Origin: Terriglobia bacterium
Lineage (GTDB): Bacteria; Acidobacteriota; Terriglobia; JAJPHL01
Direction of reading: 5' to 3'
NCBI GenBank assembly: GCA_021325275.1
Contig: JAJPHL010000011.1
Span: forward strand, 1 to 64,000
Length of the DNA stretch: 64,000 nucleotides
Numbering within the stretch: position 1 is the stretch's first letter; every line of letters starts with the position of its first letter. The notes below the pieces were generated by a model. The model ran no database searches, was not told the origin of the DNA, and saw only the letters and a list, made by a program, of their open reading frames with translations. A program made the translations under genes and the position numbers. Of the stretch, positions 1 through 64,000 are shown piece after piece.

Positions 1-88
1 CCCACGCGTGATCGTCGCTCCGTGCTCCATCGTCCCCAGGCGGCTCTTCGAGCACGTCGACAGGGCAACTCCGTCTGCCCTCTTGACT

Positions 89-277
89 TTACTTATCATG
101 GATGTCCAGAGAGTAGGGTACGGTAAACAACACGCTGGTCGTGTTGGTGGTCACGTCCCACGCATACACGTTGTCCGTACCGGAGATGTACGCAAACGAA
201 TCGGCCCGCAATGCAACGGGTGCGAGAATCAGGAGAACGGCGCAGATCAAAGGCGCAGCGATTCGGCGAGTCGACAT
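89..277 (-). pseudogene. Truncated secreted protein, beginning of a possible beta-propeller
   Basis: The reading frame starts at an ATG at 277, preceded by a purine-rich stretch, and encodes a clear signal peptide (RRIAAPLICAVLLILAPVALRA). Next comes a segment with a blade-like ring (FAYISGTDNVYAWDVTT), as seen at the start of YncE- or SMP-30-like beta-propellers. The frame stops after 62 codons. The sequence stays open beyond the TAA towards position 1, but the composition there is unlike a propeller. I read this as a remnant or prematurely terminated gene. It could instead be a genuine 62-residue secreted peptide. No function can be assigned. Confidence 0.4.
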
Positions 278-427
278 TCGAAGGTGGTCCCCTTTCAGAT
301 AGTACTCCCAGAACTGTCCAGAATATAAGCAATTAGAGGACCGTCGGATAGGCATTTAGAAATGTGTCGGTTAGGGTGCTGCACCGACCCAGACGTGCAG
401 ACGATTGCAACTAAAAGCTAAAAACGG

Positions 428-463
428 CGAGACCCTACGAAATCTTAACGAAGAAGGGTCTCG
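428..463. terminator. Inverted repeat after the cyclophilin gene
   Basis: CGAGACCC at 428-435 pairs perfectly with GGGTCTCG at 456-463 around a 20-base loop. It lies just downstream of the stop codon at 473. There is no strong T-run, so intrinsic termination is only a possibility. Confidence 0.3.
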
Positions 464-472
464 ATCGGCGAC

Positions 473-1057
473 CTAGGACGTTGGTTGGGGGACGCGTTCA
501 ATCGTGACCTTGACGATCTTGGTCTTCTCCTCTGCGCGCGCGATCTTTCCGACGAGTTCTTGGCCTTCCACCACTTGTCCAAAAATCGTGTATGCGCCGT
601 CAAGATGCGGCGTGGGCACTTCGGTGATGAAGAATTGTCCGTGCGCCGTGCCGGGACCGGCGTTGGCCATGGCAAGGCGCCCGGGCACGTCGAACTTCAG
701 CGTGGGCGAAATCTCGTCCTTGATGTAATAGCCGGGCCAGCCGTCACCCTTGCCGGTGGGATCGCCGCCTTGAATCATGAAATCGGGAATCACGCGATGA
801 AACGTGGTGTCGTTGAAGTACGGCGTGTTGGTCATCTTCTTGCCGGTCGCCGGATGCGTCCATTCCTTCGATCCTGTGGCGAGTCCCACAAAGTTGGCGA
901 CGGTTTCGGGCGCGTCCTTCTCGAAGAACTTGCAGACGATCCTGCCCATCGACGTTTCGAAGGTCGCGTAGAGGCCGGGATCGCGCTTGACGGGTTGGGC
1001 GTCCTGCCCTGCGAGTGCGGCCGCGGCAAGCAATGTAGGGATCAGAATTCGCTGCAT
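473..1057 (-). CDS. Secreted cyclophilin-type peptidyl-prolyl cis-trans isomerase
   Basis: This 194-residue protein catalyses proline isomerisation during protein folding, probably in the periplasm. Residues 1-17 form a signal peptide. The cyclophilin domain fills residues 27-190, with the active-site strings FHRVI (87-91), FMIQGGD (93-99), QFFIT (141-145) and LDGAYTIFG (152-160). The catalytic Phe-His-Arg set is complete. The family assignment is firm. Individual substrates cannot be inferred. It is transcribed divergently from the TIGR03435 gene, with 62 bases between the two start codons. Confidence 0.93.
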   Translation of the reverse strand: MQRILIPTLLAAAALAGQDAQPVKRDPGLYATFETSMGRIVCKFFEKDAPETVANFVGLATGSKEWTHPATGKKMTNTPYFNDTTFHRVIPDFMIQGGDPTGKGDGWPGYYIKDEISPTLKFDVPGRLAMANAGPGTAHGQFFITEVPTPHLDGAYTIFGQVVEGQELVGKIARAEEKTKIVKVTIERVPQPTS

Positions 1058-1119
1058 AGAGATATTCTACAAAAAAACCAAACCGCCCACGATTCGCGGC
1101 GTCTAGTGGATTGAATCGT

Positions 1120-1875
1120 ATGAAAAACGCCATCGCCATCGCCGGACTTTTCTCCGTCAGCCTTGCTTCGGTCGCCATCGCGCAACCCGCGTCGTCTTCG
1201 CCGGCAGCCTTTGAGGTCGCCTCGATTCGGCCGAGCGCGCCCGGAGAAGGCCGGCGCAGCCAATCTCACGGAAATCCCAGCGAGGTTCTGCTCCGCAACA
1301 TGACCTTGAAGCGATTGGTGGAGATCGCCTATCAGGTGGAGGACTTCGGCGTTATCGGTCCCGACTGGACGGACACGCTGCGTTTCGACCTCAACGCCAA
1401 GATTCCTGAAGGAGCAACGCGCGATCAATACCCGGAAATGCTGAAGACGCTTCTCGTTCAGCGTTTCAAGCTGACGGTTCATCGCGAGACGAAGATCGTG
1501 GCGGGTTATGCGATGGTCACAGCCAAGGGCGGTCCGAAACTGCAAGCCGCGCAGTCCGACGATTCCTCGTCGAACGACAACCATGGACGGTTCGTGGCGC
1601 AAGCCTATCCGTTGAGCGAGTTTCGGGAATGGTTGTCGCGCAGCATGAACGCGCCGGTTGCCGATAAGACCGGACTGACCGGCAAATTCGACTTTACGTT
1701 TGAATATTCTCCAGACAGCCTCAAACCCCTCGCATCCGACAAACCGTCGGACGATTCTCGTCCTTCCATCTTCGACGCGATGCAGGACAAACTTGGTCTC
1801 AAGCTCACGCCCCAGAAAATCCCGGTGGAAATTGTGGTCGTGGATCACATCGAGCGCGTCCCGTCGGAAAACTGA
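1120..1875 (+). CDS. TIGR03435-type secreted protein of acidobacteria
   Basis: This 251-residue protein has a signal peptide (MKNAIAIAGLFSVSLASVAIA) and the hallmark opening FEVASIRPS. It also has the internal pattern NMTLKRLVEIAYQV, the middle string LLVQRFKLTVHRETK, and the C-terminal TGLTGKFDFTFEY and KLGLKLTPQKIPVEIVVVDHIE. These are the conserved blocks of the TIGR03435 family, which is expanded in Solibacter-like acidobacteria and has no known function. The ATG at 1120 was preferred over a TTG at 1111 because the signal peptide begins there. An extracytoplasmic location is inferred. The next gene downstream is the PadR regulator of the ADOP cluster. Confidence 0.85.
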   Translation: MKNAIAIAGLFSVSLASVAIAQPASSSPAAFEVASIRPSAPGEGRRSQSHGNPSEVLLRNMTLKRLVEIAYQVEDFGVIGPDWTDTLRFDLNAKIPEGATRDQYPEMLKTLLVQRFKLTVHRETKIVAGYAMVTAKGGPKLQAAQSDDSSSNDNHGRFVAQAYPLSEFREWLSRSMNAPVADKTGLTGKFDFTFEYSPDSLKPLASDKPSDDSRPSIFDAMQDKLGLKLTPQKIPVEIVVVDHIERVPSEN

Positions 1876-1876
1876 A

Positions 1877-1985
1877 GAAATAGCCACCGAGACACCGAGA
1901 ACACCGAGAAGAGCAAAAAGGGCGCGTGCGGCCTTCTATTGTCTTCCGGCTTTCTCCGTGTTCTCGGTGTCTCGGTGGCTATTTC
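1877..1985. repeat. Long intergenic hairpin built of CACCGAG-like units
   Basis: The left arm 1877-1904 and right arm 1958-1985 are perfect 28-base reverse complements. Pairing continues for five more bases (1906-1910 with 1952-1956) after one mismatch. Each arm is an iteration of the short unit CACCGAGA. It begins two bases after the TIGR03435 stop codon and is followed on the plus strand by a T-rich run (1986-1994), so it could also act as a terminator. Similar iterated hairpins occur at 14335, 19687, 22353 and 26529. Confidence 0.85.
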
Positions 1986-2006
1986 ATCTTTTTTACAACT
2001 CACAGG

Positions 2007-2035
2007 TTGACCGTCGACATATTGGCGCGTCTAAT
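2007..2035 (+). promoter_or_regulatory. Probable sigma-70-type promoter of padR
   Basis: TTGACC (2007-2012) and TCTAAT (2030-2035) each match five of six consensus bases and are 17 bases apart, 29 bases before the padR ATG at 2064. The -10 element lies inside the inverted repeat 2027-2047, which would suit autorepression. Confidence 0.55.
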
Positions 2036-2047
2036 ACCTGTAGACGC
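2027..2047. promoter_or_regulatory. Candidate PadR operator over the padR promoter
   Basis: GCGTCTA (2027-2033) and TAGACGC (2041-2047) form a perfect 7-base inverted repeat with a 7-base spacer that overlaps the predicted -10 box. The TGTAGAC half-site resembles the GGTAGAC site before the first permease gene. Binding by the PadR protein is inferred from position and symmetry only. Confidence 0.45.
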
Positions 2048-2063
2048 CCTAGGCGTTACGCTT

Positions 2064-2399
2064 ATGCCCACACCCAAAGGTGATTTGCTGCAAGGAACGC
2101 TCGACCTGCTGATTCTCAAGACGGTCGCACTGGGACCGCTGCACGGTTACCTGATCGCGCAGCGCATCCGCCAAATCTCGAAAGAAGTGTTGCAGGTGCG
2201 CCAGGGATCGCTCTACCCCGCCCTGCATCGCTTGGAAGAACGCGGGCTCCTGGACGCGGAGTGGGGAACCACCGAAACCGGGCGCGAAGCCAAGTTCTAC
2301 AAGCTGTCGCGCAAGGGACGCGCCCAACTGGATCGCGAAACGGCTACTTGGGACCAAATGGCCCGGGCGATTTACGCGATCTTGCAGACGGCTGAATAA
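2064..2399 (+). CDS. PadR-family transcriptional regulator of the ADOP cluster
   Basis: This 111-residue protein is a stand-alone PadR winged helix. It opens with KGDLLQGTLDLLILKTVALGPLHGYLIA, followed by the recognition-helix region VRQGSLYPALHRLEERGLL and the wing GREAKFYKLSRKGRAQL. That order matches the acidobacterial PadR subfamily (TIGR03433) usually found beside ADOP permeases. The ATG at 2064 gives the standard N-terminus; an upstream extension to 1926 would run through the repeat and is unlikely. PadR proteins are usually ligand-responsive repressors. An inverted repeat over its own promoter and direct repeats before the first permease suggest it controls both. The effector is unknown. 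Confidence 0.92.
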   Translation: MPTPKGDLLQGTLDLLILKTVALGPLHGYLIAQRIRQISKEVLQVRQGSLYPALHRLEERGLLDAEWGTTETGREAKFYKLSRKGRAQLDRETATWDQMARAIYAILQTAE

Positions 2400-2415
2400 A
2401 TTTGCTAACCGGCCT

Positions 2416-2446
2416 ATAGGTAGAACGTCTTAGCATCATAGGTAGA
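2416..2446. promoter_or_regulatory. Direct repeat ATAGGTAGA upstream of the first ADOP gene
   Basis: ATAGGTAGA occurs at 2416-2424 and again at 2438-2446, exactly 22 bases apart, or about two helical turns. This lies in the 57-base gap between padR and the first permease. The shared GTAGA core also appears in the padR operator candidate at 2041-2045, suggesting PadR binding on one face of the helix. This is inferred from sequence only. Confidence 0.45.
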
Positions 2447-2456
2447 CATTCTGACT

Positions 2457-5126
2457 ATGGATGACAAACTTGATCGCGAACTTCGATCCCACCTTCAGCA
2501 CCAAGTAGAAGCCTACGTGGCCGCCGGAATGTCGCGCGAAGAAGCCGAACGCCGCGCCCGGCTCGATTTCGGCGGCATCGAGCAAACTAAAGAAGACATC
2601 CGCGAGGCCCGCCGTTGGCACGTCTTCAGCGTGCTGGGTCGCGATGTTCGCTACGGACTGCGCATGCTGCGCAAGAATCCGGCGTTCACAGCGGTCGCGG
2701 TGCTGTCGCTGGCGCTGGGCATCGGCGCGAACACCGCAATCTTCACCCTCATCGACGCCGTATTGCTGCGCATGCTGCCTGTGAAGGATCCGCAACAGCT
2801 TGTTTCGCTGCGCCTCGACGACTCCAAGGTTCACGGCAACCATTGGACCGACGGCGATTCCAGCACCGCATACCCGTATCCGTCCTACGAGCAGATGCGC
2901 GACCGCAATCAAACGCTGTCGAGTCTCATCGCCTTCAAGACGCTGGGACGATTAAATACCCAAGTGAACGGAGTGGCGGAACTCGCGCGCGGACAATTGG
3001 CAACGGCCAACTATTTCTCCGCGCTCGGCGTTCAAATCATTCTGGGACGCGATTTCAGCGACACCGACGATCGCTCGGGCGCCGAGCCTGTCGCCATCAT
3101 CAGCCATGGCTATTGGCAACGCCGTTTCGGCAGCGATCCCGCGGTCGCGGGCCGCAGCCTCGTCATCAACAACGTTTCCTTCACGGTGATTGGCGTGACC
3201 GCGCCCGAGTTTTTCGGTTTACAGGCGGGCAATCAAATCGACCTGAGCGTTCCGTTCCACGTCCAGCCGCAAATGCTACCCGATCTCGCGAACAATGGCC
3301 CATCTCTCTTCACGGCGAACAATCGCTGGTGGATCGAATTGATGGGACGCTTGAAATCAGGCGTCACCGAAGAACAAGCGCGCGCGAATCTCGAGGTGAT
3401 TTACTTGCAATCGCTCTCGGACGCCACCGCGAAGGAAAAGGACGACACAAAACAAGAGCCGCCTGTTCAGGTGGTCTCGGGCGCGCGCGGGTTGATGAAT
3501 CTTCGCAACGCCTACTCGCAACCGCTGTGGATTCTCATGACCGTCGTGGGCGTGGTGCTGCTGATTGCTTGCGCGAACGTCGCGAATTTGCTGCTCGCGC
3601 GGGCCACGGAGCGCCGCAAAGAGATCGCTGTGCGTCTGGCGATGGGCGCGACGCGCGCGCGATTAATCCGTCAGTTGGTGATCGAAAGTTTGTTGCTAGC
3701 GGTCCTGGGCGGAGCCGGAGGCCTCATCTTCGCGTATTGGGGCAGCAACGTTTTGGTCGCAATGATGCGCACCGACTACAACCGCATGACGTTCGATTTG
3801 CATCCCGACTTCACCATTCTCGGTTTCACGGCGCTGGCGTGCATCCTGACCACGTTGCTGTTCGGCCTGATGCCCGCGTTCCGCGCGACACGCGTCGAAC
3901 TGACCTCCGCGCTCAAGCTGAGCAGCCTGGCGCTGGGCGGGCAACGGATGCGTTTGAGCAAGACGCTTGTGGTCACCCAAGTGGCGCTGTCGCTCGTGCT
4001 CCTATTCGGCGCGGGACTCTTTGTGCGGACGCTCGTGAACCTGCAAACGCAAAACGTCGGATTCGTGCGCGACAACTTGCTGCTGTTCGGAATCGCGCCG
4101 CGCGAAGCGGGCTACAACGATGCGCGATTTGCCGCGCTGTGTCGCGAGGTGCAGGATCGCGCCAGCCGGCTACCAGGCGTGAAGTCCGCGACGTCTTCCC
4201 TGCACCTTTTGTTGAGTGGATCTCAGCGCGGCCAGTCCATCAAGGTCCCCGGTTACTCGCCCGCGCCGAAAGAGAACATGAGCGTGCGCGTGCTTCCCGT
4301 CGGCACGAGTTTTCTCTCGACGATGGGAATGGCGCTGCTTCAAGGACGCGACCTCACTGAGCACGACGACGAGAACGCACCGAAAGTCGCTTTGATCAAT
4401 CAAACGATGGCCAAGAAATACTGGCCGAATCAAGACCCTCTCGGCCGGCATTTCAGCATGGGCAAAATGGACCTCGAGATCGTCGGCGTCGTGCAGGACT
4501 CCAAGTACAGCAGCCTGCGCCGGGACGCCGGAGCTGTGGTCTATCACCCCATGGTGCAGGACATCGCCACCATGCATTCGATGCATTTTGAAGTGCGGAC
4601 GGCCGGCGACGCCGCTGCGCTAATCCCTCAAGTGCGCGATCTGGTGCGATCGATCGACAGCCGCCTGCCGCTGTTCGACGTGCGCACGCAGACCCAGCAG
4701 ATCGACGAATTGCTGCTGCAAGAACGGCTCTTCGCAAAACTCACCACGTTTTTCGCCGCACTGGCGTTGCTGCTGGTGTGCGTGGGACTCTACGGCATCA
4801 TGTCGTACACTGTGTCGCGGCGTACCAGCGAAATCGGGATTCGCATGGCGCTGGGCGCACAGCGCGAAACAATCCTCGGCATGGTATTGCGCGAAGCGCT
4901 GCTGCTTGTCTCCATCGGCGTGGTATTGGGCGTCGCGGGAGCGTACGGCGCGGCGAAAGCGGCGGACGCCGTGGTCTCCGGATTGCTCTTCGGCTTGAAG
5001 ATCACCGACGCGTCGGCGATTGTCGTGGCGTCGCTGGTGATGGTCGCTGTAGCGATTTTCGCGGGATTTCTGCCGGCGCGTCGCGCGTCGCGTGTGGATC
5101 CTATGGTGGCGCTCCGCTATGAATAA
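2457..5126 (+). CDS. ADOP-type orphan permease 1 (FtsX/MacB-like)
   Basis: This 889-residue membrane protein has the acidobacterial duplicated-permease plan. A cytoplasmic prefix covers residues 1-55 (KLDRELRSHL, GMSREEAERRARLDFGG). A membrane helix near 79-100 is followed by a MacB-like periplasmic domain. The first FtsX block starts near residue 358 (IACANVANLLLARATERRKEIAVRLAMGA). A second periplasmic domain leads to a terminal FtsX block ending LPARRASRVDPMVALRYE. The family is thought to belong to ABC-type export or mechanotransmission systems, yet no ATPase is encoded nearby, hence orphan. It is the first of four tandem paralogues and overlaps the next start by ATGAATAA. Confidence 0.92.
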   Translation: MDDKLDRELRSHLQHQVEAYVAAGMSREEAERRARLDFGGIEQTKEDIREARRWHVFSVLGRDVRYGLRMLRKNPAFTAVAVLSLALGIGANTAIFTLIDAVLLRMLPVKDPQQLVSLRLDDSKVHGNHWTDGDSSTAYPYPSYEQMRDRNQTLSSLIAFKTLGRLNTQVNGVAELARGQLATANYFSALGVQIILGRDFSDTDDRSGAEPVAIISHGYWQRRFGSDPAVAGRSLVINNVSFTVIGVTAPEFFGLQAGNQIDLSVPFHVQPQMLPDLANNGPSLFTANNRWWIELMGRLKSGVTEEQARANLEVIYLQSLSDATAKEKDDTKQEPPVQVVSGARGLMNLRNAYSQPLWILMTVVGVVLLIACANVANLLLARATERRKEIAVRLAMGATRARLIRQLVIESLLLAVLGGAGGLIFAYWGSNVLVAMMRTDYNRMTFDLHPDFTILGFTALACILTTLLFGLMPAFRATRVELTSALKLSSLALGGQRMRLSKTLVVTQVALSLVLLFGAGLFVRTLVNLQTQNVGFVRDNLLLFGIAPREAGYNDARFAALCREVQDRASRLPGVKSATSSLHLLLSGSQRGQSIKVPGYSPAPKENMSVRVLPVGTSFLSTMGMALLQGRDLTEHDDENAPKVALINQTMAKKYWPNQDPLGRHFSMGKMDLEIVGVVQDSKYSSLRRDAGAVVYHPMVQDIATMHSMHFEVRTAGDAAALIPQVRDLVRSIDSRLPLFDVRTQTQQIDELLLQERLFAKLTTFFAALALLLVCVGLYGIMSYTVSRRTSEIGIRMALGAQRETILGMVLREALLLVSIGVVLGVAGAYGAAKAADAVVSGLLFGLKITDASAIVVASLVMVAVAIFAGFLPARRASRVDPMVALRYE

Positions 5127-7674
5127 CGAATCGAAGCTCGACAAAGAACTGCGAGCCCATCTCGCGCAGCAGATCGAAGATTACATCGCAACAGGCATGT
5201 CGCGTGACGAAGCCGAACGCCATGCACGCCTCGACTTCGGTGGCGTCGAGCAAGTGAAGGAAGAATGCCGCGAGGCGCGATCCACCGCATATTTCACCCC
5301 ATCGCTCAGCGAGATCGCGCGCGATCTGCGCTACGGGGCTCGCATGTTGCGGCGCAATCAGCTGTTCACCTGCGTCGCCGTGCTAACGCTAGCGCTCGGG
5401 ATCGGCGCGAACACGACGATCTTCAGCGTCGTCAATACAGTCCTCTTGCGTCCTCTGCCTTACCGCGAACCGCAACGCTTGATGATGCTCGACGAAAAGT
5501 GGATGCCGCGGTTCCCCCGCTTCGAAGCGACTCCCGGCGATTTCCTCGCTTGGCGCGAGCAAACGAAAACCTTCGAGGACATCGCCGCTTTCACCGGTGC
5601 AGCTTTCAACATGAGCCAAGGCGAGCGAGCCCAGCGAATCATCGGCGCGCGGATCACCGCGAATCTGACCACCCTGCTGGGAGCCGAGCCGATCATCGGA
5701 CGCGGATTCACTCCCGAAGAAGATCGCGACGGCGCGAATCACGTGGTTTTGATCGGCCATCAAATTTGGCAGGACGCGTTTGGGAGCGATCCACACATCA
5801 CCGGAAAAAGCATCCGGCTGAGCGGTGAGAACTACCAGATCGTCGGCGTGATGCCGAAAGGCTTTCAGTTTCCGTGGGGAGCCTCTCAGATCTGGCGGCC
5901 GATGGCCTTCACTCGAAAGGATTTAAACGGTGACCATTTTGTTTGGGGCGCCGGCCGTTTGAAACCGGGCGCGTCGCGCGATCAAGCGGAAGCTGAAATG
6001 AACGCGATTATGCATCGACTGGACGCCAGTCGACCTTGGAGCGTCAACGTGACGCCGATGCTCGAGTACTACGTCGGCGACGTGCAAAAGCCCCTGTGGA
6101 TTCTCCTGGGCGCGGCCGGATTTGTATTACTGATCGCGTGCATCAACGTATCGAACTTGCTGCTGTCGCGCGCCAACGTGCGTCAACGCGAGATTCTACT
6201 TCGCGTCTCGCTCGGGGCCACGCGCGGACGCATCATTCGGCAGCTTCTCACCGAAAACATGCTGCTCGCCGCACTCGGAACTATTACGGGATTGATCCTC
6301 GCCGCCAGCGGCGTGAACGCGGCGCGTGGGTTGGCGCTTTCGAACGTGCCGCGACTCACTGAAGTTTCGCTCGACTCCGCGACGCTGGCCTTTAGCGCGG
6401 GATTAGCCGCGCTAGTCACGGTGCTGTTTGCGCTGATGCCGGCCCTCCGACTGTCGAGAGGAGTCTCCCTGCACGACTCGGCACGCAGTATCGCCGGCGC
6501 ACGCAACCCGATGCGTAATACGTTGATCGTGTCCGAAGTGGCGCTCGCGTTGGTGCTGCTCACCGGCGCGGGACTGCTGCTGAAGAGCCTGGTCCGTCTT
6601 CTTGATGTGCAGCCGGGATTTCGTCCGGAACAAGTCCTTACGGCAACAATCAACCTGCCGGCGGCCGGATATGGACAACCAGCGCAGCAAGTTCAGTTCG
6701 CCGGGCGATTTCTCGAAGCGTTGTCGGCGAATCCGCAAGTGCGCCTCGCCGCGATCTCCACCGGACTGCCGTTGGTCGGCGTCTCCGATGCGGGCATCCG
6801 CATCGACGGCAGTCAAGTAGGCGCGCCGGACGCCGGCACCACGGCCAACTACTATCAAGTGTCGCCGGAATATCTCCAGACGATGGGAATCGCACTGAAG
6901 CGCGGCCGATTCTTCACCGCGTACGACTCCGCCGGCCGTGCGCCCGTTGTTGTGATCAATGAAACGATGGCCAAGCGTTTCTATCCAAACCAGGATCCGA
7001 TTGGAAGGCGCATCGATATTTCCGGCCCGGCGTTCTTGCGCGAAATCGTCGGCGTTGTCGCCGACGTTAAGCAGCAGGCGCTGCGAGCCCCGGTTGCTCC
7101 GCAAGTCTACGAGCCGTTCGCGCAGCAGCCGGCTCGGTCGTTCAAGATTGTGGTGCGAGGCGTCGGCGAAGCCACGCGATTGGCGGACTCGATTCGCGCG
7201 AGTGTGGCGGCGATCGATCCCGACCAAGCAACTTCGGCGGTTCGACCGATGCAGGAAGTTGTTTCGCGGTCGGTGTCGCAAGACCGCTTCGCGGCGCTTC
7301 TGCTAGGCATCTTCGCGTTCGTCGCTCTGGCGCTCGCTGCGGTTGGAATCTACGGGGTGATGGCCTACTCCGTGGCGCAACGCACACGCGAAATCGGCAT
7401 CCGCGTGGCCCTGGGAGCCCGGCGATCGGCGATTCTCCAACTGGTGATTGGGCACAGCCTGCGCATCGCCGCCATCGGCGTCGGGATCGGGCTTGTGGGG
7501 TCCGTTTTCTTGACGCGCGTGCTGCGCGGCATGCTCTTTGGCGTGGAGGCGACCGACCCTGCTACGTTCGCCACAGTCGCCGGCGGTTTGTTTCTGATCG
7601 CGATGCTGGCGGCCTTCGTTCCCGCGCGCCGGGCCTCGCGCGTGGATCCCATGGTGGCGCTTCGCTATGAATAA
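5119..7674 (+). CDS. ADOP-type orphan permease 2, divergent member
   Basis: This 851-residue paralogue starts at the ATG (5119) embedded in the previous stop region; an in-frame ATG at 5092 lies inside the upstream gene and was rejected. The prefix domain (KLDKELRAHLAQQ, GMSRDEAERHARLDFGG) is close to those of its neighbours. The rest differs more: the first loop reads VLLRPLPYREPQRLMML, followed by a segment beginning DEKWMPRF, a type seen in a separate ADOP subgroup. FtsX blocks are present near residue 330 (IACINVSNLLLSRANVRQREILLRVSLGA) and at the C-terminus (IPV replaced by FVPARRASRVDPMVALRYE). The substrate is unknown. Confidence 0.92.
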   Translation: MNNESKLDKELRAHLAQQIEDYIATGMSRDEAERHARLDFGGVEQVKEECREARSTAYFTPSLSEIARDLRYGARMLRRNQLFTCVAVLTLALGIGANTTIFSVVNTVLLRPLPYREPQRLMMLDEKWMPRFPRFEATPGDFLAWREQTKTFEDIAAFTGAAFNMSQGERAQRIIGARITANLTTLLGAEPIIGRGFTPEEDRDGANHVVLIGHQIWQDAFGSDPHITGKSIRLSGENYQIVGVMPKGFQFPWGASQIWRPMAFTRKDLNGDHFVWGAGRLKPGASRDQAEAEMNAIMHRLDASRPWSVNVTPMLEYYVGDVQKPLWILLGAAGFVLLIACINVSNLLLSRANVRQREILLRVSLGATRGRIIRQLLTENMLLAALGTITGLILAASGVNAARGLALSNVPRLTEVSLDSATLAFSAGLAALVTVLFALMPALRLSRGVSLHDSARSIAGARNPMRNTLIVSEVALALVLLTGAGLLLKSLVRLLDVQPGFRPEQVLTATINLPAAGYGQPAQQVQFAGRFLEALSANPQVRLAAISTGLPLVGVSDAGIRIDGSQVGAPDAGTTANYYQVSPEYLQTMGIALKRGRFFTAYDSAGRAPVVVINETMAKRFYPNQDPIGRRIDISGPAFLREIVGVVADVKQQALRAPVAPQVYEPFAQQPARSFKIVVRGVGEATRLADSIRASVAAIDPDQATSAVRPMQEVVSRSVSQDRFAALLLGIFAFVALALAAVGIYGVMAYSVAQRTREIGIRVALGARRSAILQLVIGHSLRIAAIGVGIGLVGSVFLTRVLRGMLFGVEATDPATFATVAGGLFLIAMLAAFVPARRASRVDPMVALRYE

Positions 7675-10345
7675 CGAATCGAAACTCGACAAGGAACTTC
7701 GGGCACACGTTGCGCAGCAAGTGGAAGAATACGTCGCAACGGGAATGTCGCGCGAAGAAGCCGAGCGCCGCGCGCGCCTCGACTTCGGCGGCGTCGAGCA
7801 AGTAAAAGAGGAATGCCGTGAAGCGCGATCGACCGCGTGGCTCAGCGAAATTGCGCGCGATTTGCGTTACGGATTGCGTACGTTGCGCAAGAATCCGGGA
7901 TTCACGGCCGTCGCGGTGCTCTCGATCGCGCTGGGGATCGGCGCGAACACCACCATGTTCAGCGTCATCGACGTGTTGATGTTACGCGACCTGCCGGTGC
8001 GGAATCCGGGGCAACTCGTTTCCTTCTTCGAGTCGTCGCCCGATGCCAATCGTCCTGGAGAGATCGTGACGTCCTATCAGCGAATCAAGAACTGGGCGGC
8101 GCTGACGCGCGTATTCTCCGATGTCGCCGGCGTATGCCTGATCGATCGTTCCAACGTTCAGGTCGACGGCAACGTTGGCCAGGCGCGTGTCGCTCTGGTC
8201 ACCGGTAACTACTTTCCCATGCTCGGCGTCGGTGCATTCCTGGGCCGCCCGCTGACTCCGGACGACGATCGTGTGCCGGGCGGCCATCCCGTCGCCATGA
8301 TCAGTTACTCGTACTGGAAAAGCAGCTTTTCCGGGAATGGAAGCGTGCTCGGAAAAACGGTGACGCTCAACGGCGCGGCGTACGCGATTGTCGGAGTCGC
8401 GCCGCAAAGCTTCACCGGCGATTGGGTGGGACGTCCGGCCGACTTCTGGATTCCCGCGATGCAGCAAGCTCAGGCGATGCCGGAGTTCCCAACGGCGCTT
8501 TCGAAAAACGGAAGCTGGTTACGGACTCTGGCGCGCCTTCGTCCAGGCGTAACGATCGCGGAAGCGCAAGCTGCCGCGCAAATCGTACACCAAGGGCACT
8601 ATCTTGAAACGTGGCCGCACCCCACGCCGCAGCAAGCGCAGTTCATGGCGCATTCGCAACTTCTGCTGCGGTCTGCCGCCGCGGGCTTTTCCGGACAGCG
8701 CGACGCCTACGCCCAGTCGCTGTCGATCCTAACGATCGTTGTGGGATTGATTTTGATGATCGCCTGCGTCAATGTGGCCAACCTGTTGCTGGCGAGATCG
8801 GCCGCCAGACAGCGGGAAATGGCGGTGAGACTGGCCATCGGCGCGGGCCGCGCGCGAATTCTGCGCCAACTGCTCACTGAGAGCGTGTTGCTGGCGGGAA
8901 TCGGCGGAAGCGTAGGCCTGCTGTTCTCCTTGTGGGGAACCAAGGCACTGGCAAATGCCGTGGCCTCCGGACCGGTGCCCACCGATGCGCGCTTGGCATC
9001 GTCGTGGCTCTCGTTCGATTTGCATCCCGATTGGCGGGTGTTCGCTTTTACTGCCGGCGCTTGCATGATCGCCGGCATTCTTTTCGGCTTGGCTCCGGCG
9101 CTTCGGTCCATGCGTACGTCGCTCTCACCAGCGCTGGCGGGACGCGGAGCACCGATGGGATCCGGGCGATTGAATGCAGGCAAAATGCTCGCGATACCGC
9201 AAGTCGCCACGAGCCTGCTGCTGCTCATCGGCGCCGGGCTTTTTCTTCGGACTCTCTACAATTTGAAGAGCCAAAACCTGGGAATCGATCGCCAGCACCT
9301 GTTGCTGGTGTGGACCGCGCCGGGTCAGACCGGACGCCAGAGCGCCGCCCTCGCGAGTTTGGCGCGCACGGTTCAAGAACGGCTCGCTTCGCTTCCCGGC
9401 GTCGTCTCCGCCGGATTTGCCAACAAGGGCTTTCTGGAAAGCTGGGAAGGCGGCGGTCTGAGCGAGTTCATCAAGATCCCCGGCAAGCCGCCGAAGCCCG
9501 GCCTGTTGATGATGCGCGTCGCTGCTTCACCGAAATTCTTCGAGACGGCGGGGATGCCGTTATTGCGTGGGCGCGATTTTACAGAGCGCGACACGCAAGA
9601 AGCGCCGCAAGTGATGATCTTGAACGAGGCCGCCGCCACTTTTCTGTTTGGCAGCGAAGATCCCATTGGAAAACGTTTCGCGATTCCGGGAGATAACGGC
9701 TATCCGTACGAAATCATCGGCGTGGTGGCGAATGCAAAACTAGGGACCCCGCAGGATCGCCGCGGCGTGGAATACGTTCCCTACCGCCAAATCCCCAACT
9801 TGATGCGCACGATGTGCGTTGAAGTGCGCACCTCTGGAAACCCAAGCGGAATGTCGGCGCGCGTCCGTGAAGAACTTCGGAGCATCGATCCAAACCTGCC
9901 GGTTCTCAAAATCGATACTGTGGAGGAACAACTCAACGACGTTCTGACGCAGGAGCGCCTGATCGCCAACGTCAGTGCTGGTTTCGGAGCACTCGCGCTT
10001 CTGCTCGCCTCGTTGGGGTTATATGGAGTGGTGTCGTACTCGGTGTCGCGGCGAACCAGCGAGATCGGTGTGCGAATGGCGTTGGGCGCAACGAGCGGTG
10101 GAGTCTTGGGAATGGTTTTTAGGGAGACGATGACGCTGGCCGTAGCCGGCATCGCATTGGGCACGACGGCGGCCTTCGCGCTCACGCGCTTGATCGCGTC
10201 ACGCCTCTTTGGCGTGGCCCCCGCCGATCTATTTACTTTCAGCGCCGCCATCCTGGTGATCATTTCGGTCGCGGCACTGGCGGGCTTCGTGCCTGCCCGG
10301 CGAGCCTCGCGGGTCGAACCGGTGGAGGCCCTACGTTATGAATAA
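7667..10345 (+). CDS. ADOP-type orphan permease 3
   Basis: This 892-residue protein has the same architecture: prefix domain, helix at FTAVAVLSIALGIGANTTMFSVIDVLML, MacB-like periplasmic region, FtsX block (IACVNVANLLLARSAARQREMAVRLAIGAG), second periplasmic region, and terminal FtsX block. The last residues, ARRASRVEPVEALRYE, differ slightly from the VDPMVALRYE of its neighbours. Its first 200 bases are nearly identical to those of permease 4, although the periplasmic domains have diverged, which suggests unequal evolution or gene conversion of the prefix. Its start overlaps the stop of permease 2 by ATGAATAA (7667-7674). Confidence 0.92.
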   Translation: MNNESKLDKELRAHVAQQVEEYVATGMSREEAERRARLDFGGVEQVKEECREARSTAWLSEIARDLRYGLRTLRKNPGFTAVAVLSIALGIGANTTMFSVIDVLMLRDLPVRNPGQLVSFFESSPDANRPGEIVTSYQRIKNWAALTRVFSDVAGVCLIDRSNVQVDGNVGQARVALVTGNYFPMLGVGAFLGRPLTPDDDRVPGGHPVAMISYSYWKSSFSGNGSVLGKTVTLNGAAYAIVGVAPQSFTGDWVGRPADFWIPAMQQAQAMPEFPTALSKNGSWLRTLARLRPGVTIAEAQAAAQIVHQGHYLETWPHPTPQQAQFMAHSQLLLRSAAAGFSGQRDAYAQSLSILTIVVGLILMIACVNVANLLLARSAARQREMAVRLAIGAGRARILRQLLTESVLLAGIGGSVGLLFSLWGTKALANAVASGPVPTDARLASSWLSFDLHPDWRVFAFTAGACMIAGILFGLAPALRSMRTSLSPALAGRGAPMGSGRLNAGKMLAIPQVATSLLLLIGAGLFLRTLYNLKSQNLGIDRQHLLLVWTAPGQTGRQSAALASLARTVQERLASLPGVVSAGFANKGFLESWEGGGLSEFIKIPGKPPKPGLLMMRVAASPKFFETAGMPLLRGRDFTERDTQEAPQVMILNEAAATFLFGSEDPIGKRFAIPGDNGYPYEIIGVVANAKLGTPQDRRGVEYVPYRQIPNLMRTMCVEVRTSGNPSGMSARVREELRSIDPNLPVLKIDTVEEQLNDVLTQERLIANVSAGFGALALLLASLGLYGVVSYSVSRRTSEIGVRMALGATSGGVLGMVFRETMTLAVAGIALGTTAAFALTRLIASRLFGVAPADLFTFSAAILVIISVAALAGFVPARRASRVEPVEALRYE

Positions 10346-12965
10346 TCACGAGTCGAAACTGGATCGCGAACTGCATGCGCACGTGGCGCAGCAAGTGGAA
10401 GATTACGTCGCCGCGGGTATGTCGCGCCAGGAAGCCGAGCGCCGCGCGCGACTTGACTTCGGCGGCGTCGAGCAAGTGAAAGAGGAATGCCGTGAAGCGC
10501 GCTCCACCGCGTGGCTCAGCGAAATCGCGCGCGACCTGCGCTACGGCGCGCGTACATTGCGCAAGAATCCGGGATTCACGGCGGTCGCCGTCCTCTCGAT
10601 CGCCTTGGGGATCGGCGCCAACGCCGCCATCTTCAGTGTGGTGGAAGCGCTCTTGCTGCGCTGGCTGCCGGTGCCGAGTCCGCAAAAGCTGGTCCAAGTG
10701 AACATGTTTGTGAAGGACCATCTCACCGACAGTTTTTCGTACCCGGTGATCCGCGCTTTCGCCGCCCGCAAAGACGTCTTCGCGAATCTCGGCGGCTACA
10801 GCGGTAATCCTTTCACGGTTGGACCGCCCGATGCGCCGGTGCTCACGCCGGGCGCGTGGGTGAGCGGCGGGTATTTCGCCGCGCTCGAGCTGCGACCTGA
10901 GGCCGGACGCCTGCTCGGTCCCGCCGACGACGAACCCGGCGCGCCGATCGCCGCCGTGATCAGCGACGGATATTGGGAACGTATTTACCATCGCGATCCG
11001 CGCGCTATCGGCGCGGCGATTCTGGTGGAAGGTCATCCGGTCACGATCGTTGGCGTGACACCGCCGGGTTTCACCGGCGCGGTGGTCGGCGAAACCGTCG
11101 ATCTCACGCTGCCCTTGCAGGCATTGGCGCAACTCAATCCCGGCGGCAATGCATCGTTGGGACCGGAGAGCCGATGGAATCGCACGATCGCGCGTCTTGC
11201 GCCGGGACTCACCGAAGAGCAGGCGCTAGCGCGTCTCAAAGTGATTTGGCCGACGATCGCGCCGCTTGGTGTGTCGCCGCAAGCGCCCGCCAATTTCCGT
11301 GAGAGGTTCCTGAACTCCTACCTGGTATTGACGAGCGGCGGCGCGGGCTGGACTCCGTTACGGAATCAGTACACGAAACCGCTTTACGTGCTGATGACGA
11401 TTTCCGCACTCGTGCTTCTGGTGGCTTGCGCCAACGTCGCGAACCTCTTGCTGGCGCGCGCGACCGCGCGGCAACGCGAGATCGCGATTCGTCTGGCCAT
11501 CGGCGCGAGCCGGGGACGCGTGATTCGACAACTCTTGGCCGAGAGCACGCTGTTGGCGTCATTAGGCGCGGCACTCGGATTGTTCTTCGCGCAGTTCGGC
11601 GGCGCGCTGCTGGTCGGCATGGTATCGAGCACCATCCACCTCGAAACCGGCATGAATGGCGCGGTGCTCGGATTCACGATGGCCGTGACAATCGGCGCGG
11701 CGTTGTTGTTCGGGATCGCTCCGGCGTTTCGCGCCACGGGATTTGGCCCGGGTGAAGCGCTCAAGAGCAGCGAGCGAAATACCGGCGGCGCGCGCGGCCG
11801 TTTGGCGCCGGCGCTGGTGTCGGCGCAAGTCGCGTTGTCGTTGTTGTTGCTAATCGCCGCGGGATTGTTCGTGCGCACGTTGCGCAATCTGGAAAACGTC
11901 GATCCCGGATTTCGCCATAGCGGCATCTTGATGCTGGACTTCAATGCCCGGCGCGTGATTCCCAACGACACACAACGCATCGCATTCGTGCGCGAAAGCC
12001 TGGCCGCGATTTCGCAACTGCGCGGGGCGGCATCGGTGGCGCTTTCCAACTACACTCCGATTTCCGGCGGCTACTGGTCGCAACAAGTCAGCGTCAACGG
12101 CACACAAGCGCCGGAAGGCGACTACCCGTTCCTCGCGGTGTCGCCGGGTTATTTCGACACCATGCAGATGTCGTTGTTGAACGGCCGCGACTTTACGATG
12201 CGCGACGACCTTACGGCTCCGCCCGTGGTGATCGTCAATGAGGAATTTGTCCGGCGCTTCATCCCTGACGGCCATCCCTTGGGCCAAATCGTCTCGGCCG
12301 TGGAAGGCAAGGATTTCAAGGGAATGCAGCTCGTGGGCGTGGTGCGAAATTCCCATGCGCTATCGCTGCGCGACGGCCCGCGGCCGTGCGTCTACGTTCC
12401 CTACTTTCAGTTGCCGCCGGCACGCGCGGGATTCGGAACGTTCGAGATCTTCGTCAACGGCTCGTTCAGCGATGTATCGAACCAAGTGCTCGACGTTCTG
12501 CGTCCGCGCTTGCCGGGGAGTCCACTTTCGACGCGGGCGTTCACCGCACAGATCGAAAACTCCATGCGCCGCGAAAGACTGATGGCCCGGCTGGCCGGAT
12601 TTTTCGGAACGCTCGGCTTGTTACTCGCCGCCGTAGGACTCTACGGATTGCTCGCGTACACGGTGACGCGACGCACCGGAGAAATCGGGATTCGCATGGC
12701 GTTAGGCGCGCAACGCGCGCAAGTGGTGCGCATGGTCTTGGGCGGCGCGCTGCGATTGGTCGCGATCGGCATCGCCATTGGATTGCCTGCAGCCTGGTGG
12801 GCGTCGCGCCTAGTCGGCACGATGCTGTACGGGCTCACAGCCACCGATCCGTCGACAATCGCTCTGTGCGTCGCGACGCTTTCGGTGGTCGCGCTCGTCG
12901 CGGGTTTTTTGCCCGCGCGTCGGGCGTCGCGCGTCGATCCGATGGTTGCGTTACGCTACGAATAA
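10338..12965 (+). CDS. ADOP-type orphan permease 4
   Basis: This 875-residue protein is the last of the series. The prefix carries one extra residue (NNHESKLDREL) and then GMSRQEAERRARLDFGG. The first FtsX block reads VACANVANLLLARATARQREIAIRLAIGAS, and the protein ends LPARRASRVDPMVALRYE. The start at 10338 lies in the ATGAATAA overlap with permease 3. The periplasmic regions differ from those of the other three copies, so each permease may recognise a different signal or cargo while sharing the same cytoplasmic prefix. No ATPase partner is present in the window. Confidence 0.92.
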   Translation: MNNHESKLDRELHAHVAQQVEDYVAAGMSRQEAERRARLDFGGVEQVKEECREARSTAWLSEIARDLRYGARTLRKNPGFTAVAVLSIALGIGANAAIFSVVEALLLRWLPVPSPQKLVQVNMFVKDHLTDSFSYPVIRAFAARKDVFANLGGYSGNPFTVGPPDAPVLTPGAWVSGGYFAALELRPEAGRLLGPADDEPGAPIAAVISDGYWERIYHRDPRAIGAAILVEGHPVTIVGVTPPGFTGAVVGETVDLTLPLQALAQLNPGGNASLGPESRWNRTIARLAPGLTEEQALARLKVIWPTIAPLGVSPQAPANFRERFLNSYLVLTSGGAGWTPLRNQYTKPLYVLMTISALVLLVACANVANLLLARATARQREIAIRLAIGASRGRVIRQLLAESTLLASLGAALGLFFAQFGGALLVGMVSSTIHLETGMNGAVLGFTMAVTIGAALLFGIAPAFRATGFGPGEALKSSERNTGGARGRLAPALVSAQVALSLLLLIAAGLFVRTLRNLENVDPGFRHSGILMLDFNARRVIPNDTQRIAFVRESLAAISQLRGAASVALSNYTPISGGYWSQQVSVNGTQAPEGDYPFLAVSPGYFDTMQMSLLNGRDFTMRDDLTAPPVVIVNEEFVRRFIPDGHPLGQIVSAVEGKDFKGMQLVGVVRNSHALSLRDGPRPCVYVPYFQLPPARAGFGTFEIFVNGSFSDVSNQVLDVLRPRLPGSPLSTRAFTAQIENSMRRERLMARLAGFFGTLGLLLAAVGLYGLLAYTVTRRTGEIGIRMALGAQRAQVVRMVLGGALRLVAIGIAIGLPAAWWASRLVGTMLYGLTATDPSTIALCVATLSVVALVAGFLPARRASRVDPMVALRYE

Positions 12966-12989
12966 CCTTGCTCGGCGTATGATGTCAGC

Positions 12990-13481
12990 ATGAATCTGAA
13001 ACTTCTGTTGGCTGTCATGCTGGCCACACAGGCCGCGAACCCGCTCTCGAACGAGGTGCGCGAGGCTTACCAGAAAGTTCGCGGATACATTCTCGCGTCC
13101 GCCGAAAAAATGCCCGAAGAAAACTACACGTTCCGTCCCGCGCCGCGGGTGCGCACGTTCGGCGAGATCGTGGGTCATGTGGCCCAGGAGCAATACCTGT
13201 TTTTCTGTGGACCCGTGAAGGGCGAGCACAAAGCCGCCGATATCGAAAAAACTCTGCACACGAAACGCGAACTGGTCGCGGCCCTGCAGGATTCCTTCGC
13301 TTACTGCGACGCCGTCTACGACCACATGACCGACGCCGAAGCCGTCGAGAAAGTCGAAGGCGGCGGAACGAAATTGCGCCTCCTGTGGCAAAACGTACTG
13401 CACGACGGCGAGCACTACGGAAATATCGTCACCTACATGCGGATCAAGGGATTGGTTCCGCCGTCCACGGAGGGTCAGTGA
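12990..13481 (+). CDS. Secreted DinB/YfiT-like four-helix protein
   Basis: This 163-residue protein has a short hydrophobic leader (MNLKLLLAVMLATQAA) and a DinB-like fold. The first metal-type histidine lies in RTFGEIVGHVAQEQ, and the pair in LLWQNVLHDGEHYGNIVTYMR. DinB-superfamily proteins usually hold a divalent metal on three histidines and include thiol transferases. Most members in acidobacteria are uncharacterised. It lies 24 bases after the ADOP series and 41 bases before a dihaem cytochrome, so it may be transcribed with either. An extracytoplasmic location is inferred from the leader. Confidence 0.8.
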   Translation: MNLKLLLAVMLATQAANPLSNEVREAYQKVRGYILASAEKMPEENYTFRPAPRVRTFGEIVGHVAQEQYLFFCGPVKGEHKAADIEKTLHTKRELVAALQDSFAYCDAVYDHMTDAEAVEKVEGGGTKLRLLWQNVLHDGEHYGNIVTYMRIKGLVPPSTEGQ

Positions 13482-13522
13482 TTTTTGCATCGCGCCTTCG
13501 AAAGAGGAGTATCGTATCCGCC

Positions 13523-14251
13523 ATGAGAATCACCAGGTGGTCCGCCGTCATGCTGCTGACACTTCCTTTCGCGAGTGCACAGATTCCCGATAAGTTCACC
13601 AACCTGCAAGTCCTTCCGAAAGATATTTCCAAACAAGAATTGACGAGCCGCATGCGCATCTTCTCCTTCAGCCTGGGCGCGCGCTGCGAGGATTGCCACG
13701 CCGACAAAGCCCCTGGATCGGAACTCCGGGACTTCGCGTCCGACGCCAAAGACACCAAGAAAAAAGCGCGCGAAATGATGCGCATGGTCGAGGCGTTGAA
13801 CAAGGACTACGTCGCCAAGCTCCAGCCGGCCACGTCGACGCGCGTCGATTGCGCGACATGTCATCACGGAGTAATGAAACCGCGCTCGCTGCAAGCGGTT
13901 CTCAGCGAGGAGTTGGAGAAGAAAGATCTCGCCTCGGCGCTGGCGCTCTATAAAGATCTGCGGAAGAAATACTACGGCGGCGCGCAGTACGATTTCTCCG
14001 AAACCTCGGTGAATCAGCTCACCGAATCGCTCTTGGCCGCGCACAAGACCAAGGAAGCCGCGGCGTTCATGGAATTGAACGACCAATCGACGACGCTGAC
14101 CGGCTGGGGACGGAGCTTGATCGCGATGAGTCATCAAGCCAACGGCGAAACCGACAAAGCGATCGCCGACTTTCAGAAAATCGTCGACGGGAATCCCAAC
14201 GACGCGTGGGCCAAGAAGCAGTTGGAACAACTTAAGGGCGGAAAGCAGTAA
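13523..14251 (+). CDS. Secreted dihaem c-type cytochrome with TPR tail
   Basis: This 242-residue protein has a signal peptide ending near residue 20, then the conserved NLQVLPKDISKQEL block and haem sites CEDCH (55-59) and CATCH (110-114). This matches the widespread family named after the photosynthetic reaction-centre cytochrome subunit, found in many non-phototrophs. A C-terminal region (residues about 125-240) contains helical TPR-like repeats ending DAWAKKQLEQLKGGKQ. It is probably a periplasmic electron carrier whose partner is not known. The start at 13523 follows an AGAGGAG ribosome site. Upstream in-frame codons overlap the DinB gene and were rejected. Confidence 0.85.
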   Translation: MRITRWSAVMLLTLPFASAQIPDKFTNLQVLPKDISKQELTSRMRIFSFSLGARCEDCHADKAPGSELRDFASDAKDTKKKAREMMRMVEALNKDYVAKLQPATSTRVDCATCHHGVMKPRSLQAVLSEELEKKDLASALALYKDLRKKYYGGAQYDFSETSVNQLTESLLAAHKTKEAAAFMELNDQSTTLTGWGRSLIAMSHQANGETDKAIADFQKIVDGNPNDAWAKKQLEQLKGGKQ

Positions 14252-14334
14252 CCGTTACTTCCTGCGCGGTGGCGTCTCAATTTGAATTACGATCGCATGA
14301 CTTGCGGCAATCGAACCTTTTGCGCGTAGGTATG

Positions 14335-14531
14335 CTTTGTATCAGGGCACGACCTCAGCCGTGCCGCCAGCGGGCCTTGTTCCTGGGGCTTTAGCCCCTG
14401 CGCTTTCCACTTGGCGAGATGGCGGGTCAGCCGTTGTTTGCGGGGGCTAAAGCCCACTATTTCCAAACGTCTGGGTCGGCACGGCTGAAGCCGTGCCCTG
14501 ATACAAAGCTGAAGCCGTGCCCTGATACAAA
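14335..14531. repeat. REP-like repeat field with nested hairpins
   Basis: The 404-base gap between 14251 and 14656 is dominated by this element. The outer arms 14335-14366 and 14477-14508 are reverse complements with two mismatches and contain GGCACGGCTGAAGCCGTGCC-like palindromes. The inner arms hold GGGGCTTTAGCCCC (near 14385) and GGGGGCTAAAGCCC (near 14442). A 24-base piece of the right arm, 14484-14507, is repeated directly at 14508-14531. I recognise the motifs as a common acidobacterial intergenic repeat. A minus-strand frame across it is arginine-rich and not a gene. Confidence 0.85.
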
Positions 14532-14655
14532 AGAGAGACAACGCGGCTGCGCAGCCGATTGGCTCACAGTTCCACGGGGATCAAGAATTCAAATTGAGCA
14601 ACGACCTTCCTGCGCCGCTCGGTTTGAAAGGGCGTTGCCGTGTTATTCTTACGTA

Positions 14656-14781
14656 ATGCCTAAGACTGCTCAGTGGACTGCCAAGAGTATCGGTAGCGGA
14701 ACGTTTATCATCTCGAAGCCCAAGCGCAAAGCCAAAAAGCAGCACGCCGCGCGCGTGCGCAATCGCCGGCGGGCGCGCTAG
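14656..14781 (+). CDS. Small basic protein, 41 residues
   Basis: This short reading frame begins MPKTAQWTAKSIGSGTFII and ends in a strongly basic tail rich in Lys and Arg (KPKRKAKKQH, RNRRRAR). Its composition would suit nucleic-acid binding, but no family is recognised. It sits immediately after the repeat field and 36 bases before the AI-2E permease. The frame is open far upstream, but those codons cross the repeat and are unlikely to be translated. Its reality rests on the plausible N-terminus alone. Confidence 0.45.
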   Translation: MPKTAQWTAKSIGSGTFIISKPKRKAKKQHAARVRNRRRAR

Positions 14782-14817
14782 CGGCCCGCGCCGCCGCGTC
14801 AAGCAAAGCCGCACTCC

Positions 14818-15822
14818 ATGAAAAATCGAGCGGCGTTTTACGTCGTGTTGGCTGCTCTGGCGGCAGTCGCCGCCTGGATGCTGCTACCCTTCTTCGGCCC
14901 CATTATGATGGCGGCCGTGGTGGGATACCTGCTCACGCCGCTCTACGATTTTCTCGGACGCCGCCTTCGCTCTCCGCATCTCCGCGCGACCCTTCTTCTG
15001 CTGCTGGTGTTGTTCGCTGCGGCGTTGCCGCTGCTGTTGGCGCTGGTGGAAGTGTCGCAGCAAGCGCCCGCCGCGTTGCGCGAAGACAAACTTGTCGGAA
15101 TCATCAGCGACGCCAACGTGGCCATCGATCGCCTGCTGAATCGCCACGTTCCGATCACTGAAAACCTCGCTGTCTACACCGAACACGTGCGCGCCGCCAC
15201 GATGCACGCCGCTCCCGAAATCATCGGGCACATCGGACGCACGGCGCTCGACTTGGTGATTTTCCTCTACGTCCTATTCTTCGTCTTCACCGAGGGACGC
15301 GAGGCATTCCAAACGTTCATCGACCTCGTTCCGCTCGACGTGAAGTTGAAGCCGCTGCTGGCGCAGACCATCGAATCCACGATGACCGGCGTATTGTACG
15401 GCCAAGTGATCACCGCCGCCGTCATCGCGGTCGCCGGCGCGATCGGGTACGCCGCGGTGGGATTGCCGCATTTACTCCTATGGACGCTGCTCACGTTGAT
15501 CGCGGCGATGTTGCCGGTGCTCGGCGGCGCGGTGGTGTGGGCGCCGCTCGCGGCGTCGCGATTACTTGCGGGTCACGCGGCGGCGGGATGGGGATTGGTC
15601 GCGTATATGGGCGTGCTCAGCCTGCTGGTCGATCACATCCTGAAACCGAAATTGATTTCCGGGCGCTCGCCGCTGCATCCTCTCGCGGCCATGTTCGGCG
15701 TGCTCGGCGGATTGTATCTGTTCGGAATCACAGGATTCCTGTTGGGTCCCGTGCTCTTGGGATTGTTGACGGCCATGCTGCGTTTCTATCGCGAAATGCC
15801 GATTACGATTGAAACGGCCTGA
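14818..15822 (+). CDS. AI-2E family (PerM-like) transporter
   Basis: This 334-residue polytopic membrane protein has two N-terminal helices (FYVVLAALAAVAAWMLLPFFGPIMMAAVVGYLL), a helix near 60-78 and a periplasmic stretch. A C-terminal cluster carries the family signature region VLGGAVVWAPLA, VDHILKPKLISGRSPLHPLAAMFGVLGGLYLFGITGFLLGPV. The HILKPKLISGR and GPVLLGLL motifs are typical of the AI-2E/PerM family. Members have been linked to quorum-signal export or Na+/H+ antiport, so the substrate cannot be stated. It faces the PilZ gene tail to tail, with 16 bases between stop codons. Confidence 0.9.
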   Translation: MKNRAAFYVVLAALAAVAAWMLLPFFGPIMMAAVVGYLLTPLYDFLGRRLRSPHLRATLLLLLVLFAAALPLLLALVEVSQQAPAALREDKLVGIISDANVAIDRLLNRHVPITENLAVYTEHVRAATMHAAPEIIGHIGRTALDLVIFLYVLFFVFTEGREAFQTFIDLVPLDVKLKPLLAQTIESTMTGVLYGQVITAAVIAVAGAIGYAAVGLPHLLLWTLLTLIAAMLPVLGGAVVWAPLAASRLLAGHAAAGWGLVAYMGVLSLLVDHILKPKLISGRSPLHPLAAMFGVLGGLYLFGITGFLLGPVLLGLLTAMLRFYREMPITIETA

Positions 15823-15838
15823 TTGCCGCGAAGCGCCC

Positions 15839-16717
15839 CTATCCAAATTTAACGCCGTATTCCTTGGCCGACGCGTTCGGCGTGACTCTCACAATTGATC
15901 CCAGGGTCTCCAGTGGCTGTTCGCCCTCGCGATAATGCATCGCCACTTGGATCATCTCGTCGAGCGCATACTCTTGCCTCGACTCGAAGGCAATTCCTCC
16001 GCGCGACACGTTGAGCGGCGCGACAATTTCGCTTGAGTTGTTGGTGCGGCGCACGCGCGCACGCGTCTTCATTTGGATCCGCCGGGAACCGCGCTTCTCC
16101 GCCCAGTTGATCGGAGGCGCCGCGACTTCTTCAGGCACAGGCGGCGGGGGCGGCGGCGTGAAAATCACTTCGGGCGCGCCGTCCGGCGGAGGCGGAGCTG
16201 CCGCAGCAGCGCCACGCGGCTCTTCCCTCTTCTGTGACGCCACTCGCCACTGTTCCGCCAGCCAAGACGCCGATTGCCAATCCGTTTCCTCCACGCATTG
16301 CGCGCAGTGTCGCCAGAAAACTTCGCCCGCATCGGCGCGCGTGACCTCGGCGGGGTCCATCTGCACCGATTCCTGCGTGCCGCAACTTTTGCAAACCAAA
16401 TGCAGGCGCGGCCGCGTGTCGACGGCGGGTTGCGGCGCGCCGCCGAAATCCTTCTCCCACACGTCGACGGTTTGATCCTTCAATCGCGCGCGGTACAAAC
16501 CGTTGGAATCCTGCTCTTCCACCAGGAATTCCGCTTGGTTCCCGTTGGTCTTGTTGAAGACGATGACCTCGGAGCCGGACGGAATGCGTTTGCGAATCGC
16601 CACCAGGATCCAGTCGCGCGCAACCACGGCGGTGGCCGTGTCTTCCACGAACATTTCGCCCTTGGAATCGGAGCCGTAAACGGTGATTGGAATCTTCTCG
16701 GTGAATTCTTTACTCAT
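15839..16717 (-). CDS. PilZ-domain protein with zinc-ribbon-like middle
   Basis: This 292-residue protein has a PilZ domain at about residues 205-292. R209-x3-R213 and the N236-x-S238-x2-G241 box are the two classical cyclic-di-GMP contacts. Residues 109-141 hold CKSC and CAQC pairs that could bind zinc. A proline-rich linker (about 174-201) joins the halves. The N-terminal 90 residues look like a small beta domain with no clear relative. It probably acts as a cytoplasmic c-di-GMP receptor; the output is unknown. The window also encodes a diguanylate cyclase at 40820. Confidence 0.85.
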   Translation of the reverse strand: MSKEFTEKIPITVYGSDSKGEMFVEDTATAVVARDWILVAIRKRIPSGSEVIVFNKTNGNQAEFLVEEQDSNGLYRARLKDQTVDVWEKDFGGAPQPAVDTRPRLHLVCKSCGTQESVQMDPAEVTRADAGEVFWRHCAQCVEETDWQSASWLAEQWRVASQKREEPRGAAAAAPPPPDGAPEVIFTPPPPPPVPEEVAAPPINWAEKRGSRRIQMKTRARVRRTNNSSEIVAPLNVSRGGIAFESRQEYALDEMIQVAMHYREGEQPLETLGSIVRVTPNASAKEYGVKFG

Positions 16718-16734
16718 GCGATCAGGCTCATGCC

Positions 16735-17049
16735 CTACCCGTGAAATGCCGTATAGAAAAAGTAGCTGGTGGCCGCCAAACTCAGCGCCAGCATCATTCC
16801 CGATGGCATGAACGAACGGGTCTTCAGAAATCGGATCAGAAAAACCACCGTCAGCAATCCTGCGACGCCGCCGGCGACGTACAATCCGTGGACTTCATTT
16901 CCGAAAAGCCACGCCGACGATGCCAGCACGAGTGCGCTGACCACGCCCGCAATCAGCGACGGCTTGCTGCCCGCCTTCAGGTATCCTATCAAACCGCCGG
17001 CAAAGACAATGGTGGCGTAAACGAGTATGAGAACGATCGGCAAAGGCAT
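16735..17049 (-). CDS. Small TMEM14/UPF0136-like membrane protein
   Basis: This 104-residue protein has four predicted membrane helices. It includes the family-like elements GGLIGYLKAGSKPSLIAG, GGVAGLLTVVFLIRFLKTRSFMPSGMMLALS and a hydrophobic C-terminus. These match the TMEM14 (UPF0136) fold, whose bacterial role is unknown. The ATG at 17049 gives the usual short N-terminus. Longer in-frame starts would run across the divergent promoter region and into the acetyltransferase gene. It lies 17 bases upstream of the PilZ gene on the same strand, so the two may be cotranscribed. Confidence 0.82.
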   Translation of the reverse strand: MPLPIVLILVYATIVFAGGLIGYLKAGSKPSLIAGVVSALVLASSAWLFGNEVHGLYVAGGVAGLLTVVFLIRFLKTRSFMPSGMMLALSLAATSYFFYTAFHG

Positions 17050-17145
17050 GGCGACAAGATATCGTTCCCCGCAGCCTGAGTCAAGGCGCGAGCGTTCTGG
17101 TGAGCCGCGATCCATCGCGGCCCGATTTCGATAAACTGTTCTTAC

Positions 17146-17595
17146 GTGAGAATTCGCGACTATCGGTCCGAGGATTTTGACGCATTGTGCGAAATCGATC
17201 GCCAATGCTTTCCGCCGGGCATTGCCTATTCCGCCGACGACATCGCCATGTCGCTGTTGCAACCCGGCGCGTTCGCGCTCATAGGCGAGGAAGCCAACGA
17301 CATCGCCGGATTTATTCTGGCGCTGCGGCAGCGCGGCGTGAACAGTCACATCATCACCATCGACGTGCTCCACCCGCACCGGCGCTCGGGACTCGGCACG
17401 CTGCTTCTATCGGCGGCGCACGATCGCCTCCGCGGCTTGGGCGCAAAACGCGTGGTGCTGGAGGCGGCGGTGGAAAACACACCGGCCCACGCGTTCTATC
17501 TGAAACACGGATACCGCATCACCCGGCGGTTGAAACATTACTATCAGGATCAGGGCGACGCTTGGGAGATGGTGAAAGAATTTACAGCAACTTAG
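17146..17595 (+). CDS. GNAT-family N-acetyltransferase, RimI-like
   Basis: This 149-residue protein has the acetyl-CoA-binding loop HRRSGLGTLLL (about residues 77-87). It also has the RimI-like elements EDFDALCEIDRQCFPPG at the N-terminus and VENTPAHAFYLKHGYRITRRLKHYY near the C-terminus. The family transfers acetyl groups to amines, and RimI relatives modify protein N-termini. The true substrate is unknown. The start is GTG (17146). Its 3 prime end overlaps the convergent Kir channel gene by 14 bases. Confidence 0.87.
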   Translation: MRIRDYRSEDFDALCEIDRQCFPPGIAYSADDIAMSLLQPGAFALIGEEANDIAGFILALRQRGVNSHIITIDVLHPHRRSGLGTLLLSAAHDRLRGLGAKRVVLEAAVENTPAHAFYLKHGYRITRRLKHYYQDQGDAWEMVKEFTAT

Positions 17596-18583
17596 CCGGC
17601 TCTCCGGCGCGCGGCAGCACGGCGGGTTCAACGTCGTGGAGTTTCTTGAGATCGATGGTCACCACGCCATCGTCCGACGGCAGGAAAACATCCACGAATT
17701 TCGCGGCCCACGCGATTTCGCTCATCTTGTAGCTGGAACGCGCGTGCACCGTCGACGCATACGTCTCGTCGGTGGCGGTCAACAGGATCGTGAACTCCGC
17801 GTCGCTGGCCTTGAGTTGCTCCGGCGTCCAGCCCCACATCGGACTCGATTCGTCGATCGGATGCACCACCACCCAGTGCAGCGGAAAAAACTGGACTTTC
17901 CTGCGCTCCAGGTCCAACGTGTAAAAGGCGCGCTTCTCCTCACCGTCTTTCTTTTCGATCCGCCCCAAGTTCACCGTCGCCTCCACGCCGATCAGTTGAT
18001 TCGTGCGCGCGTTAGCGATGCGAAACATGAACGCGGTGATGCCGCGATACGGCGCGATCACCGCCTTGTGGCTGAAAATAATTTGCGCGGTCGGGCGCGA
18101 GAAACGCGCGAAAACGATCCCCGTGATGATCGCGAAGCCCATCAACCCGGCCAGCGACTCGATCGTGACCATCACGTTCGCCGCGATGCTCCGCGGACTG
18201 ATGTGCCCGTACCCGATGGTGGCGAGCGTCTGCACGCTGAAGAAAAACGATTCGAGAAAGTGCGCCGGCCGGGTCTTGCCTTGCGCGCCGGCAAAGGCGT
18301 CCGGCCCACAGAGATAATATCCTGTCGCGAAAACAACGTTGGTGACGAGATACGTGCCCGCCGTGAGCATGGTGAAACGGAATAGCGACAAATTCAGCAG
18401 CCAGTGAAAAACATTCAACGACTCCAGCAGCGATTGCCCGCGCCGCCGCACATTGAACGAGCCGTCGTGATTCAGGAAGCGGAGTCCACGCGTGTTGGCA
18501 ACGCGAGAGCCGACGCCAAGATCCTTGTCGAGATCTTCGCGGCGTGGAATCGCCTGCTGCGGTGTGGGAGCGCCGGTGGCCAT
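17582..18583 (-). CDS. Inward-rectifier (Kir) potassium channel
   Basis: This 333-residue protein has the KirBac plan: a slide-helix region, first helix about 71-92, a pore helix with the selectivity filter TIGYGH (122-127), second helix about 134-158, and a C-terminal immunoglobulin-like domain. The latter includes the typical RIANARTNQLIGVEATVNL and LHWVVVHPIDESSPMWG segments. It would form a tetrameric K+ channel in the inner membrane. Its ATG shares one base with the stop codon of the oxidoreductase gene upstream (TAATG at 18581-18585), so it is probably translated by coupling from that message. Confidence 0.95.
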   Translation of the reverse strand: MATGAPTPQQAIPRREDLDKDLGVGSRVANTRGLRFLNHDGSFNVRRRGQSLLESLNVFHWLLNLSLFRFTMLTAGTYLVTNVVFATGYYLCGPDAFAGAQGKTRPAHFLESFFFSVQTLATIGYGHISPRSIAANVMVTIESLAGLMGFAIITGIVFARFSRPTAQIIFSHKAVIAPYRGITAFMFRIANARTNQLIGVEATVNLGRIEKKDGEEKRAFYTLDLERRKVQFFPLHWVVVHPIDESSPMWGWTPEQLKASDAEFTILLTATDETYASTVHARSSYKMSEIAWAAKFVDVFLPSDDGVVTIDLKKLHDVEPAVLPRAGEPAKLL

Positions 18584-19671
18584 TATTTTTTCGCCTGAAG
18601 CCAGCTTTCAATTGGACGTTTCGGAAACGCCGGACGATACGGAAAATCGATGCGGCGCCCCGTGGCGGCCGATTCGTAGGCCGCGAACATCACTTCCAAA
18701 ACGATGCGGCCGTCGTCCGCCGTTTCGATCGGCGTGGCTTTGCCGCGCACACAATCCAGGAAGTGGCGCATCTCCTGCGGATAACCGTATTGCCAGTTTT
18801 CCTCGAAGATCGTATGGCTCCATCCCTTGGTGGTTTCCGCTTTCTCGACGGCGTAACCGAATCCCGTGCGGCTGTATACCTGCATCGCCGATCCCAACAC
18901 GATGTCGCAGTAGACCACGCCTTCGGTCCCGAAAATCTCGGCGCAATCTTCGATGCCGCCGGGCTTGGCCCAGCTATCTTCCACTTGCGCGATTTGTCCG
19001 CCTTCGAATTCCACGGTGAACAGCGAGCAATCGTCGGCGCGCGTGCGCGATTTGTGCACGTACGTCCCGCAGGTCGCCGTGACGCTTTTCACTTTGGGCT
19101 TGCCGAAGATCCAGCGCGCAAACTCGAAGCCATGACATCCCATGTCGAGGAGCGCGCCGCCGCCCGAGCGGTCGACGTCCCAAAACCAATCGGAGTGCGG
19201 TCCCCAATGTTTCTCGTATTGGCGGACCCAGTACGGCCGACCGATGCCGCCTTCGTCGACAAGTTTCTTCGCGCGCACATATTTCGGCGCGAACAGCAGG
19301 CATTCGGCGTAGAGCAACAGCACACCGGCCTTGCGGCATGCTTCGATCATGCGATCGGCTTCCTCCAGATTCATGGCCAGCGGCTTTTCGACGACAATGT
19401 GCTTCCCCGCCGCGGCGGCTTGCTCGACCATTGTGCAGTGCAAATAATTCGGTACGGAAATGCAGACCAGCTCGATGTCTTTGCGCGCCAAAAGCTGCTG
19501 GTGATCCGTGTAGGCGTAGGGAATGTGGTAGCGACGCGTGAATTCCTCCACGTGCGCGCGCGTAGGCGACGCCGCGGCGACCACTTCGGCGTCCGGCACT
19601 CGCTCAAACGCTTCGATGTGCAGCGTGGCCCCGAACTGCGAGCCAATCAAACCGATTTTCACTTTGGACAT
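18583..19671 (-). CDS. Gfo/Idh/MocA-family NAD(P)-dependent oxidoreductase
   Basis: This 362-residue protein has an N-terminal Rossmann fold with KIGLIGSQFGATLHIEAF and the family signature EKPLAMNLEEADRMIEAC near 120-137. The C-terminal substrate domain includes GALLDMGCHGFEFARW. EKP is the standard cofactor-site motif, and the histidine in MGCHGFE fits the catalytic position. The family oxidises or reduces sugars and inositols. The precise substrate is unknown. It is followed by the Kir channel at a one-base stop/start overlap, and the iterated hairpin 19687-19764 lies just before its start. Confidence 0.9.
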   Translation of the reverse strand: MSKVKIGLIGSQFGATLHIEAFERVPDAEVVAAASPTRAHVEEFTRRYHIPYAYTDHQQLLARKDIELVCISVPNYLHCTMVEQAAAAGKHIVVEKPLAMNLEEADRMIEACRKAGVLLLYAECLLFAPKYVRAKKLVDEGGIGRPYWVRQYEKHWGPHSDWFWDVDRSGGGALLDMGCHGFEFARWIFGKPKVKSVTATCGTYVHKSRTRADDCSLFTVEFEGGQIAQVEDSWAKPGGIEDCAEIFGTEGVVYCDIVLGSAMQVYSRTGFGYAVEKAETTKGWSHTIFEENWQYGYPQEMRHFLDCVRGKATPIETADDGRIVLEVMFAAYESAATGRRIDFPYRPAFPKRPIESWLQAKK

Positions 19672-19686
19672 GCGGATATTTTAACT

Positions 19687-19764
19687 GCAACCGCAGATGA
19701 ACGCAGATGAACGCAGATAAAAACTCGATCTTATCTGCGTTCATCTGCGTGCATCTGCGGTTGC
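19687..19764. repeat. Long intergenic hairpin of CGCAGATGAA units
   Basis: The 34-base arms 19687-19720 and 19731-19764 pair with a single mismatch around a 10-base loop. Each arm holds three copies of CGCAGAT(G/A)A. It lies 7 bases after the prfA stop and 15 bases before the oxidoreductase start, both on the minus strand. No T-run follows it in that direction. Confidence 0.88.
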
Positions 19765-19771
19765 TTTTGTC

Positions 19772-20860
19772 TTATGCCGCGTCGCCGAGTTCCGCTTTCA
19801 GTTTCTCGGCGTGATCGTGCTCGATCAACGCGTCGATGAAGGGCTGAAGATGGCCGTCCATCACCGAATCGAGCTGGTGCAGCGTCAGGCCGATTCGATG
19901 ATCGGTGCAGCGATTTTGCGGAAAGTTGTAGGTGCGAATTTTTTCGCTGCGGTCGCCCGAGCCGACCTGCGATTTGCGTTGTTTCGCCATTTCCGCGGCT
20001 TGTTTTTCCTGCTCCATTTCGTACAAGCGCGCGCGCAGCACGCGCATGGCCTTGGCGCGATTCTTGATCTGCGATTTTTCGTCCTGGCAGCTCACCACCG
20101 TATTCGTCGGCAAGTGCGTGATGCGCACCGCCGAGTACGTCGTGTTCACCGATTGTCCGCCGGGACCCGAGGAACAAAACGTATCGACGCGGATGTCCTT
20201 GGCCTCAATCTCGATTTCGATTTCCTCGGCTTCCGGCATCACCGCCACGGTGATCGCCGAGGTGTGCACGCGTCCTTGTTGCTCGGTCTTCGGCACGCGC
20301 TGCACGCGATGCACGCCGCTTTCGTATTTCAGCTTGCCGTAGACGCCGCGTCCTTCGATGAGCGCCACCACTTCCTTCAGTCCGCCGATTTCCGAGAAGC
20401 TCGAGGAAAGTTCTTCCACCTTCCAGCGCTGCGTTTCCGCATAACGCACGTACATGCGCATGACTTCGGCTGCGAACAAGGTCGCTTCGTCGCCACCCGT
20501 GCCGGCGCGGATTTCCAGCACCACGTTGTTGTCGTCGTGCGGATCGCGCGGCAACAGCAGGACTTTGAGTTCCTGCTCCGCGGCCGCGGATCGGGTGGTG
20601 AGTCCGGCCAATTCCTCGCGCGCCATCGCTTGCATCTCAGGATCGTTCTCCGCGAGCATGGCCTGCGCGCCGGCCGTCTCCTCCTGAATCGCCTTCCACT
20701 CGCGATATTTTTCCACCAGCGTGTTCAAATCGGCGTGCGCGCGCGCCGTCTTCTGGAAGCGCGCGCCGTCGGCCAGCACGGCAGGATCGGAAAGCTGCGC
20801 CGTCAGGTCGTTGAGGCGCGACTCCATTGTGTCGAGCTTGGAAATCAGTTTCGGGTCCAT
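19772..20860 (-). CDS. prfA: Peptide chain release factor 1
   Basis: This 362-residue protein recognises UAA and UAG stop codons and triggers release of the nascent chain. The PxT anticodon-like motif (PKT, 190-192) in [22 protein letters not shown] marks it as RF1, not RF2. The catalytic GGQ lies at 234-236 within [12 protein letters not shown]. The length is normal for the family. DUF1385 lies directly upstream on the same strand, an arrangement seen in many bacteria. Confidence 0.98.
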
Positions 20861-20937
20861 TGGGGTGCCCTTGCTTAAAGTGCTCCGATTGAAATGTCGG
20901 GAAAAGTGCGACGGAAAACGGTATGGCGGGGGCGACC

Positions 20938-21963
20938 CTAGGCAATCACCAGCTCGCCACCCTGTTGTTTTTCCAACTCCATGGCGTGATCGAGCGCGTG
21001 AATCGCGATCTCCAACTGATCGTCGGAGGGTTCCTGCGTGGTGATCTTTTGCAGCCAGAGGCCCGGCTTCACGAGCGACGCCCAGAGCGATCCCTGGCGG
21101 CGCGCGGCGAAGCGGATCAACTCGTAGCTGAGCGCCACGATCAGGGGCAGCAGCAAGACGCGCGTCAGCAGGCGCGCCACGAATCCGTCGAACGGCACCA
21201 GCGCGTACACCGGAATCGAGATCAGCATGATCACCAGCATGAAGCTCGTTCCGCAGCGCGGATGCAAGGTGATGAAGCGGCGCGCGTTGTTCACGTTGAC
21301 GTCTTGGCCCGACTCGAAGTTGAAAACCGTTTTGTGCTCCGCCCCGTGATACTCGAACAAGCGGTGCATCTCACTCCAGAGCGACAGCAGCCACAGGAAT
21401 CCCAGGAACAGCAGCAGGCGCACCACGCCGTCGGCCAGGTTGAAAACGAAATGATTGCCAATGATCGGGAAAAACTTTTGCAGTTCGGTGGTCAGGAGCA
21501 GCGGAAGGAATTTGTAGAAGCCGATAAAAAATCCAACGGAGACGAGAATGTTCACGGCCATCATCCAGCCGGGGATCTCCGCTTGTTGCTTTTCGCCGGA
21601 TGCCGGCGCGGCGGCGCCCGATTTCGCGGCGGCTTCTTTCTCCATTTCCGACTGGATCATCGTGTCGGTGGAGAATTTCAGCGAGATGACGCCCAGCGTC
21701 AAGGCTTGGCCCAGCGTCCCGAGTCCGCGCAGCAGCGGCCACTTGAAAAAGTGGTGCTTCTCCGACGGGCGCTGAATGCTCTTGCGCGTGCTGACGATTT
21801 CCCCGTCCGGTTTGCGGATCGAGATGCAATAGGAATGCGGCGAGCGCATCATGATGCCCTCGATAACCGCTTGGCCGCCCACCAGCAGCTCTTCTCCGCC
21901 CTCCATGATGGGAAGGAGTTGAGTCGCCGCCGCCAGCCGGGCTAGGATCTTGATCTTCGACAT
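20938..21963 (-). CDS. DUF1385 (YqhQ-type) membrane protein
   Basis: This 341-residue protein has the DUF1385 signatures [18 protein letters not shown] near the N-terminus, [14 protein letters not shown] in the middle and [18 protein letters not shown] before the last helices. It contains several membrane helices and conserved histidines (EYHGAEHK), which could bind metal. The biochemical role is unknown. It precedes prfA on the same strand, a frequent conserved neighbourhood. The ATG at 21963 was chosen because the signature starts soon after it; an in-frame extension to 22158 runs into the divergent neighbour. Confidence 0.93.
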
Positions 21964-22019
21964 AACCTTCTTATTATAACAGACGAGTTCGCGCGATGGC
22001 GTGCGGTACAATTTCACCC

Positions 22020-22349
22020 ATGTCCGCACGAGCGCTTTGCTTGTTTCTCTTACTTGGGCTTGCACCCACCGCCCCTCAGCAGAATCAATCGGCCCCGAAG
22101 CCCCAAAGGCCGCCCGCCGAGGCCACGCAGCCGGAGGATTCGCCCAACAATCCCGCAACGCCCGCGAAGCTGCTCAAGTGGCAGTATGATGCCACGCTGA
22201 AGGACATCGACCGGCTCGTAACGCTCACGGCCGAGATCAGAAAAGACGTGGAAAAGGCCGGCGAAAACGTTCTGCCGGTTAGCACGCTCAAGAAACTTGA
22301 GGAAGTCGAAAGGTTGTCGCGCAAGATCCGCGGGCGGATCAAGCAATAA
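22020..22349 (+). CDS. Small secreted protein with helical C-terminus
   Basis: This 109-residue protein has a signal peptide (SARALCLFLLLGLAPTAP), a proline- and glutamine-rich linker, then a charged helical segment (DATLKDIDRLVTLTAEIRKDVEKA, STLKKLEEVERLSRKIRGRIKQ) likely to form a coiled coil. No family with a known function is recognised. It is divergent from DUF1385, whose start lies 56 bases away. It meets the quinoprotein gene tail to tail across the hairpin at 22353-22437. Confidence 0.7.
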   Translation: MSARALCLFLLLGLAPTAPQQNQSAPKPQRPPAEATQPEDSPNNPATPAKLLKWQYDATLKDIDRLVTLTAEIRKDVEKAGENVLPVSTLKKLEEVERLSRKIRGRIKQ

Positions 22350-22352
22350 AGG

Positions 22353-22437
22353 CGGTTTTCTTCAACGCAGAGAACGCAGAGGCGCAGAGAAAACCTGGTT
22401 TCTCTGCGCCTCTGCGTTCTCTGCGTTGAAAAAACCG
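22353..22437. repeat. Long hairpin of CGCAGAGAA units between convergent genes
   Basis: The cores 22361-22392 and 22399-22430 are perfect 32-base reverse complements around a 6-base loop, and the flanking CGGTTTT / AAAACCG extends the stem. Units are AACGCAGAG, AACGCAGAG and GCGCAGAG. It lies between two convergent stop codons (22349 and 22445) and may serve both as a terminator. Confidence 0.88.
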
Positions 22438-22444
22438 TCAGCCG

Positions 22445-24148
22445 CTAATTCAAAACGAAGGAAAAGATCGCATCGCCCGCCGCTACCAGCAAGACCTGAT
22501 GGCCGTCGAGCATGTACGTTTCCGGCGCGTTCGACACTCCACCGATTCGCGAATGCCACAGCGGTTTGCCCGTCGCCGGATCGTAGGCCACTAAATTCCC
22601 GCTGGGATCGCCGCCGAAAAGCAGCCGGCCTGCGGTGGTGAGCAATCCGTTGGTCAAACCGCTGCCGCCGGGATACTCGTGACGCCAGGCGATTTTTCCG
22701 GTGGTGGGATTAATCGCCGTCAAAAAACTTCCCATGCTGCCGACGCCGAGTTCGTCCTTGCCGCCCAAACCCATCGCGCCGCGTGGATCGGTTTCCGTCA
22801 AGTAATACATCGCGTAGCGATCCGCTTGCGGCACGTAGAACAATCCCGTGTCGGGCGAATAGGCGGGCGGCGGCCAATTCGTGGCGCCGCCGTTGTCGGG
22901 TGAGATCAGCGATCCGCCGATATCGAAGTCCTTCGCCGGGATGCGCACCGGCTGACCTGCTTTGTTCAGCGCCGGCTCCGCCCAATTCACCGAATCCGAC
23001 CACTTGAAGGATACGAGACGCTCGCCGGTCAAGCGATCGAGCGTGAAATAGTAGCCGTTGCGCGACGCATGCGCCACCATCTTGCGCGGCTTGCCTTGGA
23101 AAATGCCGTCGAAGATGATCGGCGTTTGCCCGGCGTCCCAATCGTGCGTATCGTGCGGCGACACCTGGTAATACCACTTGAGTTTCCCCGTCTCCACGTC
23201 GATAGCGACGATGGAGCACGTGTAGAGATTCGCGCCTTCCCCGCGCGACGCCGACGTGTACGCCGGCGTGGGATTGCCCGTGCCCGCGATGTACAAATGC
23301 GTCTCGGGATCGTATGCGCCCGGCACCCACATCTGCCCGCCGCCGTGACGCGCGGCGTCGAGATTCGCCCACGTCTCGAGTCCCGCATCGCCCGGCTCGT
23401 GCGGCGTGGACCACCAGATCCACTGGCGTTTGCCGGTCTCGGGATCGAACGATTGCAGGAATCCCGGGGCGTCCAGATCGTCGCCGGTACCGACGAGCAC
23501 ATGGTCGCCGACGACGATCGGCGCCATGGTCGAAAAATATTGCTGCACGAAATCGGCGATCGGCACGTGCCACTTTTCCTTGCCGGTGCGCGAATCGAGG
23601 CAGATCAAATAGTCGTCGGGCGTTTCGAAATAGAGCCATGTCTTCCACATGCCCATGCCGCGATTGCCGATGTGTGTGCCGCCGCGCGTCTTCCAGAAAT
23701 AATGCCAAAGCACGCGGCCGTCGCGCGCGTCCAGCGCCCAGGCGTTGTCCGGCGACGACACATAGAGCATGCCGTCAACCTCCAGGATCGACGCGCGGAT
23801 GTTGACGCCCGTGCCAGAATCCGCGGTGCCATCGCCGCCGACGACCAACGGCGTCTCTTCGCCGCCTCCACCTCGACCACCTCGGCCGCCACGGCCGCCG
23901 CCCGCGCCGCCCTCGCCCGCCGTCAACCGGATGACCCATCCCAGCGACAAGTTTTTCACCGTTTGCTGATTGATCAGGTTGAGCTTCGAGTAGCGTTTGG
24001 CGGAATAGTCGCCGTTGTAGGTGAGCCAATCGCTGGAAAGGGGTTTGGCAATCTGGGCGGGATCAAGACCACCCTTTTCCGGCCCTGATTCCTGCGCCGC
24101 CAATGTCAATGAAAACAGTAGAATGCCGCCGATAATGTAATGTTTCAC
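22445..24148 (-). CDS. Empty quinoprotein (PQQ-dehydrogenase fold without cofactor residues)
   Basis: This 567-residue secreted protein (signal peptide ending near residue 18) has the eight-blade propeller of methanol/ethanol quinoproteins, including repeated ALDARDG-W and DPETGK-W tryptophan-docking motifs. Key active-site features are missing. The canonical RPGDN with the catalytic Asp reads RGEGAN (about 302-307), the GGE metal ligand region reads TGDDLDAPG (221-229), and there is no vicinal Cys-Cys pair. A glycine-rich insert lies at about 78-97. I therefore doubt PQQ catalysis. From memory, NCBI annotates such acidobacterial proteins as empty quinoproteins. The GTG start overlaps the cytochrome stop by GTGA. 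Confidence 0.85.
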   Translation of the reverse strand: MKHYIIGGILLFSLTLAAQESGPEKGGLDPAQIAKPLSSDWLTYNGDYSAKRYSKLNLINQQTVKNLSLGWVIRLTAGEGGAGGGRGGRGGRGGGGEETPLVVGGDGTADSGTGVNIRASILEVDGMLYVSSPDNAWALDARDGRVLWHYFWKTRGGTHIGNRGMGMWKTWLYFETPDDYLICLDSRTGKEKWHVPIADFVQQYFSTMAPIVVGDHVLVGTGDDLDAPGFLQSFDPETGKRQWIWWSTPHEPGDAGLETWANLDAARHGGGQMWVPGAYDPETHLYIAGTGNPTPAYTSASRGEGANLYTCSIVAIDVETGKLKWYYQVSPHDTHDWDAGQTPIIFDGIFQGKPRKMVAHASRNGYYFTLDRLTGERLVSFKWSDSVNWAEPALNKAGQPVRIPAKDFDIGGSLISPDNGGATNWPPPAYSPDTGLFYVPQADRYAMYYLTETDPRGAMGLGGKDELGVGSMGSFLTAINPTTGKIAWRHEYPGGSGLTNGLLTTAGRLLFGGDPSGNLVAYDPATGKPLWHSRIGGVSNAPETYMLDGHQVLLVAAGDAIFSFVLN

Positions 24149-25050
24149 TTGAGATTCACCAGGTACGCCGTGATGTCGTGGATATCCTTGTCCGTATACT
24201 GCGGCAACAGGTACTTGTGGGGCTGAAGGGGATCGTGCACCTCGACTTTCGGCACGTTGCCGTCGCGAACGATCGTCCGGTGCATGCCGCCCGAATTGAC
24301 CACCACTTCAAAGTCGTCGATGCGGACGAGTGTTCCTTCGATTTTTTGTCCCGAAGCCAGTGTGACCGTGACGGTTGTTGGGGGCACGCTCAGCTCGCGA
24401 TTGCGTGGCGCGGGCATCAGCCAGTTCTGCTGCATCGCGCGGGGATCGGTGAACTTGGCCGAGAACCCCTTGAGATCGGCGCCGCCGGCCGCGGACTTCG
24501 CGGAGTCGCCCGTGATCGTGTGGCACGACGCGCACTTCGCGCGGAAAGCCGCTTCGCCCGCTTGGGCGTCGCCGACAACCACGCTAATGGGCCGGTTGCG
24601 CGCCGCGTCATAGCCGCTCACGCGGAACTGATGCAGGAATGCGGCGATGTCGGAGACCTGCGCGTTGCTCAGGGGCACCGCCGGCATCTTGTCCGGCACG
24701 CCGTTCTGCACGATCTTAGCGATCGCCTCGCCGTTCTTGTCGTTCAGCACGATCGAGGAGCGAATCAAACTCGGTCCGCCCGATCCGCCGCGCGCGTCCA
24801 CGCCGTGGCAGAACGTGCAGTTGGCACCCCACAGTGTTTTCCCACGCTCGATGGCCGCGGGATCCGGTTTGTCGTGCTGCGGAAACGCCTCGGCAAAGCG
24901 GCTGACCACCGGCGGCGGTTGCTGCTGCGCCGGAGGTTGGGCTTGCCCGCCGTGCGGAGCGTCGGGCGCCGCTTGTGCCGGCGGCCGTGCCGGTGGTTGT
25001 TGGCCGGCGCCTTGAAGAACCAATGTCAACAGTAGAATCGCAACGTTCAT
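24145..25050 (-). CDS. Secreted dihaem cytochrome c with an inserted beta domain
   Basis: This 301-residue protein has a signal peptide, a long Pro/Gln-rich linker (about 18-48), and two haem sites: CTFCH (78-82) and CASCH (172-176). Each begins a small cytochrome domain. Inside the second, between haem and the final helix (YTDKDIHDITAYLVNL), lies an approximately 50-residue segment (about 224-275). It contains TVTVTLASGQKIEGTLVRID, and I compare it with Sm-like beta barrels. The protein is probably a periplasmic electron carrier paired with the adjacent quinoprotein. The operon order is isomerase, cytochrome, quinoprotein. Confidence 0.88.
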   Translation of the reverse strand: MNVAILLLTLVLQGAGQQPPARPPAQAAPDAPHGGQAQPPAQQQPPPVVSRFAEAFPQHDKPDPAAIERGKTLWGANCTFCHGVDARGGSGGPSLIRSSIVLNDKNGEAIAKIVQNGVPDKMPAVPLSNAQVSDIAAFLHQFRVSGYDAARNRPISVVVGDAQAGEAAFRAKCASCHTITGDSAKSAAGGADLKGFSAKFTDPRAMQQNWLMPAPRNRELSVPPTTVTVTLASGQKIEGTLVRIDDFEVVVNSGGMHRTIVRDGNVPKVEVHDPLQPHKYLLPQYTDKDIHDITAYLVNLK

Positions 25051-25065
25051 CGCGTCAAAATCTCC

Positions 25066-25956
25066 CTAGGCTAACGCTTCTTTGCAGTACGCCAAACACT
25101 TCGACACTTCTTTCACCACGTCGGAGCCTTCCGGCACTTTGTACTCGAACTCTATGTTCGCCGGAAAAGTATACTTCTCCTGGCGCATCAAACGCAGCAC
25201 CTCTTTGATCGGCGTATCACCCTCGCCCCACGGCACATTCGCGCCGTGATCTTTCTTGCGATCCTTCAAGTGGATGTTGGTGATGTGCGGCGCGTGCTCC
25301 TTGATGTATGCCACAGGGTCGAAACCGGCGGCCGTGAAGTGGCCGATATCGAGATTGATGGCGTGATACTTCGACGCCGCCATGACCGTGGCGAAAGATT
25401 CCGGCGTGGCCACTTCGTTGGGATTCGTCGAGTCGTGGCCGTGGAATCCGATGGTCATTTTGTACTTGTCGGCGATCGGCGCAATGCGCTTGGCCATGCT
25501 CACCTGCGTGCTGGTAGTCATGGCGCGGGCGCCGAGTTGTTGGGCCATCTTGAAGCCGTACTCGATGTCGTCGTCGCTCATTCGCTCGTTCATGTTGTAA
25601 CAGAGCAGGTCGAGCTTCAGTCCCGCGTCGTCGAACATCTTCCGGACTTCCTTGAATTTGTCCAAGGGCGCGGTTTTGCGCCATTCGACGATCGCACCTC
25701 CGCGGCCGGGCGGCGCGCCGAGCAGTCCTTCGGCGTGCTCCGACATCAGTTCCGCCACGTTGATTCCGATTTGCTGCATCGTCGGGATGTCGGCGTGCGA
25801 CGGATCGGGCAGCGCGCGAAAGCTATAGGTCTGCACGCCGATCTGGACACCGTTAAATCTCGAATTCACCGCCATCAGGCCGCTCAAACGCGCGGCCCAA
25901 CCGGCCGCGGGCGCCGCCAACGCCAATTTCGCAAGCTCCCTGCGAGAAAAAAACAT
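25066..25956 (-). CDS. Tat-exported sugar phosphate isomerase/epimerase-like protein
   Basis: This 296-residue protein has a xylose-isomerase-like TIM barrel of AP endonuclease 2 type. Metal-type motifs are GFHGHDST, NLDIGHFTAAG, and NIHLKDRKKDHG. The leader FFSRRELAKLALAAPAAGWA is a twin-arginine signal, so it is predicted to fold in the cytoplasm and be exported. The ATG at 25956 has a strong GGGAGGG site 6 bases upstream and was preferred to 26001. The cytochrome gene starts 15 bases after its stop. The role is probably periplasmic sugar or polyol handling; the substrate is unknown. Confidence 0.88.
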   Translation of the reverse strand: MFFSRRELAKLALAAPAAGWAARLSGLMAVNSRFNGVQIGVQTYSFRALPDPSHADIPTMQQIGINVAELMSEHAEGLLGAPPGRGGAIVEWRKTAPLDKFKEVRKMFDDAGLKLDLLCYNMNERMSDDDIEYGFKMAQQLGARAMTTSTQVSMAKRIAPIADKYKMTIGFHGHDSTNPNEVATPESFATVMAASKYHAINLDIGHFTAAGFDPVAYIKEHAPHITNIHLKDRKKDHGANVPWGEGDTPIKEVLRLMRQEKYTFPANIEFEYKVPEGSDVVKEVSKCLAYCKEALA

Positions 25957-26058
25957 GTAGGCCCTCCCGTTTTCGTTCGCCCGCATGATACCGTCAGCCA
26001 TTTCCGGTTTGAGATTTCCGCCTCATTCCGTTACAATCGCTGAGATTCCCCCAACTCA

Positions 26059-26523
26059 ATGTCCGAGACCAACAAACCGACGGTACGCGATTTCATGACC
26101 GCCGACCCTACTACTTTGGGCCCGGACGAACCTCTTTTGCAAGCAGTCTTAACAGTTCGCTCGTTAAGCATACGCCACATTCCCGTCGTCAAGGACGGCC
26201 AGTTGGTGGGCCTGATCACCGACCGCGACCTCGCACGCGCGTCCCCATCGATTTTGGGGCGAACGTCGCCCGACGAGTACAATCAGGTCTTCCAGGCGAA
26301 CACGATCGATCGCGTGATGGTGAAGAATCCCACAACGATCAACGCCAACGCGTTGCTCGGCGACGCCGTCCAAATGATGCAAGAAAACAAGTGGGGATCG
26401 ATCCCCGTGGTCGACGACAGCGGCGCGCTAGTGGGCATTCTCACCAAGGGCGATGTGATGCGCTACGCCCTAAGCACCCTCGAAACCAGCAGTAGCGGCA
26501 GCTCCATCACCATAGACCTTTAG
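26059..26523 (+). CDS. CBS-pair domain protein
   Basis: This 154-residue protein consists of a Bateman module with two CBS motifs. The first has the core VRDFMTADPTTLGPDEPLLQA, HIPVVKDGQLVGLITDRDL; the second has DRVMVKNPTTINANALLGDA, SIPVVDDSGALVGILTKGD. Such pairs bind adenine nucleotides and regulate fused or partner proteins. No effector domain is attached, and no partner is evident. It is followed by the iterated hairpin at 26529 and then the chemosensory operon. Confidence 0.93.
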   Translation: MSETNKPTVRDFMTADPTTLGPDEPLLQAVLTVRSLSIRHIPVVKDGQLVGLITDRDLARASPSILGRTSPDEYNQVFQANTIDRVMVKNPTTINANALLGDAVQMMQENKWGSIPVVDDSGALVGILTKGDVMRYALSTLETSSSGSSITIDL

Positions 26524-26528
26524 GATCC

Positions 26529-26623
26529 AGTGCTGAGTGCTGAGTGCTGAGTCCTGAGTGCTGAGTTAAAACCCCAGCCTAGCGTTCTTTACTCAGCACT
26601 CAGCACTCAGGACTCAGCACTCG
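26529..26623. repeat. Hairpin of AGTGCTG heptamer units with slipped register
   Basis: The left arm (about 26529-26568) is five units of AGTGCTG, the fourth being AGTCCTG. The right arm (about 26588-26623) is the reverse complement of four units, with the variant second. The variant copies are one unit out of register, indicating gain or loss of a heptamer after the arms formed. It fills the 159-base gap between the CBS protein and cheA. Confidence 0.85.
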
Positions 26624-26682
26624 TTCCTAAGATTTGCCTCAGAAATGCTCACGTCGCCCGCGTTCCTAGCCGATGTCTAGCT

Positions 26683-28959
26683 GTGAGGATGCCCAGCGAA
26701 GTCCCCGACATCGACATTGAGGTCGTGCAGGAGTTTCTCGTGGAAAGCTACGAGAATCTCGACCGCCTCGACCGCGAATTCCTGGCGTTGGAAGAAAATC
26801 CCAGCGACCAGGCGACGCTCGCGGGAGTCTTCCGGACCATTCACACCATCAAGGGCACGTGTGGATTCCTCGGCTACAACAAGCTTGAGTCGGTGACGCA
26901 TGTCGGCGAGAACCTCTTAAGCCGCCTGCGCGACGGTCACTTGAAACTGACACCGGAAATCACCACCGCGCTGCTGGCGATGGTCGACGCGGTGCGCGAC
27001 ATGTTGCGCTCGATCGAGCACACGCATCGTGAGGGCGACGGCGATTACAGCGGACTGGTCGCGCGGTTGACAGAACTGAAGGATGGAGTCACGCGGCCGT
27101 CCGCGGATACCGCAGCGTCACCTGACGCAACCCGGAAAACACTAGGCGAAATTCTCGTCGAGACCGGCAAGATCACTCCCGAAGCCGCGCAGCACGCCGC
27201 ACGATTGCAGGCGGAAGGCGATCCGCGCCGCTTGGGCGAGATTCTAGTGGAAGAAGGACACATTCAGCCGCAAGAAGTACTAAACGCGCTGAACGTGCAA
27301 ACCGAGACGCGGGGAGCCGGCGTCGCCGACACCACCATTCGTGTGGACGTCGCGCTGCTCGACAAACTGGTTGATCTCGTCGGAGAGCTCGTCCTGACGC
27401 GCAACCGCATCCTGCAATTTGTTCCCGAACAGAACGATCCCGCGCTCGAGGCCGCGTCGCAACGATTGAATGCCGTCACCTCCGAGTTGCAAGAAGGCGT
27501 GATGAAAACGCGCATGCAGCCCATCGGCGGAATTTGGAGCAAGTTTCCGCGCGTCGTCCGCGACCTCTCGGCGGCGTGCGGCAAGCAAATCCGCGTGGAG
27601 ATGGAAGGCGAGGAAACCGAACTCGACAAGAGCATCATTGAGGCCATCAAAGATCCGCTGACGCATCTAGTGCGCAACAGCGCCGATCACGGCATCGAGA
27701 GCGCCGAGACGCGCCATCGGCTGGGCAAATCGCCGGAAGGCCGCATCTTGCTGCGCGCGTATCATGAAGCCGGTCAAGTCAACATCGTGATTTCCGACGA
27801 CGGCGCGGGCATCGATCCCGTGCGCATCAAGAACAAGGCCGTCGAATGCCAAATGGTCAGCGCCACGCAAGCCGCCAAGTTGGGCGATGGCGAAGCGCTG
27901 CAACTGATCTTTTTGCCGGGCTTCTCGACCGCGGAAAAAGTAACCAACGTTTCGGGACGCGGCGTGGGAATGGATGTCGTTCGGACCAACATTGAGAAGA
28001 TCGGCGGACTCATCGAACTACAAAGCCAGTTAGGAATCGGCACGACCGTGCGAATGAAGATCCCGTTGACGCTGGCCATCGTGCCCGCCCTGATCGTGGG
28101 CTTGGGCAGCGATGAGGGCGAAGAGCGATTCGCGATTCCTCAAGTGAGTCTGGTGGAGTTGGTGCGGATTTCCGACGGCGTTCACGGCATCGAACTGGTC
28201 CATGGCGCGCCGGTCTTCCGGTTGCGCGGGAGTCTGCTTCCGGTGGTGGATCTGGCCGTCGAATTTGCGAGCGGCGAGACTCAACCGCGCCGCAACGCCT
28301 GCATTATCGTGCTGCAATCGGGCGACAAACAATTTGGCCTGCTGGTCGACGCCATCCACGACACCGAAGAGATTGTCGTCAAGCCAATCGATCAACCGTT
28401 GAAGACCGCTTCCGTCTTTGCGGGCGCCACGATTCTCGGCGACGGCAAAGTGGCGTTGGTTTTGGACATTCCGGGACTGGGGCAGCGTGCGTCGGTGCTC
28501 AGCGAATCGCGCGAACGCATCCGTCAAGAAGCCCCGGCCGTGCCCGCGGAAGTCGTAGCGCGGCAATCCATGCTTGTTTTTGAAAATGGCGATTCCGAGC
28601 GCATGGCCATACCCCTGGCGCGCGTCAGCCGTCTCGAAGAAATCGATCGCGACCGCGTAGAAAAATGCCGCGGCCGGCAGGTGATTCAGTATCGCGGCCA
28701 GATCATGCCGCTCTTTCCGCTCTCATCCAGCGCCGGCGCGCACCGCGGCCCGCTCAACGTGATCGTCTGCTCGCGCCAGGGAAACGAAGTGGGACTGGTG
28801 GTCGAGAACATCATCGATGTCGTCGACGAGCGAATCACCCTTGGTCACGGACATGGACCAATCGTGGTCCGCGACCGGGTCACGAACCTGGTCGACGTCG
28901 ACGCGATCGTCGACCGCGTGCTGGCCGAATTTGCCGCGGAACAGGAAGTGCCGGCATGA
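26683..28959 (+). CDS. cheA: CheA-type chemosensory histidine kinase with MshEN-like linker motifs
   Basis: This 758-residue kinase has an Hpt domain with phospho-accepting H54 (TIHTIKGTCGFLG), a dimerisation region (DLVGELVLTRNRI), and an ATPase domain (N box HLVRNSADHGIES, DDGAGID, GRGVGMDVV). Two CheW-like domains follow, near 470-600 and 625-745. The usual CheY-binding P2 region is replaced by two 24-residue motifs, 153-176 and 183-206. Each reads (T/R)LGEILVE-x-G-x-I and ends in Gln, very like the c-di-GMP-binding MshEN motif. Start is GTG at 26683, or ATG at 26689. It overlaps cheW by ATGA. Confidence 0.95.
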   Translation: MRMPSEVPDIDIEVVQEFLVESYENLDRLDREFLALEENPSDQATLAGVFRTIHTIKGTCGFLGYNKLESVTHVGENLLSRLRDGHLKLTPEITTALLAMVDAVRDMLRSIEHTHREGDGDYSGLVARLTELKDGVTRPSADTAASPDATRKTLGEILVETGKITPEAAQHAARLQAEGDPRRLGEILVEEGHIQPQEVLNALNVQTETRGAGVADTTIRVDVALLDKLVDLVGELVLTRNRILQFVPEQNDPALEAASQRLNAVTSELQEGVMKTRMQPIGGIWSKFPRVVRDLSAACGKQIRVEMEGEETELDKSIIEAIKDPLTHLVRNSADHGIESAETRHRLGKSPEGRILLRAYHEAGQVNIVISDDGAGIDPVRIKNKAVECQMVSATQAAKLGDGEALQLIFLPGFSTAEKVTNVSGRGVGMDVVRTNIEKIGGLIELQSQLGIGTTVRMKIPLTLAIVPALIVGLGSDEGEERFAIPQVSLVELVRISDGVHGIELVHGAPVFRLRGSLLPVVDLAVEFASGETQPRRNACIIVLQSGDKQFGLLVDAIHDTEEIVVKPIDQPLKTASVFAGATILGDGKVALVLDIPGLGQRASVLSESRERIRQEAPAVPAEVVARQSMLVFENGDSERMAIPLARVSRLEEIDRDRVEKCRGRQVIQYRGQIMPLFPLSSSAGAHRGPLNVIVCSRQGNEVGLVVENIIDVVDERITLGHGHGPIVVRDRVTNLVDVDAIVDRVLAEFAAEQEVPA

Positions 28960-29390
28960 AAGCGTCCCAGCAATTCTGCACTTTCCACGTCGGACCGCTC
29001 TTTGTCGGCCTGGAAATCGAGCGAGTCCAAGAGGTGCTGCGCCCGCAACCGATGACCCGTGTGCCCTTGGCCGCGCGCGAAGTGAGCGGCCTGATCAATC
29101 TGCGCGGGCGCATCGTGACGGCGCTCGATCTGCGCCGCCGTCTGGACCTCCCCGATCGCGCGCGCGAGAGCCAACCGATGAACGTAGTCGTTCGCACGAG
29201 CGAAGGCGTGGTCAGCCTGCTCGTCGACAGCGTCGGCGACGTGGTCAACACCACCGGCGAAACGTTCGAGCGTCCGCCTGAAACGCTCGCGGCATCGGCG
29301 CGGCGTTTGATTCGCGGCGTCCACAAGTTGCCGGAGCGGCTTCTCCTGGTGTTGGATGCCGACGAAGCCGCCGAAATCCCCAGCGCCTAG
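28956..29390 (+). CDS. cheW: Chemosensory adaptor CheW
   Basis: This 144-residue adaptor couples receptors to CheA. It has the CheW beta fold with [36 protein letters not shown] (the typical INLRGxxxPV-like loop) and [12 protein letters not shown]. It overlaps the end of cheA by ATGA at 28956-28959, which supports translational coupling. The length is typical. It is the second gene of the operon cheA-cheW-mcp-cheB-cheR. Confidence 0.95.
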
Positions 29391-29410
29391 TTGCCACGAC
29401 AAGGAATTCT

Positions 29411-31063
29411 ATGAATCCATACAAATTCTTCACTCGCACCATCGCTCGCAAGATCGGTTCGGCCTTTAGCCTCGTGCTGTTGATGTTCGCCGCGGCCGTC
29501 GGCATCGTTCTGATGCAAGTTTCCGCGCAACACGAAGCGAACACGCATCTGATCCGCTCGCGCACGCCCACCGCGATGGCGGCGGAGTCGGTGCTGAGCG
29601 GCCTGTACATCAGTTCGAGCGCGTATCGCGGCTACATGCTGACCAGCGATGACAGATTCCGGGTGCAACGCGAGCACGCGTGGTCCGAGCGAATTTATCC
29701 CGGCCTTGCCCGCCTGCACAAACTCGCGCCGGACTGGAATTCGCCCGAAGATAGCCGTCTGATGGCCGGCCTGGAAAAACTCGGTCCGGAGATCGAACAT
29801 CTTCAGCAGCAAGCCATGGACCTCAATCGCAAGGATCCTCAAGCGGCTGCGGCCATGATCTCCAACCAGATCGCGCCGGCCAACGAGGCGTTCCAGGCGC
29901 CATTGGAAGAGTTGGCGAAGGCCAACATCACAGCGCTGGAAGACGAGGGTGAATCGGACCTTCGGTTCGCCGACCGGGCGCGTTGGATTGTATTGTCTTT
30001 GCTTTTCGCCGCGCTCACTCTGGGAACGACCGTGGCCTGCCTCGCGGTGCGAACCATCACGCGGCAGCTCGCCGATTTGGCACGCACGGCGCAATCCCTC
30101 GCCGACGGCGATCTCACGGTGCATCTCGAACAAAGTTCCAACGATGAAGTCGGTCGAGTATTCGGGCCGCTCGCGCGCCTCACAGAAAGTTGGCGCGCTG
30201 CGATCGGTCAAACGTCGGTGGCCGCGCAGGGCGTCGCGGCGTCGTCGGAAGAGCTCTCCGCGGTCAGCAGTCAGATGGGCGCGAATGCCGAGGAGACTTC
30301 CGCGCAATCGAACGTGGTGGCGGCGGCGGCCGAGCAAGTGAGCAAGAGCGTGCGCACCGTGGTCACGGGCGCGGAAGAAATGATGGCCAGCATCAAAGAG
30401 ATCGCCAAGAGCTCCACTGACGCGGCACGCGTGGCCTCGCAAGCGGTGCGTGTGGCGGAAACAACCAACGCCACCGTCGGCAAACTCGGCGAGTCGAGCG
30501 CGGAAATCGGCAAAGTCATCAAGGTGATCACTTCGATCGCGCAGCAGACCAATCTCCTGGCGCTGAACGCGACCATCGAAGCGGCGCGCGCCGGAGAAGC
30601 GGGCCGCAGCTTCGCCGTGGTGGCGAATGAAGTCAAGGAACTGGCCAAGGAAACCGCCAAGGCCACCGAGGACATTTCCCAAAAGATCGAGGCGATTCAA
30701 ACCGACACGCGCGGCGCGGTGGAAGCGATCGGCGAGATCGGCGCGATCATCCACCAGATTTACGACATTCAGAACACCATCGCCACGGCGGTGGAGGAAC
30801 AAAGCGTCACGACCAGCGAGATGGGACGCAATTTGACCGAAGCGGCGCAAGGCACGTCGGAAATTGCGCAAAACATCAGCGGTGTCGCGTCCACCGCACG
30901 CTCGACGGCGGAAGGCGCGAGCCATTCGCAGAGGGCAGCGTCGGAATTGGCGCGTATGGCGGCCGAGTTGCAACGTCTGGTGTCGCAATTCGATTTGGAG
31001 TCGCGGCCTTCGCCCGTAGACGAGCGCGGAAACCTGAAGATTGTCAGCCGCCGCGCGGCTTAG
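29411..31063 (+). CDS. Methyl-accepting chemotaxis protein
   Basis: This 550-residue receptor has a first membrane helix near 16-36 and a short four-helix-type periplasmic sensor (about 37-192). The second helix is near 193-213, followed by a HAMP domain and a cytoplasmic signalling coiled coil. The hairpin tip is [30 protein letters not shown], the kinase-contact signature. There is no C-terminal NWETF-type tether for CheR. An AAGGA ribosome site precedes the ATG. It is the only receptor in the operon, and the ligand cannot be read from sequence. Confidence 0.94.
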
Positions 31064-31069
31064 GATCAC

Positions 31070-32206
31070 ATGAACAAGATTCGCGTGCTCGCGGTGGACG
31101 ATTCCGTCGTCATTCGTAAGCTGGTGGCGAGCGTGCTCTCCTCCGACCCGGCCATCGAACTCGCCGGCACCGCCGCCAACGGAAAAATCTGTCTTGCCAA
31201 GATTCCGCAAGTGAATCCCGATGTGGTGACGCTTGACGTGGAAATGCCCGAGATGGACGGCCTAGAGGCGCTCACGGAAATCCGCAAGCTCTATCCGAAG
31301 ATCCAAGTGATCATGTTCAGCACCGCGACCGAGCGCGGCGCGACCACCACAATCGAAGCGCTCTCACGCGGCGCGGCCGATTACGTAACGAAACCGGCGA
31401 ACGTCGGTAGCGTTACCGCGGCCATCGACAATCTGCGCGCGCAACTGATGCCAAAGATCAAGACGCTGTGCGGAGGTGCTATCGCCACGCCCGCGCCCGC
31501 CCCGGAAGTTGTACCGCTTGTACATCGCGTGATCTCGCCGCGCCCCGCGGCCAGTCTCCCAGCGCCGCGGACAGCCGGCGGAATGATCGATGTCGTAGCG
31601 ATCGGCGTTTCCACTGGCGGTCCCAATGCGTTGATGGAAGTGTTACGCGCTCTGCCTGCGGACTTTTCCGTACCTGTCCTGATCGTCCAACACATGCCGG
31701 CGATCTTCACGCGAATGCTCGCCGAACGATTGAACGCAAGTTGCGGACGCCCGGTGCGCGAAGCGTCCAACGGCGTTGCACCACGGCGCGGCGACGTTTG
31801 GATCGCGCCCGGCGATTGGCACATGGAAGCGCGACGCAACGGCGGCTCCGTTTATCTGCACACGCATCAAGCGCCGCCGGAAAATTCCTGCCGTCCCGCG
31901 GTCGACGTGCTCTTCCGGTCCGTCGCGCAAGCGTATGGATCGCGGGCGCTCGCGGTGATCCTGACGGGAATGGGTCAAGACGGTTTGCGCGGCGCGAGAG
32001 AAATTCACGCGGTCGGCGGAACGATCTTTGCGCAGGACGAAGCCAGTTCCGTTGTGTGGGGCATGCCGGGATTCGTGGCGCAAGACGGAATCGCCAGCCG
32101 CATCTTGCCGCTGTCGCAAATCGGCGGAGAGATTGCGCGCGTCGTGCGGGAGTCGAGGCAGCCGTTGCCCAAAATCGAACCGCGCGAAAGGCTGGCGATC
32201 TCATGA
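31070..32206 (+). CDS. cheB: Protein-glutamate methylesterase CheB
   Basis: This 378-residue protein has an N-terminal receiver domain with phospho-acceptor D56 (VTLDVEMPEMDG) and conserved K108. A C-terminal methylesterase domain holds the triad S181 (GVSTGGP), H208 (VQHMP) and D304 (TGMGQDG). It removes methyl groups or deamidates glutamines on the receptor, activated by phosphorylation from CheA. It starts 6 bases after the receptor stop and overlaps cheR by ATGA (32203-32206). Confidence 0.96.
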   Translation: MNKIRVLAVDDSVVIRKLVASVLSSDPAIELAGTAANGKICLAKIPQVNPDVVTLDVEMPEMDGLEALTEIRKLYPKIQVIMFSTATERGATTTIEALSRGAADYVTKPANVGSVTAAIDNLRAQLMPKIKTLCGGAIATPAPAPEVVPLVHRVISPRPAASLPAPRTAGGMIDVVAIGVSTGGPNALMEVLRALPADFSVPVLIVQHMPAIFTRMLAERLNASCGRPVREASNGVAPRRGDVWIAPGDWHMEARRNGGSVYLHTHQAPPENSCRPAVDVLFRSVAQAYGSRALAVILTGMGQDGLRGAREIHAVGGTIFAQDEASSVVWGMPGFVAQDGIASRILPLSQIGGEIARVVRESRQPLPKIEPRERLAIS

Positions 32207-33072
32207 ATCGCGCGGACTTTGATTTCGTCCGCTCGCTGGTGAAGCAGCGCTCCGCGATCGTCCTCGACGACGGCAAGGAGTATCTCGCCGACGCGCGCCT
32301 CGCGCCCGTTGCGCACCAGCAGGGCTTCGCGTCGGTCGACGAATTGGTGCGGCAACTGCGCACGCGGCTCTCCAACGATCTCTCTCGCCGTGTCGTAGAA
32401 GCGATGGCCACAAACGAAACGTCGTTCTTCCGGGACGGAAATCCCTTCGAAGCACTTCGCAAACACATTCTGCCCGCACTCATCGAGCGTCGCTCGGCGG
32501 AACGCACCTTGCGCATTTGGTGCGCGGCGTGTTCAACGGGGCAAGAGCCGTACAGCGTGGCGATGCTGCTTCGCGAACATTTTCCGCAACTCCAAGGATG
32601 GCGCATTTCCCTGCTCGCCAGCGATCTCGGTATTGGCGTGCTCGATCATGCGCGCACCGGACGGTATTCGCAACTGGAAGTAAATCGCGGCTTGCCGCCC
32701 ACGATGCTCGAAAAATACTTCCAGCGTTGCGCGACCGTCGGCCGCGCCGGCACGGCGGAGTATCAAATCGACGATTCGCTGCGCACCACCGTCGACTTTC
32801 GCCCGATCAACCTGATTGAACCGTGGCCGGCCATGGCGCCGTTCGACATTGTCATGCTGCGAAATGTACTGATCTACTTCGACGCGGAAACGCGCAAGAC
32901 CGTCCTGCGGCGCATTCTTTCATTGATGCGTCCCGACGCCTATCTTCTGCTCGGCGGTTCGGAAAACAGTATGCACCTCGCCGATCGCATGGAGCCCGTG
33001 CAACTCGGGCCCTTCACCTGCTGTCGCCTGCGAATACCGAGGCCCGAAACCCGAGACCCGAGGTCCAAGTAA
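32203..33072 (+). CDS. cheR: Chemotaxis protein methyltransferase CheR
   Basis: This 289-residue enzyme methylates receptor glutamates with S-adenosylmethionine. The N-terminal helical domain includes NETSFFRDGNPFEALRKHILP, and the SAM fold has IWCAACSTGQEPYSVAMLL and FDIVMLRNVLIYFD. The C-terminal tail IPRPETRDPRSK is read from a CCCGAGA-type repeat and is probably not part of the native fold. The start at 32203 sits in the ATGA overlap with cheB. It ends the operon; no cheY, cheD or cheC follows. Confidence 0.95.
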   Translation: MNRADFDFVRSLVKQRSAIVLDDGKEYLADARLAPVAHQQGFASVDELVRQLRTRLSNDLSRRVVEAMATNETSFFRDGNPFEALRKHILPALIERRSAERTLRIWCAACSTGQEPYSVAMLLREHFPQLQGWRISLLASDLGIGVLDHARTGRYSQLEVNRGLPPTMLEKYFQRCATVGRAGTAEYQIDDSLRTTVDFRPINLIEPWPAMAPFDIVMLRNVLIYFDAETRKTVLRRILSLMRPDAYLLLGGSENSMHLADRMEPVQLGPFTCCRLRIPRPETRDPRSK

Positions 33073-33083
33073 TCATTCCTACA

Positions 33084-33143
33084 ATCTGTGCTGATCTGTG
33101 TTCATTTGCGGCTAATCCGGTCTTGATCTGTGGCGAATCCGCA
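33084..33143. repeat. Degenerate single-armed repeat of ATCTGTG units
   Basis: ATCTGTG occurs three times here, in ATCTGTGCTGATCTGTG and again in GATCTGTGGCGAATC. It resembles a decayed arm of the hairpin type at 19687, with no second arm visible. It lies between cheR and the S9 peptidase and overlaps the likely promoter region of the latter. Confidence 0.45.
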
Positions 33144-33163
33144 GTCCTGATACGATAGATTTC

Positions 33164-35185
33164 ATGCCCGGGTTTAGGAAATTCTGTTTTCTTCTTCTAT
33201 TCAGTTGCTGCGCGGCCGCGCAGCACGGCATTACCGCCGAAGATTATTTCGACTTCAAGTTCGTGAGCGATCCGCAACTTTCGCCCGGCGGGAAACTCGT
33301 GGCGTACGTGCAAGCGACCATCGACGCCGCGCATGAACGGCGCAATTCGCAAATCTGGATGGCGCCCGCTGACGGAAGTGCGCCGCCCGCGCCATTCACC
33401 ACTGCCGTGCAGTCGGCGACGTCGCCGCGTTGGTCGCCGGACGGCGAAAGGCTGGCGTTTTTGTCCGCGCGTCCCGCCACCGCGGGCGAAACCGCGCGCA
33501 ATCAGGTGTACGTCCTCTCGATGAAGGGCGGCGAAGCGCGGCGCGTCACGAATCTCAAGAACGGCGTGACCGCATTTCAGTGGTCGCCGGATGGAACCCG
33601 GCTCGTTCTCGTCAGCCGGATCGGTCCCAGCGACGAGCCTGGATACAAAGCCAACTCCGACGTTCGCCACTACACGCATCGCAATTACAAATTCAACGAC
33701 ACCGGATGGTTCGACGACCGGCGTTCGCACATTTGGGTCGTCGAGATCGCCACCGGCGACTGGCGGCAAGTCACGTCCGGCGACGATTGGGACGACACCG
33801 ATCCGCAATGGTCGCCCGACGGCCAGCACATCGCCTTCGTCTCCGATCGCACCGGACAAATGCTCGAAGACAGCCACAACACCGACGTTTGGGTGGTGAC
33901 GCCGGAGGGCGGAACGCCGGTGCGTATCTCCGATCACGAAGAACCGGACGCCAGCCCGCGGTGGTCGCCGGACGGCAAGCGAATCGCATTTATCGGCGGC
34001 GCGCCGGAAGGCGAGCATCCGCAGATTTGGATCGCCGGATCATCCGGCGGCGGAGCGTCTGTGCGCGCGGCCAAGAATCTCGACATGATCCCCACCGATC
34101 TCTCGTGGTCGAGCGATGGAACGCAACTTTTTTTCGGCACGGGACTCGGCGGAACGTATCACCTGTTCCGGGTCAACGTTGCCAATGGTGAAGTCACGCA
34201 GATCACCACGGGCGAGCGCAGCGTGCATAGCGCGTCACGCACCGTCGGCTCGGCGGTGATGGCGTATCTCTCGAACGATTTTCGCCATCCCGACGACATT
34301 TTCGTCGCGGGACTCGACGGCCGCAACGAACGACGTCTCACCGACGCCAACGCCGCGCTTTGGAAAAATCGCACGCTGGCCGGCGTGGAGCGCGTGCCGT
34401 ACAAAGGCGCCGACGACTGGCCGATCGACGGATTTCTGGTGCGTCCGATTGGTTGGGTCGCGGGGAAAAAGTATCCGATGGTCTTGAGCATTCACGGCGG
34501 ACCGGCGGGCATGTACGGCGTCGATTGGTTTCACGAGTTTCAGGTTTACGCGTCGAAAGGTTGGGCCGTGTTCTACTGCAATCCGCGCGGGTCGACCGGT
34601 TACGGCGCGAAATTTCAGAACGGCATTCGCCGCAACTGGGGCGGACGCGACTATACCGACATCATGAACGGCGTGGAGGAAGTGCTGAAGCGCAATCCGT
34701 GGATCGATCGCGACAAGTTGGGTATCACGGGTGGAAGTTACGGCGGATTCATGACCAATTGGGTGATCGGCCACACCACGATGTTCAAGGCCGCGGTGAC
34801 GCTGCGCGGCATTTCCAATTTCATCAGCGACGAAGGTACGCGCGACGGATCGTATGGCCACAAGCGGGATTTCGGCGGCGACCTCTTCGAGAATTTCGAT
34901 TACTACTGGAGTCAATCGCCGCTGAAGTACGCCAAAAACGTGCGCACGCCGACGCTGATTCTGCACTCGGACAACGACTATCGCGTGCCGCTGGAACAAG
35001 GCGAGCAGTGGTTCCGCGCGCTGCGGCTCTTTGGCGTCCAGGCGGAGATGGTCATTTTCCCGCGCGAGAATCACAATCTCACGCGCACGGGCGAGCCAAA
35101 ACACTTGGTGCAGAGTCTCGAGTGGCAGACTTATTGGTTCGAGAAATTCTTGGACGGGAACCTGGCGGTGAAACCACCCTTGTAA
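33164..35185 (+). CDS. Secreted S9-family prolyl oligopeptidase-like serine peptidase
   Basis: This 673-residue enzyme has a signal peptide (residues 1-20), an N-terminal beta-propeller with TolB-like blades (SPRWSPDGERLAFLS, FQWSPDGTRLVLVS, PQWSPDGQHIAFVS), and a C-terminal alpha/beta-hydrolase. The triad is S525 in GGSYGG, D605 in SDNDYRVP and H637 in ENHNL. It probably cleaves short peptides in the periplasm or outside the cell (acylaminoacyl-peptidase type). Its last 55 bases overlap the convergent GT-C gene on the opposite strand. Confidence 0.95.
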   Translation: MPGFRKFCFLLLFSCCAAAQHGITAEDYFDFKFVSDPQLSPGGKLVAYVQATIDAAHERRNSQIWMAPADGSAPPAPFTTAVQSATSPRWSPDGERLAFLSARPATAGETARNQVYVLSMKGGEARRVTNLKNGVTAFQWSPDGTRLVLVSRIGPSDEPGYKANSDVRHYTHRNYKFNDTGWFDDRRSHIWVVEIATGDWRQVTSGDDWDDTDPQWSPDGQHIAFVSDRTGQMLEDSHNTDVWVVTPEGGTPVRISDHEEPDASPRWSPDGKRIAFIGGAPEGEHPQIWIAGSSGGGASVRAAKNLDMIPTDLSWSSDGTQLFFGTGLGGTYHLFRVNVANGEVTQITTGERSVHSASRTVGSAVMAYLSNDFRHPDDIFVAGLDGRNERRLTDANAALWKNRTLAGVERVPYKGADDWPIDGFLVRPIGWVAGKKYPMVLSIHGGPAGMYGVDWFHEFQVYASKGWAVFYCNPRGSTGYGAKFQNGIRRNWGGRDYTDIMNGVEEVLKRNPWIDRDKLGITGGSYGGFMTNWVIGHTTMFKAAVTLRGISNFISDEGTRDGSYGHKRDFGGDLFENFDYYWSQSPLKYAKNVRTPTLILHSDNDYRVPLEQGEQWFRALRLFGVQAEMVIFPRENHNLTRTGEPKHLVQSLEWQTYWFEKFLDGNLAVKPPL

Positions 35186-36726
35186 CGTTGGCCCATTTCG
35201 TAAATGACGAAAATCGGCCGGTAGTGCACATCGAAAACCGGCCCTCCGCTTTTCATCAAGAATCCGAGCTTTTCGGCACGGTCGAGGAAGCCGGAATTCT
35301 TTTCCGGCATGAACTCCTGACCGCGCGCGTGCCTCACGAATAACACGCCGGGACGGCCCAGCATCGACGCCGTCGATCGTCCATCGTCGGCGATGAAGTT
35401 GTCCAGCGGCAGGCGCCCTTGCGTGATCACCGCCAAGTTATTCGTGAATCCCCAATCCATGCAATACACCGCAACGGGATGGCGCGATTCCAACTCCGCC
35501 GCCAATTCGTCGATCGCGTCCGACCATCCCGATGATCCGCCCTGTTCCGCGATTTCGTCTCCGTAAGTATTGAGGACCAGCACGCCGCCCACCGCCAACA
35601 CGAATACAAGCGAGGCCAGCACCGCCCCGCCGTAACGCGGCACACGGCGCGACATCGCTGTAAACGAAATCGCCATGATCGCCTGCGGCAGCGGCCACAA
35701 CAGAATTGTGTGATGCGCGGACGTTCCTGAAGCGGTGGTCCACGCCATTTGCGCCCATGCGACGATCATCGCGACGATGCAAAACCAAATCGACCGGCGC
35801 GATTCGCGTCCACAGAAGGGCGCGAGCAGGATCGCCAGCACAAATGCCGCCAGCATCCAATCACGATGAGGATTGAAGTGCCCCGTAATCGCGGTAGACA
35901 GCCACTGCAGCGGCGACTGAATCAAACGCGCCTCATTTGTCTGCCATCCTTGATTCAAGTAACGAAACAAGTCTGACCCGTCGAACGTGTGCACGAGCGT
36001 CGCGACTTTCGCCGAAAGCGGCAACGTATCGGCTACCGCGTTTCCGCGCAGCGTCCCAAGCTTCGAGTGAACATTGTAGAGAATAAGCGGCGACGCACCG
36101 ATCGCCAGCCACAGCACCATGCGCGCCGCACGACGCCACGTAAACACCGCGCAAATCTCGCGCCAGTAAAACATTGCACCGGCCGCGCCGAGTCCGCCAA
36201 GCAGCCACAACGCGATTGCCTTGTCCCATAGCGCGAGTCCCACGAGGAAAGCCGCGACTTCCCCGCCCGCGAGCAGCGCCGCAATCAGCAACAACGCCGT
36301 CAGAACATGCGGACCAAAGTCGTACACGCGCGTCAGCACAAACACCGGATCAGCGGCCAGCAAAACCACCGCCACCGCCGCCGCGCGATTTCCCGCGACG
36401 CGGCGCATCAACAAGAAGAACAACCACACCGTCGCGACGCCCGCAAACACCGCGGGCTCGCGCAGTGCCCACACGCTGGTGCCGAATACTTTGAAAATCG
36501 GCCACCACAGAAGCGTTTTCAGCGTTCCCACGTAGCTCGCTTGCATAATGGGAACTCGCCACGGCCCAATCCAGCGATAGTAGAGCGCGGAATCCGCCAA
36601 ATAGATCGGCGCGGCGAATCGCGCTTCGTCGTTCTGCATGCCGAGGAGAGGAATAAACGCTTGCGCTGCGAGAAAGAGCCACAAGCATGCCACGACGGCA
36701 ATCGACGCTGCGATTCGCGACTTCAC
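35131..36726 (-). CDS. GT-C-fold membrane glycosyltransferase-like protein
   Basis: This 531-residue polytopic protein has a DE motif in the first external loop (QNDEARFAAPIYLADS), as in GT39/ArnT enzymes that use lipid-linked sugars. At least ten hydrophobic helices follow, then a soluble C-terminal region (about 420-531). The GTG start at 36726 overlaps the upstream GH39 stop by GTGA (36723-36726). An in-frame start at 36900 would lie inside the GH39 gene and was rejected. Function as a glycosyltransferase is inferred from topology and the acidic motif. Its tail overlaps the S9 peptidase gene by 55 bases. Confidence 0.75.
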   Translation of the reverse strand: MKSRIAASIAVVACLWLFLAAQAFIPLLGMQNDEARFAAPIYLADSALYYRWIGPWRVPIMQASYVGTLKTLLWWPIFKVFGTSVWALREPAVFAGVATVWLFFLLMRRVAGNRAAAVAVVLLAADPVFVLTRVYDFGPHVLTALLLIAALLAGGEVAAFLVGLALWDKAIALWLLGGLGAAGAMFYWREICAVFTWRRAARMVLWLAIGASPLILYNVHSKLGTLRGNAVADTLPLSAKVATLVHTFDGSDLFRYLNQGWQTNEARLIQSPLQWLSTAITGHFNPHRDWMLAAFVLAILLAPFCGRESRRSIWFCIVAMIVAWAQMAWTTASGTSAHHTILLWPLPQAIMAISFTAMSRRVPRYGGAVLASLVFVLAVGGVLVLNTYGDEIAEQGGSSGWSDAIDELAAELESRHPVAVYCMDWGFTNNLAVITQGRLPLDNFIADDGRSTASMLGRPGVLFVRHARGQEFMPEKNSGFLDRAEKLGFLMKSGGPVFDVHYRPIFVIYEMGQRYKGGFTARFPSKNFSNQ

Positions 36727-38393
36727 CAACTGATCCCGACGAGCGAAACGGCCTGACGCGGCAGCGCGAAGTTCAATTCCAGACGGCCGTCTTTGGTATC
36801 CTTCCACTCCGGCGACGCGAGCATTTGCAATTGACCCGAGGCCTCGAGTTGCGCCCGCTGCGCGGACGTTGGCTGTTGCGGCGCTCCCATCGCCAGCCAC
36901 GCACGGTAAGCGTTGCTGTGAGTTTCATCGATGCGGACGTGCTCCACGCGAACGCGCGTCGCGGGAAGCGCGGTGATTTCCAGATGTACCGGCAACGGTT
37001 CCGTAGCGACGTCGGCGTCGTGATAATTCCAAACCATCACGGCCGCTTCGCGCTCGGCTCGCGTTGCCAGCGCGTCCACGTCCGCTGCCGCGCCGCGCAC
37101 TCCGCCCGCGATGATCTCGTCGAGCGGGACCGCGCCACTACCCTTCGCTTCCACGCGGTCGCCGCGCAGCATTCCGGCCATGCGGAAAAGATTCAAGATC
37201 GGCTTGGCGATTCCGTTGGTGGCAAGGGTCCGATAGCCTTCGAAATACGGTTTGTCTTCAAACTCAAACGCCCACGTGAGCATGTTGACGTTGGTGTGAA
37301 AACGATCGCCCATGCGAATGATGTTCGCCAGCGAAGCCGCGTCGTAGCTCGCATAGTGCGTGCCGTTGCGATAGCCCAGTTCCGGACGCTCACGCGGCGA
37401 ACACGCCGCGCAACCCTCGGGATCGTACTCGCTGATCACCACCGGCAATCCACGAAACTGCGGAAAGCCCGCGATAATCTCCAGGCCGCGCTGCGCATTT
37501 TGCAGATTGCGTCCCAACCCCATGACCACATGGCCGTCAACAAATTTTGGCGCGCCCTTGGCGTGATACGTAATGAAATCGAGCGGCGCACCTTTCTTCC
37601 CCGTGACCGCGTTCACGCCGTTCGCGCAATGATCCAGAAATTGACGCAAATACTCGCCGGCCTTGGCGTTCGCCGGATCCGTCGTCCCAGGACCGCCGAT
37701 CCGCGCTTTCGGCAACGCGCGTTTCACCGCGTCAGCCGTGTAATCGTAGAGCTTGTCGTATTCCTCAGGCGTGCCGCGCCAGTAGAAAATGTCCGGCTCG
37801 TTCCACAACTCCCACGACCACTGCTCCACTTCTGCCGCGCCATAACGTTCGACAGAGTGCCGCACCCAGCGATACACCAGGTCCGCCCAAGCGGAGTAAT
37901 CGTTCGGAGGTTGCGCCCATCCGCGTCCTTCCGGTTGATTCGGCCAATTCCGCGCGTACGGCTGCGGATGACTGGAGAGCGCTTCCGGCATGAATCCGAT
38001 TTCCACAAAGGGACGCGCGCCCGCTTCCTTGTACGTATCGAAGATACGATCGATGATCGTCCAATCGTAGACCGGCTTGCCGTCCGGCCCGATCGTGTAC
38101 ACGTTGGTCGATCCCCACTTCATCGCCGGCGTTCCGTCGCCCGTCACCAATAAATGGTGCGCGCGAATCTGTACGCGCGCCGGCGTAAGCGCCGCCAGTT
38201 CCTGGATCAGCTTCCGTCCGTTCGGTTGATACGTATAGTTCGGTTCGTCGTAGCCGAAGTACGCGTAGACCGGTTGAAACGCGCCTTGCTTTACGTTGGT
38301 GTTCACAATGATCGCGGCCGGCGTTTGCGCGGCGGCGACGGTCGCGAGGAAGAGGATGAGGGATCGCACGACCCCCAGAGTAGCATGTGTCAT
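36723..38393 (-). CDS. Secreted GH39-like glycoside hydrolase
   Basis: This 556-residue protein has a signal peptide (SLILFLATVAAAQ) and a TIM barrel with ELWNEPD supplying acid/base E199 and VVISEYDPEG supplying nucleophile E322. This is the spacing of clan A enzymes such as GH39 beta-xylosidases and alpha-L-iduronidases. A beta-rich C-terminus follows. The substrate is probably a plant or microbial polysaccharide fragment. The start at 38393 lies 9 bases from the GTG of the divergent GH31 gene, unusually tight; a GTG nine codons downstream is an alternative. Confidence 0.82.
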   Translation of the reverse strand: MTHATLGVVRSLILFLATVAAAQTPAAIIVNTNVKQGAFQPVYAYFGYDEPNYTYQPNGRKLIQELAALTPARVQIRAHHLLVTGDGTPAMKWGSTNVYTIGPDGKPVYDWTIIDRIFDTYKEAGARPFVEIGFMPEALSSHPQPYARNWPNQPEGRGWAQPPNDYSAWADLVYRWVRHSVERYGAAEVEQWSWELWNEPDIFYWRGTPEEYDKLYDYTADAVKRALPKARIGGPGTTDPANAKAGEYLRQFLDHCANGVNAVTGKKGAPLDFITYHAKGAPKFVDGHVVMGLGRNLQNAQRGLEIIAGFPQFRGLPVVISEYDPEGCAACSPRERPELGYRNGTHYASYDAASLANIIRMGDRFHTNVNMLTWAFEFEDKPYFEGYRTLATNGIAKPILNLFRMAGMLRGDRVEAKGSGAVPLDEIIAGGVRGAAADVDALATRAEREAAVMVWNYHDADVATEPLPVHLEITALPATRVRVEHVRIDETHSNAYRAWLAMGAPQQPTSAQRAQLEASGQLQMLASPEWKDTKDGRLELNFALPRQAVSLVGISW

Positions 38394-38402
38394 AATGCGC
38401 TT

Positions 38403-40643
38403 GTGAAACTCACTCGTCGCGACGTGATCAAAGGCGCGGGCGCATCACTCCTTACTCTTCCGGTGCTTGCGCAAACAGCCAACGACATCGAAATCCGCGT
38501 GACGCCAGTGGGACGCTCCACGCTGCGGCTCACGCTGCTTCCCGCCGCGACGCCCGTGGTGATCCACGACGGATCGATGGCGCGCACCGATTGGGGCAAG
38601 CCCGCCGCGACCTGGTTGCTGAGCGGCGGCGCGCAAGAAACATACGCCAGAAATTTCCGCGTCAAAATGGCGGCCGATCCGCTGGCGTTCGACATTTGGA
38701 CCGCGCCCACGACCGAGCCCGACGCCGCAGAACGCGCGCAAGGTCCCGGCGAATTCGTGCAGCGATTCCAAGTGGACGTCGCTGGAAAAACGCTTTCCTT
38801 TAACACCGGCAACAATCCAATTTTCGGCATGGGCGAAGGTGGACCGCAGTTCGATCGCCGCGGCAACACCGATCGCATGCGCAGCGGTCAAGGCGGATAC
38901 CAGCTCCGTACGAATGGCGGCCGCGTGCCGATCAACTGGCTCATCAGTGCGGGACCGGCGCTGACCTGGGCGATTTTTCTGCACAACGCGCAAGGATCGT
39001 ACGATCTCACGGGCAGCGTCGGAAAGTTCCAGAGCGCCGCGGCCATCCTGCCGCTCGATTTGTTCTTGGTCGCCGCACACGATCCGCCCGCGGTGATGGC
39101 GGAGTACGCCTTTCTCACGGGACGTCCCGAGTTGCCGGCGCTGTGGACCTTCGGCTATCAGCAATCGCACCGCACGCTGGCCGATCGCGCCGAAGTGGTC
39201 AACGAAGCGCGGACGTTCCGCGAGAAAAAACTGCCCTGCGACACGCTGATCTATCTTGGCACGGGGTTTTGTCCTTCGGGCTGGAACACCAACAACGGCG
39301 AATGGAGTTGGAACAAGAAAGTTTTTCCCGATCCCAAAGGCGTGATCGACGAACTGCATACACAGCATTTCAAAGTGGCGCTGCACGCCGTGATTCGCGC
39401 GCGGGAGATGTCCGGCACGGTGCGCGACAATCTGGGCGCTTGTCCCACCGATGCGGTCGCCGCGGAATCGCTGCCGTCGTGCTACTGGAAACTGCATCAG
39501 CCGGTTTTTTCACAGGGCGTCGACGGCTGGTGGCCCGATGAGGGCGATCCGCTGAATGCCGTATCGCGCATCACACGTAATCGATTTTATTGGGAAGCGC
39601 CACAACTCGATCGCCCGAACGAACGCCCGTTCGCGTTGCATCGCAACGGTCAAGCGGGCATGCAGCGCTACGCGTCGTTCTTGTGGTCGGGCGATGTAAC
39701 GTCGCTCTGGGCCACGCTCGCCGCGCACATTCCTGTCGCGATCAACACGGGACTCACCGGCATTCCCTACTGGGGCACCGATATCGGTGGTTTCGTTCCC
39801 AGTCCTGAATTCACGGCGGAATTATTCTTGCGATGGTTTCAGTTCGGCGCGTTCTGTCCGCTTTTCCGCGCGCACGGACGCGCCTGGAAACTGCGCCTGC
39901 CTTGGGGATGGAACACCGGCGACACCGGACCCACCGAAATTTCCAACTACAACGGCGCGGCGCTGCCCGATAAAAGTCAACTGCACAATCCGCAGGTCGA
40001 GGTGATCTGCCGGAAATATCTCAACCTGCGCTATCGCCTGATGCCGTATCTGTACAGTGTGGCGCGGGAAGGCACGCGCACCGGCCTGCCGATTATGCGC
40101 GCGCTGTGGCTGCACTATCCCGACGATCCGGTGGCCGTGATGCGCGGCGACGAGTATCTCTGGGGCCGCGACATTTTGGTCGCGCCGGTTGTGGAAAAAG
40201 GCGCGACGTCGCGGCGCGTCTATCTGCCGAAAGGCGATTGGTACGACTATTGGACCGGCGAAAAACACGTGGGCGGTCAGGAAATCACGCGGGCCGTCGA
40301 TCTCGAGACGATGCCGCTGTACGTGCGTGCCGGCGCGATCATTCCGCACGATCCGGTGCGCCAATACACCAGCGAGCCGGTGAGCGATCCCACGGAACTT
40401 CGCGTTTATCCCGGCGCCGACGGCGAGTTTCTGCTCTACGACGACGACGGCCGGTCGTTCGACTATCGACGCGGCGAGTGGATGGGCGCGGCCATGCAAT
40501 GGGTGGATCGCGCGCGCACACTGCGCATGATCCTGACGCCCGATTCGAAGATGCTGGCGGCGGAGCGCCGTTTCACAGTCACGGCCGGTGGCGCCGCGCG
40601 TCCTGCCGTTTTCACGGGTAATTTGCTTGAGGTGAAATTGTGA
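38403..40643 (+). CDS. Tat-exported GH31 alpha-glycosidase
   Basis: This 746-residue enzyme opens with a twin-arginine signal (TRRDVIKGAGASLLTLPVLA). An N-terminal beta-sandwich is followed by the GH31 barrel, with nucleophile D374 in GVDGWWPDEG and acid/base D431 in WSGDVTSLW. The C-terminal sandwich begins near VYLPKGDWYDYWTGEKHVGG. GH31 covers alpha-glucosidases and alpha-xylosidases; the GxDGWWxDE pattern is common in both. It is predicted to be periplasmic. The GTG start was selected because it begins the Tat signal. The divergent GH39 partner suggests joint use of a xylan- or xyloglucan-like substrate. Confidence 0.93.
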   Translation: MKLTRRDVIKGAGASLLTLPVLAQTANDIEIRVTPVGRSTLRLTLLPAATPVVIHDGSMARTDWGKPAATWLLSGGAQETYARNFRVKMAADPLAFDIWTAPTTEPDAAERAQGPGEFVQRFQVDVAGKTLSFNTGNNPIFGMGEGGPQFDRRGNTDRMRSGQGGYQLRTNGGRVPINWLISAGPALTWAIFLHNAQGSYDLTGSVGKFQSAAAILPLDLFLVAAHDPPAVMAEYAFLTGRPELPALWTFGYQQSHRTLADRAEVVNEARTFREKKLPCDTLIYLGTGFCPSGWNTNNGEWSWNKKVFPDPKGVIDELHTQHFKVALHAVIRAREMSGTVRDNLGACPTDAVAAESLPSCYWKLHQPVFSQGVDGWWPDEGDPLNAVSRITRNRFYWEAPQLDRPNERPFALHRNGQAGMQRYASFLWSGDVTSLWATLAAHIPVAINTGLTGIPYWGTDIGGFVPSPEFTAELFLRWFQFGAFCPLFRAHGRAWKLRLPWGWNTGDTGPTEISNYNGAALPDKSQLHNPQVEVICRKYLNLRYRLMPYLYSVAREGTRTGLPIMRALWLHYPDDPVAVMRGDEYLWGRDILVAPVVEKGATSRRVYLPKGDWYDYWTGEKHVGGQEITRAVDLETMPLYVRAGAIIPHDPVRQYTSEPVSDPTELRVYPGADGEFLLYDDDGRSFDYRRGEWMGAAMQWVDRARTLRMILTPDSKMLAAERRFTVTAGGAARPAVFTGNLLEVKL

Positions 40644-40657
40644 GCAAGCCCGAATAA

Positions 40658-40694
40658 ACCGATTTATTAACTGAAACGTGAATCGGTAGTTTTT
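40658..40694 (+). terminator. Likely rho-independent terminator after the GH31 gene
   Basis: ACCGATT (40658-40664) pairs with AATCGGT (40681-40687) around a 16-base loop, and a TTTTT run follows at 40690-40694. It starts 15 bases after the stop codon. The rest of the 176-base gap to the next gene shows no recognised RNA element. Confidence 0.55.
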
Positions 40695-40819
40695 CCTATC
40701 GCGAGTTAGTTCCAAGGAGTGAAAAAACCGCATATTGGTCCTTGGGTCCGCCGGTTCTTGTGGCCATCCCATTTCTCCCCTACACTTATCCCCAGGTCTG
40801 GGAGAGAAAGGTCGAATTC

Positions 40820-42337
40820 ATGGAAGGGAATAATCGCCGCGGCCGCCACGGGGAAATGGTGTACCGGCCGTCGCGTGAACATCCGGCCGAACTCGCGGTT
40901 CAAGCGTGGGACGAAGAAGAGAAATTTGCCAAAATTTTTCGCTTTAATCCCGTGGCGATGTCGATCATCGACGCGCAACACGGCTGTTTTGTGGAAGTAA
41001 ATCCCGAGTTTTGCCGCATGACCGGCTACTCGCGCGACGAAGCCATCGGCCGCACGGCGTCGGAATTGGGACTTTCCTGGCAGGGGTCGAACAATGACGT
41101 TTCGCAGGATCCGGTGACGGGACGCGCCGCTCTCGACGTCGAGGCGACGGTGTGCCACAAAAACGGCGACCGTCGCGTCGCGCTGCTTTCCTGCGAAGCG
41201 CTCGAACTCGCCGGACAGGAATGCGTGCTCGCGGCGTTTCGCGACGTCACCGAAAGCCGCCGCATGGAAGAAGAACTGCGCGTGATGAATCTGCGTCTGC
41301 GCGAGTGGGTGGTGGAACTGGAGCGCCGCACGGCGGACATCAGCTTGCTCGGCCAAATGGCCGACCTTTTGCAAACCTGCCTGACCACCGCCGAGGCGTA
41401 CGAAGTGGTCGCGCATTCCTCGCGCTTGATTTTTCCGGAAGCCGCCGGCGCGCTCTACTTGCGCGAACCCGGCACCCAACAGATGGGAATCGCCGGAAGT
41501 TGGAACGGCGACTTCACGTCAGAACACACCTTTGAAGCGGAACAATGCTGGGCGCTGCGCTTGGGCCGCACGCATTCCATGGGCTTCGGCGAGCCGGCGC
41601 TTTTCTGCCAGCATCTGCCGCATCCGGTGGCCGATTCGCTGGTGTGCGTTCCTTTGATGACCAAGGGAGAATCGCTCGGCGTCTATCATTTGCGATTTAA
41701 TCGCCGCGAGACACGCGAGATTGGTCCGCGGCGCGCCGTGCAGGAATTAGCGCAAGCCGTGGCGGAACACGTGGCGCTCGCGCTGGGAAATTTGCAACTG
41801 CGTGAAACGCTGCGCCAGCAATCCACGCGCGACCCGCTCACCGGACTCTACAATCGCCGGCACATGGAGGAATCGCTGGGCCGCGAATTGCTGCGCGCGC
41901 AGCGCGCCGGCCGTCCGCTCGGCGTGATTCTGTTCGATCTGGATCACTTCAAGCGCTTCAACGACGCGTTTGGTCACGATGCCGGCGACTACTTGTTGCG
42001 CGAGCTCGCCGCGCGGGTCACCGGTTTCTCGCGCAAGGAAGATATCGCCTGCCGTTTCGGCGGCGAGGAATTTGTGCTGATCATGCCGGAAGCGACGTTG
42101 GAAATCACGATACAGCGCGCTAACTTCCTGCGAGAAGAAGTGAAGCGGATGACCTGGGAAAGCCGCGGGCGCACCCTTGGGCCCGTTACGCTATCGTGCG
42201 GAGTGTCGGCGTTTCCGAATCACGGCAAAAACGGCGACTCGTTGCTGCACGCCGCCGATCTCGCCCTGTACCAAGCGAAGAACGAAGGGCGCGACCGCGT
42301 AGTCTGCGCGCCCGAGCGGCAATCCGCGCGCGCCTAA
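40820..42337 (+). CDS. Diguanylate cyclase with PAS and GAF sensory domains
   Basis: This 505-residue protein has a PAS domain at about 35-155 (FNPVAMSIIDAQ, FCRMTGYSRDEAIGR), a GAF-like domain at about 190-330, and a C-terminal GGDEF domain (about 340-500). The active-site GGEEF is at 414-418, and the inhibitory I-site RxxD is intact at R405-D408. The protein should make cyclic-di-GMP with product inhibition. No membrane segment is evident. The ATG at 40820 was preferred because AGAAAGG lies 8-9 bases upstream; upstream codons are less protein-like. Confidence 0.94.
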   Translation: MEGNNRRGRHGEMVYRPSREHPAELAVQAWDEEEKFAKIFRFNPVAMSIIDAQHGCFVEVNPEFCRMTGYSRDEAIGRTASELGLSWQGSNNDVSQDPVTGRAALDVEATVCHKNGDRRVALLSCEALELAGQECVLAAFRDVTESRRMEEELRVMNLRLREWVVELERRTADISLLGQMADLLQTCLTTAEAYEVVAHSSRLIFPEAAGALYLREPGTQQMGIAGSWNGDFTSEHTFEAEQCWALRLGRTHSMGFGEPALFCQHLPHPVADSLVCVPLMTKGESLGVYHLRFNRRETREIGPRRAVQELAQAVAEHVALALGNLQLRETLRQQSTRDPLTGLYNRRHMEESLGRELLRAQRAGRPLGVILFDLDHFKRFNDAFGHDAGDYLLRELAARVTGFSRKEDIACRFGGEEFVLIMPEATLEITIQRANFLREEVKRMTWESRGRTLGPVTLSCGVSAFPNHGKNGDSLLHAADLALYQAKNEGRDRVVCAPERQSARA

Positions 42338-42356
42338 TTTGGCGCCGCACTCCAAA

Positions 42357-43478
42357 TTACTTCGCCGCGCGCGATGCGGCGCCCATGAGCGCCGCGGCCA
42401 TTCGTTCACGGTGATACGCCGCGTCGCCGAACGCAATCTCGCTGGCCTTCGCGCGACGGTAATACAAGTGCACATCGTTTTCCCAAGTGAATCCCATGCC
42501 GCCGTGGACTTGAATCGCGCGATTCCCCGCCTCGCGATACGCTTCGCTGGCGTAAGCTTTCGCCACGCTCACCGCCGTACGCGCATCCGGCGCGTTTTCC
42601 TGTAACGCCCACGCCGCGTAATACGTGGACGATCGCGCGCCTTCCAGAAGAATCAGCATGTCCGCGCACATATGCTGCACGGCTTGGAATTGTCCAATGG
42701 GTTTGCCGAACTGCTTACGTGTTTTCGCATACGCCACCGTTAGGTCGAGCATGCGCTGCATGCCACCGGTCATCTCGGCGGTCAGCGCGACTGTCGCGAA
42801 GTCGAGCGCACGATCGAGCGCAGTTAGCGCGGCGCCGCCGGTCGCGATCACCTCGGCGGGCGTGTTGTGGAATGTCACGGCGTAGAGTTTGCGCGTCGCG
42901 TCGAGCGCCGGCTGCGCTTCGAGCGACACTCCGGCGGCACGGCGATCCACCACGGCCAACGCTAATTCCCCGCCCTGACGCGCGGCGCACACAAAAAACG
43001 ACGCAACGCCGGCGTCCATGACGAAAAGTTTTTGTCCGTTCAGCGTTCCCTTCGTCAAAGGCAGGGCCACATCTCGCGAATTCCAACTCGCTTCCTTCTC
43101 GAGCAATGCCAAAGTCGCGCGCGCTTGTCCCGAGCAGATCGGCGCCAAGTATTTTTTCTTCGCGCCGTCTTGGGCCCCGGCGAAAATCGCTGTACCGGCG
43201 AGCGGCACGGTCGCGAGAAACGCACCTGGCACCAGCGCCTGACCCATTTCCTCGCACGCCGCCGCTAGATCGACGAGGCCCAACCCCATGCCGCCGTATT
43301 CTTCGGGAAACGGCAAACCGGTCCAACCTTGATCGGCCATTTTCTTCCACAGCGCTTCGTCGTGCGCCGTTTCGGTTTCCATCAGGCGGCGAATTTCCGG
43401 TGGGGGACACTCGGCGGTGAAGAATTCGCGCGCCGAGTTCTTCAAAAGCTGCTGTTCTTCGGTGAGTCCAAAATTCAT
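42357..43478 (-). CDS. Acyl-CoA dehydrogenase family protein, beta-like partner
   Basis: This 373-residue protein has the three-domain acyl-CoA dehydrogenase fold. It begins NFGLTEEQQLLKNSAREFF and has the FAD/acyl site string YAKTRKQFGKPIGQFQAVQHMCAD and the C-terminal QVHGGMGFTWENDVHLYYRRAK. It lacks the terminal GTSEVQRN-type motif found in its partner. It starts 8 bases after the partner gene, and the two show complementary motif loss. This is typical of heterotetrameric dehydrogenases acting on bulky acyl-CoAs such as steroid side chains. That specificity is an inference. Confidence 0.85.
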   Translation of the reverse strand: MNFGLTEEQQLLKNSAREFFTAECPPPEIRRLMETETAHDEALWKKMADQGWTGLPFPEEYGGMGLGLVDLAAACEEMGQALVPGAFLATVPLAGTAIFAGAQDGAKKKYLAPICSGQARATLALLEKEASWNSRDVALPLTKGTLNGQKLFVMDAGVASFFVCAARQGGELALAVVDRRAAGVSLEAQPALDATRKLYAVTFHNTPAEVIATGGAALTALDRALDFATVALTAEMTGGMQRMLDLTVAYAKTRKQFGKPIGQFQAVQHMCADMLILLEGARSSTYYAAWALQENAPDARTAVSVAKAYASEAYREAGNRAIQVHGGMGFTWENDVHLYYRRAKASEIAFGDAAYHRERMAAALMGAASRAAK

Positions 43479-43486
43479 AGCGTCCT

Positions 43487-44680
43487 TTAATAGCTCTTGG
43501 GCAATCCCAAAACAAAGTGTCCAATGATGTTGCGCTGCACTTCGCTGGTGCCCGCTTCAATGGTGTTTCCGCGCGTGCGTAGAAATTGATACGCCCACTG
43601 ACCTTCGTCGATCACGCCGACCGGGCCCTTCGTCAACTGTCCGTACGCGCCCATCAACTCCATGGCGATCTGTTGGAAACGCTGGTTCAGCTCGCTCCAC
43701 AGCAGTTTTTGGATCGATCCTTCAGGACCCGGCGTGCCGCCATTGGCGATCCGGGAGATGATGCGCATTTGGTTCAAGCGCATCACTTCGATTTCGGTGT
43801 ACGCCTGCGCCAATCGCTGGCGAATCACGGGATCTTCCGCGGCGGGCCGGCCGTTGCGCGTGAGTTCATGCGACAACTCCACGAGACGATCGAACCAGCG
43901 CTTATAGATAATGTGCAGCCCGGCGCCCAGCGTCGCGCGTTCGTGCATCAACGTGCTGATCGCCACGTTCCAACCGTCGCCGACCTTGCCGAGCACGTTT
44001 TCCACCGGCACGCGGACGTCTTGGAAAAACACTTCGTTGAATTCCGTCTCGCCGGTCATCTGACGCAGCGGACGAACGTCGACGCCGGGCGCGTGCATGT
44101 CCACGAGAATGTAGGAAAGTCCCTTGTGTTTCTCCGATCCCGGCTCGCTGCGAACCACCAGCGCGCACCAGTCGGCAGCCCATCCGTAGCTGGTCCAGAC
44201 TTTCTGTCCGTTGACGACAAAATGATCGCCATCGCGGCGCGCCTCGGTGCGCAGCGCGGCTAAATCCGATCCCGCGTTCGGTTCGGAAAATCCCTGGCAC
44301 CAGATTTCGTCGGCATTCAGAATCGGTTTCAGGAAGCGCGCTTTTTGCGCGGGCGTCCCGTAGGTGATGGTCGTGGGACCGACCAGGGCCAATCCCAACG
44401 TGTTCGCCATCGGCGGCGCGGCGGCGCGCGCCATTTCTTCGTTGAAAATCACTTGTTCCATCAGCGTGGCGCCGCGACCACCGTACTCGGCGGGCCAGGA
44501 GATACCGGCCCATCCGCCGGCGAAAACTTTGCGCTGCCATTCGCGCAGAAATTCGAAGCGCTTGCGCATGCTTTCTTCGGCGTCCTGGCGCGCTTTCCAT
44601 CCGGCCGGTACGTTCGCCGACAGCCAGTCGCGGATTTCGTTGCGAAACTCGGTTTCTTGCGGGGTCAGGTTCAGATCCAT
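43487..44680 (-). CDS. Acyl-CoA dehydrogenase family protein, alpha-like partner
   Basis: This 397-residue protein begins DLNLTPQETEFRNEIRDWLSA and includes WCQGFSEPNAGSDLAALRTEA, NGQKVWTSYG and a C-terminal IEAGTSEVQRNIIGHFVLGLPKS. It lacks the R-x2-FG-x-PI site in its arm domain that the partner keeps. The length and start resemble FadE-type subunits of actinobacterial heteromeric enzymes. It would feed electrons to ETF during beta-oxidation. It is divergent from two acyl-CoA ligase genes that begin 126 bases away. Confidence 0.87.
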   Translation of the reverse strand: MDLNLTPQETEFRNEIRDWLSANVPAGWKARQDAEESMRKRFEFLREWQRKVFAGGWAGISWPAEYGGRGATLMEQVIFNEEMARAAAPPMANTLGLALVGPTTITYGTPAQKARFLKPILNADEIWCQGFSEPNAGSDLAALRTEARRDGDHFVVNGQKVWTSYGWAADWCALVVRSEPGSEKHKGLSYILVDMHAPGVDVRPLRQMTGETEFNEVFFQDVRVPVENVLGKVGDGWNVAISTLMHERATLGAGLHIIYKRWFDRLVELSHELTRNGRPAAEDPVIRQRLAQAYTEIEVMRLNQMRIISRIANGGTPGPEGSIQKLLWSELNQRFQQIAMELMGAYGQLTKGPVGVIDEGQWAYQFLRTRGNTIEAGTSEVQRNIIGHFVLGLPKSY

Positions 44681-44806
44681 GGGAATTTCAATTTATCATT
44701 TGAATCGCGAGGCAGTCTATAAAGCGACGATAGTTAGCTGGACAAACGCACGCCATCTCCTCTACTCTATTGCCCTGCGCGGACGGTGAGCCGTCAGCGC
44801 GACTAT

Positions 44807-46429
44807 ATGGCTCAGAATGTCCTTGGCACGATGATGCAGTACCCGCTGGCGATCTCGTCGATCCTCGACCGTGCGGGCAAATACTTCGGGGCGCGGGAAA
44901 TTGTTTCGCGGCTCCCCGATCGCTCCATTCATCGCTACACCTACGCCGATTTTCACCGCCGCGCCCGGCAACTCGCTTCGGCGCTGCGCCGCGCGGGACT
45001 GCGCCCCGGCGATCGGGTCGGTACGCTGATGTGGAATCATTACGCGCATCTGGAATCGTACTTCGCGATTCCCTGCGCCGCGGGCATACTGCACACGTTG
45101 AATCTGCGTCTGCATCCCAACGATCTTCAGTTCATCGTGAACCACGCGGAAGATCGCTTCTTGATCATCGACGACATCTTGCTGCCGCTCTACGAGCAGT
45201 TCCGCGATCGCGTGAAGCCGGAGCGCGTATTCGTCGTGTCGCTTTGCGGCAAGCCTGTACCTGCAGGTTACGAAGACTACGAAGCGCTAATGGCCACGGG
45301 CGACGCGAGCGATCCGCTGCCCGAAACCAACGAGCGCGACGCCGCTTCGATGTGCTACACGTCCGGCACCACGGGATTTCCCAAGGGCGTTGTTTACACG
45401 CAACGTTCTGTCGTGCTGCACTCGATGTGCGGAGGATTGACCGACGCGTTAGCGCTCTCCGGTCACGACGCGCTGCTGCCGGTGGTCCCGATGTTTCACG
45501 TCAACGCGTGGGGACTGCCGTTCACCGCGACCATGTTGGGCACGAAACTGGTGCTGCCTGGACCGTTTCTCGACGCGGAGAATCTGCTCGACCTCTTCGA
45601 TCGCGAGCAAGTCACGATCTCGGGCGGCGTGCCCACCGTGTGTATGGCGCTCGTCGAAGCGCTCGAAAAAAATCCCGGCCGCTGGAAGCTCGCGCCGGAA
45701 CTGCGGGTGCTCTCCGGCGGCTCCGCGCCGCCCGAAGCGCTGATTCGCGCGCTGGAAAAACACGGCATTCGCTTGGTCCACGCCTATGGACTCACCGAAT
45801 CGAGTCCGATTGCGTACGTGTGCCACTTGCGTCCACACATGCGCGATTGGCCGGAGGATCGCAAGTACGCGGTGCGCCGCATGCAAGGCCGTCCGATGCC
45901 GTTTGTGGAAACGCGCATCGTCAACGACGCAGGGATCGCGCCACAGGACGGTGCGACGCTCGGCGAAGTGCAATTGCGCGGTCCCTGGATCACAGGCGCG
46001 TATTACAACCTGCCGGCCGAACGCGACAAATGGACCGCCGACGGATGGTTTCGCACCGGCGACGTTGCGTCAGCCGACGCCGAAGGATTCCTGAAGATCG
46101 CCGATCGTACGAAAGATTTGATCAAGTCCGGCGGTGAATGGATCAGTTCGGTGGATCTGGAAAACGCCTTGATGGGCCATCCGTCGGTGAAAGAAGCCGC
46201 TGTGATCGCGATTCCCGACGCAAAATGGGCCGAGCGGCCGATGGCGGTGGTGGTGGCGAAGGATCCCGTGACGTGTACGGCGGAAGTTTTGCGCGCCTAT
46301 CTGGCCGAGCGTTTCGCCAAGTGGCAAATCCCCGACGCGTTCGAATTTGTCGAGAGCATTCCACACACGTCCACCGGAAAAATGTTGAAAGCCGAGTTGC
46401 GCAAGCGTTACGCGGAAGGGAGGAAATAA
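44807..46429 (+). CDS. Fatty acyl-CoA ligase (ANL superfamily) 1
   Basis: This 540-residue enzyme activates a carboxylic acid with ATP and CoA. The adenylate motif is [15 protein letters not shown], and the second motif YGLTESSP is followed by the hinge region [36 protein letters not shown]. The catalytic lysine lies in STGKMLK near the C-terminus. The ATG at 44807 aligns the N-terminus ([18 protein letters not shown]) with the paralogue downstream; a GTG at 44786 is less likely. The two ligases are separated by only a GGGAGG ribosome site and are tandem duplicates. Confidence 0.93.
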
Positions 46430-46431
46430 CC

Positions 46432-48024
46432 ATGAGCACTTCAATGCCCGGAACGATCATGGATTTTCCCTTGACGCTTTCGACGATCCTGGAACGCGCG
46501 CCGCTTTTTCGCGACGTGGAGATTGTTTCGCGCCGACCCGCCGGCGCCGAAATCTTCCGCTACACCTACGGCGACTTCCACCGCCGCGCGCGATCGCTGG
46601 CCGCGGCGTTGCAGCGCGCGGGATTGCGTCCCGGCGACCGCATCGCCACGCTCATGTGGAATCAGTACCAGCATCTCGAAGCGTATTTCGGGATTCCCTC
46701 GGCTGGCGGCGTAATACACACGTTGAATCTGCGCCTGCATCCGAACGAACTCGCGTATATCGCGAATCACGCCGAAGACCGTTTCGCGATCGTCGAGGAA
46801 TCTCTGCTGCCGGTCTTCGAGAAGTTTCGCGCGCAGACGAAGATTGAGCGCGTGATCGTGACCGGATCCGAATACGAAGCATTCATTGCTCCCGGCGATT
46901 CCGGCTACGAACATCCCGTGCTCGACGAAAACGCCGCCGCGGCGATGTGCTATACGTCGGGAACCACGGGCCATCCCAAGGGCGTGATGTATTCACATCG
47001 CGGGATCGTGCTGCATTCGTTTGTGTGCGCGATGCAAGACGCCTTCGCCGTTTCCGAACAGGACACGCTGCTGCCCGCCGCGTCGATGTTCCACGCCAAC
47101 GCCTGGGGATTGCCTCACGCCGCGGCGATGATGGGCGCCAAAATCGTGCTCCCCGCCTCCGACATGTCGCCGGAAGGCCTGCTCGATTTATTCGATCGCG
47201 AGCAAGTCACGTTGACCTCCGGCGTTCCCACGATCTGGGCGGGCGTGCTCGACGGGCTCGAGAAAAATCCTGGGCGCTGGAAGCTCGCGCCACGCTTGCG
47301 CGTGGTGATCGCGGGATCGGCCGCGCCGGAATCGATGTTCCGCCGCTTCGATAAATTCGGCGTGCGCGCGATTCACCTCTGGGGAATGACGGAGACGACA
47401 CCTGTCGCGACGATCAGCCATGTGCAACCGCACATGCGCGGCTTATCCGAAGACGCGCGCTACGACGTGCGCGCCACACAAGGCACACCCGTGCCGTTTG
47501 TGGAAACGCGCGTTGTTTCCGACAACGGCGAATGCCCATGGGACGGCACAACACTCGGCGAGTTGCAAGTGCGCGGCCCCTGGGTCGCGGGTGCGTACTA
47601 CAACATGCCGGAAACCGCCGATCGCTGGACCGCCGACCACTGGTTCCGCACCGGCGACGTTTGTTCGATCGATCCAAGCGGCTACATCAAGATCGCGGAT
47701 CGCACCAAGGACCTGATCAAGTCCGGCGGCGAGTGGATCAGTTCGGTCGATCTTGAAAATACGCTATGCGGCCATCCGAAAATCCGAGAAGCCGCCGTGA
47801 TCGCCGTGGCGCATCCCAAGTGGGACGAGCGTCCGCTTGCCTTGATCGTGCTGCGTGAAAATGCTTCGGCCAAAGAGGAAGAATTCCGCGACTTCCTGGC
47901 GCAGAAATTCGCCAAGTGGCAAATTCCCGACCGTTTCGTGTTCGTCGATGAGTTGCCGCATACGTCAACCGGCAAGCTTCAGAAGCTCACGATGCGCGAA
48001 CAGTATAAAGATTGGAAGTGGTGA
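46432..48024 (+). CDS. Fatty acyl-CoA ligase (ANL superfamily) 2
   Basis: This 530-residue paralogue of the preceding gene has [59 protein letters not shown] and STGKLQK. The two proteins are similar over their full length, yet differ in the acyl pocket region, so they may activate different chain types. The ATG at 46432 follows GGGAGG by 10 bases. A longer in-frame start at 46138 lies within the first ligase. The nearby dehydrogenases would act on the CoA esters made here. Confidence 0.93.
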   Translation: MSTSMPGTIMDFPLTLSTILERAPLFRDVEIVSRRPAGAEIFRYTYGDFHRRARSLAAALQRAGLRPGDRIATLMWNQYQHLEAYFGIPSAGGVIHTLNLRLHPNELAYIANHAEDRFAIVEESLLPVFEKFRAQTKIERVIVTGSEYEAFIAPGDSGYEHPVLDENAAAAMCYTSGTTGHPKGVMYSHRGIVLHSFVCAMQDAFAVSEQDTLLPAASMFHANAWGLPHAAAMMGAKIVLPASDMSPEGLLDLFDREQVTLTSGVPTIWAGVLDGLEKNPGRWKLAPRLRVVIAGSAAPESMFRRFDKFGVRAIHLWGMTETTPVATISHVQPHMRGLSEDARYDVRATQGTPVPFVETRVVSDNGECPWDGTTLGELQVRGPWVAGAYYNMPETADRWTADHWFRTGDVCSIDPSGYIKIADRTKDLIKSGGEWISSVDLENTLCGHPKIREAAVIAVAHPKWDERPLALIVLRENASAKEEEFRDFLAQKFAKWQIPDRFVFVDELPHTSTGKLQKLTMREQYKDWKW

Positions 48025-48058
48025 CGACCTCAGGAGCGCCGCGATCCCATACAGGACG

Positions 48059-48727
48059 TCACGCGCCCACTCTGCGGCTATTCGCCTTCGCTTTGGTCAC
48101 GCAGTCGACGAACTTGCGAGCGTTGGCCTCCAGCACTTCGAACTTGCCCGCTTCCATCGCCTTGTGATCCACGAGGTCCGCGCCCACGCCGAGAGCCGAC
48201 GATCCGGCGAGTAGAAAATCCATCGCGTTTTCAAGGTTCACGCCGCCCGTGGGGATCAACTGAATGTGCGGAAACGGCGCTTTCAACGAGCGAATGTACT
48301 TCGGTCCACCCACGTTGCCGCACGGAAAAACTTTCACGAAATCCGCGCCTTCCTCCCACGCGGTGAGCACTTCGGTGGGTGTGAGACCGCCGGGCATCAC
48401 CACTTTCGAGTAGCGGTGCGCGACTTTGATCACGTCGACGCGCAACGCCGGCGTCACCAGAAACTCCGCGCCGGCCAGCAAGGCCGCGCGCGCCGTTTCG
48501 CCGTCGAGCACCGTTCCCGCACCGAGCAAAACTTTGCCGCCGAGCGAATCCGCGAGTTTTTCCAGCACGTGAATGGCGCGCGGCACGGTCATGGTGATTT
48601 CGAGCGTCGGAATTCCGCCGCGCACAATCGCGTTGCACGCCGCCAGCGCTTGATCCGCGCTCGATGCGCGAACCACCGGAACGATTCCCGTTTCTACGAT
48701 TGCATTGCGCGTTTGCGAGCGAGACAT
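48059..48727 (-). CDS. KDPG/KHG aldolase
   Basis: This 222-residue TIM-barrel enzyme cleaves 2-keto-3-deoxy-6-phosphogluconate into pyruvate and glyceraldehyde 3-phosphate, the last step of the Entner-Doudoroff pathway. It may also act on 4-hydroxy-2-oxoglutarate. The Schiff-base lysine is K132 in DFVKVFPCGNVGG, the general base is E43 in LEITMTVP, and the phosphate-binding loop lies in GAGTVLDGE and PTGGVN. The ATG at 48727 follows a GGAGGAACGGAGA site, preferred to 48775. The next plus-strand gene is a phosphofructokinase. Confidence 0.92.
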   Translation of the reverse strand: MSRSQTRNAIVETGIVPVVRASSADQALAACNAIVRGGIPTLEITMTVPRAIHVLEKLADSLGGKVLLGAGTVLDGETARAALLAGAEFLVTPALRVDVIKVAHRYSKVVMPGGLTPTEVLTAWEEGADFVKVFPCGNVGGPKYIRSLKAPFPHIQLIPTGGVNLENAMDFLLAGSSALGVGADLVDHKAMEAGKFEVLEANARKFVDCVTKAKANSRRVGA

Positions 48728-48876
48728 TCTCCGTTCCTCCCCGTGTGAAACGATCCCTGTAATGCTTTTTACCACAGAAAGTACAACGCGGGAAATATGT
48801 TAGGCTAAAGGTACTTGAGCGCGTCGAAAAAATTCCGGCACAAGCGAGGTTGCGCCGCTAGGAGCGGAATCACTCT

Positions 48877-49905
48877 ATGAACAAGCGTGTTGGAATTTTG
48901 ACCGGAGGCGGAGACTGCCCCGGATTGAACGCCGTGATTCGCGGCGCGGTGCGGCGCGCCTTGCGCAGCGGTTGGGAATGCGTGGGCATCCTCGAGGGTT
49001 GGCGCGGATTGATCGACGCCAAATACATGCCTCTGGACCTCGAAGCGATCCGCGGCATTCTTCCGCGCGGCGGAACGATCTTGCGCACCTCGCGCACCAA
49101 TCCCAGCAAGCGTCCTGAGGGAATGAATCTGATTCGCCAGAACTACAATGCGCTGGGCCTCGATTCGTTGATCGCCATCGGCGGCGACGACACGCAAGGC
49201 GTCGCATCGAAGCTGCACGAGGCGGGACTCAAAGTGATCGGCGTGCCGAAAACGATCGACAACGATCTCTCCGGCACCGATTGCACGTTTGGTTTCGACA
49301 CCGCCGTGAATATCGTCACCGAAGCGATCGACCGCCTGCACACCACCGCCGAAGCACACAATCGCGTGATGGTGGTGGAAGTGATGGGCCGCCACGCCGG
49401 ATGGATCGCCGTGGCGAGCGGAATCGCCGGCGGCGCGGATGTGGTGCTGATCCCCGAAAAGCCGATCAACCTTGACGAAGTCGTGAAGCTCTTGCAGCAT
49501 CGCGTCGAACGGGGACGCACATTTTCGATCATGGTGGTCGCCGAGGGCGCGAAATTCGCCGACGGCGTGCAGGTCACGCTCAGTTCCAAGATCGACGAAT
49601 TCGGTCATGAACAACAAGGCGGCATCGGCACCGTGCTGGCGGCGGAAATCGAAAAGCGCACGGGACTGGAGACGCGCGCGGTGATCCTCGGGCACGTTCA
49701 GCGCGGCGGATCCCCCAGCGCTTTCGACCGCATTCTCGCCACACGCTTCGGCGTGATCGCCATGGAACAAGTAATCAAAGGCGAATCCGGCAAAATGGTC
49801 GCGCTGCACGGCGGCGACATTGTCACGGTTCCCTTCAGTGAAGCGCTCACCAATCGCAAGGTCGATCCCGAGCTCTATCGAGTCGCGGAAACGTTCTTCG
49901 GTTAG
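48877..49905 (+). CDS. Phosphofructokinase, PPi-dependent type
   Basis: This 342-residue protein has the PFK fold (ILTGGGDCPGLNAVIRG, GGDDTQGVA, PKTIDND, EVMGRHAGWIAV). Two residues decide the phosphoryl donor. D105 in GGDD replaces the glycine of ATP enzymes (GGDGS), and K125 in PKTIDND replaces the glycine of PGTIDND. Both changes mark pyrophosphate-dependent enzymes, so the reaction is likely reversible between fructose 6-phosphate and fructose 1,6-bisphosphate. It precedes the D-threonine-aldolase-like gene by 3 bases. An AGGAG site lies upstream. Confidence 0.9.
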   Translation: MNKRVGILTGGGDCPGLNAVIRGAVRRALRSGWECVGILEGWRGLIDAKYMPLDLEAIRGILPRGGTILRTSRTNPSKRPEGMNLIRQNYNALGLDSLIAIGGDDTQGVASKLHEAGLKVIGVPKTIDNDLSGTDCTFGFDTAVNIVTEAIDRLHTTAEAHNRVMVVEVMGRHAGWIAVASGIAGGADVVLIPEKPINLDEVVKLLQHRVERGRTFSIMVVAEGAKFADGVQVTLSSKIDEFGHEQQGGIGTVLAAEIEKRTGLETRAVILGHVQRGGSPSAFDRILATRFGVIAMEQVIKGESGKMVALHGGDIVTVPFSEALTNRKVDPELYRVAETFFG

Positions 49906-49908
49906 ACG

Positions 49909-51009
49909 ATGGCACTTACGATCCACGATCTCGATACGCCCGCGGTGGTCGTCGATCTCGACGTGATGGAGGCCAATCTCGCGCGCATGGCGGCCTTTTG
50001 CCGCGACCACCGTTTGCGTTTGCGCCCGCACACCAAAACGCACAAGGTTCCCGAACTCGCACACGCGCAAGTGCGCTCGGGCGCGTGCGGCATCACGGTC
50101 GCGAAAGTCGGCGAGGCCGAAGTGATGGCCGCGGCGGGTCTCGACAATATCCTGATCGCCTATCCGGTGGTCGGCGCGCTAAAAGTCGAACGGCTCGCCA
50201 GATTGGCTCTGCGCCGCGCCATGACCGTGGCGCTCGACTCGCGCGAGGCGGCCGCGGGAATTTCCGCGGGGCTGCACAGCCGCGGCGCGAGCATCGACGT
50301 GCTCGTCGAGATCAACACGGGCTTCGGGCGCTGCGGCGTCACGATTGGTCCTGAGGCGATCGAGTTGGCGCGCTACGTGGCTTCCCTGCCCAGCCTGAAG
50401 TTTCGCGGCGTGATGGTGTATCCGGGCAACATGCTCGTGGACGCCGGCAAGATTGCGCCGCTGGTACAAAACGAACGCACACGCGACGCCGAGATCGTGG
50501 AGCTTTTCAATCGCGCCGGCCTTCCAATCGAGATTTTCAGCGCCGGATCGACACCGTCCGCGCCGATCACCGGCGACTTGCCGGCCGTCAACGAAATTCG
50601 TCCCGGCACCTACATCTACAACGACATGAATACCGTGGGCAGCGGCGCGTGCACGCTCGCCGATTGCGCGACCACGGCGCTGGTCACCGTCGTATCCACC
50701 GCCGTGCCTGGAAAAGCGATGATGGACGGCGGATCGAAAACATTTTCAAGTGATACGTTGAGGACCGGCAAGGCTGCGGGCTACGGATACATCGTGGAAG
50801 ATCCTGACGCCGTGGTCTCGGGCTTCAACGAGGAGCACGGACATCTCGATTTGCGGGCTTCCGGCCGAAAGTATCGCGTGGGCGAACGCCTGCGTGTGAT
50901 TCCCAATCACGTTTGCGCCATGATCAACCTGCACGATCAGGTTTACGGCGTACGCGGAGAAACCGTGGAGGTGGTATGGAACGTCGCTGGTCGTGGCAAA
51001 TTGCAGTAA
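49909..51009 (+). CDS. D-threonine aldolase / D-serine dehydratase-like PLP enzyme
   Basis: This 366-residue fold-III PLP protein has the cofactor lysine K43 in RPHTKTHKVPE and the alanine-racemase-like barrel. The C-terminal metal site NHVCAMINLHDQVYGVRG is shared by D-threonine aldolases and eukaryotic D-serine dehydratases (DSD1). It probably cleaves or dehydrates a D-beta-hydroxy amino acid. Which reaction occurs cannot be decided by eye. It starts 3 bases after the phosphofructokinase and overlaps the next gene by 34 bases. Confidence 0.88.
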   Translation: MALTIHDLDTPAVVVDLDVMEANLARMAAFCRDHRLRLRPHTKTHKVPELAHAQVRSGACGITVAKVGEAEVMAAAGLDNILIAYPVVGALKVERLARLALRRAMTVALDSREAAAGISAGLHSRGASIDVLVEINTGFGRCGVTIGPEAIELARYVASLPSLKFRGVMVYPGNMLVDAGKIAPLVQNERTRDAEIVELFNRAGLPIEIFSAGSTPSAPITGDLPAVNEIRPGTYIYNDMNTVGSGACTLADCATTALVTVVSTAVPGKAMMDGGSKTFSSDTLRTGKAAGYGYIVEDPDAVVSGFNEEHGHLDLRASGRKYRVGERLRVIPNHVCAMINLHDQVYGVRGETVEVVWNVAGRGKLQ

Positions 51010-51968
51010 TTCTCCTGGCCGCCGCTACGGCCTTGTGCGCGCAACAAGCACCTGCACCCAGCGTGCTGGCGGCGCGCGATCTCGCGCCGATTCTCGATAC
51101 GCTTCAAGGACTGCCAGGGAGTCCCGTGAAGTTCGATCGCGCGCGCGTCGAACAGGGCTACATGGCCGACGTCTTCACGCTGGTCGAGAATCTGCGATCG
51201 CTGCTGTTCCTCTTGGAACTGCGCCAGGAAGCGACGCCCGCCGAACGCGAGAAGCTGGCCGAAATGACCGATCGTCTCGATCAGCATTTCCGCGCGCTCA
51301 TGGCGCGCAATGACACGCGCTTGCGCAACCCGGATCGCGATAATCTCGCTCGCTACGCCGATTCCGATCGCGTACTTCCTCCGCCGGCTGCCGGCGAGCA
51401 GCGCGTACTCTTCATGGGCGATTCCATCACCGACATTTGGAGACTCGCTGAGTATTTCCCCGGCAAGGCGTACGTGAACCGCGGAATCAGCGGACAGATC
51501 ACCGGCGAAATGCTGGGACGCATGAAGGCCGACGCGCTCGATCTGAAGCCCCAAGCGATGGTCGTGCTCGCGGGCACCAACGATTTGGCGCGCGGCGTCG
51601 CCGTGCAAACCATCGAGAACAACTTGTACATGATGGCGAGTCTGGCGAAGTCGCAAGGCATCAAAGTGATTCTCGCGTCGATCCTGCCGGTGAACGGCAA
51701 CAACATCGCGCTGCGTCCACCCGAGAAAATCATCGAGATCAACAAGTACGAGCAGGAACTTTGCGCCAAAGAAGGCTACATCTATCTCGACTATTTCGAT
51801 GCGTTGAAAGACGGCGAAGGCCACATCCCCAAGGACCTGGCCGCCGACGGCTTGCATCCCAACGCGCAAGGTTACAAGATCATGGCGCCGCTGGTGCAGG
51901 CCGCCATCGATAAGGCGCTGGCATCGCCCGCCGCCATGAAGAAACCCGCCAAGGCGGATAAGCATTGA
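50976..51968 (+). CDS. Secreted SGNH/GDSL hydrolase
   Basis: This 330-residue protein has a signal peptide (WSWQIAVILLAAATALCAQ), a charged linker of about 100 residues, and an SGNH esterase domain. The catalytic Ser is in FMGDSITD, the Gly in NRGISGQ, the Asn in AGTNDLA, and the Asp-His pair in DGLHPNAQG. It resembles esterases acting on carbohydrates or lipids. The ATG at 50976 has GGAGGTGG just upstream. The first 34 bases overlap the preceding gene. Confidence 0.9.
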   Translation: MERRWSWQIAVILLAAATALCAQQAPAPSVLAARDLAPILDTLQGLPGSPVKFDRARVEQGYMADVFTLVENLRSLLFLLELRQEATPAEREKLAEMTDRLDQHFRALMARNDTRLRNPDRDNLARYADSDRVLPPPAAGEQRVLFMGDSITDIWRLAEYFPGKAYVNRGISGQITGEMLGRMKADALDLKPQAMVVLAGTNDLARGVAVQTIENNLYMMASLAKSQGIKVILASILPVNGNNIALRPPEKIIEINKYEQELCAKEGYIYLDYFDALKDGEGHIPKDLAADGLHPNAQGYKIMAPLVQAAIDKALASPAAMKKPAKADKH

Positions 51969-53566
51969 GTTTTGGCCCGCGAGCGACGATCGCCATCTGT
52001 GCCGCGATTGTTCTCACCGGCGCGATCGGCGCGCGCGTTCTGGCGTCGGCGTCGTGGAATAGCGTCGTCAGCTATCACACCCCGTACATACTGCAACCGC
52101 GCACGCCGTTCGGCCAGCGCCTTGTCGATCACGTGCTGCTGGTGGTGATCGACGGCCTGCGCCTCGATCAATCGCGCGAGCTACCGGAGATGAACACGCT
52201 GCGCGCGCAAGGCGCTGACGGCGAGTCGCGCGCGGGCCTGCCGTCGCTCTCGAATCCGGCGCGCGCCGTGTTTTCCACGGGATCGTGGCAGGAGGTCAAC
52301 GGCGTCACTAATAATTCCGCGTACATTCCACCCAAAGGCCGCAGCGTTTTTTCGAACGCCAACGCCGTGGGAATCCGCGTGGCTTTCGCGGGCATCGATT
52401 TTTGGAAGCAGAACTACGGCATGTACGCGCGCGAAGATTTTCCATCGTTCGGAAAAGAGCCGCACGATCTCGGGGTCGACGCGATTTCCGCGTATCAGCG
52501 CAAGTTGTGCGGCGGCATCGTGCCGTTCGTCGGCGCGAGCCAAGCGCGGCTAATCGTCGTCGACTTGACGGCGGTCGATATCATTTCGCACGACTTTGGC
52601 GCGGTGACGCCAGAGGCCAAGCGCATTCGCGGCGAAGTGGATTCCTGCTTGCAGCAGGTCGTCGCGAAAGTGGACCTCGCGAAAACCGTGGTCATCGTGA
52701 CTTCCGATCACGGCCACCTCGACACGGGCGGTCACGGCGGCGAGGAAGAGGAAGTGATGCGGACGCCGCTGGTGATCGCGGGACAAGGCGTGCGGCGCGC
52801 GTCCGGCATTCGCGCGGAGCAAGTGGACATTGCGCCGACCATTTGCGGATTGCTCGGTATCCCCATTCCCTCGATGAATCAAGGGCGTTTCCTCGCCGAA
52901 GCTTTCGATTTTCCACCCGCGACCATTCAAGAAGTGCAGGATCGCGTGGAGCAGCAACGTGCCATGTTCCATCGCGTGCAGCAGAGGATTCTCGGCGGCG
53001 ATCGCGCGGGCGCGCCATTGCGCGCGCGCAGTTTGCGCCTCGGTCCGGCGGTGGCGCTGGCCCTTTGCATTGCGGTGGGAGTCGGGTGGATTCTCGCGGG
53101 GGCGTGCCACACCACGCGAGAACGTGGCGAACTATTTCTGGCGACCATGCTCTACAACGGCGTGTACTACGCGCTTTTTCGCAACTTCCATCTGGCGTAC
53201 TCGCTGAGCGCGGTGAATCGCGAAGAGTTTCTGAATGCTTTTCTCTTCAAAGGCATGTTGGTTTCCGCTCTGGCCACCGCACTGCTCGGTGCTGCGGTGG
53301 CCGTCACGCGAGAGCGCACGGTCACCGACCGTGTCCGGCTGTTCGCGGCTTTCGCCGCGCTCATAAGCCTGACGTGGATGGCGCAGGTCCTGCGAATCTA
53401 CTATCTGAACGGCATCACGATCACCGCGTGGATGTTCGATTTGACGCAAGCCTTCACGTGCTATCTCGATTTGCTGGCGCTGATCGGCGTGGCCGTCGGC
53501 GGCGTTGCCGGCGCGTTACTCCTGTGGGCGATCGCTAGCCTTTTACCAAAACCCGCAAGTCTCTAA
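51965..53566 (+). CDS. Membrane-anchored phosphodiesterase/sulfatase-fold enzyme
   Basis: This 533-residue protein has an N-terminal signal anchor and an alkaline-phosphatase-like catalytic domain (about 55-320). It contains VVIDGLRLDQ, a nucleophile region PSLSNPARAVFSTG, VDLTAVDIISHDFG and TSDHGHLDTGGHGG, the usual two-metal site. Four or more C-terminal membrane helices follow from about residue 355. It may act on lipid-linked or glycan phosphates; the substrate is unknown. The TTG start overlaps the SGNH stop by TTGA. The end overlaps the glycerate kinase gene by 32 bases. Confidence 0.82.
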   Translation: MSFGPRATIAICAAIVLTGAIGARVLASASWNSVVSYHTPYILQPRTPFGQRLVDHVLLVVIDGLRLDQSRELPEMNTLRAQGADGESRAGLPSLSNPARAVFSTGSWQEVNGVTNNSAYIPPKGRSVFSNANAVGIRVAFAGIDFWKQNYGMYAREDFPSFGKEPHDLGVDAISAYQRKLCGGIVPFVGASQARLIVVDLTAVDIISHDFGAVTPEAKRIRGEVDSCLQQVVAKVDLAKTVVIVTSDHGHLDTGGHGGEEEEVMRTPLVIAGQGVRRASGIRAEQVDIAPTICGLLGIPIPSMNQGRFLAEAFDFPPATIQEVQDRVEQQRAMFHRVQQRILGGDRAGAPLRARSLRLGPAVALALCIAVGVGWILAGACHTTRERGELFLATMLYNGVYYALFRNFHLAYSLSAVNREEFLNAFLFKGMLVSALATALLGAAVAVTRERTVTDRVRLFAAFAALISLTWMAQVLRIYYLNGITITAWMFDLTQAFTCYLDLLALIGVAVGGVAGALLLWAIASLLPKPASL

Positions 53567-54797
53567 CGTTGTTCCCCGTAGGTCCGGTGACAATCGCGTC
53601 GCCGAGTTTGTCGAAAAACGTGTAGGAGTCGCTGCGCTCGTAGAAATCCCGAGGGTCCAGGTTGGCGGCCGCGGCGCGCGCGCACGTTTCGCCGTCCGCG
53701 GACGCACCCGCCGCGGGACTGTTGCCGTCAAGTCCGTCCGTGCCGCCGGAAAACACGGCTAGGCGCTCGCCCGCGATCTTCGTTGCGCAATAAAGCGCGA
53801 AGGCCTGATTCCTTCCGCCGATTCCGTTTCCCGTGACCGGACAACTCAATTCCCCGCCCGTCACGATGCATGCCGGCGCGCGAAGTCGGCGTAAACGTGA
53901 AAGCAAATAATCGGCGGCTTTCTCGAGCGGCCAATCGTCGCACGACGTATCGACTTCCACGCGCCATCCGCGCTGCCGCGCGAGATCGGCGAGGATTTCC
54001 AGGCCGTCGCGATTTGACATCAGCAGATGGTAACGGCTGTGGTCGAAGTATCCCTCGCCGGACTTCGGCGTTTCCGGAATTCCGCGCTGGTACGATTCCG
54101 GCAAATCCATTTTGTATCGCGCGATGATCTCGCGGCACTCCGCGGCGGTCGATTCGTCGGGCATCGTCGGCCCGGACGCGACTGTGGAATCGCGGCCTTC
54201 GGGAACGTCCGAAATGTACAGCGTGACTTGTCGCGCGGGCCACGCGGCAGCCGCGAGGTGGCCGCCTTTGACGGCGCTGAAGTGTTTGCGCACCGTGTTC
54301 ATCTCGTAAATGTTTGCGCCGCACGTCACCAGAATTTCATACAAACGCCGGCAGCCTTCAAGAGGCACGTCTTCCCACAGCGGCGCTTCAAACAACGCCG
54401 AGCCGCCGCCGGAAATCAGAAAGACAATGAAACTCTCTTTCCCGGCCGGCCCCACCATTTCGACCACCGCACGCGCGGCGCGAACGCTGCCTTCATCCGG
54501 ACACGGATGTCCGCCTTCGATGTATCGAAAATTACGTAGTGGCGATTCCGGCGCATGGGGCGCCACAACGATGCCGGTTGCGCGACCGCGTCCCACGAGT
54601 TGGTCGAACGCATCGGCCATCGGAACGGCCGCTTTGCCGATGGCGATTACCTGCAACCGTTCGTACGCGGAGAGGTCGTACAGGTCTTCACCGATTGAAA
54701 GCACGCCGTGCTCGCAGTAAATGCGTTCGGCCATGCGGGCGGCGGGATCAAGACGAGCCAGCGTCTCGCGAAACATCGCCGCCAGCTCGGTTTTCAT
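53535..54797 (-). CDS. Glycerate 2-kinase (MOFRL type)
   Basis: This 420-residue enzyme phosphorylates D-glycerate to 2-phosphoglycerate. It has the N-terminal DUF4147 domain with VIAIGKAAVPMA, FLISGGGSALFE, and NTVRKHFSAVKGGHLA. The C-terminal MOFRL domain has CIVTGGELSCPVTGNGIGGRNQAFAL and SGGTDGLDGNSPAAGA. The ATG at 54797 overlaps the upstream reductase by ATGA. Together the two genes would convert glyoxylate or hydroxypyruvate, via glycerate, into a glycolytic intermediate. Confidence 0.94.
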   Translation of the reverse strand: MKTELAAMFRETLARLDPAARMAERIYCEHGVLSIGEDLYDLSAYERLQVIAIGKAAVPMADAFDQLVGRGRATGIVVAPHAPESPLRNFRYIEGGHPCPDEGSVRAARAVVEMVGPAGKESFIVFLISGGGSALFEAPLWEDVPLEGCRRLYEILVTCGANIYEMNTVRKHFSAVKGGHLAAAAWPARQVTLYISDVPEGRDSTVASGPTMPDESTAAECREIIARYKMDLPESYQRGIPETPKSGEGYFDHSRYHLLMSNRDGLEILADLARQRGWRVEVDTSCDDWPLEKAADYLLSRLRRLRAPACIVTGGELSCPVTGNGIGGRNQAFALYCATKIAGERLAVFSGGTDGLDGNSPAAGASADGETCARAAAANLDPRDFYERSDSYTFFDKLGDAIVTGPTGNNVRDLRVLVKG

Positions 54798-55780
54798 CGG
54801 CGTGCGGCCAGAACGTCGCGATTCAAAAGATTCGGCGGGGTTTTTCCATCCAGCGCCGCGAGACAATTCTCAACCGCGAGCATCGCCATAGCGGTTCGGG
54901 TTGCGCGCGTCGCGCTGCCGATATGCGGGGCCATGAAAACATTCGGCAATTCCATCAGGATCGGATCGACGTTCGGCTCGAACTCGAAAACGTCCAGCCC
55001 CGCGCCGGCGATCACTCCATTCTTCAGCGCCTCGGCGAGTGCGGCCTCATGCACCACCGGTCCGCGCGAGGAATTTACGAGGATCGCGGTACGCTTCATC
55101 ATCGCGAGTTCCGGCGCGCCGACCAGATGGCGCGTCGACGGCATCAGCGGCACGTGGATGGAAAGAAAATCCGCCTGACGAAACACGTCTTCCTTCGACA
55201 CGCACTCGACGCCGTACTCTTTCTCCACTTCCGGCGACGCGCGCTGCTCGTCGAAGTAGATCACGCGCATGTCGAAGCCGGTCGCGCGCCGCGCCATGCC
55301 GCGCCCGATGCGTCCGAATCCCAGAAGCCCGAGTGTCGCGTGATGGATGTCGACGCCGAGCAGCAAATCGACGCTCCACACTTTGAAGTGCCCGCCGCGC
55401 ACATAACGATCCGCTTCGCCCAACCGCCGCGCGGCGCCCATCATCAGCGCGAAGGCAAGATCGGCCGTCGTATCGGTGAGAACGCCAGGCGTGTGCGTGC
55501 CCATCACGCCGTGACGCGTCATTGCCGCCAGATCGAGATTGTCGTATCCCACCGAGTTGTTCGCCACCACGCGAAGTTTCGGCGCGGCGTCGAGCAAGGC
55601 GTCGGTAATCTTGTCGCCGATGGCAATCAAACCGTCGCAGTCGGCGGCGCGGCGAGCGAGTTCGTCGGGCGCCATACGGCGATCGTCGGAGTTGTAGTCG
55701 AGGAGTACTCGGCCGGTGAGAAGCTCGATGGCCGGCGGCGGAGTCTTGCGCGTGACCAGGACTTTCGGTTGTGTGCTCAC
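54794..55780 (-). CDS. D-2-hydroxyacid dehydrogenase (glyoxylate/hydroxypyruvate reductase-like)
   Basis: This 328-residue NAD(P)-dependent enzyme has the coenzyme loop GFGRIG (154-159) and catalytic R239 (NSSRGP), E268 (FEFEP) and H286 (PHIGSA). Coupling to glycerate kinase by an ATGA overlap points to reduction of glyoxylate or hydroxypyruvate. Other 2-ketoacids remain possible. The start lies 26 bases from the ATG of the divergent M20 peptidase. Confidence 0.93.
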   Translation of the reverse strand: MSTQPKVLVTRKTPPPAIELLTGRVLLDYNSDDRRMAPDELARRAADCDGLIAIGDKITDALLDAAPKLRVVANNSVGYDNLDLAAMTRHGVMGTHTPGVLTDTTADLAFALMMGAARRLGEADRYVRGGHFKVWSVDLLLGVDIHHATLGLLGFGRIGRGMARRATGFDMRVIYFDEQRASPEVEKEYGVECVSKEDVFRQADFLSIHVPLMPSTRHLVGAPELAMMKRTAILVNSSRGPVVHEAALAEALKNGVIAGAGLDVFEFEPNVDPILMELPNVFMAPHIGSATRATRTAMAMLAVENCLAALDGKTPPNLLNRDVLAARR

Positions 55781-55805
55781 TGAGATTCCAGGTTACCATC
55801 TTCGA

Positions 55806-57221
55806 ATGCGCTTTTTTCTTCCGTTACTCCTGTTGGCTCCGCTCGGCGCGCAATCGCCGGATCGCGTGCTGGCGCGCGATATCTTCAAACAACTCATTGA
55901 AACCAACACTACCGATTCCGTTGGCGACAACACCCGCGCCGCCGAAGCGATGGCTGCGCGATTCCGCGCCGCGGGCTACGCCGATAGCGACGTCAAAGTT
56001 CTGGTGCCCAAAGAAATGCCGCGCAAGGGCAACGTGGTGGTGCGCTTGCGTGGGACCTCTTCGTCCACCGGGCCCGCGAAACCGATTCTGTTCATCGGCC
56101 ATCTTGACGTTGTCGAAGCGAAGCGCGAAGACTGGTCGTTCGATCCGTTTCAATTTCGCGAACGAGACGGATACTTCTACGGGCGCGGAACCAGCGACAT
56201 GAAGGGCGATGTCGCCGTGCTCGTCACTACGTTCTTACGATTGAAGCGCGAAGGATTTCGCCCCAGCCGCGATTTGATCCTGGCGCTGACTTCCGACGAA
56301 GAAGGCGGTCCCGGCAACGGCGTGCAGTGGCTTGTGAAGGAGCACCGCGACTTGATCGACGCGGCGTTCTGCATCAACTCCGATGCCGGCGGCGGCCACA
56401 TCAAGAACGGCAAACGGATCTTCATGTCGATGGAAGCCGCGGAAAAGGTTTTCTTGAGTTTCAAGCTGGAGACCACGAATCCCGGCGGCCACAGTTCCCT
56501 GCCGCCGAAGGACAATGCGATCTATCACCTGGCCGCCGCGTTGACGCGTCTTTCAAGCTTTGAGTTTCCCGTACATTTGTTCGATGTGACCAAGACGGGC
56601 TTCGAGCGCGCCGCGGCGTTTCACGAGAGCGAATCGGGCGGACAAGTGGCGGCGGACATGCGCGCGATCGCGCGCAATCCGAACGACGCGGCGGCGGCCG
56701 CGCGCCTCTCCGCGTCGCCGTACTACAACGCGCAATTGCGAACCACGTGTGTCGCCACGATGCTGTCGGGCGGTCACGCGGAAAACGCGCTGCCGCAACT
56801 GGCGTCGGCGGTGGTGAATTGCCGGATTCTTCCCGTGGATTCGCCGGCGGAGATTCGCAAGACGCTAGAGCGGGTCTTCAACGATCCGAAGATCAAGATG
56901 ACCGAGATGAACGAGCCGCAATCGACGTCGTACACGCCGATCAATCCTGCCGTGATGGCGGCCGTGACGGCCTCAACGCAGGCGCACTGGCCCGGCCTGC
57001 CCGTGATTCCGCTGATGGAAACTGGCGCGACTGATGGCATTTGGCTGATCGCCGGAGGAATTCCTACGTACGGCGTCAGCGGAATCTTCGGCGACGAAGA
57101 CGACGTGCGCGCTCACGGCAAAGACGAGCGGATCCTCGTGCAGTCGTTCTACGAAGCGCTCGATTTCATGTACGACGTTGTGACGTCCGTCGCCAAACCT
57201 AGCGCAGCGCCCAAACAATAG
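55806..57221 (+). CDS. Secreted M20-family metallopeptidase
   Basis: This 471-residue protein has a short signal peptide (FFLPLLLLAPLGAQ). Metal-site residues are H in IGHLDVV, D in TSDMKGD, the EE pair in TSDEEGG, D in NSDAGG, and H in DVRAHGKDE, making a full di-zinc centre. The dimerisation domain contains NPGGHSSLPPKDNAIYHLA. It probably removes residues from peptides or dipeptides outside the cytoplasm. The ATG at 55806 matches the signal peptide. The 3 prime end overlaps the next convergent gene by 23 bases. Confidence 0.93.
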   Translation: MRFFLPLLLLAPLGAQSPDRVLARDIFKQLIETNTTDSVGDNTRAAEAMAARFRAAGYADSDVKVLVPKEMPRKGNVVVRLRGTSSSTGPAKPILFIGHLDVVEAKREDWSFDPFQFRERDGYFYGRGTSDMKGDVAVLVTTFLRLKREGFRPSRDLILALTSDEEGGPGNGVQWLVKEHRDLIDAAFCINSDAGGGHIKNGKRIFMSMEAAEKVFLSFKLETTNPGGHSSLPPKDNAIYHLAAALTRLSSFEFPVHLFDVTKTGFERAAAFHESESGGQVAADMRAIARNPNDAAAAARLSASPYYNAQLRTTCVATMLSGGHAENALPQLASAVVNCRILPVDSPAEIRKTLERVFNDPKIKMTEMNEPQSTSYTPINPAVMAAVTASTQAHWPGLPVIPLMETGATDGIWLIAGGIPTYGVSGIFGDEDDVRAHGKDERILVQSFYEALDFMYDVVTSVAKPSAAPKQ

Positions 57222-59472
57222 GATCGGCAATCGCTAGCCGTGACCCACGACGTTCCGGCGCGGGCGCAGTGGAAAACACGATGGGCACGTTTTTTCCCGG
57301 ATAGCTGAGCGGCACGCGGAAATACTGCCAGTTGTGCTCGGCTTCGTCCGGTCCAAAGCGATGCGCGACCACTGGACTTCCCGCAACGGTCACGGAGAGG
57401 TCCGTGACGGCGTCGCCGATTACGTCGCCGGCGTGTTGGCCGAGCGCGAAATCAAGTTCCGCGCGATCCGGCAGGTCGACGCTGCGTTGGAGCGATGCGC
57501 CCGAATCGAGAAACGTCGCCATGCGTTCGTCGCCTTCGAGTGGCCGCGCGGCCGAAATCTGTGGCGGCGTGAAATCGGCAATGAATACGCGTGCATCTTC
57601 ACCGCGCACGAACAAGAACGTTCCCTCGATGTAATCCAGCAAGCGAAATTCCGGCGGTATCAAGCGGAAATCCAGCGGTGTGGCGTCGCGGCGGACAGCG
57701 AGCACTTGGGCCGGCTGCCGCGATTCCCAGAAACTGAGCACGCGGAATCGTGTGAGCCAGGGCGGGAAAAAATGGAACGCCGGAATGTCGCGGACCACAG
57801 TGTCCGCCGGCAACGATTGCGTGTTCAGGAACTGCGCGGCATCGTAGCTCGGAATGTGCGTGTGTCGATACAACGCTTCGCTTTCGTTGCCAAACGCCGC
57901 GCGCCAGGGGATTTCCAGAAGCACGTCGTTTCCGCCGCCGCTCCAGAGTCGATTCATGCCCGGCGCGTTAGCAATCGTGATGAGCACACCGACCGCGCAC
58001 GCAACAGCGCGCACGCCGCTCGGCACGCGCGGATGAAAGATGCCTGCGACGCCTATCGCCGCGCCCATCGCAAGCGCGGGAATGAAGTAGCGCGTCCACT
58101 GTGGACCGATCAACCAGAGCGACGCGAAAACTGGCAACGCGGCGGCCAGCGCGAGCCAAGGGGCTTCCCGGCGCGCGCCGCAAAACGCAAAAGGCAGCGC
58201 GAACAAGAACGGCAAGCCGATCGCACCGGTAAAGCGGTCGCCTTCCATGGTGAGGCGCCATGGAATCGCGAGGAAATTTGTGAGCGTCACGGGAACGCGA
58301 TCGGGATTGACAAGATCGCTGCGAATGGCCGCGGCGTCATTCAGATCGATCGCCGGATGCGCCAGATACTTCTGGAACACAGGAGGCACGGGATCGCCGG
58401 TGAATACATAATTCCGCGCGTACCACGGCGCGGCGATCACCGCTGCGCAGCAGACGAACAACGCCAGCGTCCGCCGGCTTTGTCGCGCCACAATCAGGGC
58501 CGCTCCCGCTGCGGGGATCGCGTAGAGTCCCGCGAATTTTGTGCCTGCCGCCATTCCCGCGAAAATTCCCGCGAGCGCGCCCGTGGCGAGAGAATCCGCT
58601 CCAAGCGCGGCGAGCACAGCGAGCGTCACCCACAGCGCCGAGCCGAGATCGGGACAACACGTCACTGCTTGCGCCATCACATCGGGACACGAGACGATCC
58701 ACAGCGCCGCGAGCGACAACGCGAACCAGTGCGTTGCGCTGAGCCGTCGCGTTATCGCCGCGGCGGCTAGTCCGATTCCCGGCAAAAGCAAAAACGTCAG
58801 CATGCGTGCGGCGGACTCGCCGCGAAAATCGGAACCAGGATGCAACGCGAGACCGAGGGCGTAGAACACCGTGCCGTAATGCGGGACGTTCGTACGATAC
58901 AAGTCGAGAAGCGAGAAAGTCCCGTGCTGTAGGAACGATCGCGCAGCGGGCAAGTGCCATCCAAGCGCGTCGTACGCCGTCTCGGGAACGGCGGCAGCGG
59001 CCAGCGTCATCACGAGGAATGGCGCGGAGAGCGCCAGCGGCGAAAGCGCCCGCAACGTGGCGAGTTCCCGCGGCCATTTCCACAAACTCGCGGCGACAAA
59101 CAGCGCCATCAACACGCGCAATGGTGCCGGATAAAACAAATGCACCGCGCCAAGCAGCGCCGCGGAGATGGCGAGCGCCGCGAATCCCAGCGACGTTCCA
59201 AGAACCAAGCAATCCAGCGATTCTGACTCCAGCCCCAAGCGATCGAGTAGCCACGCGCCATTGCAGAGCGCCGCGAATCCGAGAATGACGGCTATAAAAG
59301 CGTCGAGATACCAAGCGCGTAGAGCAATCGGAAACCATCCGCGCCAGAGCGCGGACGCATCAAAGAGAGAACCGGTGATTCCGTGCGGAAGATAGGAGCG
59401 CGCGATCCACGCCGTCCAAAGGATCACGGCCGCAATCGCTACGGCCGTGATGACGGCGGAAGATCTACGCAT
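57199..59472 (-). CDS. Large GT-C-like polytopic membrane protein
   Basis: This 757-residue protein has about 12-14 membrane helices in its first 560 residues and a soluble beta-rich C-terminal domain. The acidic external motif YDALGWHLPAARSFLQHG resembles the first-loop motif of lipid-dependent GT39-like glycosyltransferases. Clear sequence relatives with known substrate are not recognised, so glycan or lipid transfer is only inferred. Its stop is inside the convergent peptidase gene, and its start is 6 bases from the stop of a small secreted protein gene on the same strand. Confidence 0.68.
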   Translation of the reverse strand: MRRSSAVITAVAIAAVILWTAWIARSYLPHGITGSLFDASALWRGWFPIALRAWYLDAFIAVILGFAALCNGAWLLDRLGLESESLDCLVLGTSLGFAALAISAALLGAVHLFYPAPLRVLMALFVAASLWKWPRELATLRALSPLALSAPFLVMTLAAAAVPETAYDALGWHLPAARSFLQHGTFSLLDLYRTNVPHYGTVFYALGLALHPGSDFRGESAARMLTFLLLPGIGLAAAAITRRLSATHWFALSLAALWIVSCPDVMAQAVTCCPDLGSALWVTLAVLAALGADSLATGALAGIFAGMAAGTKFAGLYAIPAAGAALIVARQSRRTLALFVCCAAVIAAPWYARNYVFTGDPVPPVFQKYLAHPAIDLNDAAAIRSDLVNPDRVPVTLTNFLAIPWRLTMEGDRFTGAIGLPFLFALPFAFCGARREAPWLALAAALPVFASLWLIGPQWTRYFIPALAMGAAIGVAGIFHPRVPSGVRAVACAVGVLITIANAPGMNRLWSGGGNDVLLEIPWRAAFGNESEALYRHTHIPSYDAAQFLNTQSLPADTVVRDIPAFHFFPPWLTRFRVLSFWESRQPAQVLAVRRDATPLDFRLIPPEFRLLDYIEGTFLFVRGEDARVFIADFTPPQISAARPLEGDERMATFLDSGASLQRSVDLPDRAELDFALGQHAGDVIGDAVTDLSVTVAGSPVVAHRFGPDEAEHNWQYFRVPLSYPGKNVPIVFSTAPAPERRGSRLAIADPIVWALR

Positions 59473-59478
59473 GCGCGG

Positions 59479-59742
59479 CTACTTTTTAGCCGGCGCGTTC
59501 ACGGGAACGAAATAGCCTTGCGGTCTTTCCTTTTGGAAGCCGTTAGCCTGCTGCAACTGTTTTTGCGGAACGGTCCCCAGCGGCCCGGCGTAGACCGCGA
59601 ACACGCGACCGCCCGGCGATTCGCGGAATTCCGAGATCGTTCCGTATGTCAGCTTGTTTGCGACAGGCTGCTGCTTCACGTGTACGGCCGGCTGAACCAC
59701 GGCGCCGGCCAATACCAACACAGGTAGAAAAGGTGCGGGCAT
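59479..59742 (-). CDS. Small secreted protein, 87 residues
   Basis: A signal peptide (PAPFLPVLVLAGAVVQPA) is followed by a compact domain beginning KLTYGTISEFRESPGGRVFAVYAG. An AGGAGG ribosome site precedes the ATG at 59742. No family is recognised. It lies 6 bases upstream of the GT-C-like gene on the same strand and 23 bases downstream of ferrochelatase, so it may be cotranscribed with both. Confidence 0.65.
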   Translation of the reverse strand: MPAPFLPVLVLAGAVVQPAVHVKQQPVANKLTYGTISEFRESPGGRVFAVYAGPLGTVPQKQLQQANGFQKERPQGYFVPVNAPAKK

Positions 59743-59765
59743 GGGAACCTCCTGGGATTATTTTG

Positions 59766-60755
59766 CTACTTCCGCGGACCAAATGCAACGGGGCGCGGAC
59801 AGCAATCGTCGGCACACGCCTGGGGTCCAGGGCCGGCGATGTATCCGCGAATCATTTCCGTAAGGCCGGCGACAAATAGTGGATGCGTCTCCACCGTTCC
59901 CGCGCGCGCCATGCGAATCCCTAATTCGTCGCAAGTGTGGCGCGCCAAGACGTCGAGGTCGTAGATCACTTCCATGTGGTCCGACAAAAACCCGATCGGC
60001 ACGATCACTGCGGCGCGCATGCCGGCGGCGTGTTGCTGTCGAAGCCCATCGCAAATGTCAGGTTCGAGCCACGGCTGCGACGGCGGTCCACTGCGACTCT
60101 GATACACCAGCGAAAACTCCGTGCGACTTATCGACGCGGTTACCTGCTGGGCCGCGTCCAGAAGTTGCGCCACGTACGGCGACGCATCAGCCATTGCCTT
60201 CGGCACGCTGTGCGCGGTGAAGATCAGCGCAGCGGAATCGCGATCACCTTCCGGAAGTTGCGCCAGCGCCTCGCGAACTCGCGCCGCTTGCGCCGCGATA
60301 AAGGCAGGATAGCCGCAGAACGGCGGAATCTTGTCGAGCAACGGCGCGCCTTCCCCCACATCCGCCCGCACGCGAACAATGTCGTCGAGATATTGGCGGC
60401 ATCCCGAGTACGAACCGAACGCCGAGGTCGCCAGCACCAGTGCGCGGCGCAAACCAGCGTCACGCATTTCGCGTACCGTGTCCGCCAAAAACGGATGCCA
60501 GTTGCGATTGCCCCAGTAGATCGGCAATCCCAAGCCCGCGGCTTCGAGGGCGGCCATCAACGCTTTGTTCTGATCGTTGATGGGACTCCGTCCGCCGAAG
60601 TGATAATAGTGTTCCGCGACTTCTACCAAGCGTTCGCGCGGCACGTTGCGTCCACGCAGCACGTTTTCTAGAAACGGAATCACGTCGGCGGGTTTTTCGG
60701 GACCGCCGAAGGAAAGGAGCAGCAATGCGTCGTAGCGAGATTCGCCGCTGGGCAT
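59766..60755 (-). CDS. hemH: Ferrochelatase
   Basis: This 329-residue enzyme inserts Fe2+ into a porphyrin to make haem. It has LLLSFGGPE, HYYHFGGRSPIN, ATSAFGSYSGCRQY, the catalytic-histidine string FTAHSVPKAM and SDHMEVIYDLD. The C-terminus is rich in cysteine (C314, C318, C319), and C119 occurs in SYSGCRQY. This suggests a [2Fe-2S] centre like that of actinobacterial chelatases, though spacing differs. Whether the substrate is coproporphyrin or protoporphyrin is unresolved. Its ATG shares one base with the regulator stop (TAATG). Confidence 0.93.
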   Translation of the reverse strand: MPSGESRYDALLLLSFGGPEKPADVIPFLENVLRGRNVPRERLVEVAEHYYHFGGRSPINDQNKALMAALEAAGLGLPIYWGNRNWHPFLADTVREMRDAGLRRALVLATSAFGSYSGCRQYLDDIVRVRADVGEGAPLLDKIPPFCGYPAFIAAQAARVREALAQLPEGDRDSAALIFTAHSVPKAMADASPYVAQLLDAAQQVTASISRTEFSLVYQSRSGPPSQPWLEPDICDGLRQQHAAGMRAAVIVPIGFLSDHMEVIYDLDVLARHTCDELGIRMARAGTVETHPLFVAGLTEMIRGYIAGPGPQACADDCCPRPVAFGPRK

Positions 60756-61756
60756 TATCGGGAACCGAGCGGATAGAACAGCAAATCCTCTTTCAACTCG
60801 CGCAGTGACGACGCGGCGATCAAACCGTCCTGATGTACTTCGGTCACGGAGCTGGAGATCAGCGGGCGGACTTGCTGGTAACAGAGCGGCGAAATGTAGA
60901 CGCGGCCACCGGAGCGATTGATTTCCGCGATCCCCGCGCGATCGTCGGGATGTACCATGCGCAAGCGCGCCAGTTCCGCGGGCTTCAAGTAGTGCGCAAA
61001 ACTCTGGCGGAAACGCTCTTGAATGCTGGTGTCGGTGACGATCATGGCGAACGGTCCCTTGCGCGCCGACGCCAAGATCAATTTCAAAAATTTCGGGTCG
61101 AGACGCAGCCTCAGAATTTTTTTCCGATACCGTTGCGCCAGACGCGCGCCCTCTTCCCAGTGAAAATCGGTGGTGGCGAAAAAATCGGCGTGGCGCAGCA
61201 CTTGATCGAGTCCCGGGGGCGGCGACGCGGCGAATGCCTCAACGGGTTCGGCCTTTATACCGAGCTTGTTTTCCAGTTCCAACGCGAACATGCGCGTTTG
61301 TTCGCGATTGCATTCGAGAATCGCGCAGGTCACCGGCGCCGCGGCGCCTTTCAGCGCCGCCCTGGTCCCGTTCTTCTGGCGCAGCGACAGCAAATGCACC
61401 AAGCGGCGCGGCGTCAAATTCAAGCGCGACGCTTCGCTCTCCACGCGATCGAGAAATTCCACCACGCTGCGGCGATAGACGCTCTCCACCTTGCCGCGGC
61501 CCGAGCGCACGAAGACGCCGGACTGCGGGCGAATCTCCACTAGTCCCGCGCGGCGCAACGCACGATAGATTTTGAACGCCGTTTTCAGATTGATCCCGCC
61601 GTCCTCGGCGAGTTGGCGGACTGTGGGCAGCCGGGACCCGGGTGAGATCGTCCCGAAGTGCAGCATGTTCACGAACTGGTCGCGCACTTGATCGAAGAAG
61701 GGCCGGTCGCTGTGGCGGTCGATTTCGAAGCGCAGAGGATGATTCCGCGTGGACAT
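60755..61756 (-). CDS. GntR-family transcriptional regulator
   Basis: This 333-residue protein has an N-terminal GntR winged helix (residues 1-75; RPFFDQVRDQFVN, GSRLPTVRQLAED, LKTAFKIYRALRRAGLVEIRPQSGVFV). A long C-terminal domain contains VTCAILECNREQTRMFA and PFAMIVTDTSI, unlike the common FCD or UTRA effector domains. The ATG at 61756 fits the canonical start; longer frames are unlikely. One-base overlap with hemH suggests haem- or porphyrin-linked control, but the ligand and sites are unknown. Confidence 0.88.
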   Translation of the reverse strand: MSTRNHPLRFEIDRHSDRPFFDQVRDQFVNMLHFGTISPGSRLPTVRQLAEDGGINLKTAFKIYRALRRAGLVEIRPQSGVFVRSGRGKVESVYRRSVVEFLDRVESEASRLNLTPRRLVHLLSLRQKNGTRAALKGAAAPVTCAILECNREQTRMFALELENKLGIKAEPVEAFAASPPPGLDQVLRHADFFATTDFHWEEGARLAQRYRKKILRLRLDPKFLKLILASARKGPFAMIVTDTSIQERFRQSFAHYLKPAELARLRMVHPDDRAGIAEINRSGGRVYISPLCYQQVRPLISSSVTEVHQDGLIAASSLRELKEDLLFYPLGSR

Positions 61757-61772
61757 GGCAGGACAGTCTAGT

Positions 61773-61934
61773 TCAACTCTCAGTTGTAAAGTCGCAAGCT
61801 TCGCGGCAGTCGGTGCAATAGTAACAGCCGTCGGAGCAGAGGCGCGGATCGTTATCCGATTTGCAGATTTGGCAATAACGCTCGCACTGGCATCTTTCCT
61901 CCTCGAGCCCGCACATATTGCAAATGTATGCCAT
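61773..61934 (-). CDS. Very cysteine-rich mini-protein, 53 residues
   Basis: The peptide begins MAYICNMCGLEEERCQC and contains eleven cysteines in 53 residues, grouped as CxxC, CxC and CxxC-like pairs (YCQIC, YYCTDC). This suggests binding of two or more zinc ions or a small iron-sulfur cluster. No family is recognised with certainty. The ATG at 61934 has GGGAG about 10 bases upstream and is preferred to a start at 61979. It is 16 bases upstream of the GntR regulator on the same strand, so they may form one message with hemH. Confidence 0.7.
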   Translation of the reverse strand: MAYICNMCGLEEERCQCERYCQICKSDNDPRLCSDGCYYCTDCREACDFTTES

Positions 61935-62052
61935 GGCGTCCGCTCCCAGCTCCCAGCTTCGGAAATTAGAATATAGCACCGCGCGGGCACGGACGCCCGG
62001 GAAAACGAATCTTTACGCGCGAGGCGCTCTCGGCGGATAATTGCAGGTTCCC

Positions 62053-63027
62053 ATGGAACTCCGTAAGGATCCGGTTACACAAAGTTGGATGCTGGTGGGT
62101 GACGAAGCGCCCGTGGTTTCCACGGGTGACTCGGGCGCCGCGTGCGAGTGGTGCACCGGTGGACGCCTGGAGTCCAGGCGGCCGATTCTGGTTTCGCCTG
62201 GCGGCGTCCGAGTGTACCCGCATCCGCGGCCGACCTTTCAGATCGAAGGATCGCCGAGCCATGCGGGCGAAGGACTCTACGACCGCATGCGAACTGTCGG
62301 CGCGCACGAAGTAGTGCTGGAAAGCGCGGCGCACGAGCGGCAATTGTCGGTGGCGTCGGATCACGAAGTATCCGACGTGCTGAATGTTTTCGCCGCGCGC
62401 ATCGTCGACCTGAAGAAAGACCAGCGATTCCGTTACGTCACCGTTTTCAAAAACAGCGGACGCCTGGGCGGCGAGGAATTTTCGCACGCGCACTCGCAGA
62501 TCACCGCCACGCCATTCATCCCGCGCCGCATGGTCTACGTATTGAAGTCGGCGCGCGCGCATTTTCAAGCCAAAGAACGCTGCGTGTTTTGCGACATCGT
62601 GCAAGAGGAAGAAAGCCGCGGCGTGCGCGTGGTGGAGACCACGCCCAACTACATCGCGCTTTGTCCGTTCGCGCCCCGCGTGCCGTATGAACTTTGGATT
62701 CTTCCCAGATATCACGCCGCGTCCTATGAGGAAGACCTCGGGTCGCGCGCCGGAGCGTCGTTGGAGTTGGCCGGCGTGGTGCGGCGATCGCTCGCGCGGG
62801 TGAAGCACATCACCGACGATTGCCACATGGTGCTGCACACCACGCCGAACACCTCGACGCAGCGCGGCGTGACGGTCCAATGGACGACCATCGCCGACGA
62901 TTACCATTGGCACATCGAGGTGCTCCCGATTGTCGAGAAGCGCACGCGCGCCTACAGCATCAAAGAGGTGTACTACTGCCCGGTGAGTCCCGAGAAGGCG
63001 GCCGAGGAATTGCGGCGATCGAGCTAG
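62053..63027 (+). CDS. galT: Galactose-1-phosphate uridylyltransferase-like protein
   Basis: This 324-residue HIT-superfamily protein has the nucleotidyl-transfer motif HAHSQ (145-149), in which the second histidine forms the UMP adduct. Zinc-type cysteine pairs lie at CEWC (31-34) and CVFC (177-180). The active-site sequence FKNSGRLGGEEFSHAHSQ is typical of bacterial GalT-like enzymes. It likely converts galactose 1-phosphate and UDP-glucose, but related uridylyl- or adenylyltransferases remain possible. Its stop overlaps the convergent permease by 4 bases. Confidence 0.85.
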   Translation: MELRKDPVTQSWMLVGDEAPVVSTGDSGAACEWCTGGRLESRRPILVSPGGVRVYPHPRPTFQIEGSPSHAGEGLYDRMRTVGAHEVVLESAAHERQLSVASDHEVSDVLNVFAARIVDLKKDQRFRYVTVFKNSGRLGGEEFSHAHSQITATPFIPRRMVYVLKSARAHFQAKERCVFCDIVQEEESRGVRVVETTPNYIALCPFAPRVPYELWILPRYHAASYEEDLGSRAGASLELAGVVRRSLARVKHITDDCHMVLHTTPNTSTQRGVTVQWTTIADDYHWHIEVLPIVEKRTRAYSIKEVYYCPVSPEKAAEELRRSS

Positions 63028-64000
63028 CTCGACCGTAGCGCGGCCATCGGATCGATGCGCGATGCGCGCCACGCGGGCACATATCCCGCCGCCGCGGCCG
63101 CGGCGATCAGCAGCGCGGCCATTCCCGCAAAGGTCACTGGATCGCCGGGCGTGACACCGAACAGCAAGCTCCCGAGCGCGCCCGAGAGTGCACGCGCGCC
63201 GGCCATTCCCAACGCGAGTCCTAGCGCCCCCAGCGTCAGCGTGCGCAACAGCACGCGCCCCTGGACGTCTTGTGGCGTTGCACCAAGGGCGATGCGGATT
63301 CCGATTTCCTGTACGCGCTGGCTCACCGAATAGGAAACCACGGCGTAAATTCCCAACGACGCCAACAGCGACGCGAAGGCCGCGAATCCCGTCAACAAAA
63401 GAACGAGAAAACGCCGCGGCGAAACGGCGCGGTCGACTAAACCTTGCAGCGTGCGAAAGTCGCCGATCGGCAGATTGGGATCCACGCGGCGAAGCGCGTC
63501 ACGAGCGGCGGACGCTAGCGCGTCGGGCGCGAGCGACGTACGCAGCACCAATTCCATCGACGCGAAATCGCCGGTTTGGCGCAACGGAATGTACATCTCG
63601 TTTCCACCCGGCGTCTCGACGGCCTCATGTCGCACGTCGGCCACCACGCCCACCACGCGCCGTCCGCCGTTTTGGGTGACCATTTTTCCTATGGCGTCCT
63701 CGCCGGGCCACAGCGTTCGCGCCAGCGTTTGATTGATCATGACGACGGGCTCGGTCGAGGCGCGATCGTCCGCTGTAAACTCGCGGCCCGCGATCAATCG
63801 CACGCCGGTCGCTTCCAGGTATCCGTCGGTCACCACGCGGATGAACGCTTCCGGCGTGCGACCGCGCGGATAGACCACCCCTCTCGCGCCGACACCCCAG
63901 GAGCGCTCGCTGGCCAGCGGAATCGCGTCGGTGATTCCGGCCGCGGCGATTCCCGGAACGGCGCGAGCCTGTCGCAATAAATCGTCAACATAGATATTTT
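63024..64000 (-). CDS. FtsX/MacB-like permease, C-terminal part (truncated by window end)
   Basis: The 325 visible residues cover the second periplasmic domain and terminal FtsX block. Motifs are FASLLASLGIYAVVSYSVSQRVQEIGIRIALGA and the closing ARRASRVDP-like WRASRIDPMAALRSS. It resembles the ADOP series at 2457-12965 but lacks the RYE ending. The frame runs open through the window edge (NIYVDDLLRQARAVPG precedes the visible start), so the true start lies outside. The ATPase partner, if any, is not visible. Confidence 0.88.
   Translation of the reverse strand, partial: NIYVDDLLRQARAVPGIAAAGITDAIPLASERSWGVGARGVVYPRGRTPEAFIRVVTDGYLEATGVRLIAGREFTADDRASTEPVVMINQTLARTLWPGEDAIGKMVTQNGGRRVVGVVADVRHEAVETPGGNEMYIPLRQTGDFASMELVLRTSLAPDALASAARDALRRVDPNLPIGDFRTLQGLVDRAVSPRRFLVLLLTGFAAFASLLASLGIYAVVSYSVSQRVQEIGIRIALGATPQDVQGRVLLRTLTLGALGLALGMAGARALSGALGSLLFGVTPGDPVTFAGMAALLIAAAAAAGYVPAWRASRIDPMAALRSS

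Follow-up and report, generated by a model that had tools for sequence, protein, structure and literature searches.

A predicted MshEN domain in the linker of a Terriglobia CheA, eroded in its first half-motif, and its relatives in about nine phyla

Introduction

In most descriptions, the kinase CheA lacks its own input domain; the messenger cyclic di-GMP (c-di-GMP) governs the switch from motile to sessile life. With a c-di-GMP receptor built into CheA, this messenger would have a direct route to the chemosensory kinase. Whether such a receptor is present is the question raised by a cheA gene in a stretch of 64,000 nucleotides of Terriglobia DNA (the whole of which is hereafter the window), for which a preliminary description had proposed a c-di-GMP-gated kinase with an MshEN-like module in the place of the CheY-binding domain.

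Results

The CheA protein and its operon

All the Pfam domains of a CheA are present in the window protein, namely, Hpt, H-kinase_dim, HATPase_c and CheW, the last of these twice (Table 1). Residues are numbered from the GTG at 26683; an ATG at 26689 is a possible alternative start. The auxiliary P2 (CheY-binding) domain produced no Pfam match in this protein up to E = 10, and only ~45 residues separate the Hpt domain from the putative MshEN module. The gene order of the operon is cheA-cheW-mcp-cheB-cheR, with no cheY gene, so that both absences noted in the preliminary description, of P2 and of cheY, are borne out. P2 is missing from more than half of CheAs (PMC10782961); its absence is common and says nothing about c-di-GMP.

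In related che operons, the receptor gene is followed, before cheB, by an extra frame that matches the receiver of CheB (L066, 10336-10783; L115, 12478-12886; L084, 12225-13092); the window operon lacks this frame. Between a CBS-domain gene and cheA, at 26520-26630, there are heptad arrays, (GAGTGCT)n, in opposite orientation, which form an inverted repeat with a perfect arm of 25 nt, extending to as much as 40 nt at 90%. In the genome, the 18-mer CTCAGCACTCAGCACTCA is present in 31 copies, compared to 0 for the reversed control.

Table 1 Features of cheA, its operon and other window genes considered here
Feature	Position	Strand	Description
cheA	26683..28959	+	758 aa, GTG start; Hpt, putative MshEN module, dimerisation, ATPase, two CheW domains
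CheA P1/Hpt domain, residues 13-106	26719..27000	+	Pfam Hpt, E 2.5e-15; phosphoacceptor motif HTIKG
MshEN motif I TLGEILVETGKITPEAAQHAARLQ, residues 153-176	27139..27210	+	eroded at positions 1 (Thr), 17 (Ala) and 21 (Ala)
Spacer AEGDPR, 6 residues	27211..27228	+	GDPR common to most of the closest module-bearing CheA relatives
MshEN motif II RLGEILVEEGHIQPQEVLNALNVQ, residues 183-206	27229..27300	+	ligand-contact positions intact
CheA P3 dimerisation domain, residues 217-276	27331..27510	+	Pfam H-kinase_dim, E 4.5e-17
CheA P4 ATPase domain, residues 324-463	27652..28071	+	Pfam HATPase_c, E 5e-15
cheW	28956..29390	+	Pfam CheW, E 2.2e-28; overlaps the cheA stop
Chemoreceptor gene (mcp)	29411..31063	+	HAMP and MCPsignal (Pfam)
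cheB	31070..32206	+	receiver and methylesterase; sole receiver protein of the operon
cheR	32203..33072	+	reading frame; homologous cheR in the operons of relatives
PilZ domain	15845-16099		in the window
GGDEF protein	41825-42298		in the window

Identity of the linker module

As had been described, residues 153-176 and 183-206 form two 24-residue motifs of the MshEN pattern, the first led by Thr and the second by Arg, each with Gln at position 24, and joined by a spacer of 6 residues compared to 5 in the MshEN consensus; two such motifs with a short spacer between them make up an MshEN domain. Gly3 and Gln24, the residues that hydrogen-bond the ligand, are present in both motifs. The Ala residues at positions 17 and 21 of motif I had not been recorded previously. 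Of the residues suited to guanine stacking (R/K/L at position 1, L/I/V at positions 17 and 21), motif I has none whereas motif II has the full set. A single half-motif arose by chance in 34 of 20000 shuffles of the CheA protein.

In a phmmer search of the PDB, the CheA fragment matched PilF (E = 8e-9), MshE (E = 1e-3) and other PilB/PilF N-domains, and the informative matches were all MshEN/GSPII; a profile built from 49 CheA modules gave 14 PDB matches, all of them to PilB/PilF/MshE (the best, 1.6e-33, to PilF). The AlphaFold2 model, for which the 49 module sequences served as input, consists of four helices, with 46 residues at pLDDT > 90 and values of about 90+ over the motifs. When this model was compared to the PDB with Foldseek, the top 14 chains were MshEN/PilF/PilB N-domains, and nothing beyond such chains exceeded a probability of 0.2; the best match was c-di-GMP-bound MshE (5htl; rmsd 1.0-1.1 Å, probability 1.00), with no E-value below 0.03, modest figures that are normal when a domain is this small. 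Because the sequence searches of the PDB agree with the AlphaFold2 and Foldseek results, we take the predicted fold of residues 153-206 to be that of MshEN_N.

The MshEN identity proposed in the preliminary description thus holds in both sequence and predicted fold. Of the checks suggested there, the structure prediction came out in its favor, with a four-helix MshEN-like model at ~1.0 Å rmsd from 5htl, and the Pfam search did not: PF05157 (MshEN) was matched neither by the window CheA nor by any of the 49 CheA modules scanned. The missing match reflects how far the Pfam model reaches and is not evidence against the fold, given that the profile search of the PDB still finds MshEN. The MshEN_C subdomain is absent from the window CheA, which is no objection to binding since MshEN_N alone suffices in MshE (KD 0.35 μM; PMC5013675).

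A chance resemblance, or a PATAN/DUF4388 domain in place of MshEN, is a highly improbable explanation. Of the Pfam models, DUF4388 does score best on the fragment (E 3.5e-4), with 21 bits where the cut-off is 25, but this match spans only ~45 of the 122 profile positions (34-76), and the PDB searches by sequence and by fold yield MshEN only. Identification by Pfam alone was set aside on account of the small part of the DUF4388 profile that is covered; membership in PATAN/DUF4388 was rejected, with the whole profile not matched and the score below the cut-off, and so was chance similarity, on the strength of phmmer, the profile search, Foldseek and the shuffle test. The weak DUF4388 match at 27139-27300 recurs in 26 of the 49 relatives, which suggests that part of DUF4388 may itself be MshEN-like.

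Spread of the module among CheAs

The combination of MshEN with CheA has been known since 2016, when CheA appeared among the MshEN fusion proteins in the main text of Wang et al. (PMC5013675), and the window CheA is a further member. Among the loci fetched (from 396 genomes of the window's phylum, a species-genome scan and 398 Pseudomonadota genomes), there are 98 distinct CheA modules of the MshEN type, a count that comes from a sampling that favors module-bearing CheAs and is not a frequency among all CheAs. Uniqueness of the module in the window CheA was rejected on the basis of these searches. The 98 modules come from about nine phyla, i.e. Acidobacteriota, Gemmatimonadota, Nitrospirota, Planctomycetota, Pseudomonadota, Thermodesulfobacteriota, Myxococcota, Actinomycetota and Omnitrophota, with many metagenome bins that could be misassigned. 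In the Pseudomonadota sample (the phylum to which G445, source genome of the Pseudothauera locus L104, belongs), 54 of the 398 genomes match at E ≤ 1e-16. Near-canonical modules are found in relatives from cultured Pseudomonas, Shewanella and Solidesulfovibrio.

When module presence is mapped onto the P3-P4 core tree, 13 gains or losses are required, at least 7 of which are forced by well-supported branches. The module is patchily present in the CheA clade of the window, where the sister rows L007 (with) and L011 (without) differ, and steadily present in the proteobacterial and Nitrospira clades; orthologous CheAs of the same operon type were found entirely without it.

The half-motifs are separated by a single residue in 25 of 72 CheA modules (L040, L044, L050, L068, L074 and others). 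The AlphaFold monomer model of this variant is of low confidence (pTM 0.38) and yielded no MshEN match; it is possible that the one-residue-spacer module is domain-swapped in the CheA dimer.

The main text of the genome-wide 2023 survey of CheA architectures (Berry et al.; PMC10782961) mentions neither MshEN nor c-di-GMP, and no functional test of MshEN in kinases was found in the literature searched.

Conservation of ligand contacts in the family

Across the 98 HMM-aligned CheA modules, Gly3 is invariant (100% in motif I and 100% in motif II), Gln24 is nearly so (94.6% and 100%, respectively) and positions 17 and 21 are aliphatic nearly throughout, with the structural turn Gly10 less well kept (80% and 60%). 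In 5htl, the guanines are bonded by the amides of Gly3 and of the residue after it and are stacked upon by positions 1, 2, 17 and 21, and the bonds to ribose and phosphate come from Gln24 (PMC5013675). Conservation of the CheA modules thus tracks ligand contacts more than the fold, which supports but does not prove binding. Because the residues expected to contact c-di-GMP are nearly invariant, most CheA modules are plausible c-di-GMP receptors.

Erosion of the window copy

At position 17 of motif I, the window copy has Ala, compared to Leu/Ile/Val in all other relatives; Ala at position 21 is likewise confined to the window copy (Leu/Val/Ile/Met/Phe elsewhere), and Thr at position 1, where Arg/Lys/Leu is usual, is shared with one other row of the 98 modules. 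Of the four residues between which the first guanine (Gua1) is sandwiched, three are accordingly replaced, Thr/Ala/Ala standing for the equivalents of Arg9/Leu25/Leu29, and the Leu39 equivalent is kept. The contact score of the window module, 9 of 12, is tied for the lowest, whereas 42 of 72 modules score 12. Position 1 is unusual in the window's subclade as well, with Asn, Pro, Leu, Ser, Ala or His in motif I and mostly His in motif II. In the order of the window genome, no close relatives of the window CheA were found in which selection on the Ala pair could be gauged. The second module-bearing CheA of the genome (L057/L143; G000:C55:70342-72129) has a 5-residue spacer and Ala for Gln24 in motif I; the MshEN motifs of the pilus/secretion ATPase copies (L001, L004) look canonical.

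In characterized MshEN domains, mutation of a single hydrophobic contact costs more than 10-fold in affinity, and L54A/L58A double variants are still stabilized by c-di-GMP in DSF (PMC5013675), so that binding may survive the placing of Ala at stacking positions. R/K/L are all tolerated at position 1 and, in one motif, even Pro (GSPII-B, GSPII-C; PMC11731258); a GSPII-A construct with an Arg to Ser reversion at position 1 of motif II, which also carries Ala at position 3, showed no measurable binding (PMC12002112). With half of its predicted binding pocket lost, the window copy may be impaired in c-di-GMP sensing. Tight gating of the window kinase by c-di-GMP appears unlikely given the Ala pair at the first-guanine positions together with Thr at position 1: a KD of 1 μM or lower for the window module would be unlikely, and any binding below 50 μM would have nearly even chances. 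The retention of Gly3 and Gln24 in motif I argues against complete relaxation.

Discussion

The closest structural counterpart of the window module is MshEN of Vibrio cholerae MshE (5htl; PMC5013675), with which it shares the two 24-residue half-motifs, the predicted four-helix fold (1.0 Å), Gly3 and Gln24 in both motifs and the contacts of motif II; it differs in the Thr/Ala/Ala of motif I, in the spacer (6 residues, not 5), in the lack of MshEN_C and in being part of a chemosensory kinase rather than a pilus ATPase. PilF is the best PDB sequence match, its consensus variants still bind c-di-GMP, and Lys at position 11 of the window module also occurs in GSPII-C motif I; PilF differs from the window copy, however, in that the Leu contacts of motif I are kept. 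GSPII-A has fewer consensus contacts and does not bind c-di-GMP. The MshEN-CheAs of Wang et al. 2016 show the same domain combination, but the main text of that work (PMC5013675) maps neither the position of the module nor its spread or degeneration, of which the eroded motif I of the window copy is a case. Caulobacter CckA and ShkA, histidine kinases that are themselves c-di-GMP receptors, would work in a similar way; they are not CheA and, in the table of PMC10519070, no MshEN is listed for them, a pseudo-receiver site being given for ShkA and none for CckA.

The c-di-GMP-gated CheA of the preliminary description therefore fares differently at two levels: it gains for the family, where Gly3 and Gln24 are near-invariant among the 98 modules, and is weakened for the window protein by the Ala pair and the Thr at position 1. 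The diguanylate cyclase and PilZ receptor that had been pointed out are indeed encoded in the window, but with 12 GGDEF and 11 PilZ matches in the whole genome, both are ordinary and uninformative, and their proximity was rejected as support for gating.

We consider it slightly more probable than the sum of its rivals that the window CheA carries, between P1 and P3, a free-standing MshEN_N of a widespread family, and that this copy is eroded, most likely with weak or no binding, and serves mainly as a structured linker. The domain would be a four-helix unit of the P1-P3 linker, free of MshEN_C. For the family, we infer that c-di-GMP would be bound across both half-motifs, that the bound ligand would order the linker, and that the ordered linker would change the access of P1 to the P4 ATPase domain, whereby a second-messenger input would be added to that of the chemoreceptor. 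In the window copy, the first half-site has lost its guanine-stacking residues, the second half-site and both ligand-bonding Gln remain, and c-di-GMP would probably be bound weakly or not at all at physiological levels. A broader form of this reading, in which the linker MshEN gives CheA a direct c-di-GMP input that is widespread across many phyla and for the most part unannotated, domain-swapped across the dimer in its one-residue-spacer form and weakened in the window lineage, is credible but falls somewhat short of an even chance.

It is rather unlikely that, as first modelled, the window CheA is a true high-affinity c-di-GMP-gated kinase despite its substitutions. An intact motif II, the retained Gly3 and Gln24, a predicted fold that superposes on c-di-GMP-bound MshE and PilF, the tolerance of PilF for variation at position 1 (PMC11731258) and a messenger that is probably made, given the number of GGDEF matches, would all fit such a kinase; the replaced Gua1 sandwich, with two Ala unique among the 98 relatives, and the affinity cost of even single hydrophobic mutations (PMC5013675) would not. 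Less probable again is a protein-docking element, e.g. for a PilZ protein, as with the Xanthomonas PilB N-domain, or for CheB/CheY in replacement of P2. Among the Foldseek matches is the N-domain of X. citri PilB, solved together with PilZ (7lkm, 7lkn), neither cheY nor P2 is present, and the GDPR spacer loop is conserved in the closest relatives without being demanded by the c-di-GMP consensus, but near-invariance of Gln24 and Gly3, which bond c-di-GMP, is unexpected for a pure docking surface, and orthologous CheAs of the same operon type do without the module altogether. That the module is a variable linker with no regulatory role, its motif inherited and decaying, seems improbable: the patchy distribution in the window's clade and the erosion of motif I in both module-bearing CheAs of the genome are in line with decay, but there is good preservation of motif II and of the core of the fold, and several large clades conserve the module throughout.

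Under the preferred reading of an eroded member of a widespread family, the window CheA is a naturally eroded contrast rather than the best candidate for a c-di-GMP-gated CheA, and the interest lies more in the little-explored CheA-MshEN family than in the window copy. The set of 98 modules, with its near-canonical copies in cultured relatives, makes this family directly testable. If the proposed role is true, second-messenger and chemosensory signalling would be joined in one protein.
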